Assembly (NCBI RefSeq): GCF_012720115.1
Contig: NZ_VNWN01000002.1
Span: forward strand, 744,001 to 808,000
Length of the DNA: 64,000 nucleotides
Source of the DNA: Sneathiella chinensis
GTDB taxonomy: Bacteria > Pseudomonadota > Alphaproteobacteria > Sneathiellales > Sneathiellaceae
Direction of reading: 5' to 3'
The position numbers and the translations under genes were made by a program. The notes beneath the pieces were generated by a model. It ran no database searches. It saw only the letters and a list, made by a program, of their open reading frames with translations, and was not told where the DNA came from. Within the stretch, counting starts at the first letter, position 1. The number at the start of each line of letters is the position of its first letter. Positions 1 through 64,000 of the stretch are shown in pieces.

Positions 1-1033
1 CGAGCACAAGATGGGTATTCACGGCAACTCCACCTGTGTGATGAACTATGAGGAGGCCACGGGCTATCTTCTTGGTGAGGCGCATAAGGGAATGCGGGCC
101 ATGTTCACCATGATGAATGCCGCCCGTCTTGGTGTGGGTATTCAGGGTCTCAGTCAGGCGGAAGTTGCCTATCAGAATGCGGTGGCCTATTCCAAGGACC
201 GGTTGCAGGGACGTTCCATTTCCGGCGTCAAGGAGCCGGAGAAGGCTGCGGACCCGATTATCGTGCATCCGGACATCCGGCGGAACCTGCTGATGTGCCG
301 GGCCTTTACCGAAGGCGCGCGCGCCCTTGGCCTCTGGGCCGGATTGCAGGTCGATCTGGTGGATAAGCACCCCGATGCAGACGCCCGGAAAGCGGCGGAT
401 GAGGCCCTTGGCCTGCTGACGCCTGTGATCAAGGCCTATTTCACGGATATGGGGTTCGAGCTGTCTGCCACGGCCATGCAATGTTACGGCGGCCACGGTT
501 ATATCAGCGAGTGGGGCATGGAGCAGTTCGTGCGCGATGCCCGGATCACCCAGATTTATGAAGGTGCCAACGGTATTCAGGCGCTGGACCTTGTCGGGCG
601 GAAACTGCCTGCCAATATGGGGCGGGCGCTGCGCCAGTTCTTCCATCCCGTTGATGCGTTCCTGCAGGCCAACATGACCAACCCGCAGTTGAAGGATTTC
701 ATCCTGCCGCTGGCCAAGTCTTTTGCCAAGTTGCAGCAGGCAACCGTCCTGATCGGGGAAAAGGGCATGAAAAACCCGGACGAGGCAGGAGCCGCGTCAA
801 CGGAATATTTGCGTATGTTCGGTCTGGTGGCGCTGGGGTATTTCTGGGCGCAGATGGCGAAGATCGCTGCGGAAAAACTGGAAGCGGGAACGGATGATCC
901 CGAGTTTTTCAAGACCAAGCTGGTCACAGCCCGGTTCTTCTTTGAACGGATGCTGCCGGATGTTTCCTCGCTGCTGGTGAAAATGAGCGCCGGGGCAAAA
1001 ACAATGATGGAGCTGGATGCGGACGCATTCTAG
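1..1033 (+). CDS. acyl-CoA dehydrogenase, DmdC/FadE-like, C-terminal part (5' end outside window)
   Basis: The frame is open to the left edge (residues EHK precede the first Met), so this is the 3' part of a longer gene. What remains covers the middle and C-terminal dehydrogenase domains plus an extra C-terminal helical extension. That layout fits the roughly 590-residue family that includes 3-methylmercaptopropionyl-CoA dehydrogenase (DmdC) and FadE-like enzymes. The catalytic-base motif IYEGANGIQ is intact (Glu codon near base 560), as is QCYGGHGYISEWG. It should oxidise an acyl-CoA to the 2-enoyl-CoA with FAD, passing electrons to ETF. Its neighbours are beta-oxidation genes. The substrate cannot be decided from this fragment. 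Confidence 0.9.
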   Translation, partial: EHKMGIHGNSTCVMNYEEATGYLLGEAHKGMRAMFTMMNAARLGVGIQGLSQAEVAYQNAVAYSKDRLQGRSISGVKEPEKAADPIIVHPDIRRNLLMCRAFTEGARALGLWAGLQVDLVDKHPDADARKAADEALGLLTPVIKAYFTDMGFELSATAMQCYGGHGYISEWGMEQFVRDARITQIYEGANGIQALDLVGRKLPANMGRALRQFFHPVDAFLQANMTNPQLKDFILPLAKSFAKLQQATVLIGEKGMKNPDEAGAASTEYLRMFGLVALGYFWAQMAKIAAEKLEAGTDDPEFFKTKLVTARFFFERMLPDVSSLLVKMSAGAKTMMELDADAF

Positions 1034-1118
1034 TTAAACGCGTATTGAGCTGGCGGCGATATTAGTAAAGACTGGTATCGTCGCAGCGCTCATAACGCGA
1101 GTTTTTTGTGTCCAGAAA

Positions 1119-1149
1119 TTGACAAATTGTCATTTTCTTAAAATATCAT
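1119..1149 (+). promoter_or_regulatory. candidate promoter with palindromic operator upstream of the beta-oxidation operon
   Basis: TTGACA (1119-1124) is a perfect -35 hexamer and TATCAT (1144-1149) a possible -10, although the 19-base spacer is long. A palindrome TGACAA-A-TTGTCA (1120-1132) overlaps the -35. This arrangement suits repression by a fatty-acid-responsive regulator, but I cannot name the regulator. Confidence 0.4.
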
Positions 1150-1180
1150 AATAATTACAATACTTTGAGAGGGAATAGGG

Positions 1181-2317
1181 ATGATACCGCGCACCATATT
1201 CAGTGAAGAGCACAATATTTTCCGCGAATCCGTCCGGCGGTTTTACGAGGAACATATCACCCCGTATCACGCGCAATGGGAAAAGGACGGGCAGATCAGC
1301 CGGGAAGCCTGGCGGGAAGCAGGGCGTCAGGGATTGCTGTGTATGCCGATCCCGGAAGAATATGGCGGTCTTGGTGCGGATAAACTCTACAGTATCATCA
1401 TGATGGAAGAACAGGCCCGTGCCGGTGCATCCGGCCCCGGCTTTGGCCTGCATTCCGAAATTGTCGCCCCCTATATCCTGCATTACGGCACGGAAGAGCA
1501 AAAGAAAAAGTATCTGCCGAAACTGGCGACAGGGGAAATGATTGGCGCCATCGCCATGACCGAACCCGGCGCCGGTTCTGACCTGCAGGGGATCAAGACC
1601 CGGGCCATTCGCGACGGGGACGAGTATGTGATCAACGGTTCAAAGACCTTCATCACCAACGGTTTCATGTCCGATCTGGTCATTGTGGTCACCAAAACCG
1701 ACCCGGAAGCCGGCGCCAAGGGAACAAGCCTGTTCCTTGTCGAGGCGGGCACCAAGGGATTTGCCAAGGGGAAGAATCTGGAAAAACTGGGCCTGAAGGC
1801 ACAGGATACGGCAGAGCTGTTCTTTGATGATGTCCGGGTCCCGGCCAGCAGCATGCTGGGCGGAGAGGGACAGGGCTTTTTCTGCCTGATGAAGGAACTG
1901 GCGTGGGAGCGCCTGCAAATTGCCATCGGGGCAACGGCCACTATGGAAGCCATTCTGGACGAAACCATTGAATACACCAAGGAGCGTAAGGCCTTTGGGC
2001 GCAGTATCATGGATTTCCAGAATACCAAGTTCAAGCTGGCGGAATTGAAGACCGAGGTCCAGATCGCCCGTGTGTTTGTTGATAAATGTATTGAGGAAGT
2101 ATTGAAGGGAGAGTTGGAAGTTCCGACCGCTGCCATGGCCAAATACTGGTGTTCCGATCTGGAAAACAAGCTGATCGACGAATGTCTCCAGTTGCATGGG
2201 GGGTATGGCTATATGTGGGAATATCGGGTGGCCCGCGCCTATGCGGATGCCCGTATTCAGCGGATTTACGGCGGTGCCAACGAAATCATGAAAGAAATCA
2301 TCAGCCGTTCACTCTAG
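1181..2317 (+). CDS. acyl-CoA dehydrogenase, long-chain (ACADL) type
   Basis: 378 residues, a full-length acyl-CoA dehydrogenase. The C-terminal motif IYGGANEIMKE has Gly where short/medium-chain enzymes carry the catalytic Glu. The helix-G motif ILDETIEYTKERKAFG instead supplies a Glu at residue 261, the catalytic position of long-chain and isovaleryl-type enzymes. LQLHGGYGYMWEY also matches long-chain acyl-CoA dehydrogenases. The ATG is preceded by GAGAGGGAATAGGG. It is the first gene of an operon with thiolase (22 bases downstream) and the hydratase/dehydrogenase, so it probably catalyses the first step of long-chain beta-oxidation. Chain-length preference is inferred from the motif. Confidence 0.93.
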   Translation: MIPRTIFSEEHNIFRESVRRFYEEHITPYHAQWEKDGQISREAWREAGRQGLLCMPIPEEYGGLGADKLYSIIMMEEQARAGASGPGFGLHSEIVAPYILHYGTEEQKKKYLPKLATGEMIGAIAMTEPGAGSDLQGIKTRAIRDGDEYVINGSKTFITNGFMSDLVIVVTKTDPEAGAKGTSLFLVEAGTKGFAKGKNLEKLGLKAQDTAELFFDDVRVPASSMLGGEGQGFFCLMKELAWERLQIAIGATATMEAILDETIEYTKERKAFGRSIMDFQNTKFKLAELKTEVQIARVFVDKCIEEVLKGELEVPTAAMAKYWCSDLENKLIDECLQLHGGYGYMWEYRVARAYADARIQRIYGGANEIMKEIISRSL

Positions 2318-2338
2318 GGCGGTCAACAGGAGGAAAAA

Positions 2339-3547
2339 ATGACTGAAGCATTTGTTTATGATGCCGTACGAACCCCGCGTGGTAAGGGGCGCGCAAGCGG
2401 TTCATTGCACGAGGTGACGCCGATCAATCTGGCGGTTGCCTCCCTGAAGGCCATTCAGGAGCGGAACGAACTGGATACTTCCCTTGTTGACGATGTAGTC
2501 CTTGGCTGTGTTGAGCCGGTGGGTGAGCAGGGCGCGGTGATCGGCCGTGTTGCGCCGCTTCATGCGGGATACGCGGAAACCGCGTCCGGTGTTCAGATCA
2601 ACCGTTTTTGTGCATCGGGGCTTGAGGCTGTCAATATGGCAGCAGCACAGGTCATGTCCGGCCAGAGCGACCTGACGATTGGCGGCGGTGTTGAAAGCAT
2701 GTCACGGGTGCCCATGGGGTCTTCCGGCGGGGCCTGGTCGGCGGATCCGCAGGTGGCTTTCCATACCTATTTCGCGCCGCAGGGAATTGGTGCGGACATG
2801 ATCTGTACCAAGTGGGGCTACAGCCGCGATGACGTGGATGCCTATTCCGTTGAAAGCCAGAAACGCGCCAAGCATTCATGGGACAACGGGTATTTCAAGA
2901 ACTCGATTGTGCCGGTAAAGGACATGAACGGTCTGACCATTTTGGATCATGACGAGCATATGCGCCCGGAAACCACCATGCAGTCCCTTGGGGCGCTGGA
3001 CCCGTCCTTCGTCGTTCAGGGGCAGCAATACGGGTTCGACAGTGTCATTCGCCAGCGTTACCCGGAAGTTGAGGAACTGAACCATGTGCACCATGCGGGC
3101 AACTCGTCCGGGATCGTGGATGGATCAGCGGCAGTCCTGATTGGCAACAAGGAAGCTGGCGTAAAAATCGGCGCCAAGCCACGGGCCCGGTTCCGGTCTT
3201 TCGCCTCCATCGGTAGTGAGCCGTCCATCATGCTGACAGGTCCCAGCTATGCGGCTGAAAAGGCCCTCAAGCGGGCGGGCATGACTGCATCCGATATCGA
3301 CCTTTGGGAGTTGAACGAGGCCTTCGCCGGTGTGGTTCTCCGCTTCATGGATGTGATGAATGTTGATCACAGTGAAATCAATGTGAACGGCGGCGCCATT
3401 GCCATGGGCCATCCGCTTGGGGCGACCGGGGCCATGATCCTTGGGACCGTTCTGGATGAATTGGAACGCCGCGACCAGAATACGGCACTGGTGACCCTGT
3501 GCGTGGGCGCCGGTATGGGCACTGCAACCATTATTGAACGTGTATAA
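2339..3547 (+). CDS. fadA: acetyl-CoA C-acyltransferase (thiolase)
   Basis: 402 residues, type II thiolase. The nucleophile is Cys91 in NRFCASG. The C-terminal catalytic residues are His358 (GGAIAMGHPLGATG) and Cys388 (LCVGAGMGTAT). A strong ribosome site (AGGAGG) lies before the ATG. It cleaves 3-ketoacyl-CoA to acetyl-CoA and a shortened acyl-CoA in the last step of beta-oxidation. It sits between the long-chain dehydrogenase and the FadB-type protein, 15 bases from the latter, as expected for the beta-subunit of a trifunctional complex. An acetoacetyl-CoA thiolase role is less likely given this context. Confidence 0.93.
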   Translation: MTEAFVYDAVRTPRGKGRASGSLHEVTPINLAVASLKAIQERNELDTSLVDDVVLGCVEPVGEQGAVIGRVAPLHAGYAETASGVQINRFCASGLEAVNMAAAQVMSGQSDLTIGGGVESMSRVPMGSSGGAWSADPQVAFHTYFAPQGIGADMICTKWGYSRDDVDAYSVESQKRAKHSWDNGYFKNSIVPVKDMNGLTILDHDEHMRPETTMQSLGALDPSFVVQGQQYGFDSVIRQRYPEVEELNHVHHAGNSSGIVDGSAAVLIGNKEAGVKIGAKPRARFRSFASIGSEPSIMLTGPSYAAEKALKRAGMTASDIDLWELNEAFAGVVLRFMDVMNVDHSEINVNGGAIAMGHPLGATGAMILGTVLDELERRDQNTALVTLCVGAGMGTATIIERV

Positions 3548-3562
3548 GGAGCGGGAATTACA

Positions 3563-5698
3563 ATGATTAACTACTCAGTAGACACGGACGGTATTGCAAC
3601 CATTAGCTGGGATATGCCGGGCAGAAGCATGAATGTGCTGAATAATGACAGCATTCCCGCCTTTGCCGGTGCCCTTGAAAAAGCCATCGGGGATGACGCC
3701 GTCAAGGGGATCATCATTACCTCCGGCAAGCCGGACTTCATTGCCGGGGCGGATCTGGAAATGCTTCAGGGCTGGAAGGGCGCTGAAGAAATGTTCCAGA
3801 ATGGCATGGAACTTCAGATGATGTTCCGGTCCATCGAAAAAGCCAAAAAGCCGGTTGTGGCGGCCATCAACGGCACGGCGCTTGGCGGCGGCTTTGAAAT
3901 CTGTCTGGCCTGCCATCACCGGATTGCAGCGGACAACCCCAAGGCCAAGATCGGTCTGCCCGAGGTGAAAGTCGGACTGCTTCCGGGCGGCGGCGGCACC
4001 CAGCGCCTTCCCCGTCTGATCGGTATTCAGGCAGCCTTGCCGCTGCTGCTGGAAGGCAAGCATCTCAGCCCTGAAAAGGCCCTGAAGGCGGGTATGGTGA
4101 ATGCGGTTGTCCCGGCCAATGACCTGCTGGCGGAAGCCAAAAAATGGCTGCTGAATGCCAAGCCTGAAGATGCGGTGCAGCCATGGGACAAAAAAGGGTT
4201 CCGCCTGCCGGGTGGTATTCCCATGAGTCCGGGCGGGATGATGACCTTTACGGCCGGAAACGCCATGCTGCGCGAGAAAACCATGGGGAACTACCCTGCG
4301 GCCCTGAACATCATGTCTTGTGTGTATGAAGGGTGCTGTGTGGATATCGATAATGGCCTCAAGATTGAGACCCGGTATTTCGTCAAGACCTGCGGGACAC
4401 CGGAAGCCAAGAACATGATCCGGTCCCTGTTCTTCGGGATTGGCAATGCCAACAAACTGGCCAGCCGTCCGAAAGACATCCCGACCCAGACCTTTACAAA
4501 GGTTGGTGTTCTGGGGGCCGGCATGATGGGGGCGGGGATTGCCTACTCCACCGCTGTGGCCGGTATTGATGTGGTGTTGATCGATCGGGATCAGGCTGCC
4601 GCCGATAAAGGTAAGGCCTATTCGGAAAAGCTGCTTCAGAAAGCCGTTGGTCGCGGCCGGATGAGTCAGGAAAAAGCCGAGGCGGTTCTTGGCCGGATTA
4701 CGGCAACCACCGATTACGCCTTGCTGGACGGTGCGGAACTGGTCATTGAGGCCGTGTTCGAGAACCGGGAGATCAAGGCCGATGTAACCGGAAAGTCCGA
4801 GGCCGTGATTGCCGAGGATGCGATTTTCGCCTCCAACACATCGACCCTGCCGATCAGCGGTCTGGCCGAGGCCAGCAAGCGCCCGGCCAATTTCATCGGT
4901 CTGCATTTCTTCTCGCCGGTGGACAAGATGCCACTGGTGGAAATCATCTGCGGCAAGGAAACCTCTCAGGAAACCCTGGCCCGGTCCATGGACTATGTGA
5001 AGGCAATCCGCAAGACGCCGATTGTGGTCAATGACAGCCGCGGTTTCTATACCAGCCGGGTTTTTGGCACCTATGTCAACGAAGGCATTGCCATGCTGGC
5101 GGAGGGGATCAATCCGGCCCTGATCGACATGGCAGGCAAGATGTCCGGCATGCCGGTGGGGCCGCTGGCCCTTGCCGATGAGGTGGCCATCGACCTGATC
5201 TACAAGGTTCGCAACCAGACCCGTGACGATTTGGGCGACAAGTATATCCCGTCTCCCAGTGATGCCACGGTAACCAAAATGGTTGAGGAGTTGAACCGGG
5301 TTGGCAAGCGCGAAGGCAAGGGGTTCTATGATTATCCGGAAGGGGGGAAGAAACATCTCTGGAAGGAATTGGGGACCCATTTCCCGCAATTGCCGGAAGA
5401 CGAACAGCCTTCTGTCGAGGAGGTGATCAAGCGTCTTCTGTATATCCAGTCTGTTGAGACGGCCCGCTGCCTTGAGGAAAATGTGGTGACCACGCCGGAA
5501 GATGCCGATGTGGGGTCCATTCTGGGGTGGGGCTTTGCACCGTCCCGCGGCGGAGCAATCAGCCAGATCCATACAGTGGGTGTGGATAATTTCGTCGCTG
5601 AATGTGACCGCATGGCGCAGGCCTATGGGGCTCGCTTTACGCCGCCGCAGTTCCTTCGGGACATGGCGTCGAAAGGCGAGACATTCTACGCCGCGTGA
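3563..5698 (+). CDS. fadB: enoyl-CoA hydratase / 3-hydroxyacyl-CoA dehydrogenase (FadB/FadJ type)
   Basis: 711 residues, a two-domain fusion. Residues about 1-190 are a crotonase with an oxyanion region LGGGFEI and the two catalytic glutamates, Glu112 and Glu134 (GLPEVKVG). From about residue 315 a Rossmann NAD domain begins ([13 protein letters not shown]), with the catalytic His near 447 in [11 protein letters not shown], followed by C-terminal 3-hydroxyacyl-CoA dehydrogenase domains. It hydrates 2-enoyl-CoA and oxidises the 3-hydroxyacyl-CoA. It is the last gene of its operon, with AAGGAGCGGG before the ATG, and is followed by a terminator. Confidence 0.95.
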
Positions 5699-5740
5699 TC
5701 AGGATGACAGCCTCGTGATCCGGGGCTGACCGGGATCGGG

Positions 5741-5776
5741 AACGGCGCGGTGGGGGAGACCTTGCCGCGCCGTTTT
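5741..5776 (+). terminator. Rho-independent terminator after the fadB operon
   Basis: Perfect 10-bp stem AACGGCGCGG / CCGCGCCGTT with a 14-base loop, followed by TTTT. It lies 43 bases after the fadB stop. Confidence 0.85.
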
Positions 5777-5807
5777 CTGTATCCGTGAACCGGGGAAAGG
5801 GAAGGAT

Positions 5808-6356
5808 GTGAACAGGGAGAACAGGCCAGTGCCCACCGCAAGCAAGGTGATTGTGAAAACCCGCCGTCTTGTCATTCGCGAAATGGGCGAACAGGACGCG
5901 GCGTTCATTCTGTTCCTGCTGACCCAACCCTCGTTCCTGAAATATATCGGGGATCGCGGGGTTCGTGATCTGGAAAGCGCACGGCTCTATATCCGGGATG
6001 TCCGGCTTCAGTACCAGATCAATGGCTGCGGGTCCTATCTGGTGGAGCGGAAAAATGATGGTGTGCCTGTTGGCATTTCGGGGCTGATCCGGCGAAAAGA
6101 CCTGCCCCACCCGGATATTGGTTTTGCCTATGATCCGGCGTATTGGCGGCAGGGTTTTGCGTTTGAAGGGGCGTCGGCCTTGCTGTCCCATGCCAGAGAC
6201 AGACTCGGGTTTGAGACTGTCATCGCGGTGACAAGCGATCAGAATACTGCCTCACAGGCGTTGCTGGAAAAGCTGGGGATGCGTTTTCAGGGGCGGGTGC
6301 GCCTTGGCCCCAAGGGGGAGGAAACCCGGCTTTACGGGCCCGCCCATCGGGAATAA
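5808..6356 (+). CDS. GNAT family N-acetyltransferase
   Basis: 182 residues. It has the Acetyltransf_3 (RimJ/RimL-like) layout: a beta-strand entry KTRRLVIREM, then IGFAYDPAYWRQGFAFEGASALL, where the RQGFA segment replaces the usual acetyl-CoA-binding Q/RxxGxA. It ends with SQALLEKLGMRFQGRV. The start is a GTG preceded by GGGAAGGAT. A second GTG lies seven codons later. It would transfer an acetyl group from acetyl-CoA to an unknown amine. It stands alone between the fadB terminator and a convergent thioesterase operon, so the substrate cannot be inferred from context. Confidence 0.85.
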   Translation: MNRENRPVPTASKVIVKTRRLVIREMGEQDAAFILFLLTQPSFLKYIGDRGVRDLESARLYIRDVRLQYQINGCGSYLVERKNDGVPVGISGLIRRKDLPHPDIGFAYDPAYWRQGFAFEGASALLSHARDRLGFETVIAVTSDQNTASQALLEKLGMRFQGRVRLGPKGEETRLYGPAHRE

Positions 6357-6370
6357 GTGCCGGGGGAGTT

Positions 6371-6394
6371 TCGGTCCGGGCAGACCCGGACCGA
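6371..6394. terminator. perfect stem-loop between convergent genes, possible bidirectional terminator
   Basis: Stem TCGGTCCGGG / CCCGGACCGA (10 bp) with a CAGA loop, between the convergent GNAT and thioesterase genes. There is no clear T-tract on either side, so termination strength is uncertain. Confidence 0.5.
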
Positions 6395-6414
6395 CTTGTG
6401 GTGGGCAGAGGTGC

Positions 6415-7329
6415 CTATAGCTGGTTGACCAGAAGGTTTTCTTCCGGCACGGCCATATATTCTTCCGGCAGGGGCACCGCTTTGCGAAGGGCCATGTCAA
6501 AATAACAGCCGAGAACGGTGGTCGTGCACAGGATTTCGCCAGTGTCATTGTTCATCAGGTTATGCCCGAACACGAAGTTCTTGGGCATACGGTCCACAAG
6601 GGCGCTTTTGAGAACAATGGATGTGGCGGACTTGATCGGGCCGTGAAACTCGGTGTAGTAGTCGAGCGCCGCAGACCCCAGATTGCGGGCTTTCTGCATT
6701 TCCCGGGTCATGCCCACATGCCCCATGATATGGCCCGCCGCGTCAGAGAAACGGCCGACGATCTGGCGCCAGTCCATGGTGCCATAGGCATCACATTCCC
6801 ATTCATCCACAGCGGACCGGTTGGTTTCGAACATATGGTCGAAATTCCGGGCGGGCAGAATAACCGTTTTCATGGGGGCAGGCTTGTATTGGTCGGCATG
6901 ATCGTCGATCAGGTCCGTCGCCGCCTGTCTGACATCCGCCGGCAAGGCGTGTGTCTCGCCCGTATCCAGGTCTTGGTAATCGGCGGTAAATTCATAAACC
7001 CCGGACAGTGCGCCGCTTTTGGAATTGAACAGGTGGGTAAATCCGGTGATGGTGTCGCCGTCTACCGCACGAATGCCGGAAAAGCCGTGCATCAGCCCGC
7101 CAACATGCATTTCCGCCCGATACTGGATGCGAAGGGTGCGATAGCGAAGCGCCTTTCGGTCTTCCCGGATACGGGCGGGGGACAGGCCAAGAGCATTTTG
7201 CAGGTGGCTGAACGCGGCCGATGCCTTGGACATATAGAACTGGACGTTCATATGCTGCATCTGGTCCCGTTCCCAGGATTCAACCGCCCCGCGATAGCCG
7301 GGGATGAGTTTGGTGTTCATGACGGTCAT
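6415..7329 (-). CDS. tandem-hotdog thioesterase family protein
   Basis: 304 residues with two 4HBT-like hotdog halves. Each begins with a WE-D---M motif: VESWERDQMQHMNVQFYM near residue 20 and VDEWECDAYGTMDWRQIVG near residue 180. The ATG shares one base with the TAA of the upstream thioesterase (TAATG), which implies translational coupling. Longer reading of the frame is possible but lacks a ribosome site. The likely role is hydrolysis of an acyl-CoA thioester, perhaps as a partner of the neighbouring 143-residue protein. The second half has lost the usual HMN pattern and may be structural. The substrate is unknown. Confidence 0.8.
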   Translation of the reverse strand: MTVMNTKLIPGYRGAVESWERDQMQHMNVQFYMSKASAAFSHLQNALGLSPARIREDRKALRYRTLRIQYRAEMHVGGLMHGFSGIRAVDGDTITGFTHLFNSKSGALSGVYEFTADYQDLDTGETHALPADVRQAATDLIDDHADQYKPAPMKTVILPARNFDHMFETNRSAVDEWECDAYGTMDWRQIVGRFSDAAGHIMGHVGMTREMQKARNLGSAALDYYTEFHGPIKSATSIVLKSALVDRMPKNFVFGHNLMNNDTGEILCTTTVLGCYFDMALRKAVPLPEEYMAVPEENLLVNQL

Positions 7330-7760
7330 TATGCGGCCTCCTCGATGGTGCCAAGTTCGGCCAGTTTGGCGTGAACTGCCGTATCCAGCGGGATCGCCGT
7401 GCGGGCATCCAGATCCATATAGGCCGCCGTCACGACACATTCATAGGCCAGCACATTGGTTGCGCTGTTGAACAGTTTGTGGTGGAAGGAAATCGTCTTG
7501 TTGCTGGATTTCAGGACGCCGCTTTCCATATGGATGATGTCACCGGCCAGCAGTTCCGCATAATATTTGCTGTTCTGCTCCACGGCGGCCAGACCGCGGC
7601 GCGTTTCCGCTGCCTCTTCGGGGTCAACACCAACGCTTGTCATCATGGTGGTCATAGCCTGGGCAAGGCAGGCATTGTAAAAGGTTACGTTCATGTGGCC
7701 GAACAGGTCACACTCGTTGGACAGAACATGCCCCCGGTAGCTTTCGATATATCCGCTCAT
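7329..7760 (-). CDS. acyl-CoA thioesterase, single hotdog domain
   Basis: 143 residues. The hotdog fold signature ECDLFGHMNVTFYNACLAQA includes the D--GHMN motif common to 4-hydroxybenzoyl-CoA-type thioesterases. I chose the ATG at 7760 because GAGGA lies 11 bases upstream. A TTG at 7778, adjacent to the tetR stop, would add six residues. It lies downstream of the TetR gene and is coupled to the tandem-hotdog gene, so the three probably form one transcript controlled by the TetR protein. Acyl substrate unknown. Confidence 0.82.
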   Translation of the reverse strand: MSGYIESYRGHVLSNECDLFGHMNVTFYNACLAQAMTTMMTSVGVDPEEAAETRRGLAAVEQNSKYYAELLAGDIIHMESGVLKSSNKTISFHHKLFNSATNVLAYECVVTAAYMDLDARTAIPLDTAVHAKLAELGTIEEAA

Positions 7761-7774
7761 TGTCGGGAAAATCC

Positions 7775-8425
7775 TCAAACTTGTTCTTGTTCTTTTTTCT
7801 GATAAAGCCTTTGTAGCATCTGTTTAACATAGCGGTCGATCATTTCTTGAGGCTGCGCCCCCATGATGGCGGCCCGCCCGGTCGCCGCCATGAGAAGGGT
7901 CCCCAGAAAATAGGTGGCGGCATCCAGTGCTTCCGTTTGGGCGGTTTCCGCATCGACGCCGGTTTCCTGATGGAGGGTATTGGCCATATGCCCAAAAAGC
8001 GTGAGAAGGCGCGAGGTAAGCCGGCTTCCGGCAGGCGAGGGCGGGCCGTCGGTTGCGGCCGGTGCCGGGGCCAGAAGATACCGACCGAGCGACAGGTCCG
8101 CCGGATTGCGCCCATAATAGTCCAGAAAGCCGCGCCCCAGCCGGTGGATGCGGGCGGGGCCGTCCGCGCCTTTCTTTTGTGCGTCCTTTAGCGCCGCCAG
8201 AAGGCGGGCAAGGGAAGCGGCCAGTAGGTCGGCGTGTATTTCCTCTTTCGATCGGTAATAGGCATAGGGGGCACCGGTGGAATATCCGGCCTCTTTCGCG
8301 ATGGCGCGCATGGTGGTGCCTTCCATACCGTGCTGCTGAAACAGGTGGCTTGCCGCTTCCAGAATGGCCTGTTTCTTGAAAGCATGCAGGTCATCCCTGC
8401 GCTGTGCCGGTCGCGGCATGTCCAT
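7775..8425 (-). CDS. TetR/AcrR family transcriptional regulator
   Basis: 216 residues from the ATG that follows AGGAGCAAAAGG. A further-upstream in-frame start adds 14 residues but has no ribosome site. The N-terminal helix-turn-helix is clear (AIAKEAGYSTGAPYAYYRSK, about residues 40-60). The C-terminal ligand domain is unassigned. It heads a leftward operon with two thioesterases, and palindromic GTTCA repeats lie immediately upstream. It is probably an autorepressor that responds to an acyl-CoA or similar ligand (inference). Confidence 0.9.
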   Translation of the reverse strand: MDMPRPAQRRDDLHAFKKQAILEAASHLFQQHGMEGTTMRAIAKEAGYSTGAPYAYYRSKEEIHADLLAASLARLLAALKDAQKKGADGPARIHRLGRGFLDYYGRNPADLSLGRYLLAPAPAATDGPPSPAGSRLTSRLLTLFGHMANTLHQETGVDAETAQTEALDAATYFLGTLLMAATGRAAIMGAQPQEMIDRYVKQMLQRLYQKKEQEQV

Positions 8426-8461
8426 CCTTTTGCTCCTGCCTCTGCCAGTTCTGATTAATGT

Positions 8462-8486
8462 GTTCATATAAATGAACGATGTTCAA
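8462..8486. promoter_or_regulatory. candidate TetR operator (GTTCA half-sites)
   Basis: GTTCAT-ATAA-ATGAAC (8462-8477) is a perfect inverted repeat. Its right arm pairs again with GTTCAA (8481-8486) across GAT, giving three regularly spaced half-sites. They sit between the divergent tetR and EF-hand genes. Confidence 0.55.
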
Positions 8487-8535
8487 TTAAAAAAGCTGGA
8501 GAGGGGCAGGAATTTTTTTCGACGGGTTTCCGTTT

Positions 8536-8564
8536 TTGCGGCGTTGAAGGGATGTCTGTAATTT
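8536..8564 (+). promoter_or_regulatory. sigma70-like promoter for the EF-hand gene
   Basis: TTGCGG (8536-8541) and TAATTT (8559-8564) are separated by 17 bases, 13 bases before the chosen ATG. The hexamers are moderate matches. Confidence 0.4.
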
Positions 8565-8577
8565 GAAAGGACTGAAA

Positions 8578-9036
8578 ATGAAGAAATCTGTACTCACCGC
8601 AACTCTGGCGCTTGCCCTTGCCTTGCCGGTGGCGGCTTACGCCGGGGGTGGGCATCATGGGGACGGCCATTCACGTGTGGACCGCATGTTTGAGCGTTGG
8701 GATACCAACAAGGACGGCAGGTTAAGTCAGGCTGAAGTTCCGGACGGGAGACACAAGTATTTCTCGCGATTTGACTCGGATAAGGACGGTGAAATCACCT
8801 TGTCCGAGGCACGCGAAGCACACGAAAAGATGCGGGAAGCACGCCTGGCACGGTTCATGGAAAAAATCGACACCGACAAGGACGGTAAGGTCAGTGAGGC
8901 GGAATACACATCATTCGCGATGGAGAGATTCAAATCGGCTGATAGTGATTCTGACGGCGCCCTTTCCGTAGAGGAAATGAAGAATTTCCGTAAATCCTTC
9001 GCCCATAAGGGCAAGGGCGGCGAGGCCAAGCAGTAG
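8578..9036 (+). CDS. secreted EF-hand calcium-binding protein
   Basis: 152 residues. A Sec signal peptide (KK followed by an Ala/Leu-rich stretch ending AAYAGG, residues 1-22) precedes four EF-hand loops: DTNKDGRLSQAE, DSDKDGEITLSE, DTDKDGKVSEAE and DSDSDGALSVEE. All carry Asp at loop positions 1, 3 and 5, so all four look competent for Ca2+. The ATG follows AAAGGACTG; a TTG five codons earlier is less likely. It is probably a periplasmic calcium-binding protein of unknown partner. Its own promoter and terminator suggest a monocistronic unit. Confidence 0.88.
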   Translation: MKKSVLTATLALALALPVAAYAGGGHHGDGHSRVDRMFERWDTNKDGRLSQAEVPDGRHKYFSRFDSDKDGEITLSEAREAHEKMREARLARFMEKIDTDKDGKVSEAEYTSFAMERFKSADSDSDGALSVEEMKNFRKSFAHKGKGGEAKQ

Positions 9037-9053
9037 CGTATCCGGTTGCGTCT

Positions 9054-9089
9054 CCGGGGGGCAACAGCGGTTGTCCCCCGGTATTTTTT
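9054..9089 (+). terminator. Rho-independent terminator after the EF-hand gene
   Basis: Stem CCGGGGG-GCAAC / GTTG-T-CCCCCGG around a short AGCG loop, followed by TATTTTTT. Confidence 0.8.
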
Positions 9090-9091
9090 GG

Positions 9092-10246
9092 CTAGATGCC
9101 CAATTGACGGGATGCAAGATCCCGCATGATTTCCTCGGCGCCGCCGCCAATGGCGTTGACGCGCACTTCCCGATAAATCCGTTCCACTTTCGGGCCGCGC
9201 ATGAACCCGGCACCGCCCATGATCTGGACACCTTCGCGGGCGCAAAGCTCCATGGTCTCGGTCGCCTGATTTTTCAGCATGCAGATATCCGCCACGGGTT
9301 GCTCCCCCCGGCTGATGCGCCAGGCCACGTGATCCAGATAGGCCTGCGATGTATTGATGGCCTGTGCCATCTGCACCAGCTTGTGCCGGACGACCTGTTT
9401 GTGGGACAGGGGGCGTCCAAAGACCATCCGTTCCTTGGCATACTCCACAACCTCATTGAAGCAGGTGCGGGAGGCGGCGATACAGCCGGAGGCCATGCCA
9501 ATCCGTTCCGAGTTGAAGTTTAGCATGATGGCCGGAAAGCCTGCATTCTCGGCCCCCAAAAGGTTTTCGGCCGGAACCCGGCAGTCATCGAAATAAAGTG
9601 CCGCCGTATCCGATGCCCACCATCCCATTTTTTCAAGCGGGGTTCGGGTAAAGCCGGGTGTGTCCCGCTCGATCAGCAGTAGGGAAATGCCGCCCATGCC
9701 GGGCTCCCCGGTGCGGACCGCAACAGTGTAAAGATCGGCACGCATGCCCGAGGTGATAAACATTTTCGAGCCATTAACCACATAATGGTCGCCATCCCGG
9801 ACCGCTGTGGTTTGCAGGTTGGCCACATCCGATCCGCCGGACGGCTCGGTGATGGCAAGGGCGCTGATCATCTCCCCGGCCAGAATGGGGGGCAGGTATT
9901 TTTCCTTCTGTTCGTCGTTGCCCACATTCCTGATGGGCGGGGCCCCAATGGTGTGGCTGAGCAGGCTGGCGGTCAGGCCGCCCGCCCCAACCCGGCCCAG
10001 TTCCTCTGCGCCGACCATGGCATGGAACAGGTCGCCGCCGGTGCCGCCATATTCTTCGGGGAAGCCGATCCCCAAAAGGCCAATATCGGCGGCCTTGCGA
10101 TAAAGATCGCGGGGGAAGGTTCCCGCCTCGTCCCACGCGCTGACATAGGGCTCGATTTCCTTTTCAATAAACCGGCGAAGAGAGGCCCGGAAGGCCTCGT
10201 GTTCCTCTGTCAGATAGGGGCTGGGAAGGCGTTCCAGTAAATCCAT
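9092..10246 (-). CDS. acyl-CoA dehydrogenase (atu/liu-type cluster)
   Basis: 384 residues with all three acyl-CoA dehydrogenase domains. Motifs: ALAITEPSGGSD (FAD/substrate loop), VVNGSKMFIT and ERMVFGRPL. The C-terminus has IGGGAEEIMRD, where Gly replaces the classical catalytic Glu. The base may come from the helix-G region FNEVVEYAKE, as in isovaleryl- and long-chain-type enzymes. It is last in a five-gene operon. The upstream carboxylase stop codon overlaps this gene's ribosome site (TGAGGAG). It probably dehydrogenates a branched or acyclic terpenoid acyl-CoA; the substrate is inferred from neighbours only. Confidence 0.9.
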   Translation of the reverse strand: MDLLERLPSPYLTEEHEAFRASLRRFIEKEIEPYVSAWDEAGTFPRDLYRKAADIGLLGIGFPEEYGGTGGDLFHAMVGAEELGRVGAGGLTASLLSHTIGAPPIRNVGNDEQKEKYLPPILAGEMISALAITEPSGGSDVANLQTTAVRDGDHYVVNGSKMFITSGMRADLYTVAVRTGEPGMGGISLLLIERDTPGFTRTPLEKMGWWASDTAALYFDDCRVPAENLLGAENAGFPAIMLNFNSERIGMASGCIAASRTCFNEVVEYAKERMVFGRPLSHKQVVRHKLVQMAQAINTSQAYLDHVAWRISRGEQPVADICMLKNQATETMELCAREGVQIMGGAGFMRGPKVERIYREVRVNAIGGGAEEIMRDLASRQLGI

Positions 10247-10257
10247 TTTCCTGCTCC

Positions 10258-12222
10258 TCAGTTGGGTTCGATTTCGACAAGAAGGGCACGGGTTGCAACC
10301 TGCTGATCCCGGTTGGCCCCGATGGCGGTGACAATGCCGTCCACGCGGGACGTGATTTCATGCTCCATTTTCATGGCTTCCAGACTGGCAACGGTTTGTC
10401 CTCTGGTCACGGTCTGGCCAACCGTCACATGAATATCGACCACCCGGCCATTCATGGGGGCCATGATCCGGCCATCGCCGCCGGATGCCTCGTTGCCGGC
10501 AGGGGCCAGCGTGATATCTGCCGAGCAGAATTGCGCCTCACCATCCCGGAGGAACAGGGCCGCCCCGTCAAAAGCGAAGTGGGCCGTGCGCCTCAATCCA
10601 TCAATTTCATAGCGGATGGCACTGTCTGTTCGGTCCAGAACGGTCAGTTCAAGCGCCTCATCCCCTTGCTGGATGTGGAACCTGTCCGCACCCGCAAGTT
10701 TAACCAGAAGGGTGGTGCTGTCTTCCTCCACCATCAGCGTGACGGGAGAGGACAGGGCACCGCTGCTGTCCCAGCCATCGGTTGCCGACCCCTGTTCATG
10801 ACGCCGCTGAAGAAAATGCAGGGCGGCAGCAAGGGACAGCGCGGAAAAGTCTGGCTTGGCTACCTCCCGGCCCGCTTGCGGCAGATGGGTGTCGATAAAG
10901 GCCGTGGTCGCCCCGCCTTCCTGAAAAACAGGATGCTTGAGACAGTCCAGCAGGAAACGCCGGTTGGTCACCAACCCAAGGTCCAACGTGTCCTTCAGGC
11001 TGGAAATCAGTTTGCGCCGGGCATCTTCGCGGGTCTGCCCATAGGCAATGACCTTGGCGATCATGGCGTCATAGTGGGGGGTGACCTCGAACCCGTCCTC
11101 AAGTCCGTGATCCGTTCGAAGCCCGTCCCGCGATGGCGTTCCCCATTTCAGGAGGGTGCCGACCATGGGCAGGAAATTCTTTGCGGGGTCTTCGGCATAG
11201 AGGCGGGCCTCAATGGCATGACCGGTCAGGGTAACATCCGCCTGTGTCGCGGGAAGGTGTTCGCCGCGAGCGACGCGCAACTGCCATTCCACAAGGTCGT
11301 GACCGGTAATACATTCCGTGACGGGATGCTCTACCTGCAGGCGGGTGTTCATTTCCAGAAAATAGAACTCCCCGGTTTCAGACAGCAGGAATTCAACCGT
11401 CCCGGCACCGGAATAGTTGATGGCCTCTGCGGCGGCGACGGCCGCCGCTCCCATCCGCTGACGTAACTCTTCACTGACAGCAGGCGAGGGGGCTTCCTCG
11501 ATCACTTTCTGGTGGCGTCGCTGGATCGAGCAGTCCCGCTCCCCCAGATGGAGGACATTGCCGTGGGTATCGGCAAAGACCTGAATCTCGATATGACGGG
11601 GCCGGATGACGGCTTTTTCAAGGATCAACTCGCCAGAGCCAAAGGCGTTTTCCGCCTCCGAACGGGCGGCGATCAGGGCTTGCGGCAATTCTTCGGGGCG
11701 GGCGACAAGTCGCATACCCCGCCCCCCGCCGCCTGCTGCGGCCTTGACCATGACGGGAAAGCCGATCTCGGCCGCTGCGGCAATGAACCGGGCGTCCGAC
11801 TGATCTTCTCCCTCATAGCCGGGGACACAGGGGACCCCGGCCTTGATCATGCGGCGTTTGGCTTCGGCCTTGTTTCCCATCAGGGTGATCGCCTGCGGGG
11901 AGGGGCCGATAAAAACAAGGTTGTTATCGGCGCAGGCCTGCGCAAATTCGGCATTTTCCGACAGGAAGCCATATCCGGGATGCACGGCATCGGCCCCGGA
12001 TTTCTTCGCGGCCTCGATGATTTTCGCGGCCGAAAGATAGCTTTCCCCCACCGGGGCCGGGCCGATGGCCACGGCCTCGGTGGCCATTTTGGTGTGCGGG
12101 GCCTGACTGTCCGCCTCCGAGAAAACGGCAACGGTGTCATAGCCCATGACCTCTGCGGTGCGGATAACCCGGCAGGCGATCTCCCCCCGATTGGCGATCA
12201 GGATCTTTGAAAAATCCGACAT
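10258..12222 (-). CDS. atuF: acyl-CoA carboxylase alpha subunit (biotin carboxylase + biotin carrier), AtuF/MccA-like
   Basis: 654 residues. The N-terminus ILIANRGEIACRVIRTAE starts the biotin carboxylase domain. The ATP-grasp glycine loop AAAGGGGRGMR is near residue 165. Catalytic-region motifs include EMNTRLQVEHPVTE. The C-terminal biotinyl domain carries the acceptor lysine in EAMKMEH. It carboxylates biotin with ATP and bicarbonate and pairs with the beta subunit encoded two genes upstream. A GTG directly before the ATG is an alternative start. Operon content favours geranyl-CoA over 3-methylcrotonyl-CoA as the final substrate, but sequence alone does not settle this. Confidence 0.9.
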   Translation of the reverse strand: MSDFSKILIANRGEIACRVIRTAEVMGYDTVAVFSEADSQAPHTKMATEAVAIGPAPVGESYLSAAKIIEAAKKSGADAVHPGYGFLSENAEFAQACADNNLVFIGPSPQAITLMGNKAEAKRRMIKAGVPCVPGYEGEDQSDARFIAAAAEIGFPVMVKAAAGGGGRGMRLVARPEELPQALIAARSEAENAFGSGELILEKAVIRPRHIEIQVFADTHGNVLHLGERDCSIQRRHQKVIEEAPSPAVSEELRQRMGAAAVAAAEAINYSGAGTVEFLLSETGEFYFLEMNTRLQVEHPVTECITGHDLVEWQLRVARGEHLPATQADVTLTGHAIEARLYAEDPAKNFLPMVGTLLKWGTPSRDGLRTDHGLEDGFEVTPHYDAMIAKVIAYGQTREDARRKLISSLKDTLDLGLVTNRRFLLDCLKHPVFQEGGATTAFIDTHLPQAGREVAKPDFSALSLAAALHFLQRRHEQGSATDGWDSSGALSSPVTLMVEEDSTTLLVKLAGADRFHIQQGDEALELTVLDRTDSAIRYEIDGLRRTAHFAFDGAALFLRDGEAQFCSADITLAPAGNEASGGDGRIMAPMNGRVVDIHVTVGQTVTRGQTVASLEAMKMEHEITSRVDGIVTAIGANRDQQVATRALLVEIEPN

Positions 12223-12228
12223 CACGGC

Positions 12229-13389
12229 CTAGCCTCTCTGTTGTGCGGGGAGGGTATCCATATATTTGCAGATGATGCCCAGCATGACTTCATCAGCGCC
12301 GCCGCCGATGGAGGCCAGACGACCATCCCGATAGGCACGGGAGACGGGGGTTTCGTTCATGAAGCCCATGCCGCCGAAATATTGCAGGCAGGCATCGGAC
12401 ACTTCCCGTTTCAGGCGTCCGACCTTCAGTTTCGCCATGGAGGCCAGCATGGTCACATCCTGACCCTTCACATAGTCGGCGACCGCCCGATAAGTGATAG
12501 AACGCAGGCATTCCACTTCGGTTTTCAGTTCAGCCAATCGGAAATGGATAACCTGATTGTCCAGCAGCGGTTTCCCGAAGGCCTGACGCTGGCGGGTATA
12601 TTCGATGGTTTCGTCAATGGTGATGTCCAGACTTTTCAGGCCGGAACCGGCCGCCCACAGGCGTTCTTCCTGAAACTGCTTCATCTGGTAGATAAAGCCC
12701 TTGCCTTCTTCCCCGATCAGGTTTTTCCGGGGGACGCGCACATCCTCGAAGAAAAGCTGCGCTGTGTCCGATGACCGCATGCCCATCTTGTCCAGCTTGC
12801 GGGCCACGGTGATGCCCGGTGTGTCCATGGGGACAATGATCAGGGACTTGCTAATGTGGATGGGGCCGTCATTGGTATTGACCAGCATGCACATGAAGTC
12901 GGCCTGTGTGCCGTTGGTGATCCACATTTTCTGGCCGTTGATGATGTAATCATCGCCGTCAACACGGGCATAGGACTTGATCCCGGCAACGTCCGACCCG
13001 GCGCCGGGCTCGGAAACGCCGATACAGGCCACATAGTCACCGGCGATGGCCGGGCGCAGGAAATTTTCGCGTACATAATCGGACCCGAACCGGGCAAGGG
13101 CCGGTGTGGCCATGTCGGTCTGGACACCAATGGCCATGGGAACGCCGCCGCAATTGATTTCGCCGAGCGTTTCAGCCATGGCAAGGCTGTAGGTATAATC
13201 CAGTCCCATGCCGCCAAAGGCTTCGGGCTTGCAGACACCCAGAAAGCCCTTGTCGCCCATTTTCTTGAACAATTCATGGGCAGGGAAAATGCCGTCTTCT
13301 TCCCACTGATCCACATGGGGATTGATTTCCTGTGCGATGAACTTGCTGAGCGAGCTCATGAATTCCTTGTGTTCTGGTCCGTAAATCAT
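12229..13389 (-). CDS. atuD: acyl-CoA dehydrogenase, AtuD (citronellyl-CoA dehydrogenase)-like
   Basis: 386 residues, a full acyl-CoA dehydrogenase: CIGVSEPGAGSD, IINGQKMWITNG and RQRQAFGKPL. The C-terminus RLASIGGGADEVM resembles AtuD-type enzymes as I remember them, and lacks the IYEG catalytic Glu. A Glu in helix G (DETIEYTRQRQAFG) is in place to act as base. GGGAGGAAGAC precedes the ATG. It sits directly between the carboxyltransferase and biotin carboxylase genes, so it should make the unsaturated substrate of that carboxylase. Isovaleryl-CoA dehydrogenase is the main alternative. Confidence 0.85.
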   Translation of the reverse strand: MIYGPEHKEFMSSLSKFIAQEINPHVDQWEEDGIFPAHELFKKMGDKGFLGVCKPEAFGGMGLDYTYSLAMAETLGEINCGGVPMAIGVQTDMATPALARFGSDYVRENFLRPAIAGDYVACIGVSEPGAGSDVAGIKSYARVDGDDYIINGQKMWITNGTQADFMCMLVNTNDGPIHISKSLIIVPMDTPGITVARKLDKMGMRSSDTAQLFFEDVRVPRKNLIGEEGKGFIYQMKQFQEERLWAAGSGLKSLDITIDETIEYTRQRQAFGKPLLDNQVIHFRLAELKTEVECLRSITYRAVADYVKGQDVTMLASMAKLKVGRLKREVSDACLQYFGGMGFMNETPVSRAYRDGRLASIGGGADEVMLGIICKYMDTLPAQQRG

Positions 13390-13415
13390 TGTCTTCCTCC
13401 CGTTTGTTGTTTTTG

Positions 13416-15035
13416 TTACATGCGACCGATGCCAAAGGTGTTCTTATTGGTTTGTCGTGCATCGGCTTCCCCTGCGATGGACAGGCAATAGCTGAGGACC
13501 TTGCGGGTATCCCGTGGGTCGATCAGGCCGTCATCCCAAAGCCGTGCCGTGGCGAACAGGGCAGTGGATTCCTTGTCCATCCGCCGGATGATGCCCTGCT
13601 CCATCTGTTGAAGGGCGTCCCGGTCCGGCTCCTGTCCCATTTTCCTGAATTTTTCCTCGGTAACGATGGACATGACCTTGGCCGCCTGTTCGCCGCCCAT
13701 GACCGCCACCCGGTTGTTGGGCCAGGCAAAGATGAAGCGGGGATCAAAGGACCGTCCGCACATGCCATAATTTCCGGCCCCGAAGCTGGCACCGATATGC
13801 AGGGTGAGCTTGGGAACCGTGGCATTGGTAACCGCCTGAATCATCTTTGATCCGTGTTTGACGATGCCTGCCTGCTCCGCCTCGGTGCCGACCATATAGC
13901 CGGTGGTGTTCTGCAGGAACAGAAGCGGGGTGCCGGACTGGCTGCAAAGCTGGATGAACTGGGCGGCCTTGGTCGCACCGTCCGCATCAATGGGGCCGTT
14001 ATTGCCGATGATCCCGACGGGCTGGCCCTCGATCCGGGCGTGACCACAGACCGTATGGACCCCATAAAGTTCCTTGAAGGTCAGAAATTCGGACCCGTCC
14101 ACGATGCGGGCGATAACCTCGCGCACATCATAGGGTTTGCGGTAATCGGTCGGTACCACCCCCATCAGTTCGTCGATGTCATACAGGGGGTCCTGATAGT
14201 CCCTTGCCGGGCGGGCCGGTCCGTTTTCATTCCACGGCAGGGCCGCCATGATCTCGCGGGCAATGCGAATGCCATCGGCATCGCTTTCCGCCAGATATTC
14301 CGAGACCCCGGAAACGGTGGAATGCATCTCGGCCCCGCCGAGGTCTTCGTCCGTGGCGACCTCGCCCGTTGCGGCTTTCAGAAGCGGCGGGCCAGCAAGG
14401 AAGACCTTGGCCCCGCCCCGCACCATGATGACATAATCCGACAGGCCCGGCTGGTACGCGCCGCCCGCCGTGCTGGAGCCGTGGACAACGGTGATCTGCG
14501 GAATGCCCGCGGCGGACATACGGGCCTGATTGGCAAAGCCCTGTCCGCCCTTGACGAAGATTTCCGACTGATACAGCAGGTTGGCGCCGCCGGATTCCAC
14601 CAGATTGACCACAGGCAGTTTGTTCTTGAGAATGATTTCCTGTGCGCGCAGGCTTTTCTCCAGCCCCATGGGCGCAACCGTACCCCCCTTGATGGCACTG
14701 TCCGAGGCCAGCACCATACAGCGAATGCCGGAGACATATCCGATGCCGGCAATCAAGCCGCCGCCAAGGACATCGTCCTTGCCGTCATCGTCATGCATGC
14801 CAAGTCCGGCCAATGTGGAGAGTTGCAGGAACGGGGCCCCCTTGTCCAGAAGCAGGGCGATTCGCTGCCGGGGAAGAAGCTGTCCGCGTTTTTCAAACTT
14901 GTCCTTCTTGGCGTTAGAGGCGTCCCGGACCTTTTGTTCCAGATCCCGAAAACCGCTGATCAGGGTTTGCATGGCCTCCCGGTTGGTGCGGAAGGCTTCG
15001 CTGTTTGTGTCGATTTCAGACGTAATGACGGGCAT
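13416..15035 (-). CDS. atuC: acyl-CoA carboxylase beta subunit (carboxyltransferase), AtuC-like
   Basis: 539 residues, the length typical of methylcrotonyl/geranyl-CoA carboxylase beta. It has the N- and C-terminal crotonase-like halves. The first oxyanion region is GSSTAGGAYQPGLSDY, the second IGASFGAGNYGMCGR. The QPGLSDY stretch and the NTFGIGRM end differ from the VPAMSD form I recall for leucine-pathway enzymes and fit geranyl-CoA carboxylase (AtuC) better. It transfers CO2 from biotin to the gamma carbon of a branched enoyl-CoA. It is the second gene of the operon, right after the SDR. The substrate assignment is tentative. Confidence 0.88.
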   Translation of the reverse strand: MPVITSEIDTNSEAFRTNREAMQTLISGFRDLEQKVRDASNAKKDKFEKRGQLLPRQRIALLLDKGAPFLQLSTLAGLGMHDDDGKDDVLGGGLIAGIGYVSGIRCMVLASDSAIKGGTVAPMGLEKSLRAQEIILKNKLPVVNLVESGGANLLYQSEIFVKGGQGFANQARMSAAGIPQITVVHGSSTAGGAYQPGLSDYVIMVRGGAKVFLAGPPLLKAATGEVATDEDLGGAEMHSTVSGVSEYLAESDADGIRIAREIMAALPWNENGPARPARDYQDPLYDIDELMGVVPTDYRKPYDVREVIARIVDGSEFLTFKELYGVHTVCGHARIEGQPVGIIGNNGPIDADGATKAAQFIQLCSQSGTPLLFLQNTTGYMVGTEAEQAGIVKHGSKMIQAVTNATVPKLTLHIGASFGAGNYGMCGRSFDPRFIFAWPNNRVAVMGGEQAAKVMSIVTEEKFRKMGQEPDRDALQQMEQGIIRRMDKESTALFATARLWDDGLIDPRDTRKVLSYCLSIAGEADARQTNKNTFGIGRM

Positions 15036-15050
15036 ATCCGTTTCCCTTTA

Positions 15051-15938
15051 TCAGTTGTCGTCAGCGTCGCCGTTTTCGGCAAAGATGCGGGGCGTCACCG
15101 CCAGATGAAATCCGTTGAAGGGTTTGTTGTTGCTGTGATCCGGCATGGGCCAGTTGATGCGGATGTTGGGGGCGGCGCCATCCACTCGGATGCAGGAGCC
15201 GGATATAAAGGTCGCGGCCTCGGACAGCAGGTAAACGATGGCGGCGGAGATTTCCGATTCTGTCCCCAGCCGCTTGGCCGGCGTGTCATGGCGCAGGTTC
15301 ACGATCTTGTCCTGATACCATTCCGGATAGGTGTCCATGCCCGAGGACATGATATATCCGGGGGCGACCGTGTTGACCCGGACACCGGCCGAAGCCCATT
15401 CAAGGGCGGCCGTCTCGGTGAAGCTGATCATGCCCTTGCGGGCGGCGCCGGAATGTCCCATGCCCGGCATGGAATTCCACATGTCCGCCACAATATTGAC
15501 GATCGAGCCGCCGCCATTTTCCTTCATCCACTGGGTGTAGCATTCGCGGGCCACAAGAAAGCCGCCGGTCAGGTTGGTTTTGACCACGGCTTCCCAACCT
15601 TTCAGGTTGATGCTTTCAAGCGGGGCAGGGAACTGGCCGCCCGCGTTGTTCACCAGACCGTGAATGGCGCCGTGCTGTTCAAGGACGGAACTGACCATTT
15701 CGGCAACCGACTGTTCTTCGCGGATATCACAGGGGTGAAGGGAAACGGTGCCGCCCACGTCCCTGATTTCCGCTTCCACGGATTTCAGCTTGTCCATATT
15801 GCGTCCGACCAGAGCGACATCCGCGCCCAGGGCCACAAGTTCGTGGGCGGTACAGCGGCCGATCCCGCTTCCGCCGCCTGTAACGATAATCTTCTGTCCG
15901 CTGAACAGATCGCTTCGGAAAATGGAACGATACGTCAT
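15051..15938 (-). CDS. short-chain dehydrogenase/reductase, AtuG-like
   Basis: 295 residues from the ATG preceded by GGGAGGCCC. It has the classical SDR NAD(P) motif TGGGSGIGR near residue 20 and NNAGG near 95. At the catalytic Tyr-x-x-x-Lys position the sequence reads SGAARKG, so the usual Tyr is Ala. That pattern occurs in 2,4-dienoyl-CoA and trans-2-enoyl-CoA reductase relatives. It is the first gene of the carboxylase operon, behind a LiuR-like operator. The N-terminus (TYRSIFRSDLF) and context resemble the SDR of the acyclic terpene cluster. It is probably an enoyl/dienoyl-CoA reductase or a terpenoid alcohol oxidoreductase. Confidence 0.85.
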   Translation of the reverse strand: MTYRSIFRSDLFSGQKIIVTGGGSGIGRCTAHELVALGADVALVGRNMDKLKSVEAEIRDVGGTVSLHPCDIREEQSVAEMVSSVLEQHGAIHGLVNNAGGQFPAPLESINLKGWEAVVKTNLTGGFLVARECYTQWMKENGGGSIVNIVADMWNSMPGMGHSGAARKGMISFTETAALEWASAGVRVNTVAPGYIMSSGMDTYPEWYQDKIVNLRHDTPAKRLGTESEISAAIVYLLSEAATFISGSCIRVDGAAPNIRINWPMPDHSNNKPFNGFHLAVTPRIFAENGDADDN

Positions 15939-16025
15939 TGATTGGGCCTCCCAGACCAATTTATTGTTGTGTTTCCCTATACTCTTCTTACTTTTTGGCT
16001 TTGTTAGAGAACACTGTTTGACAGC

Positions 16026-16054
16026 ATGGTAGGTGACGTTTACGTTAACGTCAA
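16026..16054 (-). promoter_or_regulatory. promoter and LiuR-like palindrome for the atu-like operon
   Basis: Read leftward: -35 TTGACG (16049-16054), a 17-base spacer, and -10 TACCAT (16026-16031). The palindrome TTTACGTTAACGTCAA (16039-16054; 14 of 16 positions symmetric) spans the -35 and spacer, the geometry used by MerR-family activators. It resembles the LiuR motif as I remember it. It lies about 90 bases upstream of both the SDR and the divergent SCP2 gene. Confidence 0.55.
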
Positions 16055-16133
16055 GAAGGTTGGCTTGATGCTTTTGACAACAGCCTGCCAACTTGGAAAA
16101 ACAGGAACAGTCAGGCCTGAAAGGAACTGAAAT

Positions 16134-16436
16134 ATGGCGACGCTGGAAGAAATTACGGAAACCCTGAAAGACCGGATTGGCGAGGATTGCGGTCTGGGGG
16201 CGACCCTGAAATTCGATTTCAAGGGGGATGGCTTCATCTTTGTGGACGCGGATACCGTCCCGAATGTGGTGAATAATGAAGATGCAGATGCGGATTGCAC
16301 CATCAAGATCACCATGGATAACTTCATTGCCCTGACGCAGGGGGATCTGGACCCGACGACGGCTTTCATGATGGGCAAGCTGAAGATCGAGGGCAATATG
16401 GGCATCGCCATGAAGCTGCAGAGCGTGTTTGGCTAA
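16134..16436 (+). CDS. SCP2 sterol-binding domain protein
   Basis: 100 residues, a single SCP2/sterol-carrier domain. Typical features are the alternating strand ADCTIKITMDNFIALTQGDLDPTTAFMMGKLKIEGNMGIAMKLQSVF, with the conserved D-x-x-A-F-M-x-G-K-L-K-I-x-G-D/N segment. AAAGGAACTG precedes the ATG. SCP2 domains bind acyl-CoA or lipids in a hydrophobic tunnel, so a soluble lipid or acyl-CoA carrier is likely. It diverges from the carboxylase operon and may share its palindromic control region. It has its own terminator. Confidence 0.9.
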   Translation: MATLEEITETLKDRIGEDCGLGATLKFDFKGDGFIFVDADTVPNVVNNEDADADCTIKITMDNFIALTQGDLDPTTAFMMGKLKIEGNMGIAMKLQSVFG

Positions 16437-16462
16437 CGCGTCATACAGATTCGGAAAACGGG

Positions 16463-16491
16463 AAAAGGTGGCCCATTCGGCCACCTTTTTT
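16463..16491 (+). terminator. Rho-independent terminator after the SCP2 gene
   Basis: Stem AAAAGGTGGCC / GGCCACCTTTT with a CATTC loop, ending in T6. Confidence 0.9.
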
Positions 16492-16646
16492 CATGGGTTT
16501 TCGTGTTTTGAGCCAGATTTCCCGGTTTGGGAGCAAGAAAATCACCGGATTTATGCGTTTTGTCGAAATTTTCTCTGTACCTTTTGGGATCTACCCATTA
16601 TGAAAGGCGCTTCGAATTTAATGTTGAACGGAACGGAGCTGGTCAA

Positions 16647-16865
16647 ATGACAGCAAGATCTGCACGGCACGGCCGCAATCAGGGTGGCAAAAGCCGGAAA
16701 AAAGGTGGCGGCGGACGCGGCAACGGCGGAACAAAGAACTGTCGTTCGAATGCGCAGCGCACTGCACGTAAACTGACACTGAAAATGGGCCGTCACGCTG
16801 CCCGTCGCCAGTTGAAGAAAGTACAGGCTGCTACTCGCGCTGCGAACGCTGCGCAAGCTGCCTAA
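16647..16865 (+). CDS. small, very basic Gly/Arg/Lys-rich protein
   Basis: 72 residues; I do not recognise a family. About a third of residues are Arg, Lys or His, and there is almost no acidic residue. Residues 8-32 are a flexible Gly/Arg/Lys tract (RNQGGKSRKKGGGGRGNGG). A predicted helix follows (about residues 36-72) rich in Ala, Arg and Gln. The composition suggests binding to RNA, DNA or the ribosome, but this is inference. The ATG at 16647 follows GGAGCTGGTCAA; an earlier in-frame ATG at 16527 would add 40 residues of unlike composition. A strong terminator follows 17 bases after the stop, supporting a real transcript. Confidence 0.65.
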   Translation: MTARSARHGRNQGGKSRKKGGGGRGNGGTKNCRSNAQRTARKLTLKMGRHAARRQLKKVQAATRAANAAQAA

Positions 16866-16882
16866 TCCTTTTTCAAGGAATC

Positions 16883-16920
16883 AAAAAAAGCTGCACCGGG
16901 ACACCGATGCAGCTTTTTTT
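16883..16920. terminator. bidirectional Rho-independent terminator
   Basis: Perfect 13-bp stem AAAAAAAGCTGCA / TGCAGCTTTTTTT with a 12-base loop. A-tract and T-tract allow termination from both sides: the basic 72-aa gene on + and the 57-aa frame on -. Confidence 0.9.
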
Positions 16921-16941
16921 GTGCCTTTTTTCGGGGAAATG

Positions 16942-17115
16942 TCAGTCCCGGGCCGGTTTGGACCGTAACGCGTCCTGTGGTTTGGCGGGATGAATGTCCG
17001 TGGATTGCCGGTTGCGGGAAGGCGCAGGGCGGGGCGCGGCCTTGTTCTGTTCCCGGATGGTCTGCATGATCAGACTGGCAAGCGAGGAGGCGCGAAGATT
17101 TCTGACAATGACCAT
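16942..17115 (-). CDS. 57-residue hypothetical protein behind an iron-box-like palindrome
   Basis: A frame of 57 codons, ATG to TGA. The N-terminal half is helix-like and amphipathic (MVIVRNLRASSLASLIMQTI); the C-terminal half is rich in Pro, Arg, Lys and Gln. I do not recognise a family, and it does not match the hemin uptake protein HemP. The ribosome site is weak (AGGTCTGCC). Support comes from context: a 29-base palindrome lies 19 bases upstream and a strong terminator about 20 bases downstream in the same direction. It could instead be the body of a small RNA. Confidence 0.4.
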   Translation of the reverse strand: MVIVRNLRASSLASLIMQTIREQNKAAPRPAPSRNRQSTDIHPAKPQDALRSKPARD

Positions 17116-17133
17116 GGCAGACCTGTTTTTCTG

Positions 17134-17162
17134 TTAATAATGAAACTGACAATCATTATTAA
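17134..17162 (-). promoter_or_regulatory. Fur/RirA-like palindromic operator (TGA-N9-TCA)
   Basis: TTAATAATGA-AACTGACAA-TCATTATTAA is a perfect inverted repeat of 10-bp arms with a 9-base spacer. It contains TGA-N9-TCA, the iron-responsive-operator core described for RirA, and also resembles AT-rich Fur boxes. It precedes only the 57-aa frame. Confidence 0.6.
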
Positions 17163-17225
17163 ATAAGAAAAAAGAGTCGTTCGTCAATCTAAAACTGACC
17201 CGATCGGGATGCTTTTGCTCAGAGG

Positions 17226-17771
17226 TTACTCGGGAGCGGTATAGCGTTCGCCCACATTCTCGAAACCGGTGTCATATCCCCAGCCATCCCGCTCTGCGGC
17301 GAGAATGATATTGGCGCAGGCCCGAGAATCGGACAGGGCGTCATGGTGGTCAAGATCGAGCCCCAGGAAATGTGCCACATTGGGCAATTTTGTCGGGCGG
17401 ATTTCCCACATGCTTCGGGCCAGTTTCACAGTGCAGACAAACTCTGTCTCCGGGGCGTTCAGGCCATAGGTGTCGCAGCAGCTTTTCAGGACCTTTGAAT
17501 CAAACCCGGAATTGTGGGCCGCCAGAAAGTCGATGCCGTCGAAGAAGGGGGCGATTTCCGGCCAGAGCGCCTGGAAAACCGGCTCGTCTTTCACATCCAG
17601 CCAGGTCAGGCCGTGAATATGGGTGAAATAGAATTCGGGGGTTGGCGGTTGGATCAGCCGGGCTTCTTCGGCGACGATAACGCCATTTTCCGCGCGAACG
17701 AGGCCAATGGCGCAGGCGCTGTCAGAGGCGTAGTTGGCGGTTTCAAAATCGATTGCAAGAAAAGTGCTCAT
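17226..17771 (-). CDS. 3'-5' exonuclease (DnaQ/RNase T superfamily)
   Basis: 181 residues. DEDDh exonuclease motifs in order: Exo I AIDFETANY (residues 6-14), Exo II AAHNSGFD near 85, and Exo III HDALSDSRACANI near 145, with the acidic residues and the motif-III His present. It should degrade single-stranded nucleic acid 3' to 5' with two metal ions. Stand-alone members act in repair or RNA turnover. The ATG is the only good start. It has no operon partner, the neighbouring acyl-CoA synthetase being separated by a terminator. Confidence 0.9.
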   Translation of the reverse strand: MSTFLAIDFETANYASDSACAIGLVRAENGVIVAEEARLIQPPTPEFYFTHIHGLTWLDVKDEPVFQALWPEIAPFFDGIDFLAAHNSGFDSKVLKSCCDTYGLNAPETEFVCTVKLARSMWEIRPTKLPNVAHFLGLDLDHHDALSDSRACANIILAAERDGWGYDTGFENVGERYTAPE

Positions 17772-17788
17772 GCCCGGAGCATAAAATA

Positions 17789-17817
17789 AAACTCCCGGAG
17801 GGTCACCCCGGGAGTTT
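17789..17817 (-). terminator. Rho-independent terminator after the acyl-CoA synthetase gene
   Basis: Stem AACTCCCGG / CCGGGAGTT around a 9-base loop. Read leftward it is followed by TTTTATTTTA. It lies about 40 bases past the stop of the synthetase gene. Confidence 0.8.
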
Positions 17818-17856
17818 CGTAAAAAGCAGGTCTGTTGTCGATTGGCTGCAGATGGA

Positions 17857-19578
17857 TTAGCCAGCCTTTGACGACACCTTTTTACGGGCTTCGAATTTTT
17901 GCCGCTCTTCTTCCACCAGTTCCTTCTTGGACAGCTTCCCGACCAGTGTTTTCGGAAGTTCGGGGCGGAACTCTAGGGCGGCAGGCAGTTCATGCTTGCC
18001 AAGCTTGTCGGCCAGAAATTCCCGCAGGCTTGCCAGTGTGAATTCGGGCTGTCCCTGTCTCAGTTTGACAAAGGCCTTGGCTGCTTCTCCGCGATATTCG
18101 TCGGGAATTCCGACCACGGTGACTTCCTCAACGGCGGGATGCTCAAAGATGGCTTCCTCGATGATGCGGGGATACACGTTGAAACCACCGGACGTGATCA
18201 TGTCCTTGGTGCGATCAACAATATGCATATAGCCGTCTTCATCCAGATACCCCGTATCCCCGGTCAGGAAGAAATCGCCAACAAAGGCCTCGGCCGTGGC
18301 TTCGGGCTTGTTCCAGTATCCCTTCATCACATTGGGGCCCTTGATGGCAATCTCGCCAATTTCGCCGACAGGCATGATTTTGGTCTTGTCGGCCACATCA
18401 AGGATGCGGATTTCAATGCCGGGTGCGGGAACCCCTGCGGCCCCCGGAACAACCTTGTCGGTCATGGGGGTGGTGGTGCCGGACGGGGACGTTTCCGTCA
18501 TGCCCCATCCTTCCAGAAGGCGGCAGCCGGTGACGCGCTGGAAATGCTCCTGAACTTCAAGCGGTAGCGGCGCCCCGCCGGATGCACAGAATTTCAGGGA
18601 ACTCAGGTCGTAATTGGCGACGTCCGGATGGTTGGCAATGGCCATATACATGGTTGGGACGCCGGGGAACACGGTGGGCTTTTTCTTGTCCAGATCCTTC
18701 ATCACGTCAATCAGTTCAAACTTGGGATGCAGGATCAACTCGTACCCACCCGAAATCCCGAAGGTCATGTTGACGGTCAGGGCATAGATGTGGAAAAGCG
18801 GCAGAACCGCCAGAACCCGTTCCTGCCCGTCGATCAGAACCCCGTCGTCGCCCTGCTGCATGGCACGGAGCTGCTGGCAGGCGGCAACCAGATTGCGATG
18901 GGTCAGCATGGCCCCCTTGGGCAGGCCCGTGGTGCCGCCGGTATATTGCAGAACGGCAACGCAATCGGCCGGGTCCTCTACAGGCACCACGCTGCAGTTC
19001 CCGTCATTGTTCAGCAGGGACTTGAAGGTCACATGCTTGTCATCCTTCGGGATGGAGGCAATTTCCTTGGCGCGGACGATGGGGTACAGCAGGTTCTTGG
19101 GGAAGGGAAGGACTTCTTTCAGGTTGCCCACAATCACTTTCTTGAGGCGCGAGCGTCCCAGAAGGCTGCCAATATTCGGATACAGGGCCTTCACGTCCAG
19201 CGTGATCATGATATCGGTCTGGCTATCCTCGATCTTGTGGAGGAGTTCCCGTTCCGCATCGAGCGGGGAATAGTTTACGACCGTTCCGCCCGCTTTCAGG
19301 ATGGCAAAGAAGCAAATGATGTAGTGAGGGCTGTTGGGCAGATACAATCCGACATGAACGCCTTTCTTGACGCCAAGCTCCTGTAGCCCCTTGGTGGCCC
19401 GGTTCACCATATCGTCCAGTTCCGAATAGGTGATTTTCTTGTCCATAAAATCGATGGCAAAATTGTCCGGCCATTTCCGGACGGTGTCATCCAGAATGCT
19501 GTAGACCGGTTTGTTCTCGATCTCGATTTCCCATTTCACGCCGGCCGGATAGGACTTTTCCCAAGAAAAATCTGACAT
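17857..19578 (-). CDS. fadD: long-chain fatty acid--CoA ligase (AMP-forming)
   Basis: 573 residues. ANL-superfamily motifs: the phosphate loop YTGGTTGLPKGAMLTH near residue 215, GWGMTETSP near 345, YLDEDGYMHIVDRTKD near 435, and GGFNVYPRIIEEA. The C-terminal lysine region is KTLVGKLSKKELVEEE. It activates a free acid to acyl-AMP and then acyl-CoA, feeding the many CoA-ester enzymes nearby. It could serve as the synthetase of the terpenoid pathway (AtuH role) or as a general FadD. It is transcribed leftward alone and ends at a terminator. Confidence 0.92.
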   Translation of the reverse strand: MSDFSWEKSYPAGVKWEIEIENKPVYSILDDTVRKWPDNFAIDFMDKKITYSELDDMVNRATKGLQELGVKKGVHVGLYLPNSPHYIICFFAILKAGGTVVNYSPLDAERELLHKIEDSQTDIMITLDVKALYPNIGSLLGRSRLKKVIVGNLKEVLPFPKNLLYPIVRAKEIASIPKDDKHVTFKSLLNNDGNCSVVPVEDPADCVAVLQYTGGTTGLPKGAMLTHRNLVAACQQLRAMQQGDDGVLIDGQERVLAVLPLFHIYALTVNMTFGISGGYELILHPKFELIDVMKDLDKKKPTVFPGVPTMYMAIANHPDVANYDLSSLKFCASGGAPLPLEVQEHFQRVTGCRLLEGWGMTETSPSGTTTPMTDKVVPGAAGVPAPGIEIRILDVADKTKIMPVGEIGEIAIKGPNVMKGYWNKPEATAEAFVGDFFLTGDTGYLDEDGYMHIVDRTKDMITSGGFNVYPRIIEEAIFEHPAVEEVTVVGIPDEYRGEAAKAFVKLRQGQPEFTLASLREFLADKLGKHELPAALEFRPELPKTLVGKLSKKELVEEERQKFEARKKVSSKAG

Positions 19579-19909
19579 CTTTTCCCTCTAAAAATAAAGC
19601 GTTCCCTATATTATTCTTTTTATGTACACGTTACGGTGATCGGGCAACGCGGTCAAAGAAAATCGCAAGGGGAAATTCCCGGTCTGCCAATGACGGGCGT
19701 GCCGTAAGATCTGTTTCCTTCAAGTTGTTGAAGGGATTGGGGTTTTCTCCTTTTCTCTCAGCCTTTTGCGCGGCGTAGTCCGTCGAGGCAATAGGGAAAG
19801 CCGCTTGTCTGTCCGGCGAGAAAAAGCGGTTCCATGACCCGATCGGACAGGAAGACGGATTAGTCTGTCATGCGTAAAAGTGTGAAATTTTCACATTCAG
19901 ACGTATGAT
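19579..19909. other. gene-free stretch of 331 bases
   Basis: No convincing coding frame. It contains the upstream region of the acyl-CoA synthetase gene (AT-rich, with CGTAACGTG on the - strand), a hairpin CCTTCAA-GTTG-TTGAAGG (19717-19734), and a palindrome TGTGAAA-T-TTTCACA (19881-19895) just past the stop of the PLP dehydratase gene. The hairpin and palindrome could be terminators or operators. A small RNA is possible but unsupported. Confidence 0.5.
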
Positions 19910-20848
19910 TTAATCCGCAAACCCGTCTGGACCCGCCCCGCAGATGATAACGCCGGTTTTTTCGTTCTTGGCTGGCTGGTAAGTCCCGCTTCTAAGCGCC
20001 GCGATGGCCGCGGCGGCGGCAAGCTCTGTTGCAATGCCACAGGCCGACCACAGCCATTTCGCGCTTTCCTCCATCGCCTGATCCGAAACCAGAAGAATGT
20101 CGTCGACGTGACCCGAGATGATCTCCAGATTGAGGGGGGCGGAGCATCGGGGGGCCAGTGTGCCAGCCCGCGTTGCAATCCGCTCCAGCGTGACCAGTTT
20201 TCCTTCCTTCAGGCTGTCATGGAGCGTCGGGGCGCCCTCGGCCTCAATGCCGATGATGCGGATATCAGGGTTGATCAGTTTGGCGGCCGACGCCACACCG
20301 GCGATCAGGCCCCCGCCGCCGATGGCAACCAGCAGTGTATCCAGTTCCGGGGCCTGCTTCAGAAGTTCAAGGGTGATGGTGCCTTGACCTTCAATAACCG
20401 TTTTATCGGCAAAAGGATGGATATAGGTCTTGCCCTGCTCCCGCTCGGCGGCAAGGGCCAGGGCATTGGCATCGTCCCAGACGGCACCTTTCACGATGAC
20501 CTCGGTCGCGATGGTTCGCAGTTTGTCGATTTTGCCTTGCGGGGTGTTTTCGGGCAGGTGGATGGTGGTGGGCGTCCCGGTGATGGTGCCGGCGGTGGCG
20601 ACCCCCATTCCGTGGTTGCCGCCGGACGCCGTCACAAGGCCCCGTTCCAGTTTTGCGGGGTCAAGGCCCAGAACAGTATTCATGGCGCCCCGTATCTTGA
20701 AGGACCCGGAGACCTGAAGGTTTTCAAGTTTGAGCGTGACCGGCAAGCCATTGTCGAGGGTCACGTCCAGCGTTGGGGTGCGGCGGATGTAGGGGGAGAG
20801 GCGATCGAGCGCCGATGTAAAATCCACCAGTGAAAAATACTCGTTCAT
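19910..20848 (-). CDS. threonine/serine dehydratase-like PLP enzyme
   Basis: 312 residues, fold type II PLP enzyme. The lysine that binds PLP lies in SGSFKIRGA near residue 55. The substrate loop is ASGGNHGMGVA and the phosphate-binding glycine loop AIGGGGLIAG. It probably deaminates threonine or serine to the 2-oxo acid. Without a C-terminal ACT domain it looks catabolic rather than biosynthetic. I chose the ATG at NEYFSLVD; a longer frame upstream has Cys-rich content unlike the family. No ribosome site is visible before this ATG, so the start is uncertain. Transcribed divergently from the isomerase gene. Confidence 0.85.
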   Translation of the reverse strand: MNEYFSLVDFTSALDRLSPYIRRTPTLDVTLDNGLPVTLKLENLQVSGSFKIRGAMNTVLGLDPAKLERGLVTASGGNHGMGVATAGTITGTPTTIHLPENTPQGKIDKLRTIATEVIVKGAVWDDANALALAAEREQGKTYIHPFADKTVIEGQGTITLELLKQAPELDTLLVAIGGGGLIAGVASAAKLINPDIRIIGIEAEGAPTLHDSLKEGKLVTLERIATRAGTLAPRCSAPLNLEIISGHVDDILLVSDQAMEESAKWLWSACGIATELAAAAAIAALRSGTYQPAKNEKTGVIICGAGPDGFAD

Positions 20849-20949
20849 AGTCGGGGTATATCGCTTATTTCGCAAGAAAGGGGTTGAAACTGTCTGGAGT
20901 ATGCCTCTCAATAAACGGGTAACGCAACCGCAGAGAAGAAAGAATAAAA

Positions 20950-21801
20950 ATGGCTTTCGAGACACTGGACTTTACCGTTGAAAATCACATTGCCCATATT
21001 CGCCTGAACCGCCCAGCCAAACTGAACACCCTGATCATGGAATTCTGGCAGGAAATGGTCGATGTTTTTGCTCAGATTGAGCAGACACCGGAGGCGCGGG
21101 TTGTGGTGATCTCGTCAACCGGAAAGCATTTTACCGCAGGGCTGGACCTGTCCGCTTTCGGGTCTCTGGCCGCGGAAATGTCAACAGCATCCGATCCGGC
21201 CCGCATTCGGGAACAGATGCGAAACAATGTGCAGGAGATGCAGGAAAGTTTCACAGTGATCGAGAAATGCCGCCTGCCGGTGATCGCTGCCGTGCAGGGG
21301 GGATGTATTGGCGGCGGGGTTGATCTGATATCCGCCTGTGACATGCGTTATTGCACGGATGACGCCTTCTTCTGCATTCAGGAAATCAATATCGGCATGA
21401 CGGCAGATGTGGGAACCCTGCAGCGGTTGCCGCACCTGATCCCGTCCGGGCTGGTTCGCGAACTGTCCTATACCGGGCGCCGGATGCCTGCGGATGAGGC
21501 CCGCGAGGCCGGACTGGTCAACCGGGTATATGGCTCTTTGGATGCCATGATCGCGGGGGTGATGGAAATTGCCGCCGTCATTGCCTCGAAATCGCCGCTT
21601 GCAATTCATGGCACCAAGGAAATGCTGAACTACACGCGGGATCACAGCGTGGATGATGCGCTAAACTATATGGCGGTCTGGCAGTCTGGGATGTTTTTCT
21701 CGAATGACCTGTTCGAGGCCGCCGCCGCCAATAGTGAAAAGCGCCCGCCGGTTTTCGAGAATTTGCTGCCCCCCAAAAAGCTGGTGCGCCGCAAGCCCTG
21801 A
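20950..21801 (+). CDS. crotonase, delta(3,5)-delta(2,4)-dienoyl-CoA isomerase (ECH1)-like
   Basis: 283 residues, crotonase fold. GKHFTAGLDLSAF and GGCIGGGVDLISACDMRYC form the oxyanion region. QEINIGMTADVGTLQRLP follows, matching the ECH1 pattern in which Asp (GGVD), Glu (QEI) and Asp (ADVG) are catalytic; all three are present. It would shift double bonds of 3,5-dienoyl-CoAs so that odd-position unsaturated acyl chains can re-enter beta-oxidation. A plain enoyl-CoA hydratase is less likely given the TADVG motif. It is monocistronic and faces a convergent thioesterase gene. Confidence 0.88.
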   Translation: MAFETLDFTVENHIAHIRLNRPAKLNTLIMEFWQEMVDVFAQIEQTPEARVVVISSTGKHFTAGLDLSAFGSLAAEMSTASDPARIREQMRNNVQEMQESFTVIEKCRLPVIAAVQGGCIGGGVDLISACDMRYCTDDAFFCIQEINIGMTADVGTLQRLPHLIPSGLVRELSYTGRRMPADEAREAGLVNRVYGSLDAMIAGVMEIAAVIASKSPLAIHGTKEMLNYTRDHSVDDALNYMAVWQSGMFFSNDLFEAAAANSEKRPPVFENLLPPKKLVRRKP

Positions 21802-21833
21802 TCTTGGGCGGGCCCGTTGAAGGCCGGGGCGTC

Positions 21834-22247
21834 TTAGCGCCCCAGAACCTTCCAGATGCCGTCGGCGGTCAGCACAATGCGGTCGCCGGCGTAAAGTTCG
21901 CCGCGAATGAACACAACGGACACGCCCTGCCGGGTGATATGGCCCTTCATTTCCAGCCATTCGCCGGGTTTCGCGCTGGAAACGAAGTCGAAATTCAGGC
22001 TGATGGTGGCGCAGGGCTTTCGCCCGGTGGCCCGCCAGACCATCTGGCCCAGCGTTTCATCCATGAAGCTCATCATCATGCCGCCATGGATGATCCCGTT
22101 GGCATTGCAATGGGTTTCATCCGCGAAAAAGCCGAACCGATAGAGGTCCTCATCTTCCTTCTTGAAGTAGAGAGGCCCGATTTTTTCGGGGAAGCGTTTG
22201 GGGGAGTGATATTTCCGGAACCCCTCCGGAATGGAAATGTCTGACAT
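21834..22247 (-). CDS. PaaI family hotdog thioesterase
   Basis: 137 residues from the ATG that follows AGGTAGGGTCC. The PaaI-type motif is NANGIIHGGMMMSFMDETLG (residues about 48-67), with HGG and the catalytic Asp of the family (MDE). It hydrolyses an aryl- or acyl-CoA thioester in the cytoplasm and may relieve CoA trapping. It is convergent with the dienoyl-CoA isomerase gene, 32 bases apart, and close to a DUF1508 gene on the same strand. Confidence 0.88.
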   Translation of the reverse strand: MSDISIPEGFRKYHSPKRFPEKIGPLYFKKEDEDLYRFGFFADETHCNANGIIHGGMMMSFMDETLGQMVWRATGRKPCATISLNFDFVSSAKPGEWLEMKGHITRQGVSVVFIRGELYAGDRIVLTADGIWKVLGR

Positions 22248-22316
22248 GGACCCTACCTGTTTTTTGGCAGGCAGGGTATGATGTTTTTTCATTCGTAGCA
22301 ACAGCCTTGACGGGAG

Positions 22317-22345
22317 GGGGAAGCCGGGCGGTAGCGGGCTTCCCC
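22317..22345 (-). terminator. stem-loop after the DUF1508 gene, possible terminator
   Basis: Stem GGGGAAGCC / GGCTTCCCC (9 bp, 11-base loop) directly past the DUF1508 stop on the - strand. There is no T-tract, so function is uncertain. Confidence 0.4.
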
Positions 22346-22351
22346 GTCCGC

Positions 22352-22537
22352 TTATTCGGTTGCGTTGAAGCCGTTTCGTTCCGCATTGGAAAGGCAGTCG
22401 GAAAGGTCCGAGTAGCCTTGAGTGGAGGCCCCGACGATCCGGCCATTGGGGGCGGTGCGGCGCCAGCGCCATTTGCGTTTGCGCGGGTCATCATCCTGAT
22501 AGAATTCCCACTTGTCGTTCTGTCCCTTGCTGCTCAT
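22352..22537 (-). CDS. DUF1508 (YegP-type) small protein, single repeat
   Basis: 61 residues. The conserved DUF1508 pattern is clear: WEFYQDDD, then WRWRRTAPNGRIVGASTQGY and the DC--NA-RNG end. E. coli YegP has two such repeats; this protein has one. The ATG follows GGAGAAGAC. The family function is unknown. It is probably monocistronic. Confidence 0.9.
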   Translation of the reverse strand: MSSKGQNDKWEFYQDDDPRKRKWRWRRTAPNGRIVGASTQGYSDLSDCLSNAERNGFNATE

Positions 22538-22664
22538 TGTCTTCTCCGTGTTTCGGGTGATGGGACAAGGACGGCTTGCCGGTGCGTCTGTGAGCCGGAA
22601 TTCCGTATTATTTGGCAAGACCTTGTAGTAGGCTTTTCGGATGCAGGCTTGGGGGGTGTTTGGG

Positions 22665-22910
22665 ATGAAAAGTTTTGAAGTGTCGATTGATGAGATTTAT
22701 GTTCCCGCCGGAAAGCGAAAGGCCATCAGCCCTGAACGGGTTGAGGCGTTGGCCGCAGACATCCTTGAAAAGGGGCAGGTGACGCCGGTTCAGGTCAGGT
22801 TGGGCAAGGAACGGTATGTCCTGATTGAAGGGGGCCACCGGATCGAGGCCCTCAAGGCCCTTGGCGAGGACATTGTGATTGCAAGGCTTGTACAGGCAAG
22901 AAAGCATTAA
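22665..22910 (+). CDS. stand-alone ParB/sulfiredoxin-fold protein
   Basis: 81 residues. It consists only of the ParB N-terminal (ParB/Srx) fold: VSIDEIYVPAGKRKAISPER, ALAADILEKGQVTPVQVR, then the box LIEGGHRIEALKALG, which replaces the GERR box of chromosome-partitioning ParB. No helix-turn-helix or dimer domain follows, so a chromosome-segregation role is unlikely. Nucleotide binding is possible. The ATG at 22665 follows GGGGGGTGTTTGGG; an ATG eight codons upstream is an alternative. It lies three bases before yjbQ, so the two are probably one operon. Confidence 0.8.
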   Translation: MKSFEVSIDEIYVPAGKRKAISPERVEALAADILEKGQVTPVQVRLGKERYVLIEGGHRIEALKALGEDIVIARLVQARKH

Positions 22911-22913
22911 GGC

Positions 22914-23348
22914 ATGATAGGGCAGAAAAGTGGCACGCTGACCGTGGAAACACCGGGCAGGGGCATGACGGATATCACGGGGGAAATCACCCGGTGGCTT
23001 CAGGATGTCGGTTTTGAGGAGGGCATTTTGACCGTCTTTATCCAACACAGTTCCGCATCGCTGACCATACAGGAAAATGCCGACCCGGATGTGCAATATG
23101 ATCTGGATGATTTCCTCGGGCGGGTGGTTCCGGACACGCCGTCCCTATACCGGCATACGGCGGAAGGCGCCGATGACATGCCTGCCCATATCCGCAGTGC
23201 ACTCACCGATGTGTCGCTCAGTATCCCGGTTCTGGATGGGCGGATGCGCCTTGGGACATGGCAGGGGGTCTATGTGTTTGAACACAGGACCAGCCCCCAT
23301 CGGCGAAAGCTGGCCTTGCATGTCATGGGAACCTTCGGCGGGCTTTAG
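22914..23348 (+). CDS. yjbQ: YjbQ/UPF0047 family protein (secondary thiamine-phosphate synthase-like)
   Basis: 144 residues. UPF0047 motifs are complete: VFIQHSSASLTIQENAD with the conserved His, YRHTAEGADDMPAHIRSAL, and LGTWQGVYVFEHR. Members have weak thiamine-phosphate synthase activity and unknown main function. It overlaps the stop of the convergent M20 peptidase gene by four bases. It probably shares a transcript with the ParB-fold gene immediately upstream. Confidence 0.92.
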   Translation: MIGQKSGTLTVETPGRGMTDITGEITRWLQDVGFEEGILTVFIQHSSASLTIQENADPDVQYDLDDFLGRVVPDTPSLYRHTAEGADDMPAHIRSALTDVSLSIPVLDGRMRLGTWQGVYVFEHRTSPHRRKLALHVMGTFGGL

Positions 23349-24802
23349 CCTGCATTCTCCATCAATCGGATATAGAAGCGGATGATTTCGGCATAATTGT
23401 CGATCATGATCCGCTCGTTAGTGCCATGAACGCGCGGCAGGTCCGTCTTGGAAAAGCGCATGGGCAGGAACCGGTAGCTGTCCTCGGCAAGGGCTTCATA
23501 ATGCTTGGTATCGGACCCTGCCAGCATCAGGCCTGGTGACACCAGCACATCGGGCAACACCTCGTTGATTGTTTTTTGCACAAGGGCAAAATGATCGCTT
23601 GTCGAACTGGACACCTTCGAGGGTTCATTGCCCTGTTTGATGGAAACCTCGATGGCCGGGTCATTGATGGTTGTGCGGATATGATCAAGGATGCCGTCAA
23701 CCGTATCGCCGGGCAACAGCCGGAAATTGACGGTTGCGGTTGCCGTGCTCGGTAACACGTTGTCCTTGGTGCCGCCATTGACGATGGTCGCCGCCGTTGT
23801 GGTCCGTACCATGGCGTTGGTCGTCCCGCCCTTCGCCAGTTGAGAGACCAGAACCGGTTCCAGAAGCCAGCGATTTGAAATGACACTGCGAAGCGACAGC
23901 GGCATATGAGGCGACAGGGTTTCCAGCATGTCCGAAACCGGTCGGCGCAGGGCCGCAGGCAGGCGGTTTTCTTCCAACCGTGTAATAGCCTTGGAAATTT
24001 TCCCGACGGCGGTTTCCCGCGGCGGCATGGAGGAATGGCCCCCCGTTGCCGTCGCGGTCAGGTGAACGGTCAGGTATCCCTTTTCAGCCAGGGCGATGAA
24101 GGCGATCGGATCGTCAATGCCGGGCATCAGGCCCTGCACAATCACCATCCCCTCGTCCAGTGTGAAGGCCAGTTGAACGCCCTGTTCCTTCAGATAGGCG
24201 GCGATCTGGCCGGCGCCGTTCTTGCCGCCGACCTCTTCGTCATGGCCAAAGGCGAAATAAAGGCTGCGTTCCGGTTGGTGCCCCTGTGCCAGATGATATT
24301 CCGCGGCCTCAAGAATGGCGAAGACAGACAGCTTGTCGTCCAGAGTTCCGCGTCCCCAGATCGCCCCGTCGACAATTTTCCCGGAAAAGGGCGGATGGTC
24401 CCAGTTGTCTTCCGTTCCCGGTTCGATGGGGACCACATCCATATGGCCCATCAGCAGGATCGGCTTGAGGGACGGGTTGCTGCCCTCCCACCTGTAAAGC
24501 AGGCTATGCCCCCCGATTACCTGTCTTTTGAGGTTGGCGGCAACCAACGGGTAGGAACGGTCGATATGGGCGTGAAGTTTTTCAAATTCCGCGACCTCCA
24601 CCGGGGCGTCATGGGCATGGGAAATGGTTCTCATGGTGACGGCTGTGGCCAGACGAAGCGCGGCGGCATTCGTATCGATGGCGACTTCCGGAATGGATGC
24701 CACGGTGTCGGTCTTTACGGTGTTTGTCAGTGTGTTGAAAACAAGGACGCCGATCAGTACCAGCAGCCCGGCTCCCAAAAGCAGAAGAATTCTTTTTATC
24801 AA
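23345..24802 (-). CDS. M20 family metallopeptidase, membrane-anchored (PM20D1-like)
   Basis: 485 residues. The N-terminus is a single membrane anchor (LLLLGAGLLVLIGVLVF, residues 5-21). The catalytic domain carries the zinc/cobalt ligands in LMGHMDVVP (His, Asp), GTLDDK and FGHDEEVGG (the Glu pair), plus a dimerisation domain with GGHSSMPP. It resembles carboxypeptidase S / PM20D1, which hydrolyse or form N-acyl amino acids. The active domain should face the periplasm. A 15-bp inverted repeat lies 39 bases upstream. Confidence 0.9.
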   Translation of the reverse strand: MIKRILLLLGAGLLVLIGVLVFNTLTNTVKTDTVASIPEVAIDTNAAALRLATAVTMRTISHAHDAPVEVAEFEKLHAHIDRSYPLVAANLKRQVIGGHSLLYRWEGSNPSLKPILLMGHMDVVPIEPGTEDNWDHPPFSGKIVDGAIWGRGTLDDKLSVFAILEAAEYHLAQGHQPERSLYFAFGHDEEVGGKNGAGQIAAYLKEQGVQLAFTLDEGMVIVQGLMPGIDDPIAFIALAEKGYLTVHLTATATGGHSSMPPRETAVGKISKAITRLEENRLPAALRRPVSDMLETLSPHMPLSLRSVISNRWLLEPVLVSQLAKGGTTNAMVRTTTAATIVNGGTKDNVLPSTATATVNFRLLPGDTVDGILDHIRTTINDPAIEVSIKQGNEPSKVSSSTSDHFALVQKTINEVLPDVLVSPGLMLAGSDTKHYEALAEDSYRFLPMRFSKTDLPRVHGTNERIMIDNYAEIIRFYIRLMENAG

Positions 24803-24840
24803 TGCCCCCTCCCGTTTTTTGTCTTTCGGGGCATTTTAGA

Positions 24841-24880
24841 GCGTTCCCTCTATAATGATAGTCTTTTATAGAGGGAACGC
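24841..24880. repeat. perfect 15-bp inverted repeat
   Basis: GCGTTCCCTCTATAA and TTATAGAGGGAACGC flank the 10-base loop TGATAGTCTT. It lies between the stop of the aldehyde dehydrogenase gene and the start of the M20 gene (both leftward), so it may be a terminator, though no T-tract follows, or an operator/promoter element. A partial copy, GCGTTCCCTATATTAT, sits just upstream of the acyl-CoA synthetase gene near 19599. Confidence 0.6.
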
Positions 24881-24893
24881 ATGCAGGTCAAAA

Positions 24894-26333
24894 TCAGATG
24901 GCAAAGCCGCCCAGTTTTGTTTCCAGATATTCCTGGATGCCTTCATGGCCGCCTTCGCGCCCAAGTCCGCTTTCCTTCATGCCGCCAAAGGGGGCGGCTG
25001 CAGCGGTCGGGTTGATGTCGTTGATGCCGATAATGCCGAATTTCAGCCCTTCATACATCCGGAAAGCCCGGGAGATATTCGGGGTATAGACATAGGCAGC
25101 AAGGCCATAGTTGGTGTCGTTGGCCCGCTCCAGAACCTCGGCTTCATCCTCGAAGGTGATGACCGGTGCGACGGGGCCAAAGGTCTCTTCGCGATAGATC
25201 AGCATGTCTTCGGTCACATCGGCCAGCACAGTGGGAGCATAGAAATGTCCCTTGTCGAGGCCGTTGTCCAGCAGGCGGTGACCGCCGCAAACCACGCGGG
25301 CCCCCTTGGCAACGGCATCCTCTACCTGACGTTCCACCTTGTCGACAGCACCGGGGCCGACAAGGGGGCCGATGCTGATGCCATCTTCAAGGCCGTTGCC
25401 GCCGCGCATTTTTTGAACCCGTGCCTGCAGGGTTTCAATGAAAGGTTCGGCAATGGATTTGTGAACAAAAAGGCGATTCGGGCTGATGCAGGCCTGTCCT
25501 GTATTCAGGAACTTGACCAGAGAAACCCCCTTGGCCGCATGTTCCGGGTCCGCATCGTCGAAAACGATGAACGGGGCATGTCCCCCCAGTTCCATGGACA
25601 CCCGTTTCATGTTGGCAGCGGCCTTCTGGTTCAGCATCTTGCCCACATTGGTGGAACCGGTGAAGGTCAGCTTGGCGACCTTCGGGTTGCTGACAAATTC
25701 ATCCCCGATTTCAGCCGGTTTTTCTGCGGTGACAAGGTTGACGACCCCGGCGGGCAGGCCGGCATCGTGGAAAATCTTGAAGGTCTCAACCGCACAGAGG
25801 GGCGTGGATTCCGCCGGCTTCAGCACGATGGTGCAACCTGCGGCCAGTGCCGGGGCCATCTTGCGGGTCAGCATGGAGATGGGATAGTTCCACGGCGTGA
25901 CAGCGGCAACGACCCCAACCGGGTGCTGCTGCACGATAAAGCGCTGGTCGCCGCGCGGGGCCGGGATGGTTTCGCCGTAAATACGCTTGGCTTCCTCGGC
26001 GTACCACAGCAGGAAGTCGGCCGCATACTGGACTTCATTGCGGGATGCTTTCAGGGGCTTGCCCTGTTCAATCGTCATCAGGCGGGCCAGTTCCTCCTTG
26101 CGTTCCATCATCAGGCCGTAGGCCTTGTAAAGAAACGCAGACCGCTGGTAGGCCGTTGTTTTTGACCAGGCTTTAAAGGCCTCGCTGGCTGCGTCAATCG
26201 CCGCCTTTGCCTCTTTTACGCCGCCGTTCGGGACATCCCCGATGACGTCGCCATTCGCGGGGTTGGTAACCTGAAACCGCGCGCCGTCAATTGCGTCGCA
26301 CCACTGACCATTGATGTACATATGTCGATCCAT
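24894..26333 (-). CDS. gabD: NAD(P)-dependent succinate-semialdehyde dehydrogenase-type aldehyde dehydrogenase
   Basis: 479 residues from the chosen ATG; alternatives at 26369 and 26321 change only the N-terminal residues. Family motifs: VTPWNYPISMLTRK, FTGSTNVGK, the catalytic Glu in MELGGHAPFIVF, and the catalytic Cys in NTGQACISPNR. The end matches GabD: GMKESGLGREGGHEGIQEYLETK. It oxidises succinate semialdehyde or a related semialdehyde to the acid. It is monocistronic, with an inverted repeat beyond its stop. Confidence 0.88.
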   Translation of the reverse strand: MDRHMYINGQWCDAIDGARFQVTNPANGDVIGDVPNGGVKEAKAAIDAASEAFKAWSKTTAYQRSAFLYKAYGLMMERKEELARLMTIEQGKPLKASRNEVQYAADFLLWYAEEAKRIYGETIPAPRGDQRFIVQQHPVGVVAAVTPWNYPISMLTRKMAPALAAGCTIVLKPAESTPLCAVETFKIFHDAGLPAGVVNLVTAEKPAEIGDEFVSNPKVAKLTFTGSTNVGKMLNQKAAANMKRVSMELGGHAPFIVFDDADPEHAAKGVSLVKFLNTGQACISPNRLFVHKSIAEPFIETLQARVQKMRGGNGLEDGISIGPLVGPGAVDKVERQVEDAVAKGARVVCGGHRLLDNGLDKGHFYAPTVLADVTEDMLIYREETFGPVAPVITFEDEAEVLERANDTNYGLAAYVYTPNISRAFRMYEGLKFGIIGINDINPTAAAAPFGGMKESGLGREGGHEGIQEYLETKLGGFAI

Positions 26334-26449
26334 TCCTTGTTGATTTTCCTGTTTTTTATTAACGGCCATACCCCGATGGGCCCCTTGCTGTAAAGAGGCA
26401 AGGCGCAATCAGGGGCCTGAAGATGCCGGAGATCAGGAGACGGGCCGGG

Positions 26450-27076
26450 TCAGTGAAAACGCCGGAAAGCGTTGCCCGGCTTGTCCGTGTCATCCATTGA
26501 TATCTTGGAAACCGCATGAATATGAACGTCATGGGCCCGGTTCTCTGTCAGGGACTCGATGGCGGTTCTTTCCTCTGCGGTATCGTGCGTATGAACCCAG
26601 AGAGGAATACCGCCCCGTTCAAGTTGTAGGCTGTAATATCCCTTTCGGCTGTCCCGGTATCGGCGGTCCAGATAGATGCCGATGATGCCCCCCGCAAACC
26701 CGGCCAGCAGTGTGACGCCCGCCAGCGGCAGGGAGGACAGGCCAATCAATAACCCGATCCCGGCGGCGCACAGGGCGGCAAGATAAAGCGGCGCGGACAG
26801 AAGCACCTTGTTGCGGTCTTTTGTTTCCTCAGGATCGAGGATCGGCCCTCTCAGGATTTCAGGATTATCTTCGGTGCTTGGGGTGTTCTGGACGGGAAGG
26901 ACATAATTGTTCCCCAGCACCTCGGCGCGGGAAAGCATGGTCATGTCAGACCGGGAAAATCCTTTTCTTTCCAGATCCTCAATGCAGTCGTGGACAGCGC
27001 CGGGATCATCAAAAATACCAACGGCTTCCTTTATGACAGGACGGTCGGTTTCGGCAGCGGAATTCGTCTCACCCAT
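26450..27076 (-). CDS. membrane protein with general-stress-17M-like N-terminal domain
   Basis: 208 residues. Residues about 20-70 (KEAVGIFDDPGAVHDCIEDL, then SRSDMTMLSR) resemble the small alpha/beta domain seen in general stress protein 17M and related DUFs. Two hydrophobic segments follow (LYLAALCAAGIGLLIGL and LAGVTLLAGFAGGIIGIYL) with glycine-zipper spacing. A C-terminal repeat of the small fold (YYSLQLERGGIPLWVHTHD) comes next. It probably sits in the inner membrane with both soluble parts cytoplasmic. The ATG follows GAGAGG. A good -10 (TATAAT) is visible about 60 bases upstream. Function unknown; a stress role is inference. Confidence 0.7.
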   Translation of the reverse strand: MGETNSAAETDRPVIKEAVGIFDDPGAVHDCIEDLERKGFSRSDMTMLSRAEVLGNNYVLPVQNTPSTEDNPEILRGPILDPEETKDRNKVLLSAPLYLAALCAAGIGLLIGLSSLPLAGVTLLAGFAGGIIGIYLDRRYRDSRKGYYSLQLERGGIPLWVHTHDTAEERTAIESLTENRAHDVHIHAVSKISMDDTDKPGNAFRRFH

Positions 27077-27245
27077 GTGAAATACCTCTCTTTCACAGGC
27101 CATTCCCCCACTGACTCGAAATTATGAATTGGACAAAATTATACTCTAAAAAGCGGTTTTCATAAAGGGGGTCGAATGTTCGTGTGTCCCGGTCTTGTGT
27201 CCGGGCCGTATCGGCGCGATACTGTGAGAAAGGGAGGATGGCTTC

Positions 27246-27815
27246 ATGATGGATGAGACAAAGCAGGAAATAGCCCGGACGGTCGATCAGATCCGCTCGA
27301 AAGTGGATGGCCAACCGGTCACGCTGGCCCTTCTTAAGGAAGTCAGGGAGGCGTTGCTGACCCTTGCCGCCCGTAAGGACCTGTTCTCGTTTGACGCCTT
27401 TCCGCCGCCAGAAGACGGTGACGGGCCAAATAATTGCCTTTATCGCCTGTCAGAGGATGCGGATCACCGGTTCGCCCTGTATGTGAATGTTGCAAACGGA
27501 CGGGTCCAGTCGCCGCCTCACGATCACACCACATGGGCCGTGATTGCGGGTGTCCATGGGCGCGAGGAAAACCGGTTTTACAAGCGGGTTCCGGAAGGGG
27601 TTGAGCAGACAGGCGGTCAGGTGGTTGCAGACGGAACCGGTGTCTGCCTGCTGCCCGATGACCTGCACAGCATTCATATCGAGCCGGGACAGCCGGTGTT
27701 GAATTTTCATATGTACGGACTGGCTTTGGAGCAATTGCCGGGACGCAATTACTGGAGTGCACCGAATAACGAGTGGCGGACCTTTCCGCCGCATCGGGAT
27801 ATTCGCGAGATTTGA
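27246..27815 (+). CDS. cysteine dioxygenase-type cupin (thiol dioxygenase)
   Basis: 189 residues, cupin. Fe ligands are His92 and His94 in SPPHDHTTW and His141 or His144 in LHSIHIEPG, the spacing of cysteine/3-mercaptopropionate dioxygenases. It should oxidise a small thiol to a sulfinate with O2. GGGAGG precedes the ATG. The stop is two bases before the start of the four-rhodanese gene, so the two are co-translated. That partner points to sulfane-sulfur or thiol oxidation. Cysteine versus 3-mercaptopropionate cannot be decided here. Confidence 0.87.
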   Translation: MMDETKQEIARTVDQIRSKVDGQPVTLALLKEVREALLTLAARKDLFSFDAFPPPEDGDGPNNCLYRLSEDADHRFALYVNVANGRVQSPPHDHTTWAVIAGVHGREENRFYKRVPEGVEQTGGQVVADGTGVCLLPDDLHSIHIEPGQPVLNFHMYGLALEQLPGRNYWSAPNNEWRTFPPHRDIREI

Positions 27816-27817
27816 CC

Positions 27818-29410
27818 ATGACCACCAAAAAAATGTCACCGAAGACCCTGCATGATCAATTGGCCAGCGGGCAGGATGAGCTTGCCTTTCTGGATGTGCG
27901 GGAGCACGGAATTCATGCGGAAGGCCATCCTTTTTTCGCCGTTCCGGCACCGCTCAGTCGGATTGAGCTGGAGGTGGAACGCCTGGTTCCCCGCAAGACC
28001 ACCCCGGTGATCCTGCTGGACCAAGGGGATGGTGAGGATCTTGCCATGCGGGCGGAAAAGGTTCTGACGGGCATGGGATATGCGGACATATCCGTTTTGG
28101 ACGGGGGCGTTATGGGCTGGCGGGATGCGGGGCTGGAGTTGTTCTCCGGTGTGAACGTTCCCAGCAAGGCCTTCGGGGAATTTGTGGAAGCCCGAAAAGG
28201 AACCCCGCATATCTCCGCACAGGAACTGTCGAGCCGTCTTCAGGCCGGTGAGAAAATTGCCATTCTGGACAGCCGCCCCTTTGACGAATACCAGCGGATG
28301 AGTATCCCCGGTGGCGTTGATGTGCCGGGCGCCGAACTGGTGCACCGGGTGTTCGAGGTCGTGCCGGATGAAACCACGCCGATTGTGGTCAATTGTGCCG
28401 GACGGACGCGCAGTATTATCGGCGCCCAGTCCCTGATTGATGCCGGGGTGCCGAACCCCGTCGCGGCGCTGGAAAACGGAACCATGGGCTGGTACTTGCA
28501 GGACCTGCCGCTGGCCAGCGATACCGGAACAGTTGGTGCCGCACCGTCGGCCGAGGCCCTGCACCGCAGTCAGACCCTGGCCCGGCAGGTTGCGGAGCGG
28601 GCCGGTGTGCCCCGTATAACCGGAGCGGAGCTGGAGGCGTTTCGGCATGAACAGGACCAGCGCACTCTGTTCATTCTGGATGTGCGAACCCGCGATGAAT
28701 ACGAGGACGGTCATATTTCAGGGGCGCAACATGCACCGGGCGGGCAACTGGTACAGGCCACGGATGAATATGTGGGGGTGCGGAATGCCCGCCTTGTCCT
28801 TGTGGATGATCGGGAGGTGCGGGCCTGCATGACGGCGGCCTGGCTGCGTCAGATGGGATGGGAGGATGTCTCTATCCTGACCGATTTTGACGGGCTGGCG
28901 CAGGTGAGCGGCCCGGAGGCCGGGCCAGAGGTGAGGGAGATACCGACCCTTTCCCCGCACGAACTGGACGCGGTTCTGGCATCGGGGGAGCCTATTGCTG
29001 TTCTGGATATCGGGCCCTCCCTGTCTTACCGGAAGGGGCATGTTCCGGGGGCTCGCTGGGCCATCCGGTCCCGTTTTGATCGGGAATTGGCCTTTTTGCC
29101 GCCCGTGGGGCTGGTTATTGTGGTCGCAGAAGATGACCGGCTGGCCCATCTGGCCGCGCCTGAAATTGTCGCTGTTCGCCCGGAAGTGATTGTCCGGGTC
29201 CTGAAAGGGGGAAGCCGGGGCTGGAAGGCGGCGGGGCTGCCGCTGGAAGAAGGCGAGACACGCCATCTCAGCCGTCCGGATGACCGCTGGTACAAGCCCT
29301 ATGATAACCGTGACAAGATACGGGAACGGATGCAGGAATATCTGGACTGGGAAACGGCGCTGGTGAATCAGGTAGCCCGGGATGGAACCGCACGGTTTCG
29401 TATTTTCTAG
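27818..29410 (+). CDS. four-domain rhodanese-like protein
   Basis: 530 residues with four rhodanese-like domains, about residues 1-120, 130-245, 265-365 and 380-480. Repeated strands FLDVREHG, ILDSRPFDEYQ, ILDVRTRDEYEDGH and VLDIGPSLSYRKGH mark each one. Only domain 2 has the catalytic cysteine (Cys193 in VNCAGRTRS). Domains 1, 3 and 4 have Asp or Ala there (LLDQGDGED, LVDDREVRA, VAEDDRLAH) and are probably structural. It likely handles sulfane sulfur in partnership with the thiol dioxygenase. The tail (RPDDRWYKPYDNRDK) is conserved-looking. The earlier in-frame start overlaps the dioxygenase and is unlikely. Confidence 0.85.
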   Translation: MTTKKMSPKTLHDQLASGQDELAFLDVREHGIHAEGHPFFAVPAPLSRIELEVERLVPRKTTPVILLDQGDGEDLAMRAEKVLTGMGYADISVLDGGVMGWRDAGLELFSGVNVPSKAFGEFVEARKGTPHISAQELSSRLQAGEKIAILDSRPFDEYQRMSIPGGVDVPGAELVHRVFEVVPDETTPIVVNCAGRTRSIIGAQSLIDAGVPNPVAALENGTMGWYLQDLPLASDTGTVGAAPSAEALHRSQTLARQVAERAGVPRITGAELEAFRHEQDQRTLFILDVRTRDEYEDGHISGAQHAPGGQLVQATDEYVGVRNARLVLVDDREVRACMTAAWLRQMGWEDVSILTDFDGLAQVSGPEAGPEVREIPTLSPHELDAVLASGEPIAVLDIGPSLSYRKGHVPGARWAIRSRFDRELAFLPPVGLVIVVAEDDRLAHLAAPEIVAVRPEVIVRVLKGGSRGWKAAGLPLEEGETRHLSRPDDRWYKPYDNRDKIRERMQEYLDWETALVNQVARDGTARFRIF

Positions 29411-29584
29411 GTTCTATCGCTCGGATTGTGGGTTGCCAAGGCGCCAAAACACAGGTATCCGCTGCGTCACATTAAATTGGGCGCTTAAAGTCTACGGGGC
29501 TTCTTGCAATGAAAGAAGTCACCATTTAGCATGGAAAGCGAACGGGCGCAGCAGATGCCCTGAAAAATAATGGAGAAAATCCCG

Positions 29585-30781
29585 ATGGATTTGTCATTCA
29601 GTGACGAAGATTTGGCGTTCAAGGCCGAGGTCAGAGAGTTTCTAGAGACGAAACTTCCCGAAGATGTAAGAAGCTACTATAGCCGGGGTATGCATGTGCC
29701 CAAGGAGCTACAGGTTCGCTGGCAGAAAATCCTGCACGAACAGGGCTGGATGGCTCCGGCCTGGCCTGTGGAATATGGTGGCACCGGATGGACTGTGACA
29801 CAGCGCTATATCGCTGCGCAGGAATTCGGAACCATGGGCGCACCGACCCCGATGCCGTTTGGCGTCAGTATGGTGGGTCCTGTGATCTATACCTTTGGCT
29901 CGCAGGAACAGAAGGACTATTACCTTCCCCGCATCCTCAATTCAGAGGATTGGTGGTGTCAGGGCTATTCCGAGCCCGGTTCCGGGTCCGATCTTGCGTC
30001 CCTGCAGACAAAAGCGGTTCGTGATGGGGACGATTATATCGTCAACGGCCAGAAAATCTGGACCTCCTACGCGCAGCATGCCAACATGATTTTCTGTCTT
30101 GTGCGGACAGATTCCAATGCCAAGGCGCAGGAAGGGATTTCCTTCCTTCTTATCGACATGAACACCCCCGGTATCACCATCAAGCCGATTTATGGTATCG
30201 ACAAGGAAAACACCCTGAACGAGGTGTTCTTCGATGATGTCCGTGTTCCGGTGAAGAACCGCGTTGGCGAAGAGAACAAGGGCTGGACCTATGCCAAGTT
30301 CCTGCTGGGGAATGAACGAAGCACCATCGCCCGTGTGGCGCAGTCCAAACGCCGCGTCAACAAACTGAAAGAGATCGCCAAAACCGAACGGGTTGACGGC
30401 GGGCTTCTGGCGGATGACAAGGACTTCATGCGTAAGCTGGCCCAGATCGAGGTTGACCTGATGGCGCTGGAATATACGGAATTGAGAATGTTGTCTCAGG
30501 AAGCCGCCGGAAAACGCTTTACAGCAGAGCCATCTTTGCTGAAAATCAAGGGAACCGAAATCCAGCAGCGGTTGACGGAATTGCTTGTAGAATCTCTTGG
30601 TATGTACGGTGCCCCGTACGAGGCCATGGGCGATTACGAAGGTCGCAATGACACGGCTCCGGGACCGGATTATGCGAACGGCCCCATGGCCGAGCATCTT
30701 TATCTTCGGGCGGCAACCATCTATGGCGGCACCAACGAAATTCAGCGGAACATTATTTCCAAGATGGTTTTGGGATTATAA
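29585..30781 (+). CDS. acyl-CoA dehydrogenase, large (PimC-like) subunit
   Basis: 398 residues. The ATG at 29585 is preceded by GGAGAAAATCCCG; an ATG five codons earlier overlaps that ribosome site. Motifs: CQGYSEPGSGSDLAS, IVNGQKIWTSYAQHA and ATIYGGTNEIQRNII. It resembles the large subunit of pimeloyl-CoA-type dehydrogenases, which pair with a small subunit encoded next door. The C-terminal Glu position reads Gly here (IYGGT), so the base must lie elsewhere. It probably oxidises a long, dicarboxylic or steroid-derived acyl-CoA. The small-subunit gene follows after 12 bases. Confidence 0.9.
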   Translation: MDLSFSDEDLAFKAEVREFLETKLPEDVRSYYSRGMHVPKELQVRWQKILHEQGWMAPAWPVEYGGTGWTVTQRYIAAQEFGTMGAPTPMPFGVSMVGPVIYTFGSQEQKDYYLPRILNSEDWWCQGYSEPGSGSDLASLQTKAVRDGDDYIVNGQKIWTSYAQHANMIFCLVRTDSNAKAQEGISFLLIDMNTPGITIKPIYGIDKENTLNEVFFDDVRVPVKNRVGEENKGWTYAKFLLGNERSTIARVAQSKRRVNKLKEIAKTERVDGGLLADDKDFMRKLAQIEVDLMALEYTELRMLSQEAAGKRFTAEPSLLKIKGTEIQQRLTELLVESLGMYGAPYEAMGDYEGRNDTAPGPDYANGPMAEHLYLRAATIYGGTNEIQRNIISKMVLGL

Positions 30782-30793
30782 GGAATAATAAAA

Positions 30794-31927
30794 ATGGACT
30801 TTGAACTATCTGATGAACAAACACTGTTGAAAGACAGTGTCGATCGATTTGTACAGGAAAACTATTCACCGGAAGCCCGGTTGAAGCTGACGGAAACCGA
30901 TCTGGGTTTCAGCCGTGACCACTGGAAAACCATGGCCGAGCTGGGCTGGCTCGGCATGCCATTCTCGGAAGAGGTTGGTGGGTTCGGTGGATCACCGGTG
31001 GACACCATGATCATGATGGAAAGCATGGGCCGCGGACTGGTTCTTGAGCCGTTCTTCAGCACGGTCATTCTGGGCGGTGCCCTGGTTGCAGAAGCCGGAA
31101 GCGAAGCGCAGGTTGAAGAGATCATCCCGACGCTGATCGAAGGCAACCTGATGCTGGCTTTCGCCTATGCGGAAACCCAGTCCCGCTTCAACCTGAATGA
31201 CGTGGAAACAACCGCAACAAAATCCGGTGACGGTTATGTTCTGTCCGGTCACAAGATCGTGGTTTATCACGGTGATACAGCGGACAAGATTATTGTTTCT
31301 GCCCGCACCGGTGGGGAAAGCCGTGACGAGGCAGGTATCTCCCTGTTCGTTGTGGACCGCGATGCCGATGGCGTTGATATCCGGGGTTACAAGACCGTTG
31401 ACGGTCAGCGCGCTGCCGATATCCGCTTTGAGAATGTCAAGGTCGGTGCCAATGCCCTGCTGGGCACGGAAGGCGAGGCATTCCCGATCATCGACAAGGT
31501 TGTTGACCGCGCAATCGCGGCCCTGTGTGCCGAGGCTGTTGGCGCCATGACCGCCGCCAACGAAATCACCAACGAGTATCTCAAGACCCGCAAGCAGTTC
31601 GGTATTCCGATCGGCAAGTTCCAGGTCCTGCAGCACCGTATGGTGGATATGTATATGGAAGCGGAACAGTCCAAATCCATGTCCGATATGGCGGCCATGA
31701 AGCTTTGCTTTGATGATGTCGTGGAAGCCCGCAAGGCCGTTTCCGCGACCAAGGCACAGGTTGGCAAGGCGGCCAAGTTTGTTGGTCAGCAGGCTGTCCA
31801 GCTGCATGGTGGTATGGGCATGACCGATGAATATTCCATCGGCCATTATTTCAAGCGTCTGTCCACACTGGAAATGCTGTTCGGTAACACGGACTATCAC
31901 CTGAACCGGTTTTCTGCTGCGTCTTAA
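30794..31927 (+). CDS. acyl-CoA dehydrogenase, small (PimD-like) subunit
   Basis: 377 residues, acyl-CoA dehydrogenase fold. The canonical catalytic segment is degenerate: the C-terminus reads TLEMLFGNTDYHLNRF instead of IYEGTNEIQ. FAYAETQSRF replaces the usual TEPxxGSD. VQLHGGMGMTDEYSIGHYFKRL is kept. This pattern fits the non-canonical partner of a heteromeric enzyme, as in PimC/PimD and actinobacterial steroid acyl-CoA dehydrogenase pairs. It probably forms a heterotetramer with the gene just upstream. A strong terminator follows. Confidence 0.9.
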   Translation: MDFELSDEQTLLKDSVDRFVQENYSPEARLKLTETDLGFSRDHWKTMAELGWLGMPFSEEVGGFGGSPVDTMIMMESMGRGLVLEPFFSTVILGGALVAEAGSEAQVEEIIPTLIEGNLMLAFAYAETQSRFNLNDVETTATKSGDGYVLSGHKIVVYHGDTADKIIVSARTGGESRDEAGISLFVVDRDADGVDIRGYKTVDGQRAADIRFENVKVGANALLGTEGEAFPIIDKVVDRAIAALCAEAVGAMTAANEITNEYLKTRKQFGIPIGKFQVLQHRMVDMYMEAEQSKSMSDMAAMKLCFDDVVEARKAVSATKAQVGKAAKFVGQQAVQLHGGMGMTDEYSIGHYFKRLSTLEMLFGNTDYHLNRFSAAS

Positions 31928-31952
31928 AAACGATCAGGAATTGCGTTAGAAT

Positions 31953-31983
31953 AAAGCCGGGATGTTCTGTCCCGGCTTTTTTT
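31953..31983 (+). terminator. Rho-independent terminator after the paired acyl-CoA dehydrogenases
   Basis: Stem AAAGCCGGGA / TCCCGGCTTT with a 7-base loop, ending in a T-run. It lies 25 bases past the stop. Confidence 0.92.
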
Positions 31984-31997
31984 ATGGGAGTGTGAGA

Positions 31998-32375
31998 ATG
32001 AGGTTTCCCTGGATTGCCGTTGCCGGCGTGATGGGTGCGATGGGTGTGATCATGGGCGCAATGGGGGCCCATGGTGTGCTTGAAGATACCTACCGGGAAA
32101 AACTGTACAGCACCGCGTTCGACTATCATATGCTGCATGTACTGGCGTTGCTGGGGATCGGGATCATGCTGCGCCGTCAGGCGCGGGGGCGGGCCGTCAG
32201 CCACGCCGCAGGGGCGCTTTTTGTGACCGGGACCCTGCTGTTCAGCGGATCACTCTATTATCTTGGGCGCACCGGCGAGGTCTTGTTGCCCATGGTGACC
32301 CCGGCGGGCGGAAGCCTGCTTATTCTGGGCTGGCTTTGTCTTGCCCTTGGCGGGTTGCATTACGCCCGCAGTTAG
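31998..32375 (+). CDS. DUF423 (YgdD-type) membrane protein
   Basis: 125 residues with four predicted membrane segments. The DUF423 signature [11 protein letters not shown] lies near residue 22, and [18 protein letters not shown] near 42. The ATG follows GGGAGTGTGAGA. The family is a small conserved inner-membrane protein of unknown function. Its stop overlaps the convergent tdk stop by four bases. Confidence 0.9.
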
Positions 32376-32971
32376 CAGACGCCGCCTTCCAGTTCGCCAT
32401 AGGTCGATTGCTTGAAATGCTTCCGGCAGAGGGCGACATACCGGTCATTGCCGCCAATTTCTTTCTGGGCACCCTCGCGAATGGGGGTGCCGGTTTCATC
32501 AACCCGGATGACCATGGTTGCCTTGCTGCCGCAATGACAGATGGTCTTGAGTTCCCTCAGTTCATCCGCCCAAGCCAGAAGATGCTGGCTGCCGGGGAAC
32601 AGGTTGCCCTGAAAATCCGTCCGCAGACCATAGGCCAGTACGGGAATTTTCAGCTGGTCCGCCACCTCGGACAGTTGGAAGACCTGATCCCGGCTCAGGA
32701 ACTGGGCCTCATCCACCATGACGCAGTCAATGGGGCGGCTGGTCAGTTCCTTTTTGACGCTGTCCAGCAGGTCAGTATCGTCCGCAAAGAGTTGGGCCGT
32801 GGCCTGCAGGCCGATGCGGGATGTAATTTTACCAACGCCATAGCGGTCATCCAGCGCCGCAGTAAATAACAGGGTCTGCATCCCGCGTTCTTCATAGTTG
32901 AAGCTGGATTGCAGCAGGGTCGTCGACTTCCCCGCATTCATGGTGGAATAGTAGAAATAGAGTTTGGCCAT
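32372..32971 (-). CDS. tdk: thymidine kinase
   Basis: 199 residues, type II thymidine kinase. The P-loop is [13 protein letters not shown] (residues 9-21), the lasso region [11 protein letters not shown], and the zinc site CHCG with a C-terminal CRKH. It phosphorylates thymidine to dTMP for salvage. It is four bases downstream of the DUF1643 gene, which in turn is four bases after the GST gene, so the three are probably one leftward operon. Confidence 0.96.
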
Positions 32972-32975
32972 GCGT

Positions 32976-33473
32976 CTAGATGTCCTCCCACGGCACGGGA
33001 GTGCAGGAATAGGGAATGTAAAGGGGATGCCCCGGCTGGCCCTTTGAGGTCAGCTTCAGAACCTGGGCCTTGATCCCGTTGGTTCGCAGCAGGGTTCGGA
33101 CCTGTTCGTCCCGGTTTTGGAAATCCCCGTGGCTGCCCCACGCGCAAATCAATGTGTCTGAGGCGCGGGCACTTTCCAGAATGGTGGCATCATTGAGGGG
33201 GCCGACAGGCTGGGCCGCTTGTTTCAGGTCCCGTGGGTCGGTGGCACGAAAGGCAAAGATATTGATCACCTCCATGGCGCCAAATCCCATGGCTACGGCA
33301 CGGCGGTGACAGCGTTCCACCGTCGGATCGTTTCGGTCAGCATCGGCGGTGGACGGGTTTAGCATCAGAAAGGCGACCCGGGGCCCGTCATCCCATTGGC
33401 GCCATAGCCGATAGCGGTATTTTTCGCAGTCACTGAACGTTGCGCCGCTTTCCTTGAAATACTGGGCGTCCAT
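32976..33473 (-). CDS. DUF1643 domain protein
   Basis: 165 residues. The DUF1643 pattern is complete: [37 protein letters not shown], then [19 protein letters not shown] and ICAWGSHG. The family is widespread in bacteria and phages and may be a nucleotide-related enzyme; its function is not established. It lies between the GST and tdk genes with four-base gaps. The link to thymidine salvage is only positional. Confidence 0.9.
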
Positions 33474-33477
33474 GGGG

Positions 33478-34173
33478 CTAGAAATCCGTGAGCGGGCAAT
33501 CCGGGAACAGAATGCCGGGTGTGTCAGGCTGCCAGATCGGGCGTTTCTTCATGATGTAGGAAAACCCGTCCGAGCTGGTGCGGGCCTCCAGCCATTGCTG
33601 CAGTTTCGGATAGGGGGCGGACTTGAACCAGTCCCGGTCGCTGTTGGCAAACTGGCGGATGAAAGGGAAAATCGCCGCATCTGCCACACTGAAACGATCA
33701 CCAAGCAGAAAGGCCTGCTTTTCCAGTCTGCGTTCCAGTTCGGCGAGGAATTCTTCCCCGCTCTGTCGATAATCGGTCTGGGACTTTTCAGGAAAGCGGA
33801 CGAAATATTTGTACTTGTCGAGGGCCGACTTGAAGGGGCCGTCATTTTCCTGGATCAGGGCGTGGGCCTCGGACCGTAATTCCCCGTCATCGGGAAGCCA
33901 CCCCATTGGGTCGGAGCGTCCCAGTGCCCACCAGACAATGTCGATGCTCTCCTCAATAACAGTGCCGTCCTGCAGCACAAGAACAGGTACGGTTGCCTTG
34001 GGGCTGGCCGCGATCATCTCTGCTGGTTTGTCCTTCAGTAGAATATCCCGCAATTCCACCGCCTCGCCGCTATAGGCAAGGGCCAACCGGGCCCGCATGG
34101 CATAGGGGCAGCGCCTGAAGCTGTACAGAACAGGCAGGGTGTCCGGGGATGGAGAGGAGAAGGATGCAGACAT
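33478..34173 (-). CDS. glutathione S-transferase-like protein
   Basis: 231 residues. The thioredoxin-like N-terminal half begins LYSFRRCPYAMRARLAL with the CPYA active-site Cys, as in GST-omega and GrxB-like proteins. KATVPVLVLQDGTVIEESIDI supplies the cis-Pro and glutathione Glu-Ser pair. The C-terminal half is helical. It probably catalyses glutathione-dependent thiol transfer or dehalogenation-like chemistry. First gene of the leftward GST-DUF1643-tdk operon. Confidence 0.9.
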   Translation of the reverse strand: MSASFSSPSPDTLPVLYSFRRCPYAMRARLALAYSGEAVELRDILLKDKPAEMIAASPKATVPVLVLQDGTVIEESIDIVWWALGRSDPMGWLPDDGELRSEAHALIQENDGPFKSALDKYKYFVRFPEKSQTDYRQSGEEFLAELERRLEKQAFLLGDRFSVADAAIFPFIRQFANSDRDWFKSAPYPKLQQWLEARTSSDGFSYIMKKRPIWQPDTPGILFPDCPLTDF

Positions 34174-34263
34174 TTACCGTAACAAGACCTGATTTATTTC
34201 CTGAAAACTGGACCGATCGATAAGATTTAGGGCATCAGGCCGGGGCTGTAAAGCGGCGACTGG

Positions 34264-35043
34264 TCACCACCGCAGGCGGTTCACGCGCCGCATCATGGCA
34301 GCGCGATGCCCGGATTCCTGCGGCTGTGGCAGGTCGGAAGGCGGTGTTTTCCGGGGTGGTTCCGGTATGTCGATATCCGGCGTTGGCCGCGACGCGAGCG
34401 AGACGGACAAATAGGTGTTGGAGGCTTCCTCTGCCGAGGTTTTTTTCGCCTCGCGTTTGACCAGATGCCCGGCGCTGTCCCGAAGCGGTAAGGGTTTCCG
34501 GTTTTCCCGAGGGGATGACAGAAGGCTGACCTCTTCCGGGGCCAGATCCGGGCCATGTGTCATGGCGCTGGAGGGGGCCGGGGCCGGGGGCGCGGCTTCC
34601 TGAACAGGTTCAGGGGTGACGATCCCGCGGGCCATCAGGATTTCCGGCTCTTCAAGGGGGTGGGCCGTTTCCGGTGTCGGTGTCTTGCGGACAGGGCGGG
34701 AATGGATCAGTTTTTCCGGCTGCCAGAGAGTGCCGGAAACTTTTGGGCGCGGTTTCCGGGAGGCCGGTTTGGGCGCTGGCACCGCCTGTTTAACAGGAGC
34801 CGGGGCCGGCGTTGCGATCGGAGCCGGAGCGGGTTCTTGTGCTGTCGGGGCGGGGGTCGGATAGGCCCGGTTCAGGGCATTGAATTTCACCTCGATCTGA
34901 TCGACAAGATACAGCATAGCCTGACTGAGACGCTTGTTCTTGCGGCGCAGTTTCCGGTTCTCGGCAATAAGCGATTTTTCCCGCTCTGACAGGTCTGGCG
35001 AGTCGAGAATATACTGCTCAGGCTTTTTGCTGGTGAAATTCAT
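34264..35043 (-). CDS. Pro/Ala-rich protein with N-terminal coiled coil
   Basis: 259 residues; I do not recognise a family. Residues about 20-60 (REKSLIAENRKLRRKNKRLS, then MLYLVDQIEVKFNAL) form a basic coiled coil. Residues 60-105 are a low-complexity PAPTAQEPAPAPIATPAPAP linker. The rest is disordered-looking, with many Pro, Glu and Arg residues and a short conserved-looking tail MMRRVNRLRW. There is no signal peptide or membrane segment. It could be a scaffold or cell-envelope/division accessory, but there is no direct evidence. Stem-loops lie in its upstream region. Confidence 0.6.
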   Translation of the reverse strand: MNFTSKKPEQYILDSPDLSEREKSLIAENRKLRRKNKRLSQAMLYLVDQIEVKFNALNRAYPTPAPTAQEPAPAPIATPAPAPVKQAVPAPKPASRKPRPKVSGTLWQPEKLIHSRPVRKTPTPETAHPLEEPEILMARGIVTPEPVQEAAPPAPAPSSAMTHGPDLAPEEVSLLSSPRENRKPLPLRDSAGHLVKREAKKTSAEEASNTYLSVSLASRPTPDIDIPEPPRKTPPSDLPQPQESGHRAAMMRRVNRLRW

Positions 35044-35094
35044 GAATTACTGACGTGCTCCCCCGGCACTGGTAAAAAACAACCGAGAGAAACC

Positions 35095-35130
35095 CCCAAC
35101 ATTGTCTTTCGTGTCTTCTCTCATGTTGGG
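35095..35130. other. long hairpin upstream of the coiled-coil gene
   Basis: CCCAACAT (35095-35102) and ATGTTGGG (35123-35130) form a perfect 8-bp stem around a 20-base loop. A second small repeat, CTGAT-ATTGTAA-ATCAG, follows directly. On the - strand these would lie in the 5' untranslated region or promoter of the coiled-coil gene. I recognise no known riboswitch. The rest of the gap 35044-35275 shows only AT-rich tracts. Confidence 0.4.
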
Positions 35131-35275
35131 CTGATATTGTAAATCAGTTTCCATAACTTGAAAATACCCTGACGGCTTTTTTATCATTTTTTAGCCATAT
35201 ACGGCGGGACCGCTCCGGCAGAGTGGCGCCGGCGGGGGAGGGGCAGAGGGATTTTACGAAGGCGGCCCGCCCGTG

Positions 35276-35632
35276 TCAGGGGGTGGGGATGCCCGCTTGC
35301 TGGCACTGGCCGGTCAGGAAGGTGCGGCGGATCATGCAACCCTTGTCCATGATGATGGCATAATTGCCTGTGCAGGTGCCGAAGCTGACCCACGCCTCAT
35401 AGTTATACTCTTCCGCATCCTCACTCATGTTCAGATAGCGGGTGAGATATTCAATGCGGTAAATCTTGTTAAAATCCGCGTTCTGTTCCTTCAGGTTCTG
35501 TTCCACGACCGGTTTGCAGTCTTCCGGCTCGTAAGGGGCGAGGGTGGAGTAAATGGAGGACCCCGCCATAGCGGTCGTCCCCCAGATGCCGGACAGGATC
35601 AGGGCAAGAAGCAGGGAATGGAATGGTTTCAT
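35276..35632 (-). CDS. small secreted hypothetical protein with conserved cysteines
   Basis: 118 residues. A Sec signal peptide (residues 1-23, ending TTAMA-GS) is preceded by the strong ribosome site AAGGAGG. The mature part has four Cys (EDCKPV, FGTCTGN, KGCMIRR, GQCQQ) that could form two disulfides in the periplasm. The C-terminal half reads YEAWVSFGTCTGNYAIIMDK. No family recognised. It is monocistronic by context. Confidence 0.75.
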   Translation of the reverse strand: MKPFHSLLLALILSGIWGTTAMAGSSIYSTLAPYEPEDCKPVVEQNLKEQNADFNKIYRIEYLTRYLNMSEDAEEYNYEAWVSFGTCTGNYAIIMDKGCMIRRTFLTGQCQQAGIPTP

Positions 35633-35740
35633 GACACAGCCTCCTTGAAACGGGATCATGCCGGTTTGAGGGTCGCGGTGATTGTATCAGATAGAGGTAA
35701 GTCGAACGGGGCCATAAGTCCAGTTGTCCTTAAAAACCGT

Positions 35741-36427
35741 CTAGTTGATGGTCAGGTGAAGGGACGGAAGTCCGTCGATCCGGCCTTCAAGCTGGTCCCC
35801 TTTCTTGAGCGGGCCGACACCGGCCGGGGTCCCTGTATAAATCAGGTCACCGGGCATCAGGTGATACAGGCCGGACAGGTGACTGATAACCTCGGCAATG
35901 TTCCAGGTCATGTTACGAATAACCGTTTCCTGCTTGCGAACACCGTTGACGTCCAGTGTCATGCGGGCGTTCTGGATATCACCGGCATCGTCCAGCGGGA
36001 CAAGGGGTGCACAAGGGGCTGACTGATCGAACCCTTTGGCGGCATCCCATGGACGGCCTTTTTCCTTGGCCGCGCTTTGCAGGTCCCGGCGGGTCAGGTC
36101 AATGCCGCAGGCATACCCGAAGACATGGTCCATGGCTTGTTCTACCGGAATTGCGGCGCCCTCCCGGTTGATCGCCACCACCAGTTCCATTTCAAAGTGA
36201 AGGTTGCTTGTGGCGGACGGATAGGCGATGGATGTGCCGCTTTCGACCACCGCGTCTGCCGGTTTCGAGAAAAAGAACGGCGGTTCGCGGGTGGGGTCGC
36301 CGCCCATTTCGATCGCATGATCCGCATAATTGCGTCCGACGCAGAAAATGCGGCGAACCGGAAAACGGGTATCCGTACCATGAATGGCAATGGTGGGCGG
36401 GGCCGGGGGCGAGAACAGATAATTCAT
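35741..36427 (-). CDS. fumarylacetoacetate hydrolase family protein (fumarylpyruvate hydrolase-like)
   Basis: 228 residues from the ATG at NYLFSPP; a much longer upstream reading has no ribosome site. FAH-fold motifs: RIFCVGRNYADHAIEMG, FFFSKPADAV, the metal-binding FEMELVVAI (ExE) and GIDLTRRD, then PGDLIYTGTPAGVGP. It should hydrolyse a C-C bond in fumarylpyruvate or a related dioxo acid, as at the end of gentisate-type pathways, although no ring-cleavage genes are nearby. Divergent from the MBL-fold gene. Confidence 0.9.
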   Translation of the reverse strand: MNYLFSPPAPPTIAIHGTDTRFPVRRIFCVGRNYADHAIEMGGDPTREPPFFFSKPADAVVESGTSIAYPSATSNLHFEMELVVAINREGAAIPVEQAMDHVFGYACGIDLTRRDLQSAAKEKGRPWDAAKGFDQSAPCAPLVPLDDAGDIQNARMTLDVNGVRKQETVIRNMTWNIAEVISHLSGLYHLMPGDLIYTGTPAGVGPLKKGDQLEGRIDGLPSLHLTIN

Positions 36428-36554
36428 TGGCAGGGAAATCCATGTTGTTTTGTTTTGAATTTCATTCACTATCAGAAATACCATAAGGTTTTTCCCTTGC
36501 CTATTCAGAGGCGGAAAAATTAAAGAGAACAAAAATAAAAATCGGGAGAATTCG

Positions 36555-37415
36555 ATGAATGTCTGGCAGGTTGGCTCGGTAAAGATAACCCGTATTGTGG
36601 AGATTGAGGCGGCAGGCGGAACGCGGGGGTTGTTACCGGACGCGACGCCGGAAGCGGTCCGGGATATTGACTGGCTGCGTCCCCATTTTGTGACCGAGGA
36701 CGGCAAGCTGATCATGAGCATTCATGCCCTTGTGGTGGATACCGGAGAGCATCGCATTATTGTCGATACCTGTATCGGAAATGACAAAAAGCGGAATGTC
36801 CCGGCGTGGAACAACCTGCAGACCGGCTTTCTGAATGATCTGGAACAGGCTGGGTATCGCCGGGAAGACATGGACACGGTTCTTTGTACCCACCTGCATG
36901 TGGATCATGTGGGCTGGAACACCATGCTGGAGGATGGCGCGTGGGTGCCGACCTTCCCCAATGCCCGGTATCTTTTTGCAGAACGGGAATGGAAGCACTG
37001 GCAAAGCAACCGTCAGGATGAATATGGCGATGTGATCGAGGATTCGGTTGCGCCGATCGTGGAGGCGGACCTTGCGACCTTTGTGCCGTCCGATTACCGG
37101 GTATGCGACGAGGTTTCCCTGATCCCGACACCGGGCCACACGCCGGGCCATGTCAGTGTCCGCATCCGTTCGCAAGGACAAGAGGCGCTGATTACCGGCG
37201 ATTTCCTGCATCACCCTTGCCAGATGGCCCATACCAATTGGAGCAGTACTGCCGACAACGACAAGGCGCATGCAAGCCGGACCCGCAGGCAGGTACTGAC
37301 CGAGCTTGCCGGAACACCGACCTTGTGCATTGGCACCCATTTCGCGACCCCTACCGCCGGTTGGGTGAAGCAGGATGACGAGGGGGGCTTCTGGCTGGAC
37401 GTTGAACCCGGTTAA
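36555..37415 (+). CDS. MBL-fold metallo-hydrolase
   Basis: 286 residues. The metal site is CTHLHVDHVGWN (HxHxDH) near residue 115, with PTPGHTPGHVS, GDFLHHP and a C-terminal GTHFATP completing the ligands. The domain resembles quorum-quenching lactonases and alkylsulfatase-like MBL proteins, all acting on esters or lactones. There is no signal peptide, so it is cytoplasmic. GGGAGAATTCG precedes the ATG. Divergent from the FAH gene; a shared pathway is possible but unproven. Confidence 0.88.
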   Translation: MNVWQVGSVKITRIVEIEAAGGTRGLLPDATPEAVRDIDWLRPHFVTEDGKLIMSIHALVVDTGEHRIIVDTCIGNDKKRNVPAWNNLQTGFLNDLEQAGYRREDMDTVLCTHLHVDHVGWNTMLEDGAWVPTFPNARYLFAEREWKHWQSNRQDEYGDVIEDSVAPIVEADLATFVPSDYRVCDEVSLIPTPGHTPGHVSVRIRSQGQEALITGDFLHHPCQMAHTNWSSTADNDKAHASRTRRQVLTELAGTPTLCIGTHFATPTAGWVKQDDEGGFWLDVEPG

Positions 37416-37498
37416 AAGATCGAGAAATCGGGTGACGGCAATTATTCAGTGTATTAATAACATGACGTTATTCACTGAAAATTACCCGGACTGGTCTT

Positions 37499-38119
37499 TT
37501 GCCCTCTTTCAAACATGCTTTATTTCCAATGGCGACCCTGCTGCTTTTGACAGGATGCGCCGGACAGCTTGTGGTTTCAAAATCGGATGCTTTTCTTCAG
37601 AAATATGATCTGCCGGAGCCAAGCATGGAGGCGTTCGTCTATTGTCATGATCACGGGTGCCGTGAGCGCCCGGTCCTTTCGTTGACCGGGGCGGATTGGG
37701 ATCGGATCAAGGGCCCCTTGGCTGAAAAAGCGAATAGTCCGGCCGAGGAGCGGGGCAATCTGGCCCGGGCCATGGCCGAGTTGGAGAAAATTGGCGGCGA
37801 GGCCACCGGAACCACTGCCGACCGGGCCCGGACCGCCTTTGACAATGACCATCAGCTGGACTGCATCGACGAGAGTGCCAATGCGCTGGGACTGCTGCTT
37901 TTGCTTCAGCAGCAGGGATTGATCCATCATCACCGGGTCGAAGGCGTTGAAGGGCGGGGCGGGGCGTTCGAGTGGCCACATTTCGCCGCCTCCCTGAAAG
38001 AGGTGGCAAGCGGAGAGGTGTTCGCGTTTGACAGTTGGTTCCACGATAATGGCGCCGAGGCGGAGGTCATGCCCCTGCCGGTCTGGAAGGCAGGCTGGAA
38101 CCCGCCGGGCTTTGATTAG
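37499..38119 (+). CDS. putative lipoprotein, conserved-looking, unknown function
   Basis: 206 residues from a TTG start. The later ATG at MATLLL would leave the signal peptide without a positive N-region, so TTG is preferred. The lipobox LLTGC (Cys near residue 20) predicts a lipoprotein. The mature domain has a Cys-Asp pair in QLDCIDESANALGLLL and a nearby His-rich loop IHHHRVEG. That recalls transglutaminase-like Cys/His folds, but I cannot confirm homology. Monocistronic. Confidence 0.7.
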   Translation: MPSFKHALFPMATLLLLTGCAGQLVVSKSDAFLQKYDLPEPSMEAFVYCHDHGCRERPVLSLTGADWDRIKGPLAEKANSPAEERGNLARAMAELEKIGGEATGTTADRARTAFDNDHQLDCIDESANALGLLLLLQQQGLIHHHRVEGVEGRGGAFEWPHFAASLKEVASGEVFAFDSWFHDNGAEAEVMPLPVWKAGWNPPGFD

Positions 38120-38203
38120 ATGACGGGAATGTGAACGCCCGGCCTTTCCGGTTGTGTTAAGACTTCCAACGAGGGAGTTTGCAACAGGGAGTAAGGGAGC
38201 CGC

Positions 38204-38833
38204 ATGAAACTCTATGATTTTGTCGGGCCGCCAAGCCCGCGCCGGGTTCGGATGTTCCTGGCTGAAAAAGGCATCGATATTGAACGGGAAATCGTCAATA
38301 TCCGCGAAGGGGAACAGTTCTCCCCCGACTTCAGGGCCATCAACAATCGATGTACGATCCCGGCGCTGCTGCTGGATGACGGAACGGTTTTACGGGACAG
38401 CGAGACCATCCAACGGTATCTGGAGGAAGTATTTCCCGACCCGCCCCTGTTTGGGGAAACACCCGTGCAGCGGGCGGTCATCAATGACTGGTTGCGGGTT
38501 ATTGATCTGGATGGTTTTGGTGCGGTTGCCGAAGCGCTTCGCAATTCTGTGGGCCGTCTGAAGGACAGGGCACTGACAGGCCCCCATAACGAGGCTCAGA
38601 ACCCGGCGCTGGCAGAACGGGGCGTGCGCCGGATCGGATATTTTTTCGAGGAACTGGACCGGCAACTGGCGGATCATCCCTATGTAGCGGGCGAGACGTT
38701 CAGTGTTGCGGATATCAATGCGCTGGTGGTGGTTGATTTTGCCGCAATGGCGCAGCAGACAGTCCCTGAAAGCTGCGCCAATATCCGGCGGTGGTACGAA
38801 ACAGTTGCTGCCCGCCCCAGTGCGAAAGCATAG
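38204..38833 (+). CDS. glutathione S-transferase
   Basis: 209 residues. The N-terminal thioredoxin-like domain starts KLYDFVGPPSPRRVRMFLAEKG, with Ser in place of a catalytic Cys. CTIPALLLDDGTVLRDSETIQRYLE gives the cis-Pro and the glutathione-binding Asp-Ser. The C-terminal helical domain contains GETFSVADINALVVVDF. GGGAG precedes the ATG. Alpha-class-like bacterial GST of unknown substrate. Convergent with the DUF4389-DinB gene. Confidence 0.92.
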   Translation: MKLYDFVGPPSPRRVRMFLAEKGIDIEREIVNIREGEQFSPDFRAINNRCTIPALLLDDGTVLRDSETIQRYLEEVFPDPPLFGETPVQRAVINDWLRVIDLDGFGAVAEALRNSVGRLKDRALTGPHNEAQNPALAERGVRRIGYFFEELDRQLADHPYVAGETFSVADINALVVVDFAAMAQQTVPESCANIRRWYETVAARPSAKA

Positions 38834-38854
38834 GTCGGAAACCGGCCCCCGCCG

Positions 38855-39703
38855 CTAGCCCTGTTCCCGAATGAAATAGATCAGGTCCAGAGACGGCGGG
38901 GTCTTCCCAAGTTGGCTCAGCATATGGTGGCATTGACCCCGGTGGTGGGTCTGGTGATTGAACATATGGGCCAGAATGGCAGAAACCCGGTCATTGCACG
39001 GGGTTCCGTCCTGTCGCTGATAATTCAGGATTTCGTCCAGTCGTTCCGCAGGCAGGGCGTCGGCAAGCTGCTCAAGGCGAAGGTCAGCGGCATGCCGGGC
39101 CTTGCGGAGGTCCCCCAGATTGGTGTGAAGGACGGTGTCCAGACTTTCCGGTTTGGGGCCCGTTCCCTCCAGCCGTTCCAGCCACAACAGATCGGCCACC
39201 AGAACATGATTGAGCGTCTTCATCAGGGTGCGAAAGAAGGCGCCAAGGTCCTTGTTGCGCTCTTCTTCCGAGAGTGTGGCGACGGCATCATACAGCCTGT
39301 CATTCGCCCAGCGGTTATAGGCGGCAAAGGTCTTGAAATGCCCGATCCGGGGGTCCGGGGTATGCTTTACAGTCTCGTCTTCGTCATCATCAGGGGCATG
39401 GTCTGCCGAAGACGCGGGCATTTCCGTGCCGTTTCCCGGCCAATCCCCAAGCGGGTAGGGCTTGTCATTGCTGCTGTAGGTCAGGAAGGCGGAAACCTGA
39501 CGGAGATAGGCGGCCAGACCCGCGCCGAAGTTCGACAGTCGCTTCAGGGGCGCTCCGCATACCAGTTTGAACAGGAACTGGATAATCGTACTTGCGGCCA
39601 GAACAATTTCCGCCACTTGGAAGCAGAGCGCATAAAGAAGAATAAGGGGAAGCCGTTTCCAGGTTTTCCCGGATTGCAGATTTTCTTTCAGGGACGTGTC
39701 CAT
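38855..39703 (-). CDS. fusion of DUF4389 membrane domain and DinB-family domain
   Basis: 282 residues from the ATG with AAGGG upstream. Residues about 15-95 match DUF4389: KRLPLILLYALCFQVAEIVL, a second hydrophobic stretch, and the closing pattern KPYPLGDWP. An acidic linker (DDDEDETVKH) leads to a DinB four-helix domain starting FKTFAAYNRWANDRLYDAV. It has metal-ligand histidines in LMKTLNHVLVADLLWL and FNHQTHHRGQCH. DinB proteins bind metal and act as thiol S-transferases or damage-inducible enzymes. A membrane-tethered DinB is unusual. The frame is continuous across the junction. Confidence 0.82.
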   Translation of the reverse strand: MDTSLKENLQSGKTWKRLPLILLYALCFQVAEIVLAASTIIQFLFKLVCGAPLKRLSNFGAGLAAYLRQVSAFLTYSSNDKPYPLGDWPGNGTEMPASSADHAPDDDEDETVKHTPDPRIGHFKTFAAYNRWANDRLYDAVATLSEEERNKDLGAFFRTLMKTLNHVLVADLLWLERLEGTGPKPESLDTVLHTNLGDLRKARHAADLRLEQLADALPAERLDEILNYQRQDGTPCNDRVSAILAHMFNHQTHHRGQCHHMLSQLGKTPPSLDLIYFIREQG

Positions 39704-39767
39704 CGGGGGCCCTTTCCGCAGGTGACCAGTCATGTCGGTTCCGCGTCAGGCAGGATTTAAACGGGAT

Positions 39768-40247
39768 TTACAGCCACCGCCGGACACGGGATTTATAATT
39801 CAGATATTCATCCCCGAATTTGGTTTCAAGATAGGCCTCTTCCCGGCGGATGACATAAAACTGGATAAACAGGACCGCACAAAGGATCGTGATCATGCTG
39901 CCCCAGCTTCCTGCGGCAAGGCCAATACCCCCTGCGAACAGGGTCATGCCCACGTAAATCGGGTTGCGGGAATAGCCGTACAGCCCATGAGAGATAATAG
40001 CCGTGGTGGGTTTCCAAGGCTCGACGTTGGTTTTTGCCTTGTGGTGGGCGACAACGCAAACCAACATGATGGCCATCCCCGCAAGGGCGAGAATGCCGCC
40101 GGGCACCGTCAGGAACAGTGGGCCGATCTCCCCCGCTCGCCAGTTGGATTGAACCAGAATGCCAACCAGCAGCGCCAGCGAATAGACCAGCGGCGGCGGG
40201 ATGCGAACGCCGGGATGGTCCCGGCCGGACGGGCTCGGCGTGGTCAT
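39768..40247 (-). CDS. isoprenylcysteine carboxyl methyltransferase-like membrane methyltransferase
   Basis: 159 residues with about four membrane segments. The ICMT/PEMT signature is at the C-terminus: GLYGYSRNPIYVGMTLFAGGIGLA, then RREEAYLETKFGDEYLNYKSRVRRWL. The ATG at 40247 is preceded by GAAGGGA, which overlaps the stop of the aminotransferase gene. It should transfer methyl from SAM to a membrane-associated substrate. Co-transcribed with the aminotransferase; a functional link is not evident. Confidence 0.87.
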   Translation of the reverse strand: MTTPSPSGRDHPGVRIPPPLVYSLALLVGILVQSNWRAGEIGPLFLTVPGGILALAGMAIMLVCVVAHHKAKTNVEPWKPTTAIISHGLYGYSRNPIYVGMTLFAGGIGLAAGSWGSMITILCAVLFIQFYVIRREEAYLETKFGDEYLNYKSRVRRWL

Positions 40248-40251
40248 GGCG

Positions 40252-41469
40252 TCAGGTCCCTTCATTCGAGGCAGGAGCCGGAGAAGGGGGAACATGGTGG
40301 GCGAGAAAATCAATCGCCGCCTGCGTTCCGCCGGGGCCGTGGGGAATGTTCAGGGCCTTCAGGCCCATCTCAATAACCCCGAGGGTTCCCAGAAGCATGG
40401 GGGCGTTGACAAATCCCATATGGGCAATGCGCATGGCCTTACCGCGGAGGTCATCAATCCCAATCCCGACCACAACCCCGCATTTCTCGTTGCAGTAATC
40501 CAGCAGGGCGTCGGGGGTATGGCCCTGTTCAAACAGAACGGTGGTGACGGCTGTGGCCCGATCTTCCGGGGCGGTGACATTGAACTGGAGAACCCCGCCT
40601 TCCGCCCACCGGGCGACGGCGGCGCTGGTTGCCCCGGCCAGCAATGAATGCCGTAAGGACGCGGCCTCGATGCCCTCGTTGGACAGCAGCTCAAGGCTTT
40701 TTGCAAGGGCAAAGAGAAGATGTTCGGGCGGGGTGCCGCAATATTTCTGATAGTGGATCGGGCCAAGGCGCGCCGTCCAGTCCCAATAGGCTGTCCGCAA
40801 GCCCGCTTCCTTGTGCCGCGCCAGCGCCCGGGGGCTGGCCGCATTGAAGCTGAGGCCCGGCGGGGACATCAACCCTTTCTGGGCGGCGCCAACCGCAACA
40901 TCGATATGCCAGTCCTTCATGGAAAAGGGCATGGTCCCGAGCGAGGCAATGGTATCCACCATAAAGAGGGCCGGGTGACCGGTGGACCGGATCGCCTTGC
41001 TGACGGCCTCAACGTCATTCACCAGACTGGAAGCCGTATCCACCTGTACCATCAGGATGGCCTTGATCAGGCCGTCGGGATCGTCTTTGAGGCGGGCGGC
41101 AACGGCGTCGGGGCGCACCGAATGACGCCAGCTTCCGGGCAGAACCTCAACGTCCAGCCCAAGCGGCACGCCCGTTTCGCCCCATCCGTCGGCAAAGCGG
41201 CCGCTGGACAGAACCAGAACCTTGTCGCCGCGGGACAGAACATTGCTGAGGGCGGCCTCCCACGCGCCGTGGCCATTGGCGATATAGATAAAGGTTTCCC
41301 CGTCCGTATCGAACAGGGTTTTCAGGCCCGCCAGCAAGCTGTCCGTCAGGGCCGGGAAATCCTTCTGATAGATGTCGATCGCCGGCTGGTGCATGGCGTT
41401 CAAGACAGAATCCGGTATATTTGTCGGACCGGGGATACTCAGGAATTCGCGACCTGTACGAACACTCAT
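40252..41469 (-). CDS. serine--glyoxylate / alanine--glyoxylate-type aminotransferase
   Basis: 405 residues, class V PLP aminotransferase. FLSIPGPTNIPDSVL opens the protein. The substrate region is ANGHGAWEAALSN, the PLP Asp lies in FMVDTIASLGTMP, and the PLP lysine in VGAAQKGLMSPPG. This matches SgaA-like enzymes of the serine cycle or photorespiration-like glyoxylate handling. AAGGA precedes the ATG by 8 bases. Together with the dehydratase at 19.9 kb it may link serine to central metabolism (inference). Confidence 0.9.
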   Translation of the reverse strand: MSVRTGREFLSIPGPTNIPDSVLNAMHQPAIDIYQKDFPALTDSLLAGLKTLFDTDGETFIYIANGHGAWEAALSNVLSRGDKVLVLSSGRFADGWGETGVPLGLDVEVLPGSWRHSVRPDAVAARLKDDPDGLIKAILMVQVDTASSLVNDVEAVSKAIRSTGHPALFMVDTIASLGTMPFSMKDWHIDVAVGAAQKGLMSPPGLSFNAASPRALARHKEAGLRTAYWDWTARLGPIHYQKYCGTPPEHLLFALAKSLELLSNEGIEAASLRHSLLAGATSAAVARWAEGGVLQFNVTAPEDRATAVTTVLFEQGHTPDALLDYCNEKCGVVVGIGIDDLRGKAMRIAHMGFVNAPMLLGTLGVIEMGLKALNIPHGPGGTQAAIDFLAHHVPPSPAPASNEGT

Positions 41470-41548
41470 GATTTGGTTCCTTGGCTGTGAACTGGCAGGG
41501 AAATCAGCAGTTTACCCAAGCCGCATAAGGACGCAATAGCTGTTATTC

Positions 41549-42814
41549 CTAATGTTCCTTTTGCGGTGTTTTTCTTTTCCGGCGGGAAATCGTGGATTGC
41601 ACCGTCGAATAGATCTGTTTGCTGGAGGAGCCGAGCGCCCCAAGGGGCAGGAAGCGGGCCTTTTGCACGCCTGCCGGGCGGACTGCCATACGGGCCAGGG
41701 CAAACAGGGCGAGAAAACAGGTGTTGCCAATAATGAAGTAAAACAGCATCTCCGGTCCGAACCGCCCCATCAACTGCGAGGCGATGACCGGTCCGACGCT
41801 GGCCCCAAGACCATAGGCAAATAGCAGCCCGGCAGACACCTGAACCAGTTTGTCCTTGGCGGCAAGGTCGTTCGCCTGTGCGGAGGCCATGGGATAAATG
41901 GTGTAACAGAAACCCCCGAAAATCATGGCGGCCACAAAAATCCACAAGGAGAACCCTTGCGCCGTGATCCAGATGATAGACCCGCAGGCAGACGCGGTCA
42001 GCAGGGCGGTGATCAACAGAATGGTCCGTCGGTCAAAGCGGTCGGACAGCCTGCCAATGGGGAATTGCAGCAACATACCGCCCAGCAGGATGCTGGCCAT
42101 GAAGGTTGAAATTTGGCCGATGCTCAGGCTGATGCCGGCGCCAAAAACCGGGCCCAGACTGTTGATGGAACTGTTGGTCAGGCCCGCACTGATGGTGCCG
42201 ATCACCCCGACGGGGGATGTCTTGTACAGGGCCTTGAAGCTCATGCGTTCGGGTTGGGCCGGTTGCGGGGCCGTGGCCCGGGTCATAAGGATGGGAACAA
42301 GGGCAATGGAAAAGATGATGGAGGCGACGGAAAACAGCTCGAACGAGGCCGGGTCGGCAATGGTCAGCAGGAATTGCCCCGTGCCGCTGCCAAGGTAGCT
42401 GGTCATCATGTACAGGGAGAGAACCCGTCCGCGATTGGCGTTGGTGGACCGTTCGTTCATCCAGCTTTCCACGATCATGATCATGCCCGCCATGCAGAAG
42501 CCGCAAATCACCCGCAGCAGCATCCACGCAATCGGGTGGACCAGCAGGATATGGGCCAGAACCGCAACAGACATGACCGAGGCAAAGGCCGCAAAAGAGC
42601 GAATATGGGCGGCGCGGGCGACCACCTTGGCCGCATTCAGGGCACCCAGAAGCATTCCGAAAAAATAGAAGGCCATGATCAGGCCCGTGGTTTCGGTTGA
42701 AAACCCTTCCATTTTACTGCGCAGGCCCAGCAGGGTGCCAAACATCCCGTTGGCCATAAGAAGCAGGCCATAGCTGAGCAGCAGCGAGGCAACAGATCTG
42801 ACGGTTTCCCACAT
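41549..42814 (-). CDS. MFS transporter, YcaD-like
   Basis: 421 residues with twelve predicted membrane segments. The sequence resembles the YcaD family: VESWMNERSTNANRGRVLSLYMM in the first half, and QFPIGRLSDRFDRRTILL as the loop motif. A basic C-terminal tail (SRRKRKTPQKEH) ends the protein. Substrate unknown. It follows the Bcr-type MFS gene on the same strand after 83 bases. Confidence 0.88.
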   Translation of the reverse strand: MWETVRSVASLLLSYGLLLMANGMFGTLLGLRSKMEGFSTETTGLIMAFYFFGMLLGALNAAKVVARAAHIRSFAAFASVMSVAVLAHILLVHPIAWMLLRVICGFCMAGMIMIVESWMNERSTNANRGRVLSLYMMTSYLGSGTGQFLLTIADPASFELFSVASIIFSIALVPILMTRATAPQPAQPERMSFKALYKTSPVGVIGTISAGLTNSSINSLGPVFGAGISLSIGQISTFMASILLGGMLLQFPIGRLSDRFDRRTILLITALLTASACGSIIWITAQGFSLWIFVAAMIFGGFCYTIYPMASAQANDLAAKDKLVQVSAGLLFAYGLGASVGPVIASQLMGRFGPEMLFYFIIGNTCFLALFALARMAVRPAGVQKARFLPLGALGSSSKQIYSTVQSTISRRKRKTPQKEH

Positions 42815-42897
42815 GTGATACCAAAACCTTTCACGGACAGTCGTTCTTCTGCCCCAGCATTGGGGAAGTTCCGAAAAATTACAAGCCTTCCGGGCGT

Positions 42898-44121
42898 TTA
42901 AGGGGAAGGGGCGGGGGAACTCTTTCTGTCTGTCACATAAAAGACAACAAGCGATACCAGTCCCAGCCCGAAAAAGCCGGAGACAAGGGGCAGGATCGTC
43001 CCGTCATAGGTCTGGGCGATGAGCGTTCCGATAATCACCGACTGGACCGTGGAAATGGACGACACCACCGCCGAGGCGATCCCGGCAATATGCCCCATGG
43101 GTTCCATGGCCATGGCGTTGACATTGCCAAACAGGATACCGAGGCAGAAAAACAGGAACAGAAGATAGATCATCAGGCTCCAGAGAGGAGGCTGGCCCGC
43201 GGTCAGCAGGGCAACCACCAGGTACACCGCAGACAGGGCTGAAAGAGCCCATAAGGCGGTCCTGACCAGATTGCGCATGCCCAGTTTCATGACCAGTGCC
43301 GAATTGGTGAAGGATGCCCCGCCGACAGCCAGTGCAAGGGCCCCGAAATAAACCGGAAACAGGTCACCGACCCCATACTGGTCCTGAAAAATCTGTTGGG
43401 CAGTGGACAGATAGACAAGGAACGAACTGAACACAAAACCGGCCAGTATGGTAAAGCCGAAGGAGGTCCGGTTGGTAAGGATTTCGGCAATGGACAGCCT
43501 GATGCGACTGACAGAAAAATGGCTGCGCTTGGGCGCGGGCAGTGTTTCAACCTGACGCAGGGCAAACCAGAAAGAAGTGATCACCCCCAGAATGAACATG
43601 GCCCAGAAAATGGCGCGCCAGTCCAGAACCATGATCATGATCTGGCCCATGCCGGGGGCCAGCACGGGCACCAGAATGAAGACCGTCATCACAAGGGACA
43701 TGAAGCGCGCCATGGCCCGCCCCTCGAACTGGTCGCGGATAATGGCGATGGAAATCACCCGCGGGGCCGCCGCCCCCAATCCCTGCAAAAAGCGCCCCAC
43801 CAGCATGACCTCGAACGAGGTAGAGAAGATGGACAGAAGGCACCCGACCATGAAAATACCAAAGCCGACATAGATGGGGCCCTTTCGGCCCATGCTGTCC
43901 GAGATGGGGCCGAAGATAAAAAAGCCCAGCGCCAGTCCTGCGAACAGGGAAACAACGATATATTGCCGCCCGTTGGGATCGGTGATCATGAGATCGGCCT
44001 CGATGGCGGCCAGCGCCGGCAGCATGGCATCGATGGAAAGGGCGATCAGCGACGTCATCAGGGCAAAAAGGATAACCTGCTCCGTATAGGAGATCGGCTT
44101 GGAGGGACAGCGTTCAGGCAA
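42898..44121 (-). CDS. MFS multidrug efflux transporter, Bcr/CflA type
   Basis: 407 residues, twelve membrane segments. Family signature in the second and third helices: LALGFFIFGPISDSMGRKGPI, then GRFLQGLGAAAPRVISIAIIRDQF. It starts at TTG with GGAG 6 bases upstream; no ATG is available before the first helix. It probably exports drugs or metabolites with proton antiport. Divergent from the SAM methyltransferase gene. Confidence 0.9.
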   Translation of the reverse strand: MPERCPSKPISYTEQVILFALMTSLIALSIDAMLPALAAIEADLMITDPNGRQYIVVSLFAGLALGFFIFGPISDSMGRKGPIYVGFGIFMVGCLLSIFSTSFEVMLVGRFLQGLGAAAPRVISIAIIRDQFEGRAMARFMSLVMTVFILVPVLAPGMGQIMIMVLDWRAIFWAMFILGVITSFWFALRQVETLPAPKRSHFSVSRIRLSIAEILTNRTSFGFTILAGFVFSSFLVYLSTAQQIFQDQYGVGDLFPVYFGALALAVGGASFTNSALVMKLGMRNLVRTALWALSALSAVYLVVALLTAGQPPLWSLMIYLLFLFFCLGILFGNVNAMAMEPMGHIAGIASAVVSSISTVQSVIIGTLIAQTYDGTILPLVSGFFGLGLVSLVVFYVTDRKSSPAPSP

Positions 44122-44248
44122 AAGTTACTCCGCAGGTGGGATGAAAAGGGCGGGCTCGGGACGAGCATTCCGGGCGAGGGTCCGGAAACACGGCCCCATA
44201 ATGCCTGCAACAGGCGCAGCCTGTCCAGTTGTCAATCTGAACGGGAAG

Positions 44249-44261
44249 TGCAATCATTGCA
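44249..44261. promoter_or_regulatory. 13-bp palindrome between divergent genes
   Basis: TGCAAT-C-ATTGCA, perfectly symmetric, lies upstream of the methyltransferase promoter and of the MFS gene. Candidate operator; regulator unknown. Confidence 0.4.
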
Positions 44262-44284
44262 GGATCGTCATGTTAGAATGCAAA

Positions 44285-44314
44285 TTGACTTGTTTTCGCG
44301 AGCGTTGTTTTAAT
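44285..44314 (+). promoter_or_regulatory. promoter positioned for a leaderless transcript
   Basis: TTGACT (44285-44290), 18-base spacer, TTTAAT (44309-44314). The ATG at 44320 begins 5 bases after the -10, so the transcript would start at or next to the A of ATG. Confidence 0.5.
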
Positions 44315-44319
44315 AAGCC

Positions 44320-45063
44320 ATGTTTTCTGCTACCGCGCCCAGCCCCCGTTACCGGCAGCTTCTGGAATGTTACCGTTTGATGCATCGTCACGGGTATCAG
44401 CATCGCGTCGGGCAGAAGATTGTGCATGTTCCGCCCGAGGAGGCCTTCGCGGGACTGGAACTGAAACGCTTTGCCAACACGCTGAAAGCCCTGATCCGAA
44501 CCTCCGGTGCGACGCGCCTGCTGGATTATGGCAGTGGCAAGGGACAGCAATATGTGACGGAACTCCGGCAGGGGCGGGAGACGCTGGCCGACAGTCTGGC
44601 CGATTATTGGGGGATCAAGCAGATTGTCTGTCATGATCCGGGACTGACCGAGGCCCTGTTGCCGCCCCCCGAAATGTTTGATGGGGTGATCGTGAGCCGT
44701 GTTCTGGACCGCCTGCCCGAAGAGGATCTGGACTGGGTGCTGGACGCGCTGTTTCAGCGGGCGTCCGGTTTTGTGTTTTGTGAGGTGGCCGGTCATCCGT
44801 CCCGCGACTGGGTGCCAACCGGTGAGAACGCCCGCATCATCCTGCAGTCCAAGGCGTGGTGGGCCAGTCGGCTTATCCAGTACAGTATTCGTCATGGGGG
44901 CGTGCCCTACTGTCTGGCCTATTCCGAGGAAGTACCCGGCGAGGATGGCCTGCCTGTGCACAGGATCAGTTTCGTTCATAACTGTCCGGGCGTATCCCTG
45001 CCAAATTCGGAACGAAATGTACGGGTTCGCCTTCAGATTAACAGACCGGTTCCCGCCGAATAA
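44320..45063 (+). CDS. SAM-dependent methyltransferase-like protein
   Basis: 247 residues. The Rossmann SAM-binding motif I is RLLDYGSGKGQQY near residue 67; motif II-like ...QIVCHDPGL near 105 and IVSRVLDRLPEEDLDWVL near 125 follow. A C-terminal region ends PVHRISFVHNCPG. There is no ribosome site; the promoter placement suggests a leaderless mRNA. Substrate unknown. It is followed after 41 bases by an MFS gene. Confidence 0.8.
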   Translation: MFSATAPSPRYRQLLECYRLMHRHGYQHRVGQKIVHVPPEEAFAGLELKRFANTLKALIRTSGATRLLDYGSGKGQQYVTELRQGRETLADSLADYWGIKQIVCHDPGLTEALLPPPEMFDGVIVSRVLDRLPEEDLDWVLDALFQRASGFVFCEVAGHPSRDWVPTGENARIILQSKAWWASRLIQYSIRHGGVPYCLAYSEEVPGEDGLPVHRISFVHNCPGVSLPNSERNVRVRLQINRPVPAE

Positions 45064-45104
45064 CAAACCCCGGAAAAACAGACAGGATCGAGAGGAACAA
45101 AACC

Positions 45105-46481
45105 ATGCAAATGACACCGGACCGTCCCCTGTCTTCCTTTGACAGAAAACTCGCCTCCTTCCCGTTCTATTATGGCTGGGTCGTGGTGGCCATTGTGTTT
45201 GTCACCATGGGGGTCGGGGTCAATGTCAGGACGTCTTTTTCCCTGTTGTATCCGTCTATTCTGGATGAATTCGGATGGGATCGGGGCACCACGGCAGCGG
45301 TGTTCACCATCGGCTTTATCGGGGGCGGCCTGTTTTCGCCGCTGATCGGCCGGTTCATGGATGTATCCTCGCCCCGCTACCTCTTGTCCCTGTCCGCGCT
45401 GGCCGTCAGTTGTGGGTTGATCCTGTCGACCTATTCAACAGAACCCTGGCATCTCTATCTCAGCCTTGGGGTCATGATGATCGGGATGGGGGTTGTCATG
45501 ACCTATGTGGGGCATGCCATGTTCCTGCCCAACTGGTTTCAACGGAAGCGGGGTCTTGCGGTCGGGCTGGCCTTTTCCGGTGTCGGTTTCGGATCGATTG
45601 TCCTGATGCCCTTGCTGCAGGAAACCATTCTGGAACAGGGCTGGCGGCAGGCCTGCTGGGGAATGGCGGTGCTTTTGTTGGTGGTGGTTCTGCCGCTGAA
45701 TTTTTTCCTGCAACGCAAACACCCGGCGGAAATCGGGTTGATGCCGGATGGGGATCCCCGGCCGACGCTTTCGGAACAGGGCGAGGAGGCCTCCCCCCTT
45801 CAGGATTACACGATTGTTGACAGGAACTGGGCGGCAACGGACTGGTCCCTGTCCCGTGCCATGCGGACAGGGGCGTTCTGGTGGCTGTGCCTGACCTGTT
45901 GTACGGGATTGTATGTGTGGTACGCGGTTCAGGTGCACCAGACCCGGTATCTTGTTGAAATCGGGATATCCCCGATTGAGGCTTCCTTTGCGCTGGGGCT
46001 TGTCGGCTTCGCCGGCGTTGTCGGGCAGGTTTTTCTGGGGCATTTGTCCGATGCACTGGGGCGGGAATGGATCTGGACCATTGCCTCTGGCGGGTTCGCC
46101 CTGTGTTATTTCTTCCTGTTGCTGATGGAATATCAAGCCAGTCCGTTCTTCCTGTATGGAATGGTCCTGACACAAGGGGTTCTCGGCTATGCCCTTGCAT
46201 CGGTATTCGGCTCCATGCCAGCGGACCTGTTTCAGGGGCGCAGCTATGGTACCATATTGGGGGTTGTCAGTCTGATCGCCTTGATGGGGGGCGGTGCAGG
46301 CCCCTGGGTGACCGGTTTACTGTATGATCTTACCGGAAATTACAGGGCCGGGTTTGGTGTGGCGCTGGTCATGTGCGGAATATCCATCTTGGGGGTCTGG
46401 GTGACGGCCCCCCGAAAAAAGCGTCTGGTTGCCGGACAGGCCCGAAAACGGGCCGCGGCGGCAGCGGCAGTCTCCCCATAA
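45105..46481 (+). CDS. MFS transporter, oxalate/formate or monocarboxylate type
   Basis: 458 residues with twelve membrane segments. The first helices read WVVVAIVFVTMGVGVNVRTSF, then GGGLFSPLIGRFMDVSSPRYLL. MFLPNWFQRKRGLAVGLAFSG is typical of the OFA/MCT group that carries small organic acids. The long central loop (about residues 200-240) is hydrophilic. It precedes an SDR gene by 22 bases on the same strand, so uptake may be coupled to oxidation of the substrate. Confidence 0.9.
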   Translation: MQMTPDRPLSSFDRKLASFPFYYGWVVVAIVFVTMGVGVNVRTSFSLLYPSILDEFGWDRGTTAAVFTIGFIGGGLFSPLIGRFMDVSSPRYLLSLSALAVSCGLILSTYSTEPWHLYLSLGVMMIGMGVVMTYVGHAMFLPNWFQRKRGLAVGLAFSGVGFGSIVLMPLLQETILEQGWRQACWGMAVLLLVVVLPLNFFLQRKHPAEIGLMPDGDPRPTLSEQGEEASPLQDYTIVDRNWAATDWSLSRAMRTGAFWWLCLTCCTGLYVWYAVQVHQTRYLVEIGISPIEASFALGLVGFAGVVGQVFLGHLSDALGREWIWTIASGGFALCYFFLLLMEYQASPFFLYGMVLTQGVLGYALASVFGSMPADLFQGRSYGTILGVVSLIALMGGGAGPWVTGLLYDLTGNYRAGFGVALVMCGISILGVWVTAPRKKRLVAGQARKRAAAAAAVSP

Positions 46482-46502
46482 CGTGAACAGGAAAGAAGAA
46501 AA

Positions 46503-47252
46503 ATGAACAAGATTGCAGTGGTAACGGGGGCAGGTGCCGGTATTGGTCGGTCCGTAACGGCGGCGTTGCTGAAGGCGGGGTACAATGTGGTTCTGGCCGG
46601 ACGGACAGAAGCGCGGCTAGCGGAAACCGTGCGTCTGTCGGGTGCCAAACCGGAGCAGGCCCTTGTGGTGCCAACGGATGTGAGCGATGCGGCCTCTGTC
46701 GCCCGGTTGTTTGACAAGGTTGAGGACGTTTTCGGTCGTGTGGACCTGTTGTTCAACAATGCCGGGATCGGGGCGCCGCCGGTTCTGGTGGATGAATTGC
46801 CGATTGACGCATGGGACGCTGTTGTGGGCACCAATCTCAATGGGGCTTTTTATTGTGCGCGGGCGGCATTTGGCCTGATGCGGCGGCAAAATCCGCAAGG
46901 GGGACGGATCATCAATAACGGGTCCATTTCCGCCCAGGTGCCCCGTCCGTTCAGCGCCCCGTATACGGCCACAAAACATGCCATCACGGGGCTGACAAAA
47001 AGCCTGTCACTGGATGGGCGGCCTTACGGGATTGCCTGTGGGCAGATTGATATTGGCAATGCCGGGACGGACATGACCCAAGTCATGCAGGAAGGGGTCC
47101 CGCAGGCGGACCTTCAGGTTCGGCCGGAACCGGTGATGGATGTTGAGAATGTGGCCTCAGCCGTTATCTACATGGACAGTCTTCCCCTTGAGGCCAATGT
47201 CCAGTTCATGACCGTCATGGCGACCACCATGCCCTTTATCGGGCGGGGGTAG
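46503..47252 (+). CDS. short-chain dehydrogenase/reductase
   Basis: 249 residues, classical [14 protein letters not shown] (residues 8-18), NNAGIGAPP, catalytic Ser in [13 protein letters not shown], and YTATKHA with the Tyr-x-x-x-Lys pair. All four catalytic positions are intact. It oxidises or reduces a carbonyl/alcohol with NAD(P). GGAAAGAAG precedes the ATG. Its 3' end overlaps the end of the convergent hydrolase gene by 17 bases. It may act with the MFS gene upstream; substrate unknown. Confidence 0.92.
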
Positions 47253-48096
47253 TATCCGGCTGGGGGAAGCCTTGCCGGATCGGAGGTGCCCGGTGACCAG
47301 CAGGCCGCGAGAGGGCGTCGCGGATCATGCCCGCGACGGCATCCGGCGGTATGGTGTTGTGCCCGGTATCGGGCAGCGGGAAATATCCGGCCGGACGGGG
47401 GGCCTGTTCGGACAGGCTTCGGCCATGGCGTTCCGGGATAACGCGGTCTTCGGTTCCGTGAATGATCAGGGTGGGGAGCTCAAGGGCCGCAAATTTTTCC
47501 GCATTGTTGAACTGGTCCCGGATCAGGGTGCGAACCGGGAAAAACCAGTAGCGGTCCGCCGCAACATCGACCAGCGATGTAAAGGGGGCCAGCAGCACCA
47601 GAAGGCCTGCGGGTTCGCGGCGGGCCATTTCGGTGGCGATGCCGCTGCCAAGGGATTCCCCCAGAAGAATGACATGGTGCGGGCTTTTGACCTGCGGGCG
47701 TAACCAGTCGATGGCAGCCTGCGCATCCCTGTAAAGCCCGTCTTCTGTGGGCGATCCTTCCGCGCCGCCATATCCCCGGTATTCAGCCAGAAGAACACCG
47801 AACCCTTGACGGACAAGGGGGTATGCCCGGGGGATGCGGTCTGATGCCTTTCCTGCATTTCCGTGGAAATAGACGATGGTGGGTTGATCCCCCGTTGGCG
47901 GGGCGTACCAGCCAAACAGGGACAGACCGTCGGATGTCTGATAGGCGACTTTTTGGAAGACCCCGATTTCGGTGATGCCGGGGTCAAGGGGCGGGCCGGG
48001 GAAATAAATCAGGTTCCGTTGAAACGTGGCGGCAAGCAGCAGCAGAACCGCATAGAGCGCCGCCAGAAGGATGCAAAACCGAAGAAGGGTCGGGAT
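47236..48096 (-). CDS. alpha/beta hydrolase (Bem46/YfhR-like) without a canonical start codon
   Basis: About 286 residues. An N-terminal membrane anchor ([15 protein letters not shown]) precedes the hydrolase domain. Oxyanion motif IVYFHGNAG, nucleophile GESLGSG, acid GTEDRVIP, and His in DTGHNTI complete the triad. No ATG, GTG or TTG lies in frame near the anchor. The nearest candidates are ATC at 48096, six bases after GAGG formed at the tetR stop, and CTG at 48108 within the tetR stop (CTGA). An in-frame ATG far upstream lies inside tetR. The gene is therefore probably translated by coupling to tetR from a rare start. Substrate unknown. Confidence 0.75.
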
Positions 48097-48104
48097 GGCA
48101 GGCC

Positions 48105-48737
48105 TCAGTCTTTCAGGTAAAGGCTTAAATACGCAATGATCAGTTTCTCGGCTTCTTCCACCAGCGTGTTGACGCTTTCCTCGTCCCGCTCTGCCTGTAC
48201 GCGCAGGATGATTGTGGTTGCGGTGATAACGATCATGCGGGCCACTGTTTGGGCTTTTTCCGGGCTGAGGCCATTGTCCGAAAACGCCGGGTAGGACGCG
48301 AAGAAAAGGGTCATCCGGTCCTCGGACCGGCGGTGAATCTGGATCCATTCCTCCACATGGGCCAGTGCCATATCCAGCCGGTAAAGGGTGTCGGACTGCC
48401 GCATGGATTCCGCATAGGCCCGAAGGACCCGCTGTACAACCAGTTTCCAGGGAAGGGTTGTGCTGATCATGTCGAACACCTGTTCCAGCAAGGCGTCCTC
48501 ACGATCGATCAGCCGTTCCCCCAGTTCCAGAAGAACCGCATCCCGGTCATTGAAGTATTGGTAGATTGACCCGACAGGGATACCAGCGGTTTTCGCGATC
48601 TTGCTGGTTGAAATGTCGGGGATGGGCATTTCCGAAATCAATTTTTCCGTCGTTTCCAGAATGAGCTCCACCCTCTCGCGGGAGCGATTTTGCAGCGGCT
48701 TTTTCCGGGAGACGGTTTTTTTTCTAATTATATTCAT
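48105..48737 (-). CDS. TetR family transcriptional regulator
   Basis: 210 residues. The helix-turn-helix is at residues about 42-62 (KIAKTAGIPVGSIYQYFNDR). A basic N-terminal arm RKKTVSRKKPLQNRSRERV precedes it. The ligand domain is helical and not assignable. The alpha/beta hydrolase gene follows with overlapping signals, so it likely shares the transcript. GTGA/TCAC repeats lie upstream of this gene. Confidence 0.9.
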   Translation of the reverse strand: MNIIRKKTVSRKKPLQNRSRERVELILETTEKLISEMPIPDISTSKIAKTAGIPVGSIYQYFNDRDAVLLELGERLIDREDALLEQVFDMISTTLPWKLVVQRVLRAYAESMRQSDTLYRLDMALAHVEEWIQIHRRSEDRMTLFFASYPAFSDNGLSPEKAQTVARMIVITATTIILRVQAERDEESVNTLVEEAEKLIIAYLSLYLKD

Positions 48738-48769
48738 AAGAAAAATATGTAGTATCTCTAGCGTTGGTT

Positions 48770-48799
48770 GTGAAAAATTATCACATTATCACTTGGTGA
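48770..48799. promoter_or_regulatory. candidate operator with GTGA/TCAC half-sites
   Basis: GTGA (48770-48773) and TCAC (48781-48784) flank AAAATTA; a second pair TCAC-TTG-GTGA (48789-48799) follows. The two pairs lie between the divergent tetR and beta-helix genes. Confidence 0.35.
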
Positions 48800-48896
48800 A
48801 ATTTCAATTGCCGCTGATTTTGGGACAAAAATGGCTGAATTACAATAGTTTTGGTGTAACATTTTTGTAAATCTAATGTTGGGGGGAGGGGTTTAT

Positions 48897-50180
48897 ATGA
48901 AAATTCAGAAAAGTATGAAAATAATTCTCGTCATGCTGGTTTCTTTTACATTTGGGGTATCGAATGTAGGGGCCGCGAGCGATTTTTTCATATCTCCCGG
49001 TGCGGACGCACAGGAGCGGCTACAGGAAGCCCTGATCATGGCTGAGCCGGGCCAGACCATTGAACTGGCCAGCGGGATTTTCAGACTGACGGACGGATTG
49101 TCGCTGGATGTGGAGAATGTCACGGTGATCGGGCAGGGAATGGATAGCACGATCCTGTCGTTCAAGGGCCAGCAGGGCGGCTCGGAAGGCCTTCTGGTCA
49201 CGTCCGATCAGGTTGTCCTGAAGGATTTTGCCGTTGAGGATACCAAGGGCGATGCCATCAAGGCGAAGGGGGTGGATGGCATTGCCATGATCCGGCTTCG
49301 GACAGAATGGACTGACGGTCCCAAGCCAACCAACGGGGCCTATGGCCTCTATCCTGTGCAATCCACCAATGTGCTGATCGACGGGGCCGTTGCCATTGGG
49401 GCGTCCGACGCAGGCATTTATGTGGGACAGAGCGACCGGATCATTGTCCGCAACAGCCGGGCGGAGTTCAATGTGGCCGGGCTGGAAATCGAGAACAGCT
49501 ATAACGCCGATGTTTATGACAATATTGTCACCAGAAACACAGGCGGGCTTCTTGTTTTTGACCTGCCCAACCTGCCGCAGCAGGGCGGGCATAATGTCCG
49601 GTTCTTCCGCAACAAGTCCTTCCGCAATGACACCGACAATTTCGCGCCGGAAGGCAATATCGTCGGGATCGTGCCGCGGGGAACAGGCATGATCATCATG
49701 GCCAACGAAAATGTGGAGGTCTTCGAGAACGAGTTCTACGAGAATGACACCATGAATATTGTGGTCGCCAGCTATGTGGATGATTTTGAGGATGATACCT
49801 ATAAGCCGACGCCGAAGAAAATCCACATCCATCACAACCGGTTTGGCCCCTCGGGAACCAACCCGGATACGGGTGAGTTTGGCACCATCATCCGTGATAC
49901 GGTCGGAACCCCGGTCCCGGATATTGTCTGGGATGGGGTGTTGCCCCTGCTGCAATACATTTTCTTCGGACAGGATGAGGAGGACAGTCTGGCAATCCAT
50001 GACAATGAACATACCGGTGGGTCCCGCCCGTTCGCGAATGCGGACCTGATCATGCATGTGCTGGCCCCCATATTCCATTCGGCGGATTTCGACATGTCTG
50101 CCTATGCGAAATCCTATCCTTCCCTTCCCGAGGTCAAGGTTGAGATCCGGGGACGTTCCGCCGATGAACTCGTCAATTGA
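48897..50180 (+). CDS. secreted parallel beta-helix protein (partner of SO_2930-type cytochrome)
   Basis: 427 residues with a signal peptide (residues 1-27, ending GVSNVGA-AS). The body is right-handed parallel beta-helix with repeats such as NVTVIGQGMDSTILSF, NVLIDGAVAIGASDAGIYVG and GLEIENSYNADVYDNIV. This family is known to occur next to a diheme cytochrome of the SO_2930/HNE_0200 type, and that gene follows 26 bases later. Beta-helix proteins often bind or cleave polysaccharides, but no catalytic residues are evident. The ATG follows GGAGGGG. Role: probably a periplasmic enzyme or scaffold with its cytochrome. Confidence 0.87.
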   Translation: MKIQKSMKIILVMLVSFTFGVSNVGAASDFFISPGADAQERLQEALIMAEPGQTIELASGIFRLTDGLSLDVENVTVIGQGMDSTILSFKGQQGGSEGLLVTSDQVVLKDFAVEDTKGDAIKAKGVDGIAMIRLRTEWTDGPKPTNGAYGLYPVQSTNVLIDGAVAIGASDAGIYVGQSDRIIVRNSRAEFNVAGLEIENSYNADVYDNIVTRNTGGLLVFDLPNLPQQGGHNVRFFRNKSFRNDTDNFAPEGNIVGIVPRGTGMIIMANENVEVFENEFYENDTMNIVVASYVDDFEDDTYKPTPKKIHIHHNRFGPSGTNPDTGEFGTIIRDTVGTPVPDIVWDGVLPLLQYIFFGQDEEDSLAIHDNEHTGGSRPFANADLIMHVLAPIFHSADFDMSAYAKSYPSLPEVKVEIRGRSADELVN

Positions 50181-50205
50181 GGTTCGGGGCGCAGGAGCCT
50201 GCGGA

Positions 50206-51288
50206 ATGAAAATCACTTGCCGGGGGATTGTCTGTCTGCTGCTGGCGATCATGGTGGCGGCTGTCTCTCCGGTCATGGCGGAAGGGGTGAACGATGAATT
50301 GTTGAGGGCGTCAAAGCCTGCGAAAACGCTGTCTGAATACCGGTTGTTCACCAATGCCCCCCTGCAGGAGCCGAACCGCCGTGTGGTTCCCTATGATCTG
50401 AACAATCCTTTGTTTACTGATTATTCCCTGAAATACCGGTTCGTCTATGTACCGGAGGGGGCCTCTCCCGCCCCCTATGAGGAGCGGGAAGCCCTTCGTT
50501 TTCCGGTTGGATCGGTTCTGGTGAAAACATTCGCCTATCCCCGTGACTTCCGGGAGCCGGACCGCCATATCCGCCTGATTGAAACCCGCTTGCTCATTCA
50601 CAAAAAAGGGGGCTGGAAAGCCTATCCCTATGTCTGGGACGCAGAGGGGAGGGAGGCTGTCCTGAAGGTTGCAGGCAAGCGGGTCGATGTGGATGTTGTC
50701 TGGCAGGATGGCAAGGCGGATCGTATTTCCTATGCGGTACCCAACATGAACCAATGCAAGGGTTGCCATGTGGGCGCGGATAAAGCCATTCGCCCGATTG
50801 GGCCGAAAGTCAGGAATTTGAACCGGCCTTCCCCGGCGCGCGACGGACCTCCTGTCAATCAGCTTCGGTATTTGCGGCAGATTGGCTATCTTGGGGGCGG
50901 GCCGCAAAAGCCGGAGGATAGCCCCCGGGTTCCCGAGCCGTTTAACAGCGCGGACGGAACCCTGTTTGAAAGGGCGCGGTCTTATCTGGATGGCAATTGT
51001 GCCCATTGCCATGCACCGGGTAAGCCCGCAGATACCAGCGGCCTGTATCTTGATTATCTGGAGGAACGGGCCGTGCATTGGGGCGTCAACAAGACACCGG
51101 TTGCGGCGGGCCGCGGGTCGGGCGGGCTTGCTGTCAATATTCGGCCGGGACAGCCGGAAAAGTCGATCCTTCTCTATCGTATGAACAGCGAGGACCCCGG
51201 GGTCATGATGCCGGAACTGGGCCGTTCCCTGATCCACAGGGAAGGGGTGGACCTGATCCGCGCCTTTATTAAATCGCTGGAAGAATAG
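50206..51288 (+). CDS. SO_2930-type diheme cytochrome c
   Basis: 360 residues with a Sec signal peptide ending SPVMA. Two heme-binding motifs: CKGCH (residues 184-188) and CAHCH (265-269). The conserved lead-in YRLFTNAPLQEPNRRVVPYDLNNPLFTDYSLK is typical of this family. The C-terminal half is cytochrome-c-like with a possible Met ligand in DPGVMMPELG. AGGAG precedes the ATG by 9 bases. It should carry electrons in the periplasm, probably to or from a reaction involving the beta-helix partner. Confidence 0.9.
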   Translation: MKITCRGIVCLLLAIMVAAVSPVMAEGVNDELLRASKPAKTLSEYRLFTNAPLQEPNRRVVPYDLNNPLFTDYSLKYRFVYVPEGASPAPYEEREALRFPVGSVLVKTFAYPRDFREPDRHIRLIETRLLIHKKGGWKAYPYVWDAEGREAVLKVAGKRVDVDVVWQDGKADRISYAVPNMNQCKGCHVGADKAIRPIGPKVRNLNRPSPARDGPPVNQLRYLRQIGYLGGGPQKPEDSPRVPEPFNSADGTLFERARSYLDGNCAHCHAPGKPADTSGLYLDYLEERAVHWGVNKTPVAAGRGSGGLAVNIRPGQPEKSILLYRMNSEDPGVMMPELGRSLIHREGVDLIRAFIKSLEE

Positions 51289-51492
51289 CGGCGAAAAACA
51301 GAACCTCTGGTGAGAATATTTTGTATGTACACATATAAAACTTGAGAAAAATAGAATATAGAGGCATGATTTCAGGTAGGGTGCGGGTGAAACTCAAGAA
51401 CTCGGGTTCCGGTGAAAAATAAATAGCTGAGAAAAATTGCCGGTTTCCCGTACAAAAGGACATGTTTTTTCAAGCCGACGGGAGACAGATGA

Positions 51493-52710
51493 ATGCTGAA
51501 TAGAAGAGGTTTGCTGGCCATTATCCTTGGGGGGATCGCTTGTTTCTCTCCTGCCGGGGCAGAGACGGCCCGGGCGGCGGATGACGTTATCAAGATTGGT
51601 GAAATCAACAGTTACACGCGTTTGCCCGCCTTTACCGAGCCGTACCGGAAAGGGTGGCAACTGGCCGTAGAGCAGATCAACAACTCCGGGGGTGTTCTCG
51701 GCAAAAAGCTGGAAGTGATTGCCCGGGATGACGGCGGAAAGCCGGGGAATGCGGTCAAGATCGCCGAAGAATTGATCACCAATGAACAGGTGGTTCTTCT
51801 GGCCGGGACCTTTTTCTCCCATATCGGGCTGGCAATCACCGATTTTGCCAAGCAGAACAAGGTTCTCTTTATCGCTTCGGAACCGCTTAGCGATGCGATG
51901 GTCTGGTCAAAGGGCAACAAATATACCTTCCGCCTGCGTCCTTCCACCTATATGCAATCCGCCATGCTGGCGCGGGAAGCGGCCAAGATGCCCATCGTGA
52001 AATGGGCGACAATCGCGCCCAACTATGCCTACGGGAAGGATGCGGTGAACGCCTTCAAGACGGTTCTGAAGGAATTGAAGCCGGACGTGGAGTTTATCGA
52101 GGAACAATGGCCAGCCCTGTTCAAGATCGACGCCGGGGCCACGGTTCGGGCGCTGGAAGCGGCCAAACCTGAAGGCATTTTCAATGTGACATTTGGCGGC
52201 GATCTGGCCAAGTTCGTGCGCGAGGGGTCCATCCGGGGCTTGTTCGACGGGCGTTCGGTGGTCAGCCTGCTGACAGGAGAGCCGGAATATCTTGATCCGT
52301 TGAAGGCGGAAGCGCCGGAAGGGTGGATCGTGACCGGCTATCCCCGTGACTTCATCAAGGAAAAGATGCACGTTGAATATGTGAAGGCTTATCAGGACAT
52401 GTTTGGCGAACTGCCGCAGACCGGGTCTCTGGTCGGGTATAATACGATCCTGACAATTGCCGAGGTGATCCGCAAGGCCGGTAGCACGGACACGGAAAAA
52501 ATGGTTGCTGCCATGAAAAACCTGTCCTTTGACAGCCCGTCAGGCGAGGTTGTTTACCGGGCCTCTGACCACCAGTCCACAATGGGCGCATGGGTCGGTA
52601 AAACCACCGTTCGCGACGGTCAGGGGATCATGGTTGACTGGTTCTATGCTGACGGGGCGGATTATCTGCCCGGTGATGAGGCCGTCAAGGCAATGCGTCC
52701 CGCTGACTGA
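51493..52710 (+). CDS. branched-chain amino-acid-type ABC transporter substrate-binding protein
   Basis: 405 residues. A signal peptide (residues 1-29, with NRRG near the start and ending ARA-AD) precedes a type I periplasmic binding fold: IKIGEINSYTRLPAF, GWQLAVEQINNSGGVLGKKLEV, then NYAYGKDAVNAFK. It belongs to the LivJ/amide-binding group. The real ligand may be an amino acid, an amide, urea or an aromatic acid. GGGAGACAG lies before the ATG. First gene of the transport operon. Confidence 0.9.
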   Translation: MLNRRGLLAIILGGIACFSPAGAETARAADDVIKIGEINSYTRLPAFTEPYRKGWQLAVEQINNSGGVLGKKLEVIARDDGGKPGNAVKIAEELITNEQVVLLAGTFFSHIGLAITDFAKQNKVLFIASEPLSDAMVWSKGNKYTFRLRPSTYMQSAMLAREAAKMPIVKWATIAPNYAYGKDAVNAFKTVLKELKPDVEFIEEQWPALFKIDAGATVRALEAAKPEGIFNVTFGGDLAKFVREGSIRGLFDGRSVVSLLTGEPEYLDPLKAEAPEGWIVTGYPRDFIKEKMHVEYVKAYQDMFGELPQTGSLVGYNTILTIAEVIRKAGSTDTEKMVAAMKNLSFDSPSGEVVYRASDHQSTMGAWVGKTTVRDGQGIMVDWFYADGADYLPGDEAVKAMRPAD

Positions 52711-52792
52711 GTTCCATTTGGAAAGGCCTGCGATACAGCCGGTGTCGCAGGCCCGCCATCCGTTTTTGATTTTTTGTTGTTGTGAGGCCTAA

Positions 52793-54661
52793 ATGGGATT
52801 TTACCTGGCGCAGTTTCTAACCGGGCTGGCAAGCGCGTCCTCCTTGTTCTTGGTGGCGTCTGGTCTTTCCATTATTTTCGGGGTGACCCGGATTGTGAAT
52901 TTCGCCCACGGCTCCTTCTTCATGCTAGGCGCCTATCTTGCCTATACCTTTGTCCAGATATTGCCGCAGGGAATTTTCGGATTCTGGGGCGCCATTCTGG
53001 TGGCTTCCCTTGCTGTTGGCCTGATCGGGGTTTTGATCGAGATGACCCTGTTCCGGCGTATCTACCGGGCACCGGAACTGTTTCAGTTGGTGGCGACCTT
53101 CGGGGTCGTGTTGGTGATTCAGGACCTGACCCTGTGGCTTTGGGGGCCGGAAGACCAGTTCGGCCCGCGGGCGCCGGGGCTGGAAGGGGCGGTTCGCATC
53201 ATGGGAGAGCCGATCCCGGAATACGATATTCTGCTTATTTTCTTCGGACCGGCTGTCCTGCTGGGGATCTGGCTTTTGTTCAACAAAACCCGCTGGGGCA
53301 CCCTTGTGCGGGCGGCAACGCAGGACCGGGAAATGGTGGGGGCGCTGGGGGTCAATCAGAGCTGGCTGTTTACCAGCGTGTTCTTTGTCGGCTCGTTTCT
53401 GGCCGGCCTCGGCGGGGCGATACAGTTACCGCGAGAGGCAGCCAACCTGCTGATGGACCTGAACGTGATTGGCGAGGCCTTTGTGGTTGTGGTCATTGGC
53501 GGCATGGGAAGCGTGCCGGGGGCGTTCCTGGCGTCGGTCCTGATCGGGGAATTAAACGCCTTCGGCATTCTGATCTTTCCTGAAATTACGCTGGTTCTGG
53601 CTTTTCTGGTGATGGCCGTTGTTCTGGTCGTTCGGCCCTGGGGATTGCTGGGCCGACCGGATGTGGTGCTGCGGGGCAGTGCCGGACCGGCGGAAGGCCC
53701 GCTTCAACCCTTCACCAGCACGGCCCGCCTTGTCCTTTTCGGCGGCCTTGTCCTGCTGTTGGCGGCGCCGCTTATTCTTGGGGATTTCGAAATTGTTCTG
53801 TTGACCGACGTGCTGATTTTTATTTTGTTCGCGGTCAGCCTGCATCTGATCATGGGGCCGGGGGGCATGGTTTCCTTTGGTCATGCGGCCTATTTCGGGC
53901 TGGGGGCCTACGGGGCGGCACTGGCGGTCAAGTATCTGGGCGTCAATATGCTGGGCGGAATGGTTCTGGCGCCGGTGGCGGCCGGGCTCGGGGCGCTTGT
54001 GTTCGGGTGGTTCTGTGTGCGTCTGTCCGGTGTCTATCTGGCCATGTTGACCCTTGCCGCCGCGCAGATCACCTGGTCGGTTGCTTTCCAGTGGCAGGAC
54101 GTGACCGGCGGCGATGACGGCATTCTGGGGGTTTGGCCTGCGGAATGGGTCTCAGGCAAGGCGGCCTATTATTATGTCACCCTGACGTTGGTGGGGTGTG
54201 GCCTCTTTTTCATCCGGCGCCTAATTTTCTCGCCGTTCGGTTTTTCCTTGCGGGCCGGACGGGATTCACCGCTCAGGGTTGAGGCCATCGGGATCAACCT
54301 GAAAACCCAGCAGTGGATCGGCTTTGTCGTGGCGGGACTGTTTGCGGGATTGGCTGGCGGCCTGTATGTCTATTCGAAGGGCAGCGTTTTCCCGGACGAG
54401 TTGGCAATTTCCCGGTCGGTTGACGGGTTGGTGATGGTACTGCTGGGCGGTATCCAGTCCCTGATCGGTCCCATTGTGGGGGCGGTCAGCTTCATCGTTC
54501 TTGAGGATTTGGTGACCCGTCTGGATTACTGGCGGATTATTTTCGGTAGTATCATCCTGTTTATCGTGATTGTCGCACCGGAAGGGCTGGCCGGATTTGC
54601 GCGGCGCTTCCTGCCTCAAAAACTTGCCGGGCGGGACCTGATGGGCGGAGGCGGCGCATGA
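52793..54661 (+). CDS. fused LivH-LivM permease of an ABC importer
   Basis: 622 residues, a fusion of the two permease subunits. Residues about 1-290 are LivH-like (ASGLSIIFGVTRIVNFAHGSF; the conserved GLGGA and GGMGSVPGAF signatures follow). Residues about 310-610 are LivM-like (GPGGMVSFGHAAYFGLGAYG, AGLFAGLAGGLYVYSKG, LGGIQSLIGPIVGA). Most systems have two separate genes, so this is an unusual but not unknown arrangement. The stop overlaps livG by four bases (ATGA). It forms the membrane channel for the substrate delivered by the binding protein. Confidence 0.92.
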   Translation: MGFYLAQFLTGLASASSLFLVASGLSIIFGVTRIVNFAHGSFFMLGAYLAYTFVQILPQGIFGFWGAILVASLAVGLIGVLIEMTLFRRIYRAPELFQLVATFGVVLVIQDLTLWLWGPEDQFGPRAPGLEGAVRIMGEPIPEYDILLIFFGPAVLLGIWLLFNKTRWGTLVRAATQDREMVGALGVNQSWLFTSVFFVGSFLAGLGGAIQLPREAANLLMDLNVIGEAFVVVVIGGMGSVPGAFLASVLIGELNAFGILIFPEITLVLAFLVMAVVLVVRPWGLLGRPDVVLRGSAGPAEGPLQPFTSTARLVLFGGLVLLLAAPLILGDFEIVLLTDVLIFILFAVSLHLIMGPGGMVSFGHAAYFGLGAYGAALAVKYLGVNMLGGMVLAPVAAGLGALVFGWFCVRLSGVYLAMLTLAAAQITWSVAFQWQDVTGGDDGILGVWPAEWVSGKAAYYYVTLTLVGCGLFFIRRLIFSPFGFSLRAGRDSPLRVEAIGINLKTQQWIGFVVAGLFAGLAGGLYVYSKGSVFPDELAISRSVDGLVMVLLGGIQSLIGPIVGAVSFIVLEDLVTRLDYWRIIFGSIILFIVIVAPEGLAGFARRFLPQKLAGRDLMGGGGA

Positions 54662-55437
54662 GTCTTCTGGTGGTAAGGGTCCTTGCCAAGGCTTTTGGTG
54701 GGGTTCAGGCGGTAAAGGATGTGTCCTTCCATCTGGAAGCGGGCGAAATGCTGGCACTTATCGGCCCGAACGGAGCGGGGAAAAGCACCTGCTTCAACAT
54801 GCTGAACGGTCAGTTGGCCGCCGATAAAGGGTCTGTTCTGTTTGATGGCCGGGAATTGATCGGCCAGCGGCCAAGGGATATTTGGCGGTTGGGGGTCGGT
54901 CGGACCTTCCAGATTACGGCGACCTTTGCATCCATGACGGTGCGGGAAAATGTGCAGATGGCGCTTTTGTCCCATCATGGCGAGTTGTTCTCGTTCTGGC
55001 GGCGGGCATCCCACCGACATGGGGCCGAGGCCGACAGGTTGCTGGACCGTGTGGGGATGCTGCATCAGGCGGACCGGGCCTGCGGTGTGCTGGCCTATGG
55101 GGATTTGAAGCGGCTTGAACTGGCGGTGGCGCTGGCAAACGGCCCCAGACTTCTGCTGATGGACGAGCCAACGGCCGGCATGGCCCCGAAGGAGCGGGTG
55201 GCCCTGATGGAACTGGTTGCTGGCATCGCAAAAGAGGAACAGGTAAGCGTTCTGTTTACGGAGCATGACATGGATGTGGTCTTTGCCCATTCCGATCGAT
55301 TGATGGTTCTGAACCGGGGGGAGATTATCGCCACGGGCAGTGCCGATGACATCCGGTCCAACGATCTGGTGAAGGAGGTTTATCTGGGCGGCGGAACCAC
55401 CTTCGATACAGGCAGGGAGATGAAAAGCCATGCTTGA
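54658..55437 (+). CDS. livG: LivG-type ABC transporter ATP-binding protein
   Basis: 259 residues. Walker A is GPNGAGKST near residue 40. The signature is [15 protein letters not shown], a LivG-style variant of LSGGQ, and Walker B is [10 protein letters not shown]. The ATG overlaps the permease stop and its own end overlaps livF by eight bases, so all four transport genes are translationally linked. It couples ATP hydrolysis to import with LivF. Confidence 0.93.
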
Positions 55438-56131
55438 GATACAGGGGATCAACGCATTCTACGGGCAGGCGCAGGTTCTGCAGGATATTTCCTTTCAGGT
55501 CGGGGCAGGCGAGGTGGTCGCCTTGCTGGGGCGCAATGGCGCAGGCAAGTCCACGACCATGAAAACCCTGATGGGAATGGTGAATTCGACAGCCGGGGAT
55601 ATCCGCTTTCAGGGAACCCCGATCAAGGCCTTGCCCACGCACCGCATTTGCCAGATGGGGCTTGGCTATGTTCCCGAGGACAGGCGGATTTTTTCGGATT
55701 TGACGGTTCTTGAAAATCTTGAGGTCGGGAAACAGAAGCCGCGGGACGGCGCACCGGTATGGGAGGCGGAAAAGTTGTTCGAGTTGTTCCCCAACCTGAA
55801 AGAGCGGAAAAACAATGCTGGCGGCCAGATGAGCGGCGGAGAGCAGCAGATGCTGTCAATCGCCCGCACATTGATGGGCAATCCGCGGGCCATCCTGCTG
55901 GACGAGCCGTCGGAAGGCATCGCCCCGGTGATCGTGGAGCAGATGGCAAAAACCATTCAGGCCCTGAAAAAAGAGGGGCTGGCCGTGTTGTTGTCGGAAC
56001 AGAACCTGCATTTTGCAAAACTGGTCTCGGACCGGGCTGTCATTATCGAGAAGGGGGAGGTTCGCTATCAGGGGACCATCCGGGAGTTGGAAGAAAAACC
56101 GGAAATTCGGGATGCGTATCTGGCTGTATAG
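55430..56131 (+). CDS. livF: LivF-type ABC transporter ATP-binding protein
   Basis: 233 residues. Walker A is GRNGAGKST near residue 36, the signature MSGGEQQML, and Walker B AILLDEPSEG. The conserved GYVPEDRRIF segment is typical of LivF. The last gene of the transporter operon, overlapping livG. No clear terminator follows. Confidence 0.94.
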   Translation: MLEIQGINAFYGQAQVLQDISFQVGAGEVVALLGRNGAGKSTTMKTLMGMVNSTAGDIRFQGTPIKALPTHRICQMGLGYVPEDRRIFSDLTVLENLEVGKQKPRDGAPVWEAEKLFELFPNLKERKNNAGGQMSGGEQQMLSIARTLMGNPRAILLDEPSEGIAPVIVEQMAKTIQALKKEGLAVLLSEQNLHFAKLVSDRAVIIEKGEVRYQGTIRELEEKPEIRDAYLAV

Positions 56132-56234
56132 GGCCGTGGGAGCCTGATAAATCATACTTTAGAATATTCGAGGTTAAATTTTTTAGTCGTTTCTGATAAG
56201 AGTCCGCTCGTTGATAGGGAAACCCGAGGAATCA

Positions 56235-56945
56235 ATGAGCAAGCTCGATCCGGCCAAGGAAAAGTACCGTGGAAAATTCCTGCTTCCAAAAGGGCAGTTT
56301 GTGGAAACGCCCGAGAAGAATATTGCCCTGACCCATTTTCAGGACATGGAAGACATGAACCGTTCGTTGGCGGCGTATCTGATCGAACGGGAACAGGATA
56401 AACTGGGGCGCGAGGGCAAGCAGTCCTTTTCAAAAAGCACGAAAATTCATCATGTGGATGCCTGGGATGCGCCGGGCGCGCGTTTTGTGGATGAACGGGC
56501 GAAGGCCCTGTTCCGGTTGATCACCGGACTGGATCAGGCGGTTGTGGACCTGAGTTGGGCGAATATCTATCGGCAGGGGGATTACATCATGCCCCACGCC
56601 CATTCCCGCTCCATGGGGTCTGTTGTTTATGTGGTGTCAATGGGGGACGAGGATGAGACCGACCCCATGTCCGGAAAGTTTGTCATCTCGGATCCGCGCT
56701 TGCCGCTTTGTTGTCAGGCGGATGGCCGGTATATGAGCAACACTTACATGCCGTCCCTTGGTGCCGGTTCCATGATCGTTTTCCCGGCCAGTGTTGTGCA
56801 TATGGTGACCCCCTATCGGGGCAAGAGCCCCAGAATCACGCTGGCATGGAATATCAACAATGTGGCCCTCAAGCCCAGAACCGAGCGCGAGAGTTACGGG
56901 ATCCCGCCGCATCCGGGTAAGGCGAAACCCCGTTCCCTGACGTGA
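56235..56945 (+). CDS. putative 2OG-Fe(II) oxygenase (TIGR02466-like)
   Basis: 236 residues from the ATG preceded by CCGAGGAATCA. It has a double-stranded beta-helix pattern with candidate iron ligands His121 and His123 (MPHAHSRS) and His189 (SVVHMVTPYRG). Arg200 (RITLAWNIN) is placed to bind 2-oxoglutarate. The first pair reads HxH rather than HxD, as in the TIGR02466 group. Substrate unknown. It follows the Liv operon after about 100 bases and could act on the imported compound. Activity itself is inference. Confidence 0.72.
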   Translation: MSKLDPAKEKYRGKFLLPKGQFVETPEKNIALTHFQDMEDMNRSLAAYLIEREQDKLGREGKQSFSKSTKIHHVDAWDAPGARFVDERAKALFRLITGLDQAVVDLSWANIYRQGDYIMPHAHSRSMGSVVYVVSMGDEDETDPMSGKFVISDPRLPLCCQADGRYMSNTYMPSLGAGSMIVFPASVVHMVTPYRGKSPRITLAWNINNVALKPRTERESYGIPPHPGKAKPRSLT

Positions 56946-56953
56946 TTTGAGAC

Positions 56954-57187
56954 CTATTTCAGATAGGTTGCGATTTCATCTTTCAGGGCCAGCCGCTGGC
57001 GGCGAAGCTGCTTTTCATAGCCCTCGTCAGCGGGGGCGACATTGGTTTCAATCCGGTGAATTTCCCGGTTTACGGTGTGGTACTCGTCGGTCAGTTTTGA
57101 AAAATGCCCATCCGCCTGATTCAGCTTCTGGATAGCCTCTTTCTGGCCGGGGAATTCTTCCATCAATTCATGGGGTACGTGTGACAT
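56954..57187 (-). CDS. DUF465 (YdcH-type) small protein
   Basis: 77 residues, mostly helical: HELMEEFPGQKEAIQKLNQAD, then KLTDEYHTVNREIHRIE, then a basic end LRRQRLALKDEIATYLK. This matches DUF465/YdcH, a small helical-hairpin protein of unknown function. AAGGAG precedes the ATG. It diverges from the HD-domain gene across a perfect FNR-type box. Confidence 0.9.
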   Translation of the reverse strand: MSHVPHELMEEFPGQKEAIQKLNQADGHFSKLTDEYHTVNREIHRIETNVAPADEGYEKQLRRQRLALKDEIATYLK

Positions 57188-57245
57188 GCGCGGCTCCTTC
57201 GTTGGGTTGTTTTATCCAGAATAGAAACGCGCCCGAACCCTGCCA

Positions 57246-57259
57246 TTGATGGGAATCAA
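57246..57259. promoter_or_regulatory. perfect FNR/FixK-type box
   Basis: TTGAT-GGGA-ATCAA matches the FNR/ANR/FixK consensus TTGAT-N4-ATCAA at every defined base. Leftward, a -10 TATTCT (57218-57223) places the site at about -41.5 for the DUF465 gene. Rightward, GATAAA (57284-57289) places it at about -43 for the HD gene. Confidence 0.75.
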
Positions 57260-57332
57260 TTTTGGGGTGGAGTTGTGATGCGAGATAAAGCACACTGATG
57301 CCAACAACCAACAACAACCGAAAAAGGGAAGC

Positions 57333-57917
57333 ATGATGACTGACATGACTGATGAAAGAGCCAGCTTCACGGCGATGACCGAAGGCACGCCGGAAGACTA
57401 TCAGATCATTTCCAAAAGTTTTGGAGCCTATTCAAAGGAGTTGCCTGACCGTGTTCTGGAGCATCTGAATATTCTGTCTGGCGATTTTGGGGGGTTCCCG
57501 GTCGATCGGCTGGAACATTCGCTGCAATGCGCTACCCGTGCCCACCGCGATGGCCGGGACGAGGAATATGTTGTCATGGCCTTGCTGCATGACATCGGCG
57601 ATACGCTGGGTTCCTATAACCATGCGGATATTGCCGCTGCCATCCTGCAACCGTTCCTGTCCGAGCAGAACTACTGGATCGTCAAGAACCACGGCATTTT
57701 CCAGGGCTATTATTTCTTCCATCATATGGGGCTGGACCGGAATATGCGCGATCAGTTCGCGGATAACCCGCATTTCGATGCCTGCGCGGAATTCTGTGAG
57801 AAATACGACCAGACTGCTTTTGATCCGGAATACGAGTCAGAGCCGCTCAGCTTCTTTGAGCCGATGGTCCGGCGGGTCATGGCGAAGCCAAAGAACTCCA
57901 TTTACCGCCGGAAGTAA
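57333..57917 (+). CDS. HD-domain protein (PhnZ/MIOX-like family candidate)
   Basis: 194 residues. HD-type metal ligands: His62 (LEHSLQC), His86-Asp87 (LLHDIGD), further histidines at 97, 120, 130/131 and 147, and Asp159 (CEKYDQTAFD). The 24-residue gap between the first His and the HD pair equals that of PhnZ and MIOX, and KYDQ resembles the final Asp region of those mixed-valent di-iron oxygenases. A conventional phosphohydrolase is the alternative. GGGAAGC lies before the ATG pair. Its promoter region holds a FNR-type box. Confidence 0.75.
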   Translation: MMTDMTDERASFTAMTEGTPEDYQIISKSFGAYSKELPDRVLEHLNILSGDFGGFPVDRLEHSLQCATRAHRDGRDEEYVVMALLHDIGDTLGSYNHADIAAAILQPFLSEQNYWIVKNHGIFQGYYFFHHMGLDRNMRDQFADNPHFDACAEFCEKYDQTAFDPEYESEPLSFFEPMVRRVMAKPKNSIYRRK

Positions 57918-57928
57918 TCAGGGACCTG

Positions 57929-58552
57929 TCAGGTAACCGTTTCGGTCATCCGCCGCTCAGACAATGCGTGGCGGATGATCTGCACGGAAGACCAGAGGAA
58001 CAGGCCCGCCATGAGGGCCGCAACAATCAGGTCGGGCCACGCCGATGTGGTGCCCCACACCCCCGCCGCCGCCAGCATGACAGCCACATTCCCGATGGCA
58101 TCATTGCGCGAACAGAGCCAGACAGAGCGAACGTTTGAATCGCCATCCTTGAAATTCATCAGCAACAGGACGCTCAGCAGGTTGGCCGCAAGGGCCAGAA
58201 AGCCGGTTGCGCCCATGACCGTTGCTTCCGGAAGGCCGGGAGACAGGGCCGTTGAAACCGTGGTGCCGAACACCCACAGGCCCATGACAGCCAGACTGAT
58301 CCCCTTGGCAAGGGCCGCCAGCGACCGCACCCGCAGGGACATGCCGATCACGGCAAGGGAAATGCCGTAGGTCGCCGCATCTCCGAGAAAGTCGAGGGCA
58401 TCTGCCTGCAGTGCCTTGGACTGGGCAAATTCCCCCGCCGTGATTTCCGTCACGAACATGGCCGCGTTTATGAATATGACGGCCCACAGGCGTTTCTTGT
58501 AGCTTGAGGACGTACCGTCGAAACTGCAATTATGTCCGCACCCAGCACCCAT
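57929..58552 (-). CDS. cation diffusion facilitator family metal exporter
   Basis: 207 residues with six membrane segments. Metal-site acidic pairs are ADALDFLGDAATY (helix II) and SRNDAIGNVAVM (helix V). The N-terminus GAGCGHNCSFDG is a Cys/His metal-capture segment. It exports Zn2+, Cd2+ or a similar ion by proton antiport. The usual C-terminal cytoplasmic domain is absent. GGAG precedes the ATG. It is divergent from the MerR regulator whose operator lies in its promoter. Confidence 0.92.
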   Translation of the reverse strand: MGAGCGHNCSFDGTSSSYKKRLWAVIFINAAMFVTEITAGEFAQSKALQADALDFLGDAATYGISLAVIGMSLRVRSLAALAKGISLAVMGLWVFGTTVSTALSPGLPEATVMGATGFLALAANLLSVLLLMNFKDGDSNVRSVWLCSRNDAIGNVAVMLAAAGVWGTTSAWPDLIVAALMAGLFLWSSVQIIRHALSERRMTETVT

Positions 58553-58594
58553 CGGGAAGCTCCACTTCTGTAATCTTGATTTACCAATATCCCT

Positions 58595-58625
58595 AACCTA
58601 ATGTCTCTAGTAGCTATAGGTTCAA
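58595..58625 (-). promoter_or_regulatory. MerR-type promoter/operator of the metal exporter
   Basis: Read leftward: -35 TTGAAC (58620-58625), 19-base spacer holding the dyad CTATAG-CTA-CTAGAG (58605-58619), -10 TAGGTT (58595-58600). The over-long spacer with an embedded CTATAG dyad is the hallmark of ZntR/CadR/PbrR-activated promoters. Confidence 0.85.
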
Positions 58626-58636
58626 GAGGTTTTTTT

Positions 58637-59056
58637 ATGTTTTCCATTGGTGACATGTCGAAACAGTCCGGGGTCAAGGTTCCCACCATCCGGTATTACG
58701 AGCAGATTGGCCTGATTTCCCCCCGTGTGCGGTCGGAAGGAAACCAGCGCCGTTATGGGGAGCGGGAGCGGGATCAACTGGTTTTCATCAAGCATGCCCG
58801 GGATCTTGGTCTGCACCTGAATGCCATTCGGGAGTTGCTGGAACTGGATAGCGATCCTGAAAAGCCCTGTCTGCATGCGGATGAACTGGCGCGTGAGCAT
58901 CTTGCCGGTGTCCGCAAAAGGATCGGCCAGTTGCAAAAACTGGAACGGGAACTGGAGCGGATATCAGACTGCAAGGGGGATGGGACCGTGCGGGAATGTT
59001 ATGTCCTGCAATCCCTGTCCGATCACGGAACCTGCGAAACCGAGCATCGGGACTAA
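58637..59056 (+). CDS. MerR family metal-responsive regulator (CadR/PbrR/ZntR-like)
   Basis: 139 residues from the ATG with AGAGG upstream. DNA-binding motif SKQSGVKVPTIRYYEQIGLI, then RSEGNQRRYGERER. A long dimer helix (about residues 82-115) precedes the metal loop. The Cys ligands are KPCLHAD near residue 80 and a C-x8-C loop (CKGDGTVREC) near 118-127, as in Zn/Cd/Pb sensors. It activates the divergent exporter gene on metal binding. It may also repress itself. Confidence 0.9.
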   Translation: MFSIGDMSKQSGVKVPTIRYYEQIGLISPRVRSEGNQRRYGERERDQLVFIKHARDLGLHLNAIRELLELDSDPEKPCLHADELAREHLAGVRKRIGQLQKLERELERISDCKGDGTVRECYVLQSLSDHGTCETEHRD

Positions 59057-59084
59057 AGTCAGAGGGAAGCCGTCACAGGGGGCG

Positions 59085-60167
59085 TTATATCCACCAGATG
59101 GCATACTGCCGTTCACAAAATCCCGGCAACGCGTGGATGTCGATCTTGTCCCCGCCGGGCAGGGTGACATGCCCGTTGAAGGTGCCGAAAAGCTGGTTGA
59201 AGTCGAAGGGGGTCTCAATGTCCCCGTTGCGCGCGGCATATTGCCCTTCGGGCGTAAAGGTGAGGGTGATCTCTCCGCCGCTGGAGGAAACCGTCCACGG
59301 GCGCATCAGATTGTCCAGATCATGATGGAACATCACCTGCGGAAGCGGAAAGCGGCGCCCGTCCAGCCAGACGGCATTTTCGGAATAGCCGGTTTCATTG
59401 ACCCCATTTGACACGTTCAGGCCGATCGCTTGGCCCAACCCGCCCCGGCCGGTCAGGCAGGCCCAGTTCCAGAAGGTGTCGGGCCGCAGGAAGCCTGCCG
59501 TGAAATCGTGATGGGCAAAGGCATCGTTGGCGCCAAGGTCGGTAGTCTCGCCGCCCTGCTTGAGCCATCCACGGGCCGGAACCCCGGCAACCTTCTGGCA
59601 GTATGTCCAGCCATTCGGACCGGTTGGGGTGACCAACCGTAGAGCATCAAACGCGGGGGCCCCGTCCTGAAAGCTGACATCCAGAAGGTCGTTCCCGTCG
59701 AGGGTGATGGACAGGCTTTTTTCCGGGCCCGCGCAGGAAAAGCGGGCGGTCAGCCCATTGCCGGACAATTCCGTGATCCCATGATCCGGGTTCCGGGAAA
59801 TCCTGTCCGCATCCGCAGCAGCAAGCCGGACACCGCGCTTCAGGAGGTTCCCTGTCTGGCGGTTATAGAGATAGAAGAACAGGGTCGGAACACCGCTGGC
59901 AAGGGTCAGGCTGCAGCCTGAATAATATCCGGCAGAAACAAATCCCATGAAGTGAAAATGAACAAAGCGGCGATCCCGTTCCGCAGTGGGCAGGATATCG
60001 CGCAAGGGGGAGCGCAACCGGTAATCCCGATAATTGACCAGCCCGACCGGCGCCGTGTGAAAGCCGTGGCGAATAGCGCCGTCTTCATCGATCAGTTTTC
60101 CCGTGTCTTTCGTCATCTGGAATTCCAATTCAAATGGGCTGGGATCGGGGCCGCTGGTCGCGGCCAT
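59085..60167 (-). CDS. DUF2804 family protein
   Basis: 360 residues. DUF2804 features: GKLIDEDGAIRHGFHTAPV near the start, then YRLRSPLRDILPTAERDRRFVHFHF, and the C-terminal GLNVSNGVNETGYSENAVWLDG and PLPQVMFHHD. The family is a large beta-rich protein of unknown function, often near lipid genes. It follows the EamA gene on the same strand, with about 12 bases between the stop and this start. The precise start is uncertain (a Met 18 residues in is possible). Confidence 0.88.
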   Translation of the reverse strand: MAATSGPDPSPFELEFQMTKDTGKLIDEDGAIRHGFHTAPVGLVNYRDYRLRSPLRDILPTAERDRRFVHFHFMGFVSAGYYSGCSLTLASGVPTLFFYLYNRQTGNLLKRGVRLAAADADRISRNPDHGITELSGNGLTARFSCAGPEKSLSITLDGNDLLDVSFQDGAPAFDALRLVTPTGPNGWTYCQKVAGVPARGWLKQGGETTDLGANDAFAHHDFTAGFLRPDTFWNWACLTGRGGLGQAIGLNVSNGVNETGYSENAVWLDGRRFPLPQVMFHHDLDNLMRPWTVSSSGGEITLTFTPEGQYAARNGDIETPFDFNQLFGTFNGHVTLPGGDKIDIHALPGFCERQYAIWWI

Positions 60168-60179
60168 GCCAAACCGGTG

Positions 60180-61109
60180 TTAGAGCGGCGCCTCCGACTC
60201 CTTGCTGGGGGGCTGTTTGTTCTGTGCCTTTGAGACTTTCATCTCGCGGTGGGCAATATAGGTGGTGGCAGAAATGATCAGCCCGCCGCCAAGGATGACA
60301 TAGGGGTCAACCGGTTCCCCGAACAAAGCCATACCCAGAATTACGGCCCAGACCAGTTGCAGGAAGTTCAGCGGTTGCGTCAGGGTGATGGGGGCGGCCT
60401 GCAGGGCGCGGGTCATGGTGTAATGCCCCGCCGTTGCCAATGCCGCCGTCAGGGCCAGCCACAGGGTTTCCTCAAGGGTCAGGGGGCGCCACTGATAGAT
60501 GGCCCCCGGCAGCAGGGTCAGCATGCAGAACACCGACAGCATCCCCACAATGACCGAGGATTTCTGCGTGCCCGTCAGTTTCTTGGCAATCAGGAACGAG
60601 GCCGCAAACAGGGGCGTGGCACAGAGCTGCGACAGCTGCCCGAGATTGAGATCCTGAAAGCCGGGCCGAAGGATAATAAGCGTGCCGATGCAGCCGATGA
60701 TAACACCGGTCACACGGCGGATCTGAAGCCGTTCCCCAAGGAACAGGGCCGCGCCGATGGTCACAAAGATAGGGGCCGCATATCCAATGGCGGTGACCTC
60801 GGCGATGGGGATGCGGGCCATGGCATAGAACCACAAGATTACCCCAAGGCCGTGGATGATCCCCCGGATGGTGAAGAGTTTGATAATCTTCCCGCTGGGA
60901 GGGGACTTAAACATCTGCAGCAGAAACGGCATGATGAACAGGACGCCGAACAGGTAGCGGACGAAGGCAGCCTGCATGGCGGGTACATCCGTCCCAAGAT
61001 GACGGACAATGCCGGTCATTCCCACAAACAGAAAACTTGTAATAACCATCCAGAAGACACCCTGAAAGGCGGCACTCCGGTTGAGAAGGGAAAGAGAAGG
61101 CACGGTCAT
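60180..61109 (-). CDS. EamA (DMT) family transporter
   Basis: 309 residues with ten predicted membrane segments in two EamA repeats: MVITSFLFVGMTGIVRHLG opens the first and GTQKSSVIVGMLSVFCMLTL the second. Typical DMT motifs such as AEVTAIGYAAPIFVTIGAALFLGE are present. It probably exports a small metabolite; substrate unknown. A basic C-terminal tail (KVSKAQNKQPPSK) is cytoplasmic. Likely co-transcribed with DUF2804. Confidence 0.9.
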   Translation of the reverse strand: MTVPSLSLLNRSAAFQGVFWMVITSFLFVGMTGIVRHLGTDVPAMQAAFVRYLFGVLFIMPFLLQMFKSPPSGKIIKLFTIRGIIHGLGVILWFYAMARIPIAEVTAIGYAAPIFVTIGAALFLGERLQIRRVTGVIIGCIGTLIILRPGFQDLNLGQLSQLCATPLFAASFLIAKKLTGTQKSSVIVGMLSVFCMLTLLPGAIYQWRPLTLEETLWLALTAALATAGHYTMTRALQAAPITLTQPLNFLQLVWAVILGMALFGEPVDPYVILGGGLIISATTYIAHREMKVSKAQNKQPPSKESEAPL

Positions 61110-61194
61110 TCCTTATTCTTATTTTAGGCGATCATCCGGCAATAAACCTGTCTTGTCCAGTAATTTGCATGATACGGGTAAAAGACCCGCCTCC

Positions 61195-63153
61195 CTAGTC
61201 TTCGGCTTCGAGGGCGAGCAGGATATCTCCCCGCGCCACCTGATCCCCGATCCGGGCGGAAACACGATCCACCTTTGCATCGCGGGGCACACAAAGACGG
61301 TGCTCCATCTTCATGGCTTCCAGAAGAATGACCGCTTGTCCCTTGTCGACCCGATCTCCCGCTTGTGCCTCTACGGCAATGATCTTGCCTGCCATGGGGG
61401 CGACAATCGTATTGTCCGATGCGCCGTCCCCGTCCCGCTCGGCGGCGAAAGGATTGGCGGTCAGGGCCAGCGTGTGCTCCCCAAAATCCAGAACGGTTTC
61501 GCCATTTTCCTCCCAGAAAGTGAAGGGATGGGCCTGATCGTCGATCCAGCCGATCATGGAATGGGGCCCCGTCTCCTCGAACCGGATATCCAGAATCACC
61601 GCACTGTCCGGGTCCTGATACCGGACCCGGTCGCCGTCGATGGACACCTGACAGGATTTCAGGGTGTCTTCGATCTTGTAATGCCAGTGGCGGAACGGGT
61701 TGCCCAGACTTGACCAATCGGTTGGGCCAGACTGCCATTTCCGGCACTCGACCAGATAGGTTGAGGCCACGGCCACCTGCTCAAGAGGGTGGGGGACAGG
61801 GGCCTTGGGTTCGTCCAGAAGGCGGGCAATGAAACCGGTATCCAGTTCGTTGTCCCGGAAATAGTCATGTTCAAGGCAACGGAGCAGGAAGGCGCAGTTG
61901 GTTCTGAAACCGGCCAGCCTTTGCCCCCGAAGGGCCTTTGCCAGACGCCGTCTTGCCTGTTCGCGGCTTTCCCCCCATGCAATGACCTTGGCAATCATGG
62001 GATCATAGCGGGCGGAGATGTCGCGCCCCGGAACAATCATGTGATCATTGCGGATATGGGGCAGGGTGGCCGGGGACCATTCCAGAACCGTTCCTGTTTG
62101 CGGCAGGAAGTTTTCGTCCGGGTCTTCGGCATAGAGGCGAACCTCGATGGCGTGCCCTGTGAAGGTGATGTCCGCCTGTTCTTTGGGCAGGGGGGCGTCG
62201 CTGGCAATGCGGAACTGCCAGTCCACCAGATCGATCCCGGTAATATATTCGGTGACCGGATGCTCCACCTGCAGGCGGGTGTTCATTTCGATGAAATAGT
62301 ATTCCCCCGACGGCAGCATCAGGAACTCGACCGTTCCGACACCGCGATAATTGATGCTGCGGGCGGCCTGAACGGCATCCGCCCCAAGGCGTTCGCGAAG
62401 GTCTTCTTCCAGAACCGTTGAGGGGGCTTCCTCGATGACTTTCTGGTTGCGACGCTGACATGTGCAGTCCCGTTCGAACAGGTGAACCACATTGCCATGG
62501 GCATCCGCAGCAACCTGCACCTCGATATGGCGCACCGTGGTCAGGGCTTTTTCCAGAATGACGGCATCAGACCCGAAGGCTGAGGCGGCCTCGGCCCTTG
62601 CAGAAGCCAGCAGGCTTTCGAAATCATTCATATCCTCGACCAGACGCATGCCGCGACCGCCGCCGCCTGCGGCCGCCTTGATCAGGACCGGCAGGCCGAT
62701 TTTTTCGGCTTCGATGGCAAGTGTTTCGTCGGACTGATCCGCGCCGTTATAGCCCGGAATGCAGGGCACGCCGTTCTCGATCATCTTCTGTTTGGCGGCG
62801 CCCTTGTCCCCCATCAGGCGGATGGCGTCCGCATCCGGCCCCATGAAGGTGATGCCCGCCTTTTGGCAAGCCGCAGCGAATTCCGGGTTTTCCGACAGGA
62901 AGCCGTATCCGGGATGGATGGCATCCACCTGTTCGGCCCGGGCCACAGTGATGATCCGCTCAATATCCAGATAGGGTTCCCCATGACCCGGAAGGTCCGG
63001 CAAAAAGACAGCCTTGTCCGCCAGTTGGGTATGGGGGGTGCCCCGATCGGTTTCCGTAAAGAGGGAGACCGTTCTGATCCCCATTTTTTCAGCGGTTTTG
63101 ATAATGCGTGCGGCGATTTCACCGCGATTGGCAATGAGAACACTCTCTATCAT
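61195..63153 (-). CDS. acyl-CoA carboxylase alpha subunit (biotin carboxylase + biotin carrier), second paralogue
   Basis: 652 residues. VLIANRGEIAARIIKTAE opens the biotin carboxylase domain; the ATP-grasp loop is AAAGGGGRGMR and EMNTRLQVEHPVTEY follows. The biotin lysine is in EAMKMEH near residue 620. It is a distinct paralogue of the AtuF-like protein at 10.3 kb. The ATG overlaps the AtuA stop by four bases (ATGA), so the two are translationally coupled. It needs a beta subunit, which probably lies to the right of the window. Its substrate is a branched enoyl-CoA by context; methylcrotonyl- and geranyl-CoA are both possible. Confidence 0.92.
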   Translation of the reverse strand: MIESVLIANRGEIAARIIKTAEKMGIRTVSLFTETDRGTPHTQLADKAVFLPDLPGHGEPYLDIERIITVARAEQVDAIHPGYGFLSENPEFAAACQKAGITFMGPDADAIRLMGDKGAAKQKMIENGVPCIPGYNGADQSDETLAIEAEKIGLPVLIKAAAGGGGRGMRLVEDMNDFESLLASARAEAASAFGSDAVILEKALTTVRHIEVQVAADAHGNVVHLFERDCTCQRRNQKVIEEAPSTVLEEDLRERLGADAVQAARSINYRGVGTVEFLMLPSGEYYFIEMNTRLQVEHPVTEYITGIDLVDWQFRIASDAPLPKEQADITFTGHAIEVRLYAEDPDENFLPQTGTVLEWSPATLPHIRNDHMIVPGRDISARYDPMIAKVIAWGESREQARRRLAKALRGQRLAGFRTNCAFLLRCLEHDYFRDNELDTGFIARLLDEPKAPVPHPLEQVAVASTYLVECRKWQSGPTDWSSLGNPFRHWHYKIEDTLKSCQVSIDGDRVRYQDPDSAVILDIRFEETGPHSMIGWIDDQAHPFTFWEENGETVLDFGEHTLALTANPFAAERDGDGASDNTIVAPMAGKIIAVEAQAGDRVDKGQAVILLEAMKMEHRLCVPRDAKVDRVSARIGDQVARGDILLALEAED

Positions 63154-64000
63154 GTTGACGCACTCCGACGGGCGTTTTGCTGTTGGGCCTGTTCCGCAAG
63201 GGACGCAGGAACCGGAACGGGCATGGCCAGAATTTGCTGGCCATAGGTCTTGGCCTGACTGTCCAGATGAAGCGACGAAGTGCCCCCGCCGCCAAGGCTG
63301 TTTTCAATCAGGAAGTTGAAGGCCCCCATTCCCGGAAGAGGGAACCGGGATGTGTCCCCCTTGGCGTTATGGGAAAACCATGCGCCGACAGCCTCCGGGG
63401 TGAGGGCCGCTGCGATGTAAGGGGTGTAATCCGGGCTTCGGGACAGGACGCCCACATTGGCGTGATTGCCCTTGTCGCCGCTTCTGGCGACGGCCAGATC
63501 AATCAGCGGAACAGAGACGGTGCCATCTTCATCAAGGCCGGTGGCCGGGGGCATCGTCATCGCGTCAGGTGTCGTGGCGGTGTCCGCCCCCGGTTCTGAA
63601 AAGGCGGGATGCTGTATCTGGTAAGGGATTTTTTCCCCATCCAGATAGACCGCTGGTGAGATGAAATCCTTGCCCAGCAGGAACGAGAACAGGGCTACAA
63701 CCGGTGTGATCTTTGGCCGTCCCGCGGCCCCGCCGGAGCACCGCCCCGTGGTCATGGAGAGAGCAACACCCGTGGCCTCTTTCGAGAACAGATCAAGGGC
63801 TTCCCGGTTGTCATGCCGGACATCAAGGCGCATGGTGACTTCGCGGGCCTCGCTTTCCGGGGCATTTCTGTTGTCGCCCCAAAGGGTCTGGGCGCCGACC
63901 AGATGAATGGCCGTCTCCCGGTAGTCGCCAAGATTTCTTTCCCGGAACAGGCGGCGGGTCCGCTTCAACAGCGATTCCGCAAAGGCCCGGCCCTTGGCCG
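63150..64000 (-). CDS. atuA: AtuA family protein (acyclic terpene utilization), C-terminal part
   Basis: The frame is open to the right edge, so the N-terminus is missing (full-length members have about 590 residues). The visible part includes TRRLFRERNLGDYRETAIHLVGAQTLWG, then the DUF1446-type block VPLIDLAVARSGDKGNHANVGVLSR, and GAFNFLIENSLGGGG. AtuA is required for growth on citronellol/geraniol in Pseudomonas but its chemistry is not established. It is coupled to the carboxylase alpha subunit downstream, which suggests a role in handling the carboxylated CoA ester. Confidence 0.9.
   Translation of the reverse strand, partial: AKGRAFAESLLKRTRRLFRERNLGDYRETAIHLVGAQTLWGDNRNAPESEAREVTMRLDVRHDNREALDLFSKEATGVALSMTTGRCSGGAAGRPKITPVVALFSFLLGKDFISPAVYLDGEKIPYQIQHPAFSEPGADTATTPDAMTMPPATGLDEDGTVSVPLIDLAVARSGDKGNHANVGVLSRSPDYTPYIAAALTPEAVGAWFSHNAKGDTSRFPLPGMGAFNFLIENSLGGGGTSSLHLDSQAKTYGQQILAMPVPVPASLAEQAQQQNARRSAST

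Follow-up and report, generated by a model that had tools for sequence, protein, structure and literature searches.

A predicted Fur-regulated small protein gene behind an exonuclease gene in Sneathiella

A frame of 57 codons in Sneathiella (Alphaproteobacteria) very probably encodes a Fur-regulated small protein: as read from the sequence, it forms a single-gene unit with a predicted Fur-like operator over its promoter and a product whose N-terminal ~24 residues are under selection. The gene lies in a stretch of 64,000 nucleotides (hereafter the window; G000:C12:744001–808000) of a genome of 3.55 Mb. Taken as a whole, the explanation that we consider likely is a Fur-repressed, adaptor-like microprotein of iron starvation. 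The proposal of an iron-regulated small protein, made in the initial annotation, gains support from the Fur-like box over the promoter, from conservation at the codon level and from similar boxes at iron genes.

The frame begins with ATG and occupies positions 16942–17115 of the minus strand, as had been annotated, and its product combines a conserved N-terminal stretch of about 24 residues with a basic, variable tail. On one side stands the minus-strand gene of a 3′-5′ exonuclease (17226–17771) and on the far side a terminator-like inverted repeat (16882–16921; 18-nt arms, 94%, with an A-run and a T-run), which the small open reading frame (ORF) shares with a 72-codon gene that converges on it from the plus strand. 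The terminator claimed after the frame is present as this repeat, but a generic terminator scan called none and missed it. We read the promoter elements directly from the minus-strand sequence: a −35 hexamer TTGACG (17182–17187) lies 18 nt before a −10 hexamer TTTAAT (17158–17163), which is overlapped by the box, and a possible Shine–Dalgarno sequence AGGTC (17120–17124) has its AGG 6 nt from the ATG. A generic promoter scan called nothing on the minus strand at the locus and gave one plus-strand match (17114–17141). From the box to the terminator no further minus-strand gene is seen, as had been stated, and no evident iron gene adjoins the small ORF in the window.

The arrangement recurs in the genus. 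Of 24 genus genomes, 22 have a match to the exonuclease gene, and at 16 of these 22 loci the same place behind it is taken by a small ORF (49–68 codons) with the promoter and a Fur-like box before it. At the other six loci (L023, L024, L034, L037, L038, L040) both box and ORF are missing, the terminator comes directly after the exonuclease gene, and the best Fur 19-mer within the next 120 bases reaches only 8–10 of 19 positions. A profile search of the 24 genomes found the small ORF in 16, always as a single copy at the exonuclease locus, and detected nothing with E up to 0.1 in the remaining eight, which include the two genomes that also have no exonuclease match (G010 and G020); G007, G010 and G020 are 65–86% complete. 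Eleven named loci were examined among the best 80 of 209 matches, with the ORF present in seven and absent from four, and the sequence of L112, from a Sneathiellales metagenome-assembled genome, is unlike the 16 genus loci. The cultured S. sedimenti (L110) is among the carriers of the gene. In a tree of the exonuclease, the SCP2 protein and the 72-residue protein (22 rows, some partial), the presence of the ORF needs at least three changes and well supported branches force only one, so that gains and losses cannot be firmly counted. Since six of the 22 loci do without it, the small-ORF gene is dispensable.

The element at positions 17134–17162, TTAATAATGA-AACTGACAA-TCATTATTAA, had been described as a perfect 29-base palindrome with a TGA-N9-TCA core. 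The core is present and the two 10-nt arms are perfectly (100%) complementary, but the 9-nt centre is asymmetric, and the element departs from its reverse complement at 7 of 29 positions. Repeats with perfect 10-nt arms and a spacing of at most 20 nt start at 18 positions in the 64-kb window, which by our grouping are eight separate repeats, against 0–6 such positions in 10 first-order Markov controls; a repeat of this kind is thus commoner than chance in the window and not unique to the locus. Inside the element, on the plus strand, lies the Fur-like box TGACAATCATTATTAA (17147–17162). The best Fur 19-mer there has 15 of 19 positions, a value equalled by 0 of 500 shuffles, and the window's own box is neither within two mismatches of the relatives' upstream box nor in the plain 7-1-7 form.

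The element common to the relatives is a predicted Fur box. The exact 10-9-10 palindrome stands at the place of the box in only 1 of the 16 loci, so in this form it is indeed absent from the relatives, whereas the underlying Fur-like box is retained. Within 110 bases before the start, the best Fur 19-mer has 13–16 of 19 positions at all 16 loci, and in 15 of them no more than 18 of 500 shuffles do as well; that of L025 is weak (13/19, with 71/500 shuffles as good). The sequence TTAATAAT, around the −10, is the same in all 16 upstream regions and runs into the Fur-type site, and TTGAC is found in 15 of the 16 aligned regions (TTTGC in L028). A second Fur-type site before the −35 (TTGCGAATCATTCTTAA and variants) was seen by eye in at least 11 of the 16 loci and provides the best 19-mer in L027 and L033. 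In three loci (L027, L029, L031) the box includes TGCAAATCATTTGCAAT, whose 17 bases also occur in the altered feoAB1 operator co-crystallised with Magnetospirillum Fur; the window's own box, with its 10-9-10 arms, has diverged from that operator. According to the structural study, Magnetospirillum Fur binds the altered operator with much the same strength as the natural operator (PMC4506495). The genome's Fur matches 4RAY, one of the entries of that paper (PMC4506495), over residues 1–135 (E 3.9e-57), and scores 104.9 bits on the NCBIfam equivalog, under the cut-off of 146. The genome also has an Irr above its cut-off (204.6 bits against 150) and a Zur-like protein.

The Fur-like character given to the box in the initial annotation is supported by Fur-type 19-mers over the promoter in relatives and by similar boxes at known iron genes, and a RirA-type reading of its core is not supported: TGA-N9-TCA occurs at the place of the box in 1 of 16 loci (L021; one more occurrence lies elsewhere in L028), and no protein of the genome attains the RirA cut-off. 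On the RirA model (cut-off 193) the genome's two strong Rrf2 proteins reach 59.7 and 38.6 bits, and RirA was rejected as the regulator; the former protein reaches the cut-off of a SUF regulator.

Similar boxes were sought elsewhere in the same genome. The relatives' upstream box, at up to two mismatches, gave seven sites against three for the pattern reversed; two of the seven, at bfd and at a small RNA (sRNA) candidate, are the only ones that look iron-like by eye, and one other lies inside a tRNA-like stretch. A pattern built on three sites of the genome itself (at bfd, at the sRNA candidate and the window's own box) hit 18 sites, compared with 4 when reversed; the zero-mismatch matches at its three source sites arise by construction, and independent support is confined to the two further sites with at most one mismatch. 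One of these precedes hemP (PF10636) and a TonB receptor gene recognised by its plug domain, and the other precedes the gene of an ABC solute-binding protein that looks like the iron type. Twelve of the 18 sites have two mismatches, and the three of them that were examined (L193, L195, L202) have no evident iron gene.

The sRNA candidate, which may be Fur-controlled, lies outside the window (L077, 2434–2506, minus strand; about 278433–278505 of G000:C12) and consists of a Fur-like box (C12:278542), a −10 TATAAT, a short stretch and a terminator-like repeat. On the full Rfam suhB/MmgR model it scores a sub-threshold 28.4 bits (cut-off 41, E 5e-4).

Whether conservation at the small ORF follows codons or RNA structure had been posed as a check, and the answer is codons, because synonymous change exceeds nonsynonymous change in the true frame and there is no clear RNA structure. 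For codons 2–24 (120 pairs pooled from 16 loci), pS was 0.75 and pN 0.33 in the true frame, compared with 0.41 and 0.43 in the +1 frame (a stop in 16/16) and 0.27 and 0.49 in the +2 frame (a stop in 4/16). The mean minor-base fraction at codon positions 1, 2 and 3 was 0.33, 0.16 and 0.49, that is, third positions vary most and second positions least, and Arg and Leu codons switch between synonymous codon boxes. When the last 40 ORF bases and the terminator were left out, folding energies were on a level with those of shuffles (mean z 0.16 across the 16 loci; range −1.27 to 1.69), and all 16 loci together gave an empty consensus fold (0.00); an 11-locus clade gave −1.51 vs. −0.27 (sd 0.75) for shuffled columns, a signal that is weak at most. 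Rfam gave nothing at gathering score in the window, and only weak sub-threshold matches (best E 0.021). The small RNA that had been offered as an alternative is accordingly not favoured. At 12 of 16 loci the stop codon, as judged by eye, falls within the hairpin of the terminator, which makes nearly the whole transcript ORF; from assumed start sites, we estimate the unit at ~220–270 nt.

In the protein, M1, R5, L7, L15 and E22 are invariant among the 16 genus sequences, the N-terminal pattern is M-[IV]-x-[IVL]-R-x-L, the net charge ranges from +1 to +8, and the C-terminal half is hardly conserved. AlphaFold2, run with 8 sequences, predicted a helix over residues 9–25 and a tail of low confidence, with block pLDDT values of 86 for residues 11–20 and 73 for residues 1–10; the overall values (mean pLDDT 63.8, pTM 0.33) mean that the model says little beyond the helix. 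It contains no strand in residues 1–8, where "strand-like" is our own reading of the alternating pattern. The window protein matched no Pfam or NCBIfam family at E up to 1, and the same Pfam search, which gave no match to PF10636, indicates that it is not HemP. A tblastn search of plasmids yielded 8 records for the window protein (best E 0.5) and 3 for the G171 protein discussed below (best E 2); matches under annotated genes (sigma-54, polyketide synthase, autotransporter-type protein) were rejected as unrelated. One literature search found no paper joining a Fur box, a small protein, iron and Alphaproteobacteria.

A genus-only profile run against 385 genomes of the class matched, with E up to 0.1, 15 genomes outside the genus, none of them significant alone, because chance is expected to give as many. 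The best, L053 (E 0.007), belongs to another order and is the sole one among the 15 with a Fur box within 150 bases before the match (17/19, 0/3000 shuffles); in the same interval the other 14 have Fur 19-mers of only 9–11/19, with no Fur box in L060 and L066 (11/19 and 10/19; 27/300 and 135/300 shuffles as good). We take L053 as a likely true homologue with its own strong predicted Fur box. L054, of genome G171 (E 0.011), has no box directly before it and stands between an AphA-like gene (PF14557) and a DUF2325 gene (PF10087). Its paralogue in the same genome, L082, lacks an ATG at the aligned start and likewise follows an AphA-like gene (PF14557), with a gene after it that looks like DUF2325; G418 has copies of both. 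These runs of an AphA-like regulator, a small ORF and a DUF2325-type gene behind a Fur-like box lie in the regions L076, L104, L102 and L103, two each in G171 and G418. The Fur-like 19-mers that precede these four runs have 14–16/19 positions, and a scan of six regions gave four such 19-mers elsewhere too. The DUF2325 partner is not general, since it had no match in any of the 24 genus genomes, 17 of which are at least 90% complete.

In the orders of G388 and G171, matches were found in 1 of 9 and 2 of 17 genomes, with E-values inflated because the query held those sequences themselves. A wider profile search gave 20 matches, of which 14 were neither genus nor query; three of the 14 were examined (L088, L091, L093), and L088 alone was carried forward. 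L088 (E 1.5e-4 with a profile already containing L053, L054, L082 and L083) has an ATG at M1. A box directly before it is lacking; in its neighbourhood are two imelysin-like genes, of which one matches PF09375 and the other was recognised by look.

On the basis of established Fur biology, Fe-Fur would cover the −10 and block transcription when iron is sufficient, and the small-ORF gene would be switched on as iron runs out. Less certainly, the product would be an adaptor-like microprotein, in which the N terminus (M-[IV]-x-[IVL]-R-x-L) and helix 9–25 might dock on some protein partner that acts in the iron-starvation response, and the tail, which is basic and poorly ordered, would be free to vary; the effect could be iron sparing or help to uptake. 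Docking by the first 25 residues is the simplest fit that we infer, and we put it forward tentatively, as a possible rather than a probable mechanism. It would be decidedly speculative to extend it to an undescribed family of Fur-repressed microproteins in several alphaproteobacterial orders, with a strand-helix module of ~25 residues docking on a conserved partner for iron sparing and, in Sneathiella, perhaps acting with a Fur-controlled MmgR-like sRNA.

Other readings have to be weighed against the Fur-repressed adaptor. In other bacteria Fur represses sRNAs such as RyhB and PrrF (PMC3751524), and the short terminator-ended unit, the stop codons in the hairpin and the weak clade fold would suit a RyhB-like regulatory or dual-function RNA with an incidental or secondary ORF. 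The codon-position pattern, the synonymous Arg and Leu box changes, the empty fold over all 16 loci and the lack of an Rfam match at gathering score make this improbable; a pairing seed without structure could still give the locus a dual role as protein and RNA. An ORF that arose by chance behind a stray Fur-like site, or the remnant of a longer gene, would explain the missing family match, the variable C-terminus and the six loci without the ORF, but the position, box and N-terminus kept at 16 loci and the excess of synonymous change speak so strongly against it that we regard it as scarcely credible. HemP/HmuP is a small protein that helps an iron uptake system or acts as a co-regulator, and it resembles our protein in having 57 residues behind a Fur-like box. 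A similar helper or co-regulator, or a protein that, like MntS, modulates a transporter, is suggested by possible homologues in the runs of Fur-like box, AphA-like gene, small ORF and DUF2325 gene and near imelysin genes (L088/L101). The window protein differs from HemP in lacking a Pfam match and in not preceding a TonB receptor, and one HemP is encoded elsewhere in the same genome. Metal-repressed proteins of similar size with such roles do exist: MntS of E. coli is described as a small protein made when metal is scarce (PMC4361602), although it responds to manganese rather than iron and is likened here by description only. With no iron gene evident beside the small ORF in the window and DUF2325 unmatched in the 24 genus genomes, we consider an uptake helper unlikely.

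In Bacillus subtilis, FbpA, FbpB and FbpC are under Fur control. They are described as small basic proteins said to act with the sRNA FsrA in iron sparing (PMC3751524), and a protein acting like FbpB, aiding an iron-sparing sRNA, would accord with the positive charge of the 16 genus proteins and with the Fur-like box before the sub-threshold suhB/MmgR-like candidate. A comparable iron-sparing role has been speculated for Caulobacter CC0681/CC0682, unannotated small ORFs repressed by Fe-Fur (PMC3751524), which are likewise alphaproteobacterial and are compared with ours by description, not by sequence. Against such a role, two of the four outside homologues (L054 and L082) have a net charge of −1, and the conserved part is the N-terminal strand-helix stretch rather than the basic tail; the Bacillus proteins, moreover, belong to another phylum and are likened by description only. 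We rate this reading as quite unlikely.

The small protein is a candidate for what performs iron sparing in many Alphaproteobacteria. Its kind is already known, as the Caulobacter study presents unannotated Fur-repressed small ORFs; the family itself matched neither Pfam nor NCBIfam in our searches. Small ORFs are easily overlooked even in Fur regulons, which are among the best studied in bacteria. Since control and coding are conserved, the predicted form is simple and 6 of 22 syntenic loci lack the gene, the role is directly testable.

Two further features of the window were observed. The convergent plus-strand gene (16647–16865) encodes a basic, glycine-rich protein of 72 residues with no match at the Pfam cut-off, present at least in part at all 22 genus loci, and GCGCTTCGAATTTAA, upstream of it, appears strongly conserved by eye in several loci. 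The palindromic GTGACGTTTACGTTAACGTCAAG, at about 16033–16055 between an SDR-like gene and an SCP2 gene, is kept in L002 and L003 and resembles a LiuR-type box; the window that carries it also holds acyl-CoA carboxylase genes.
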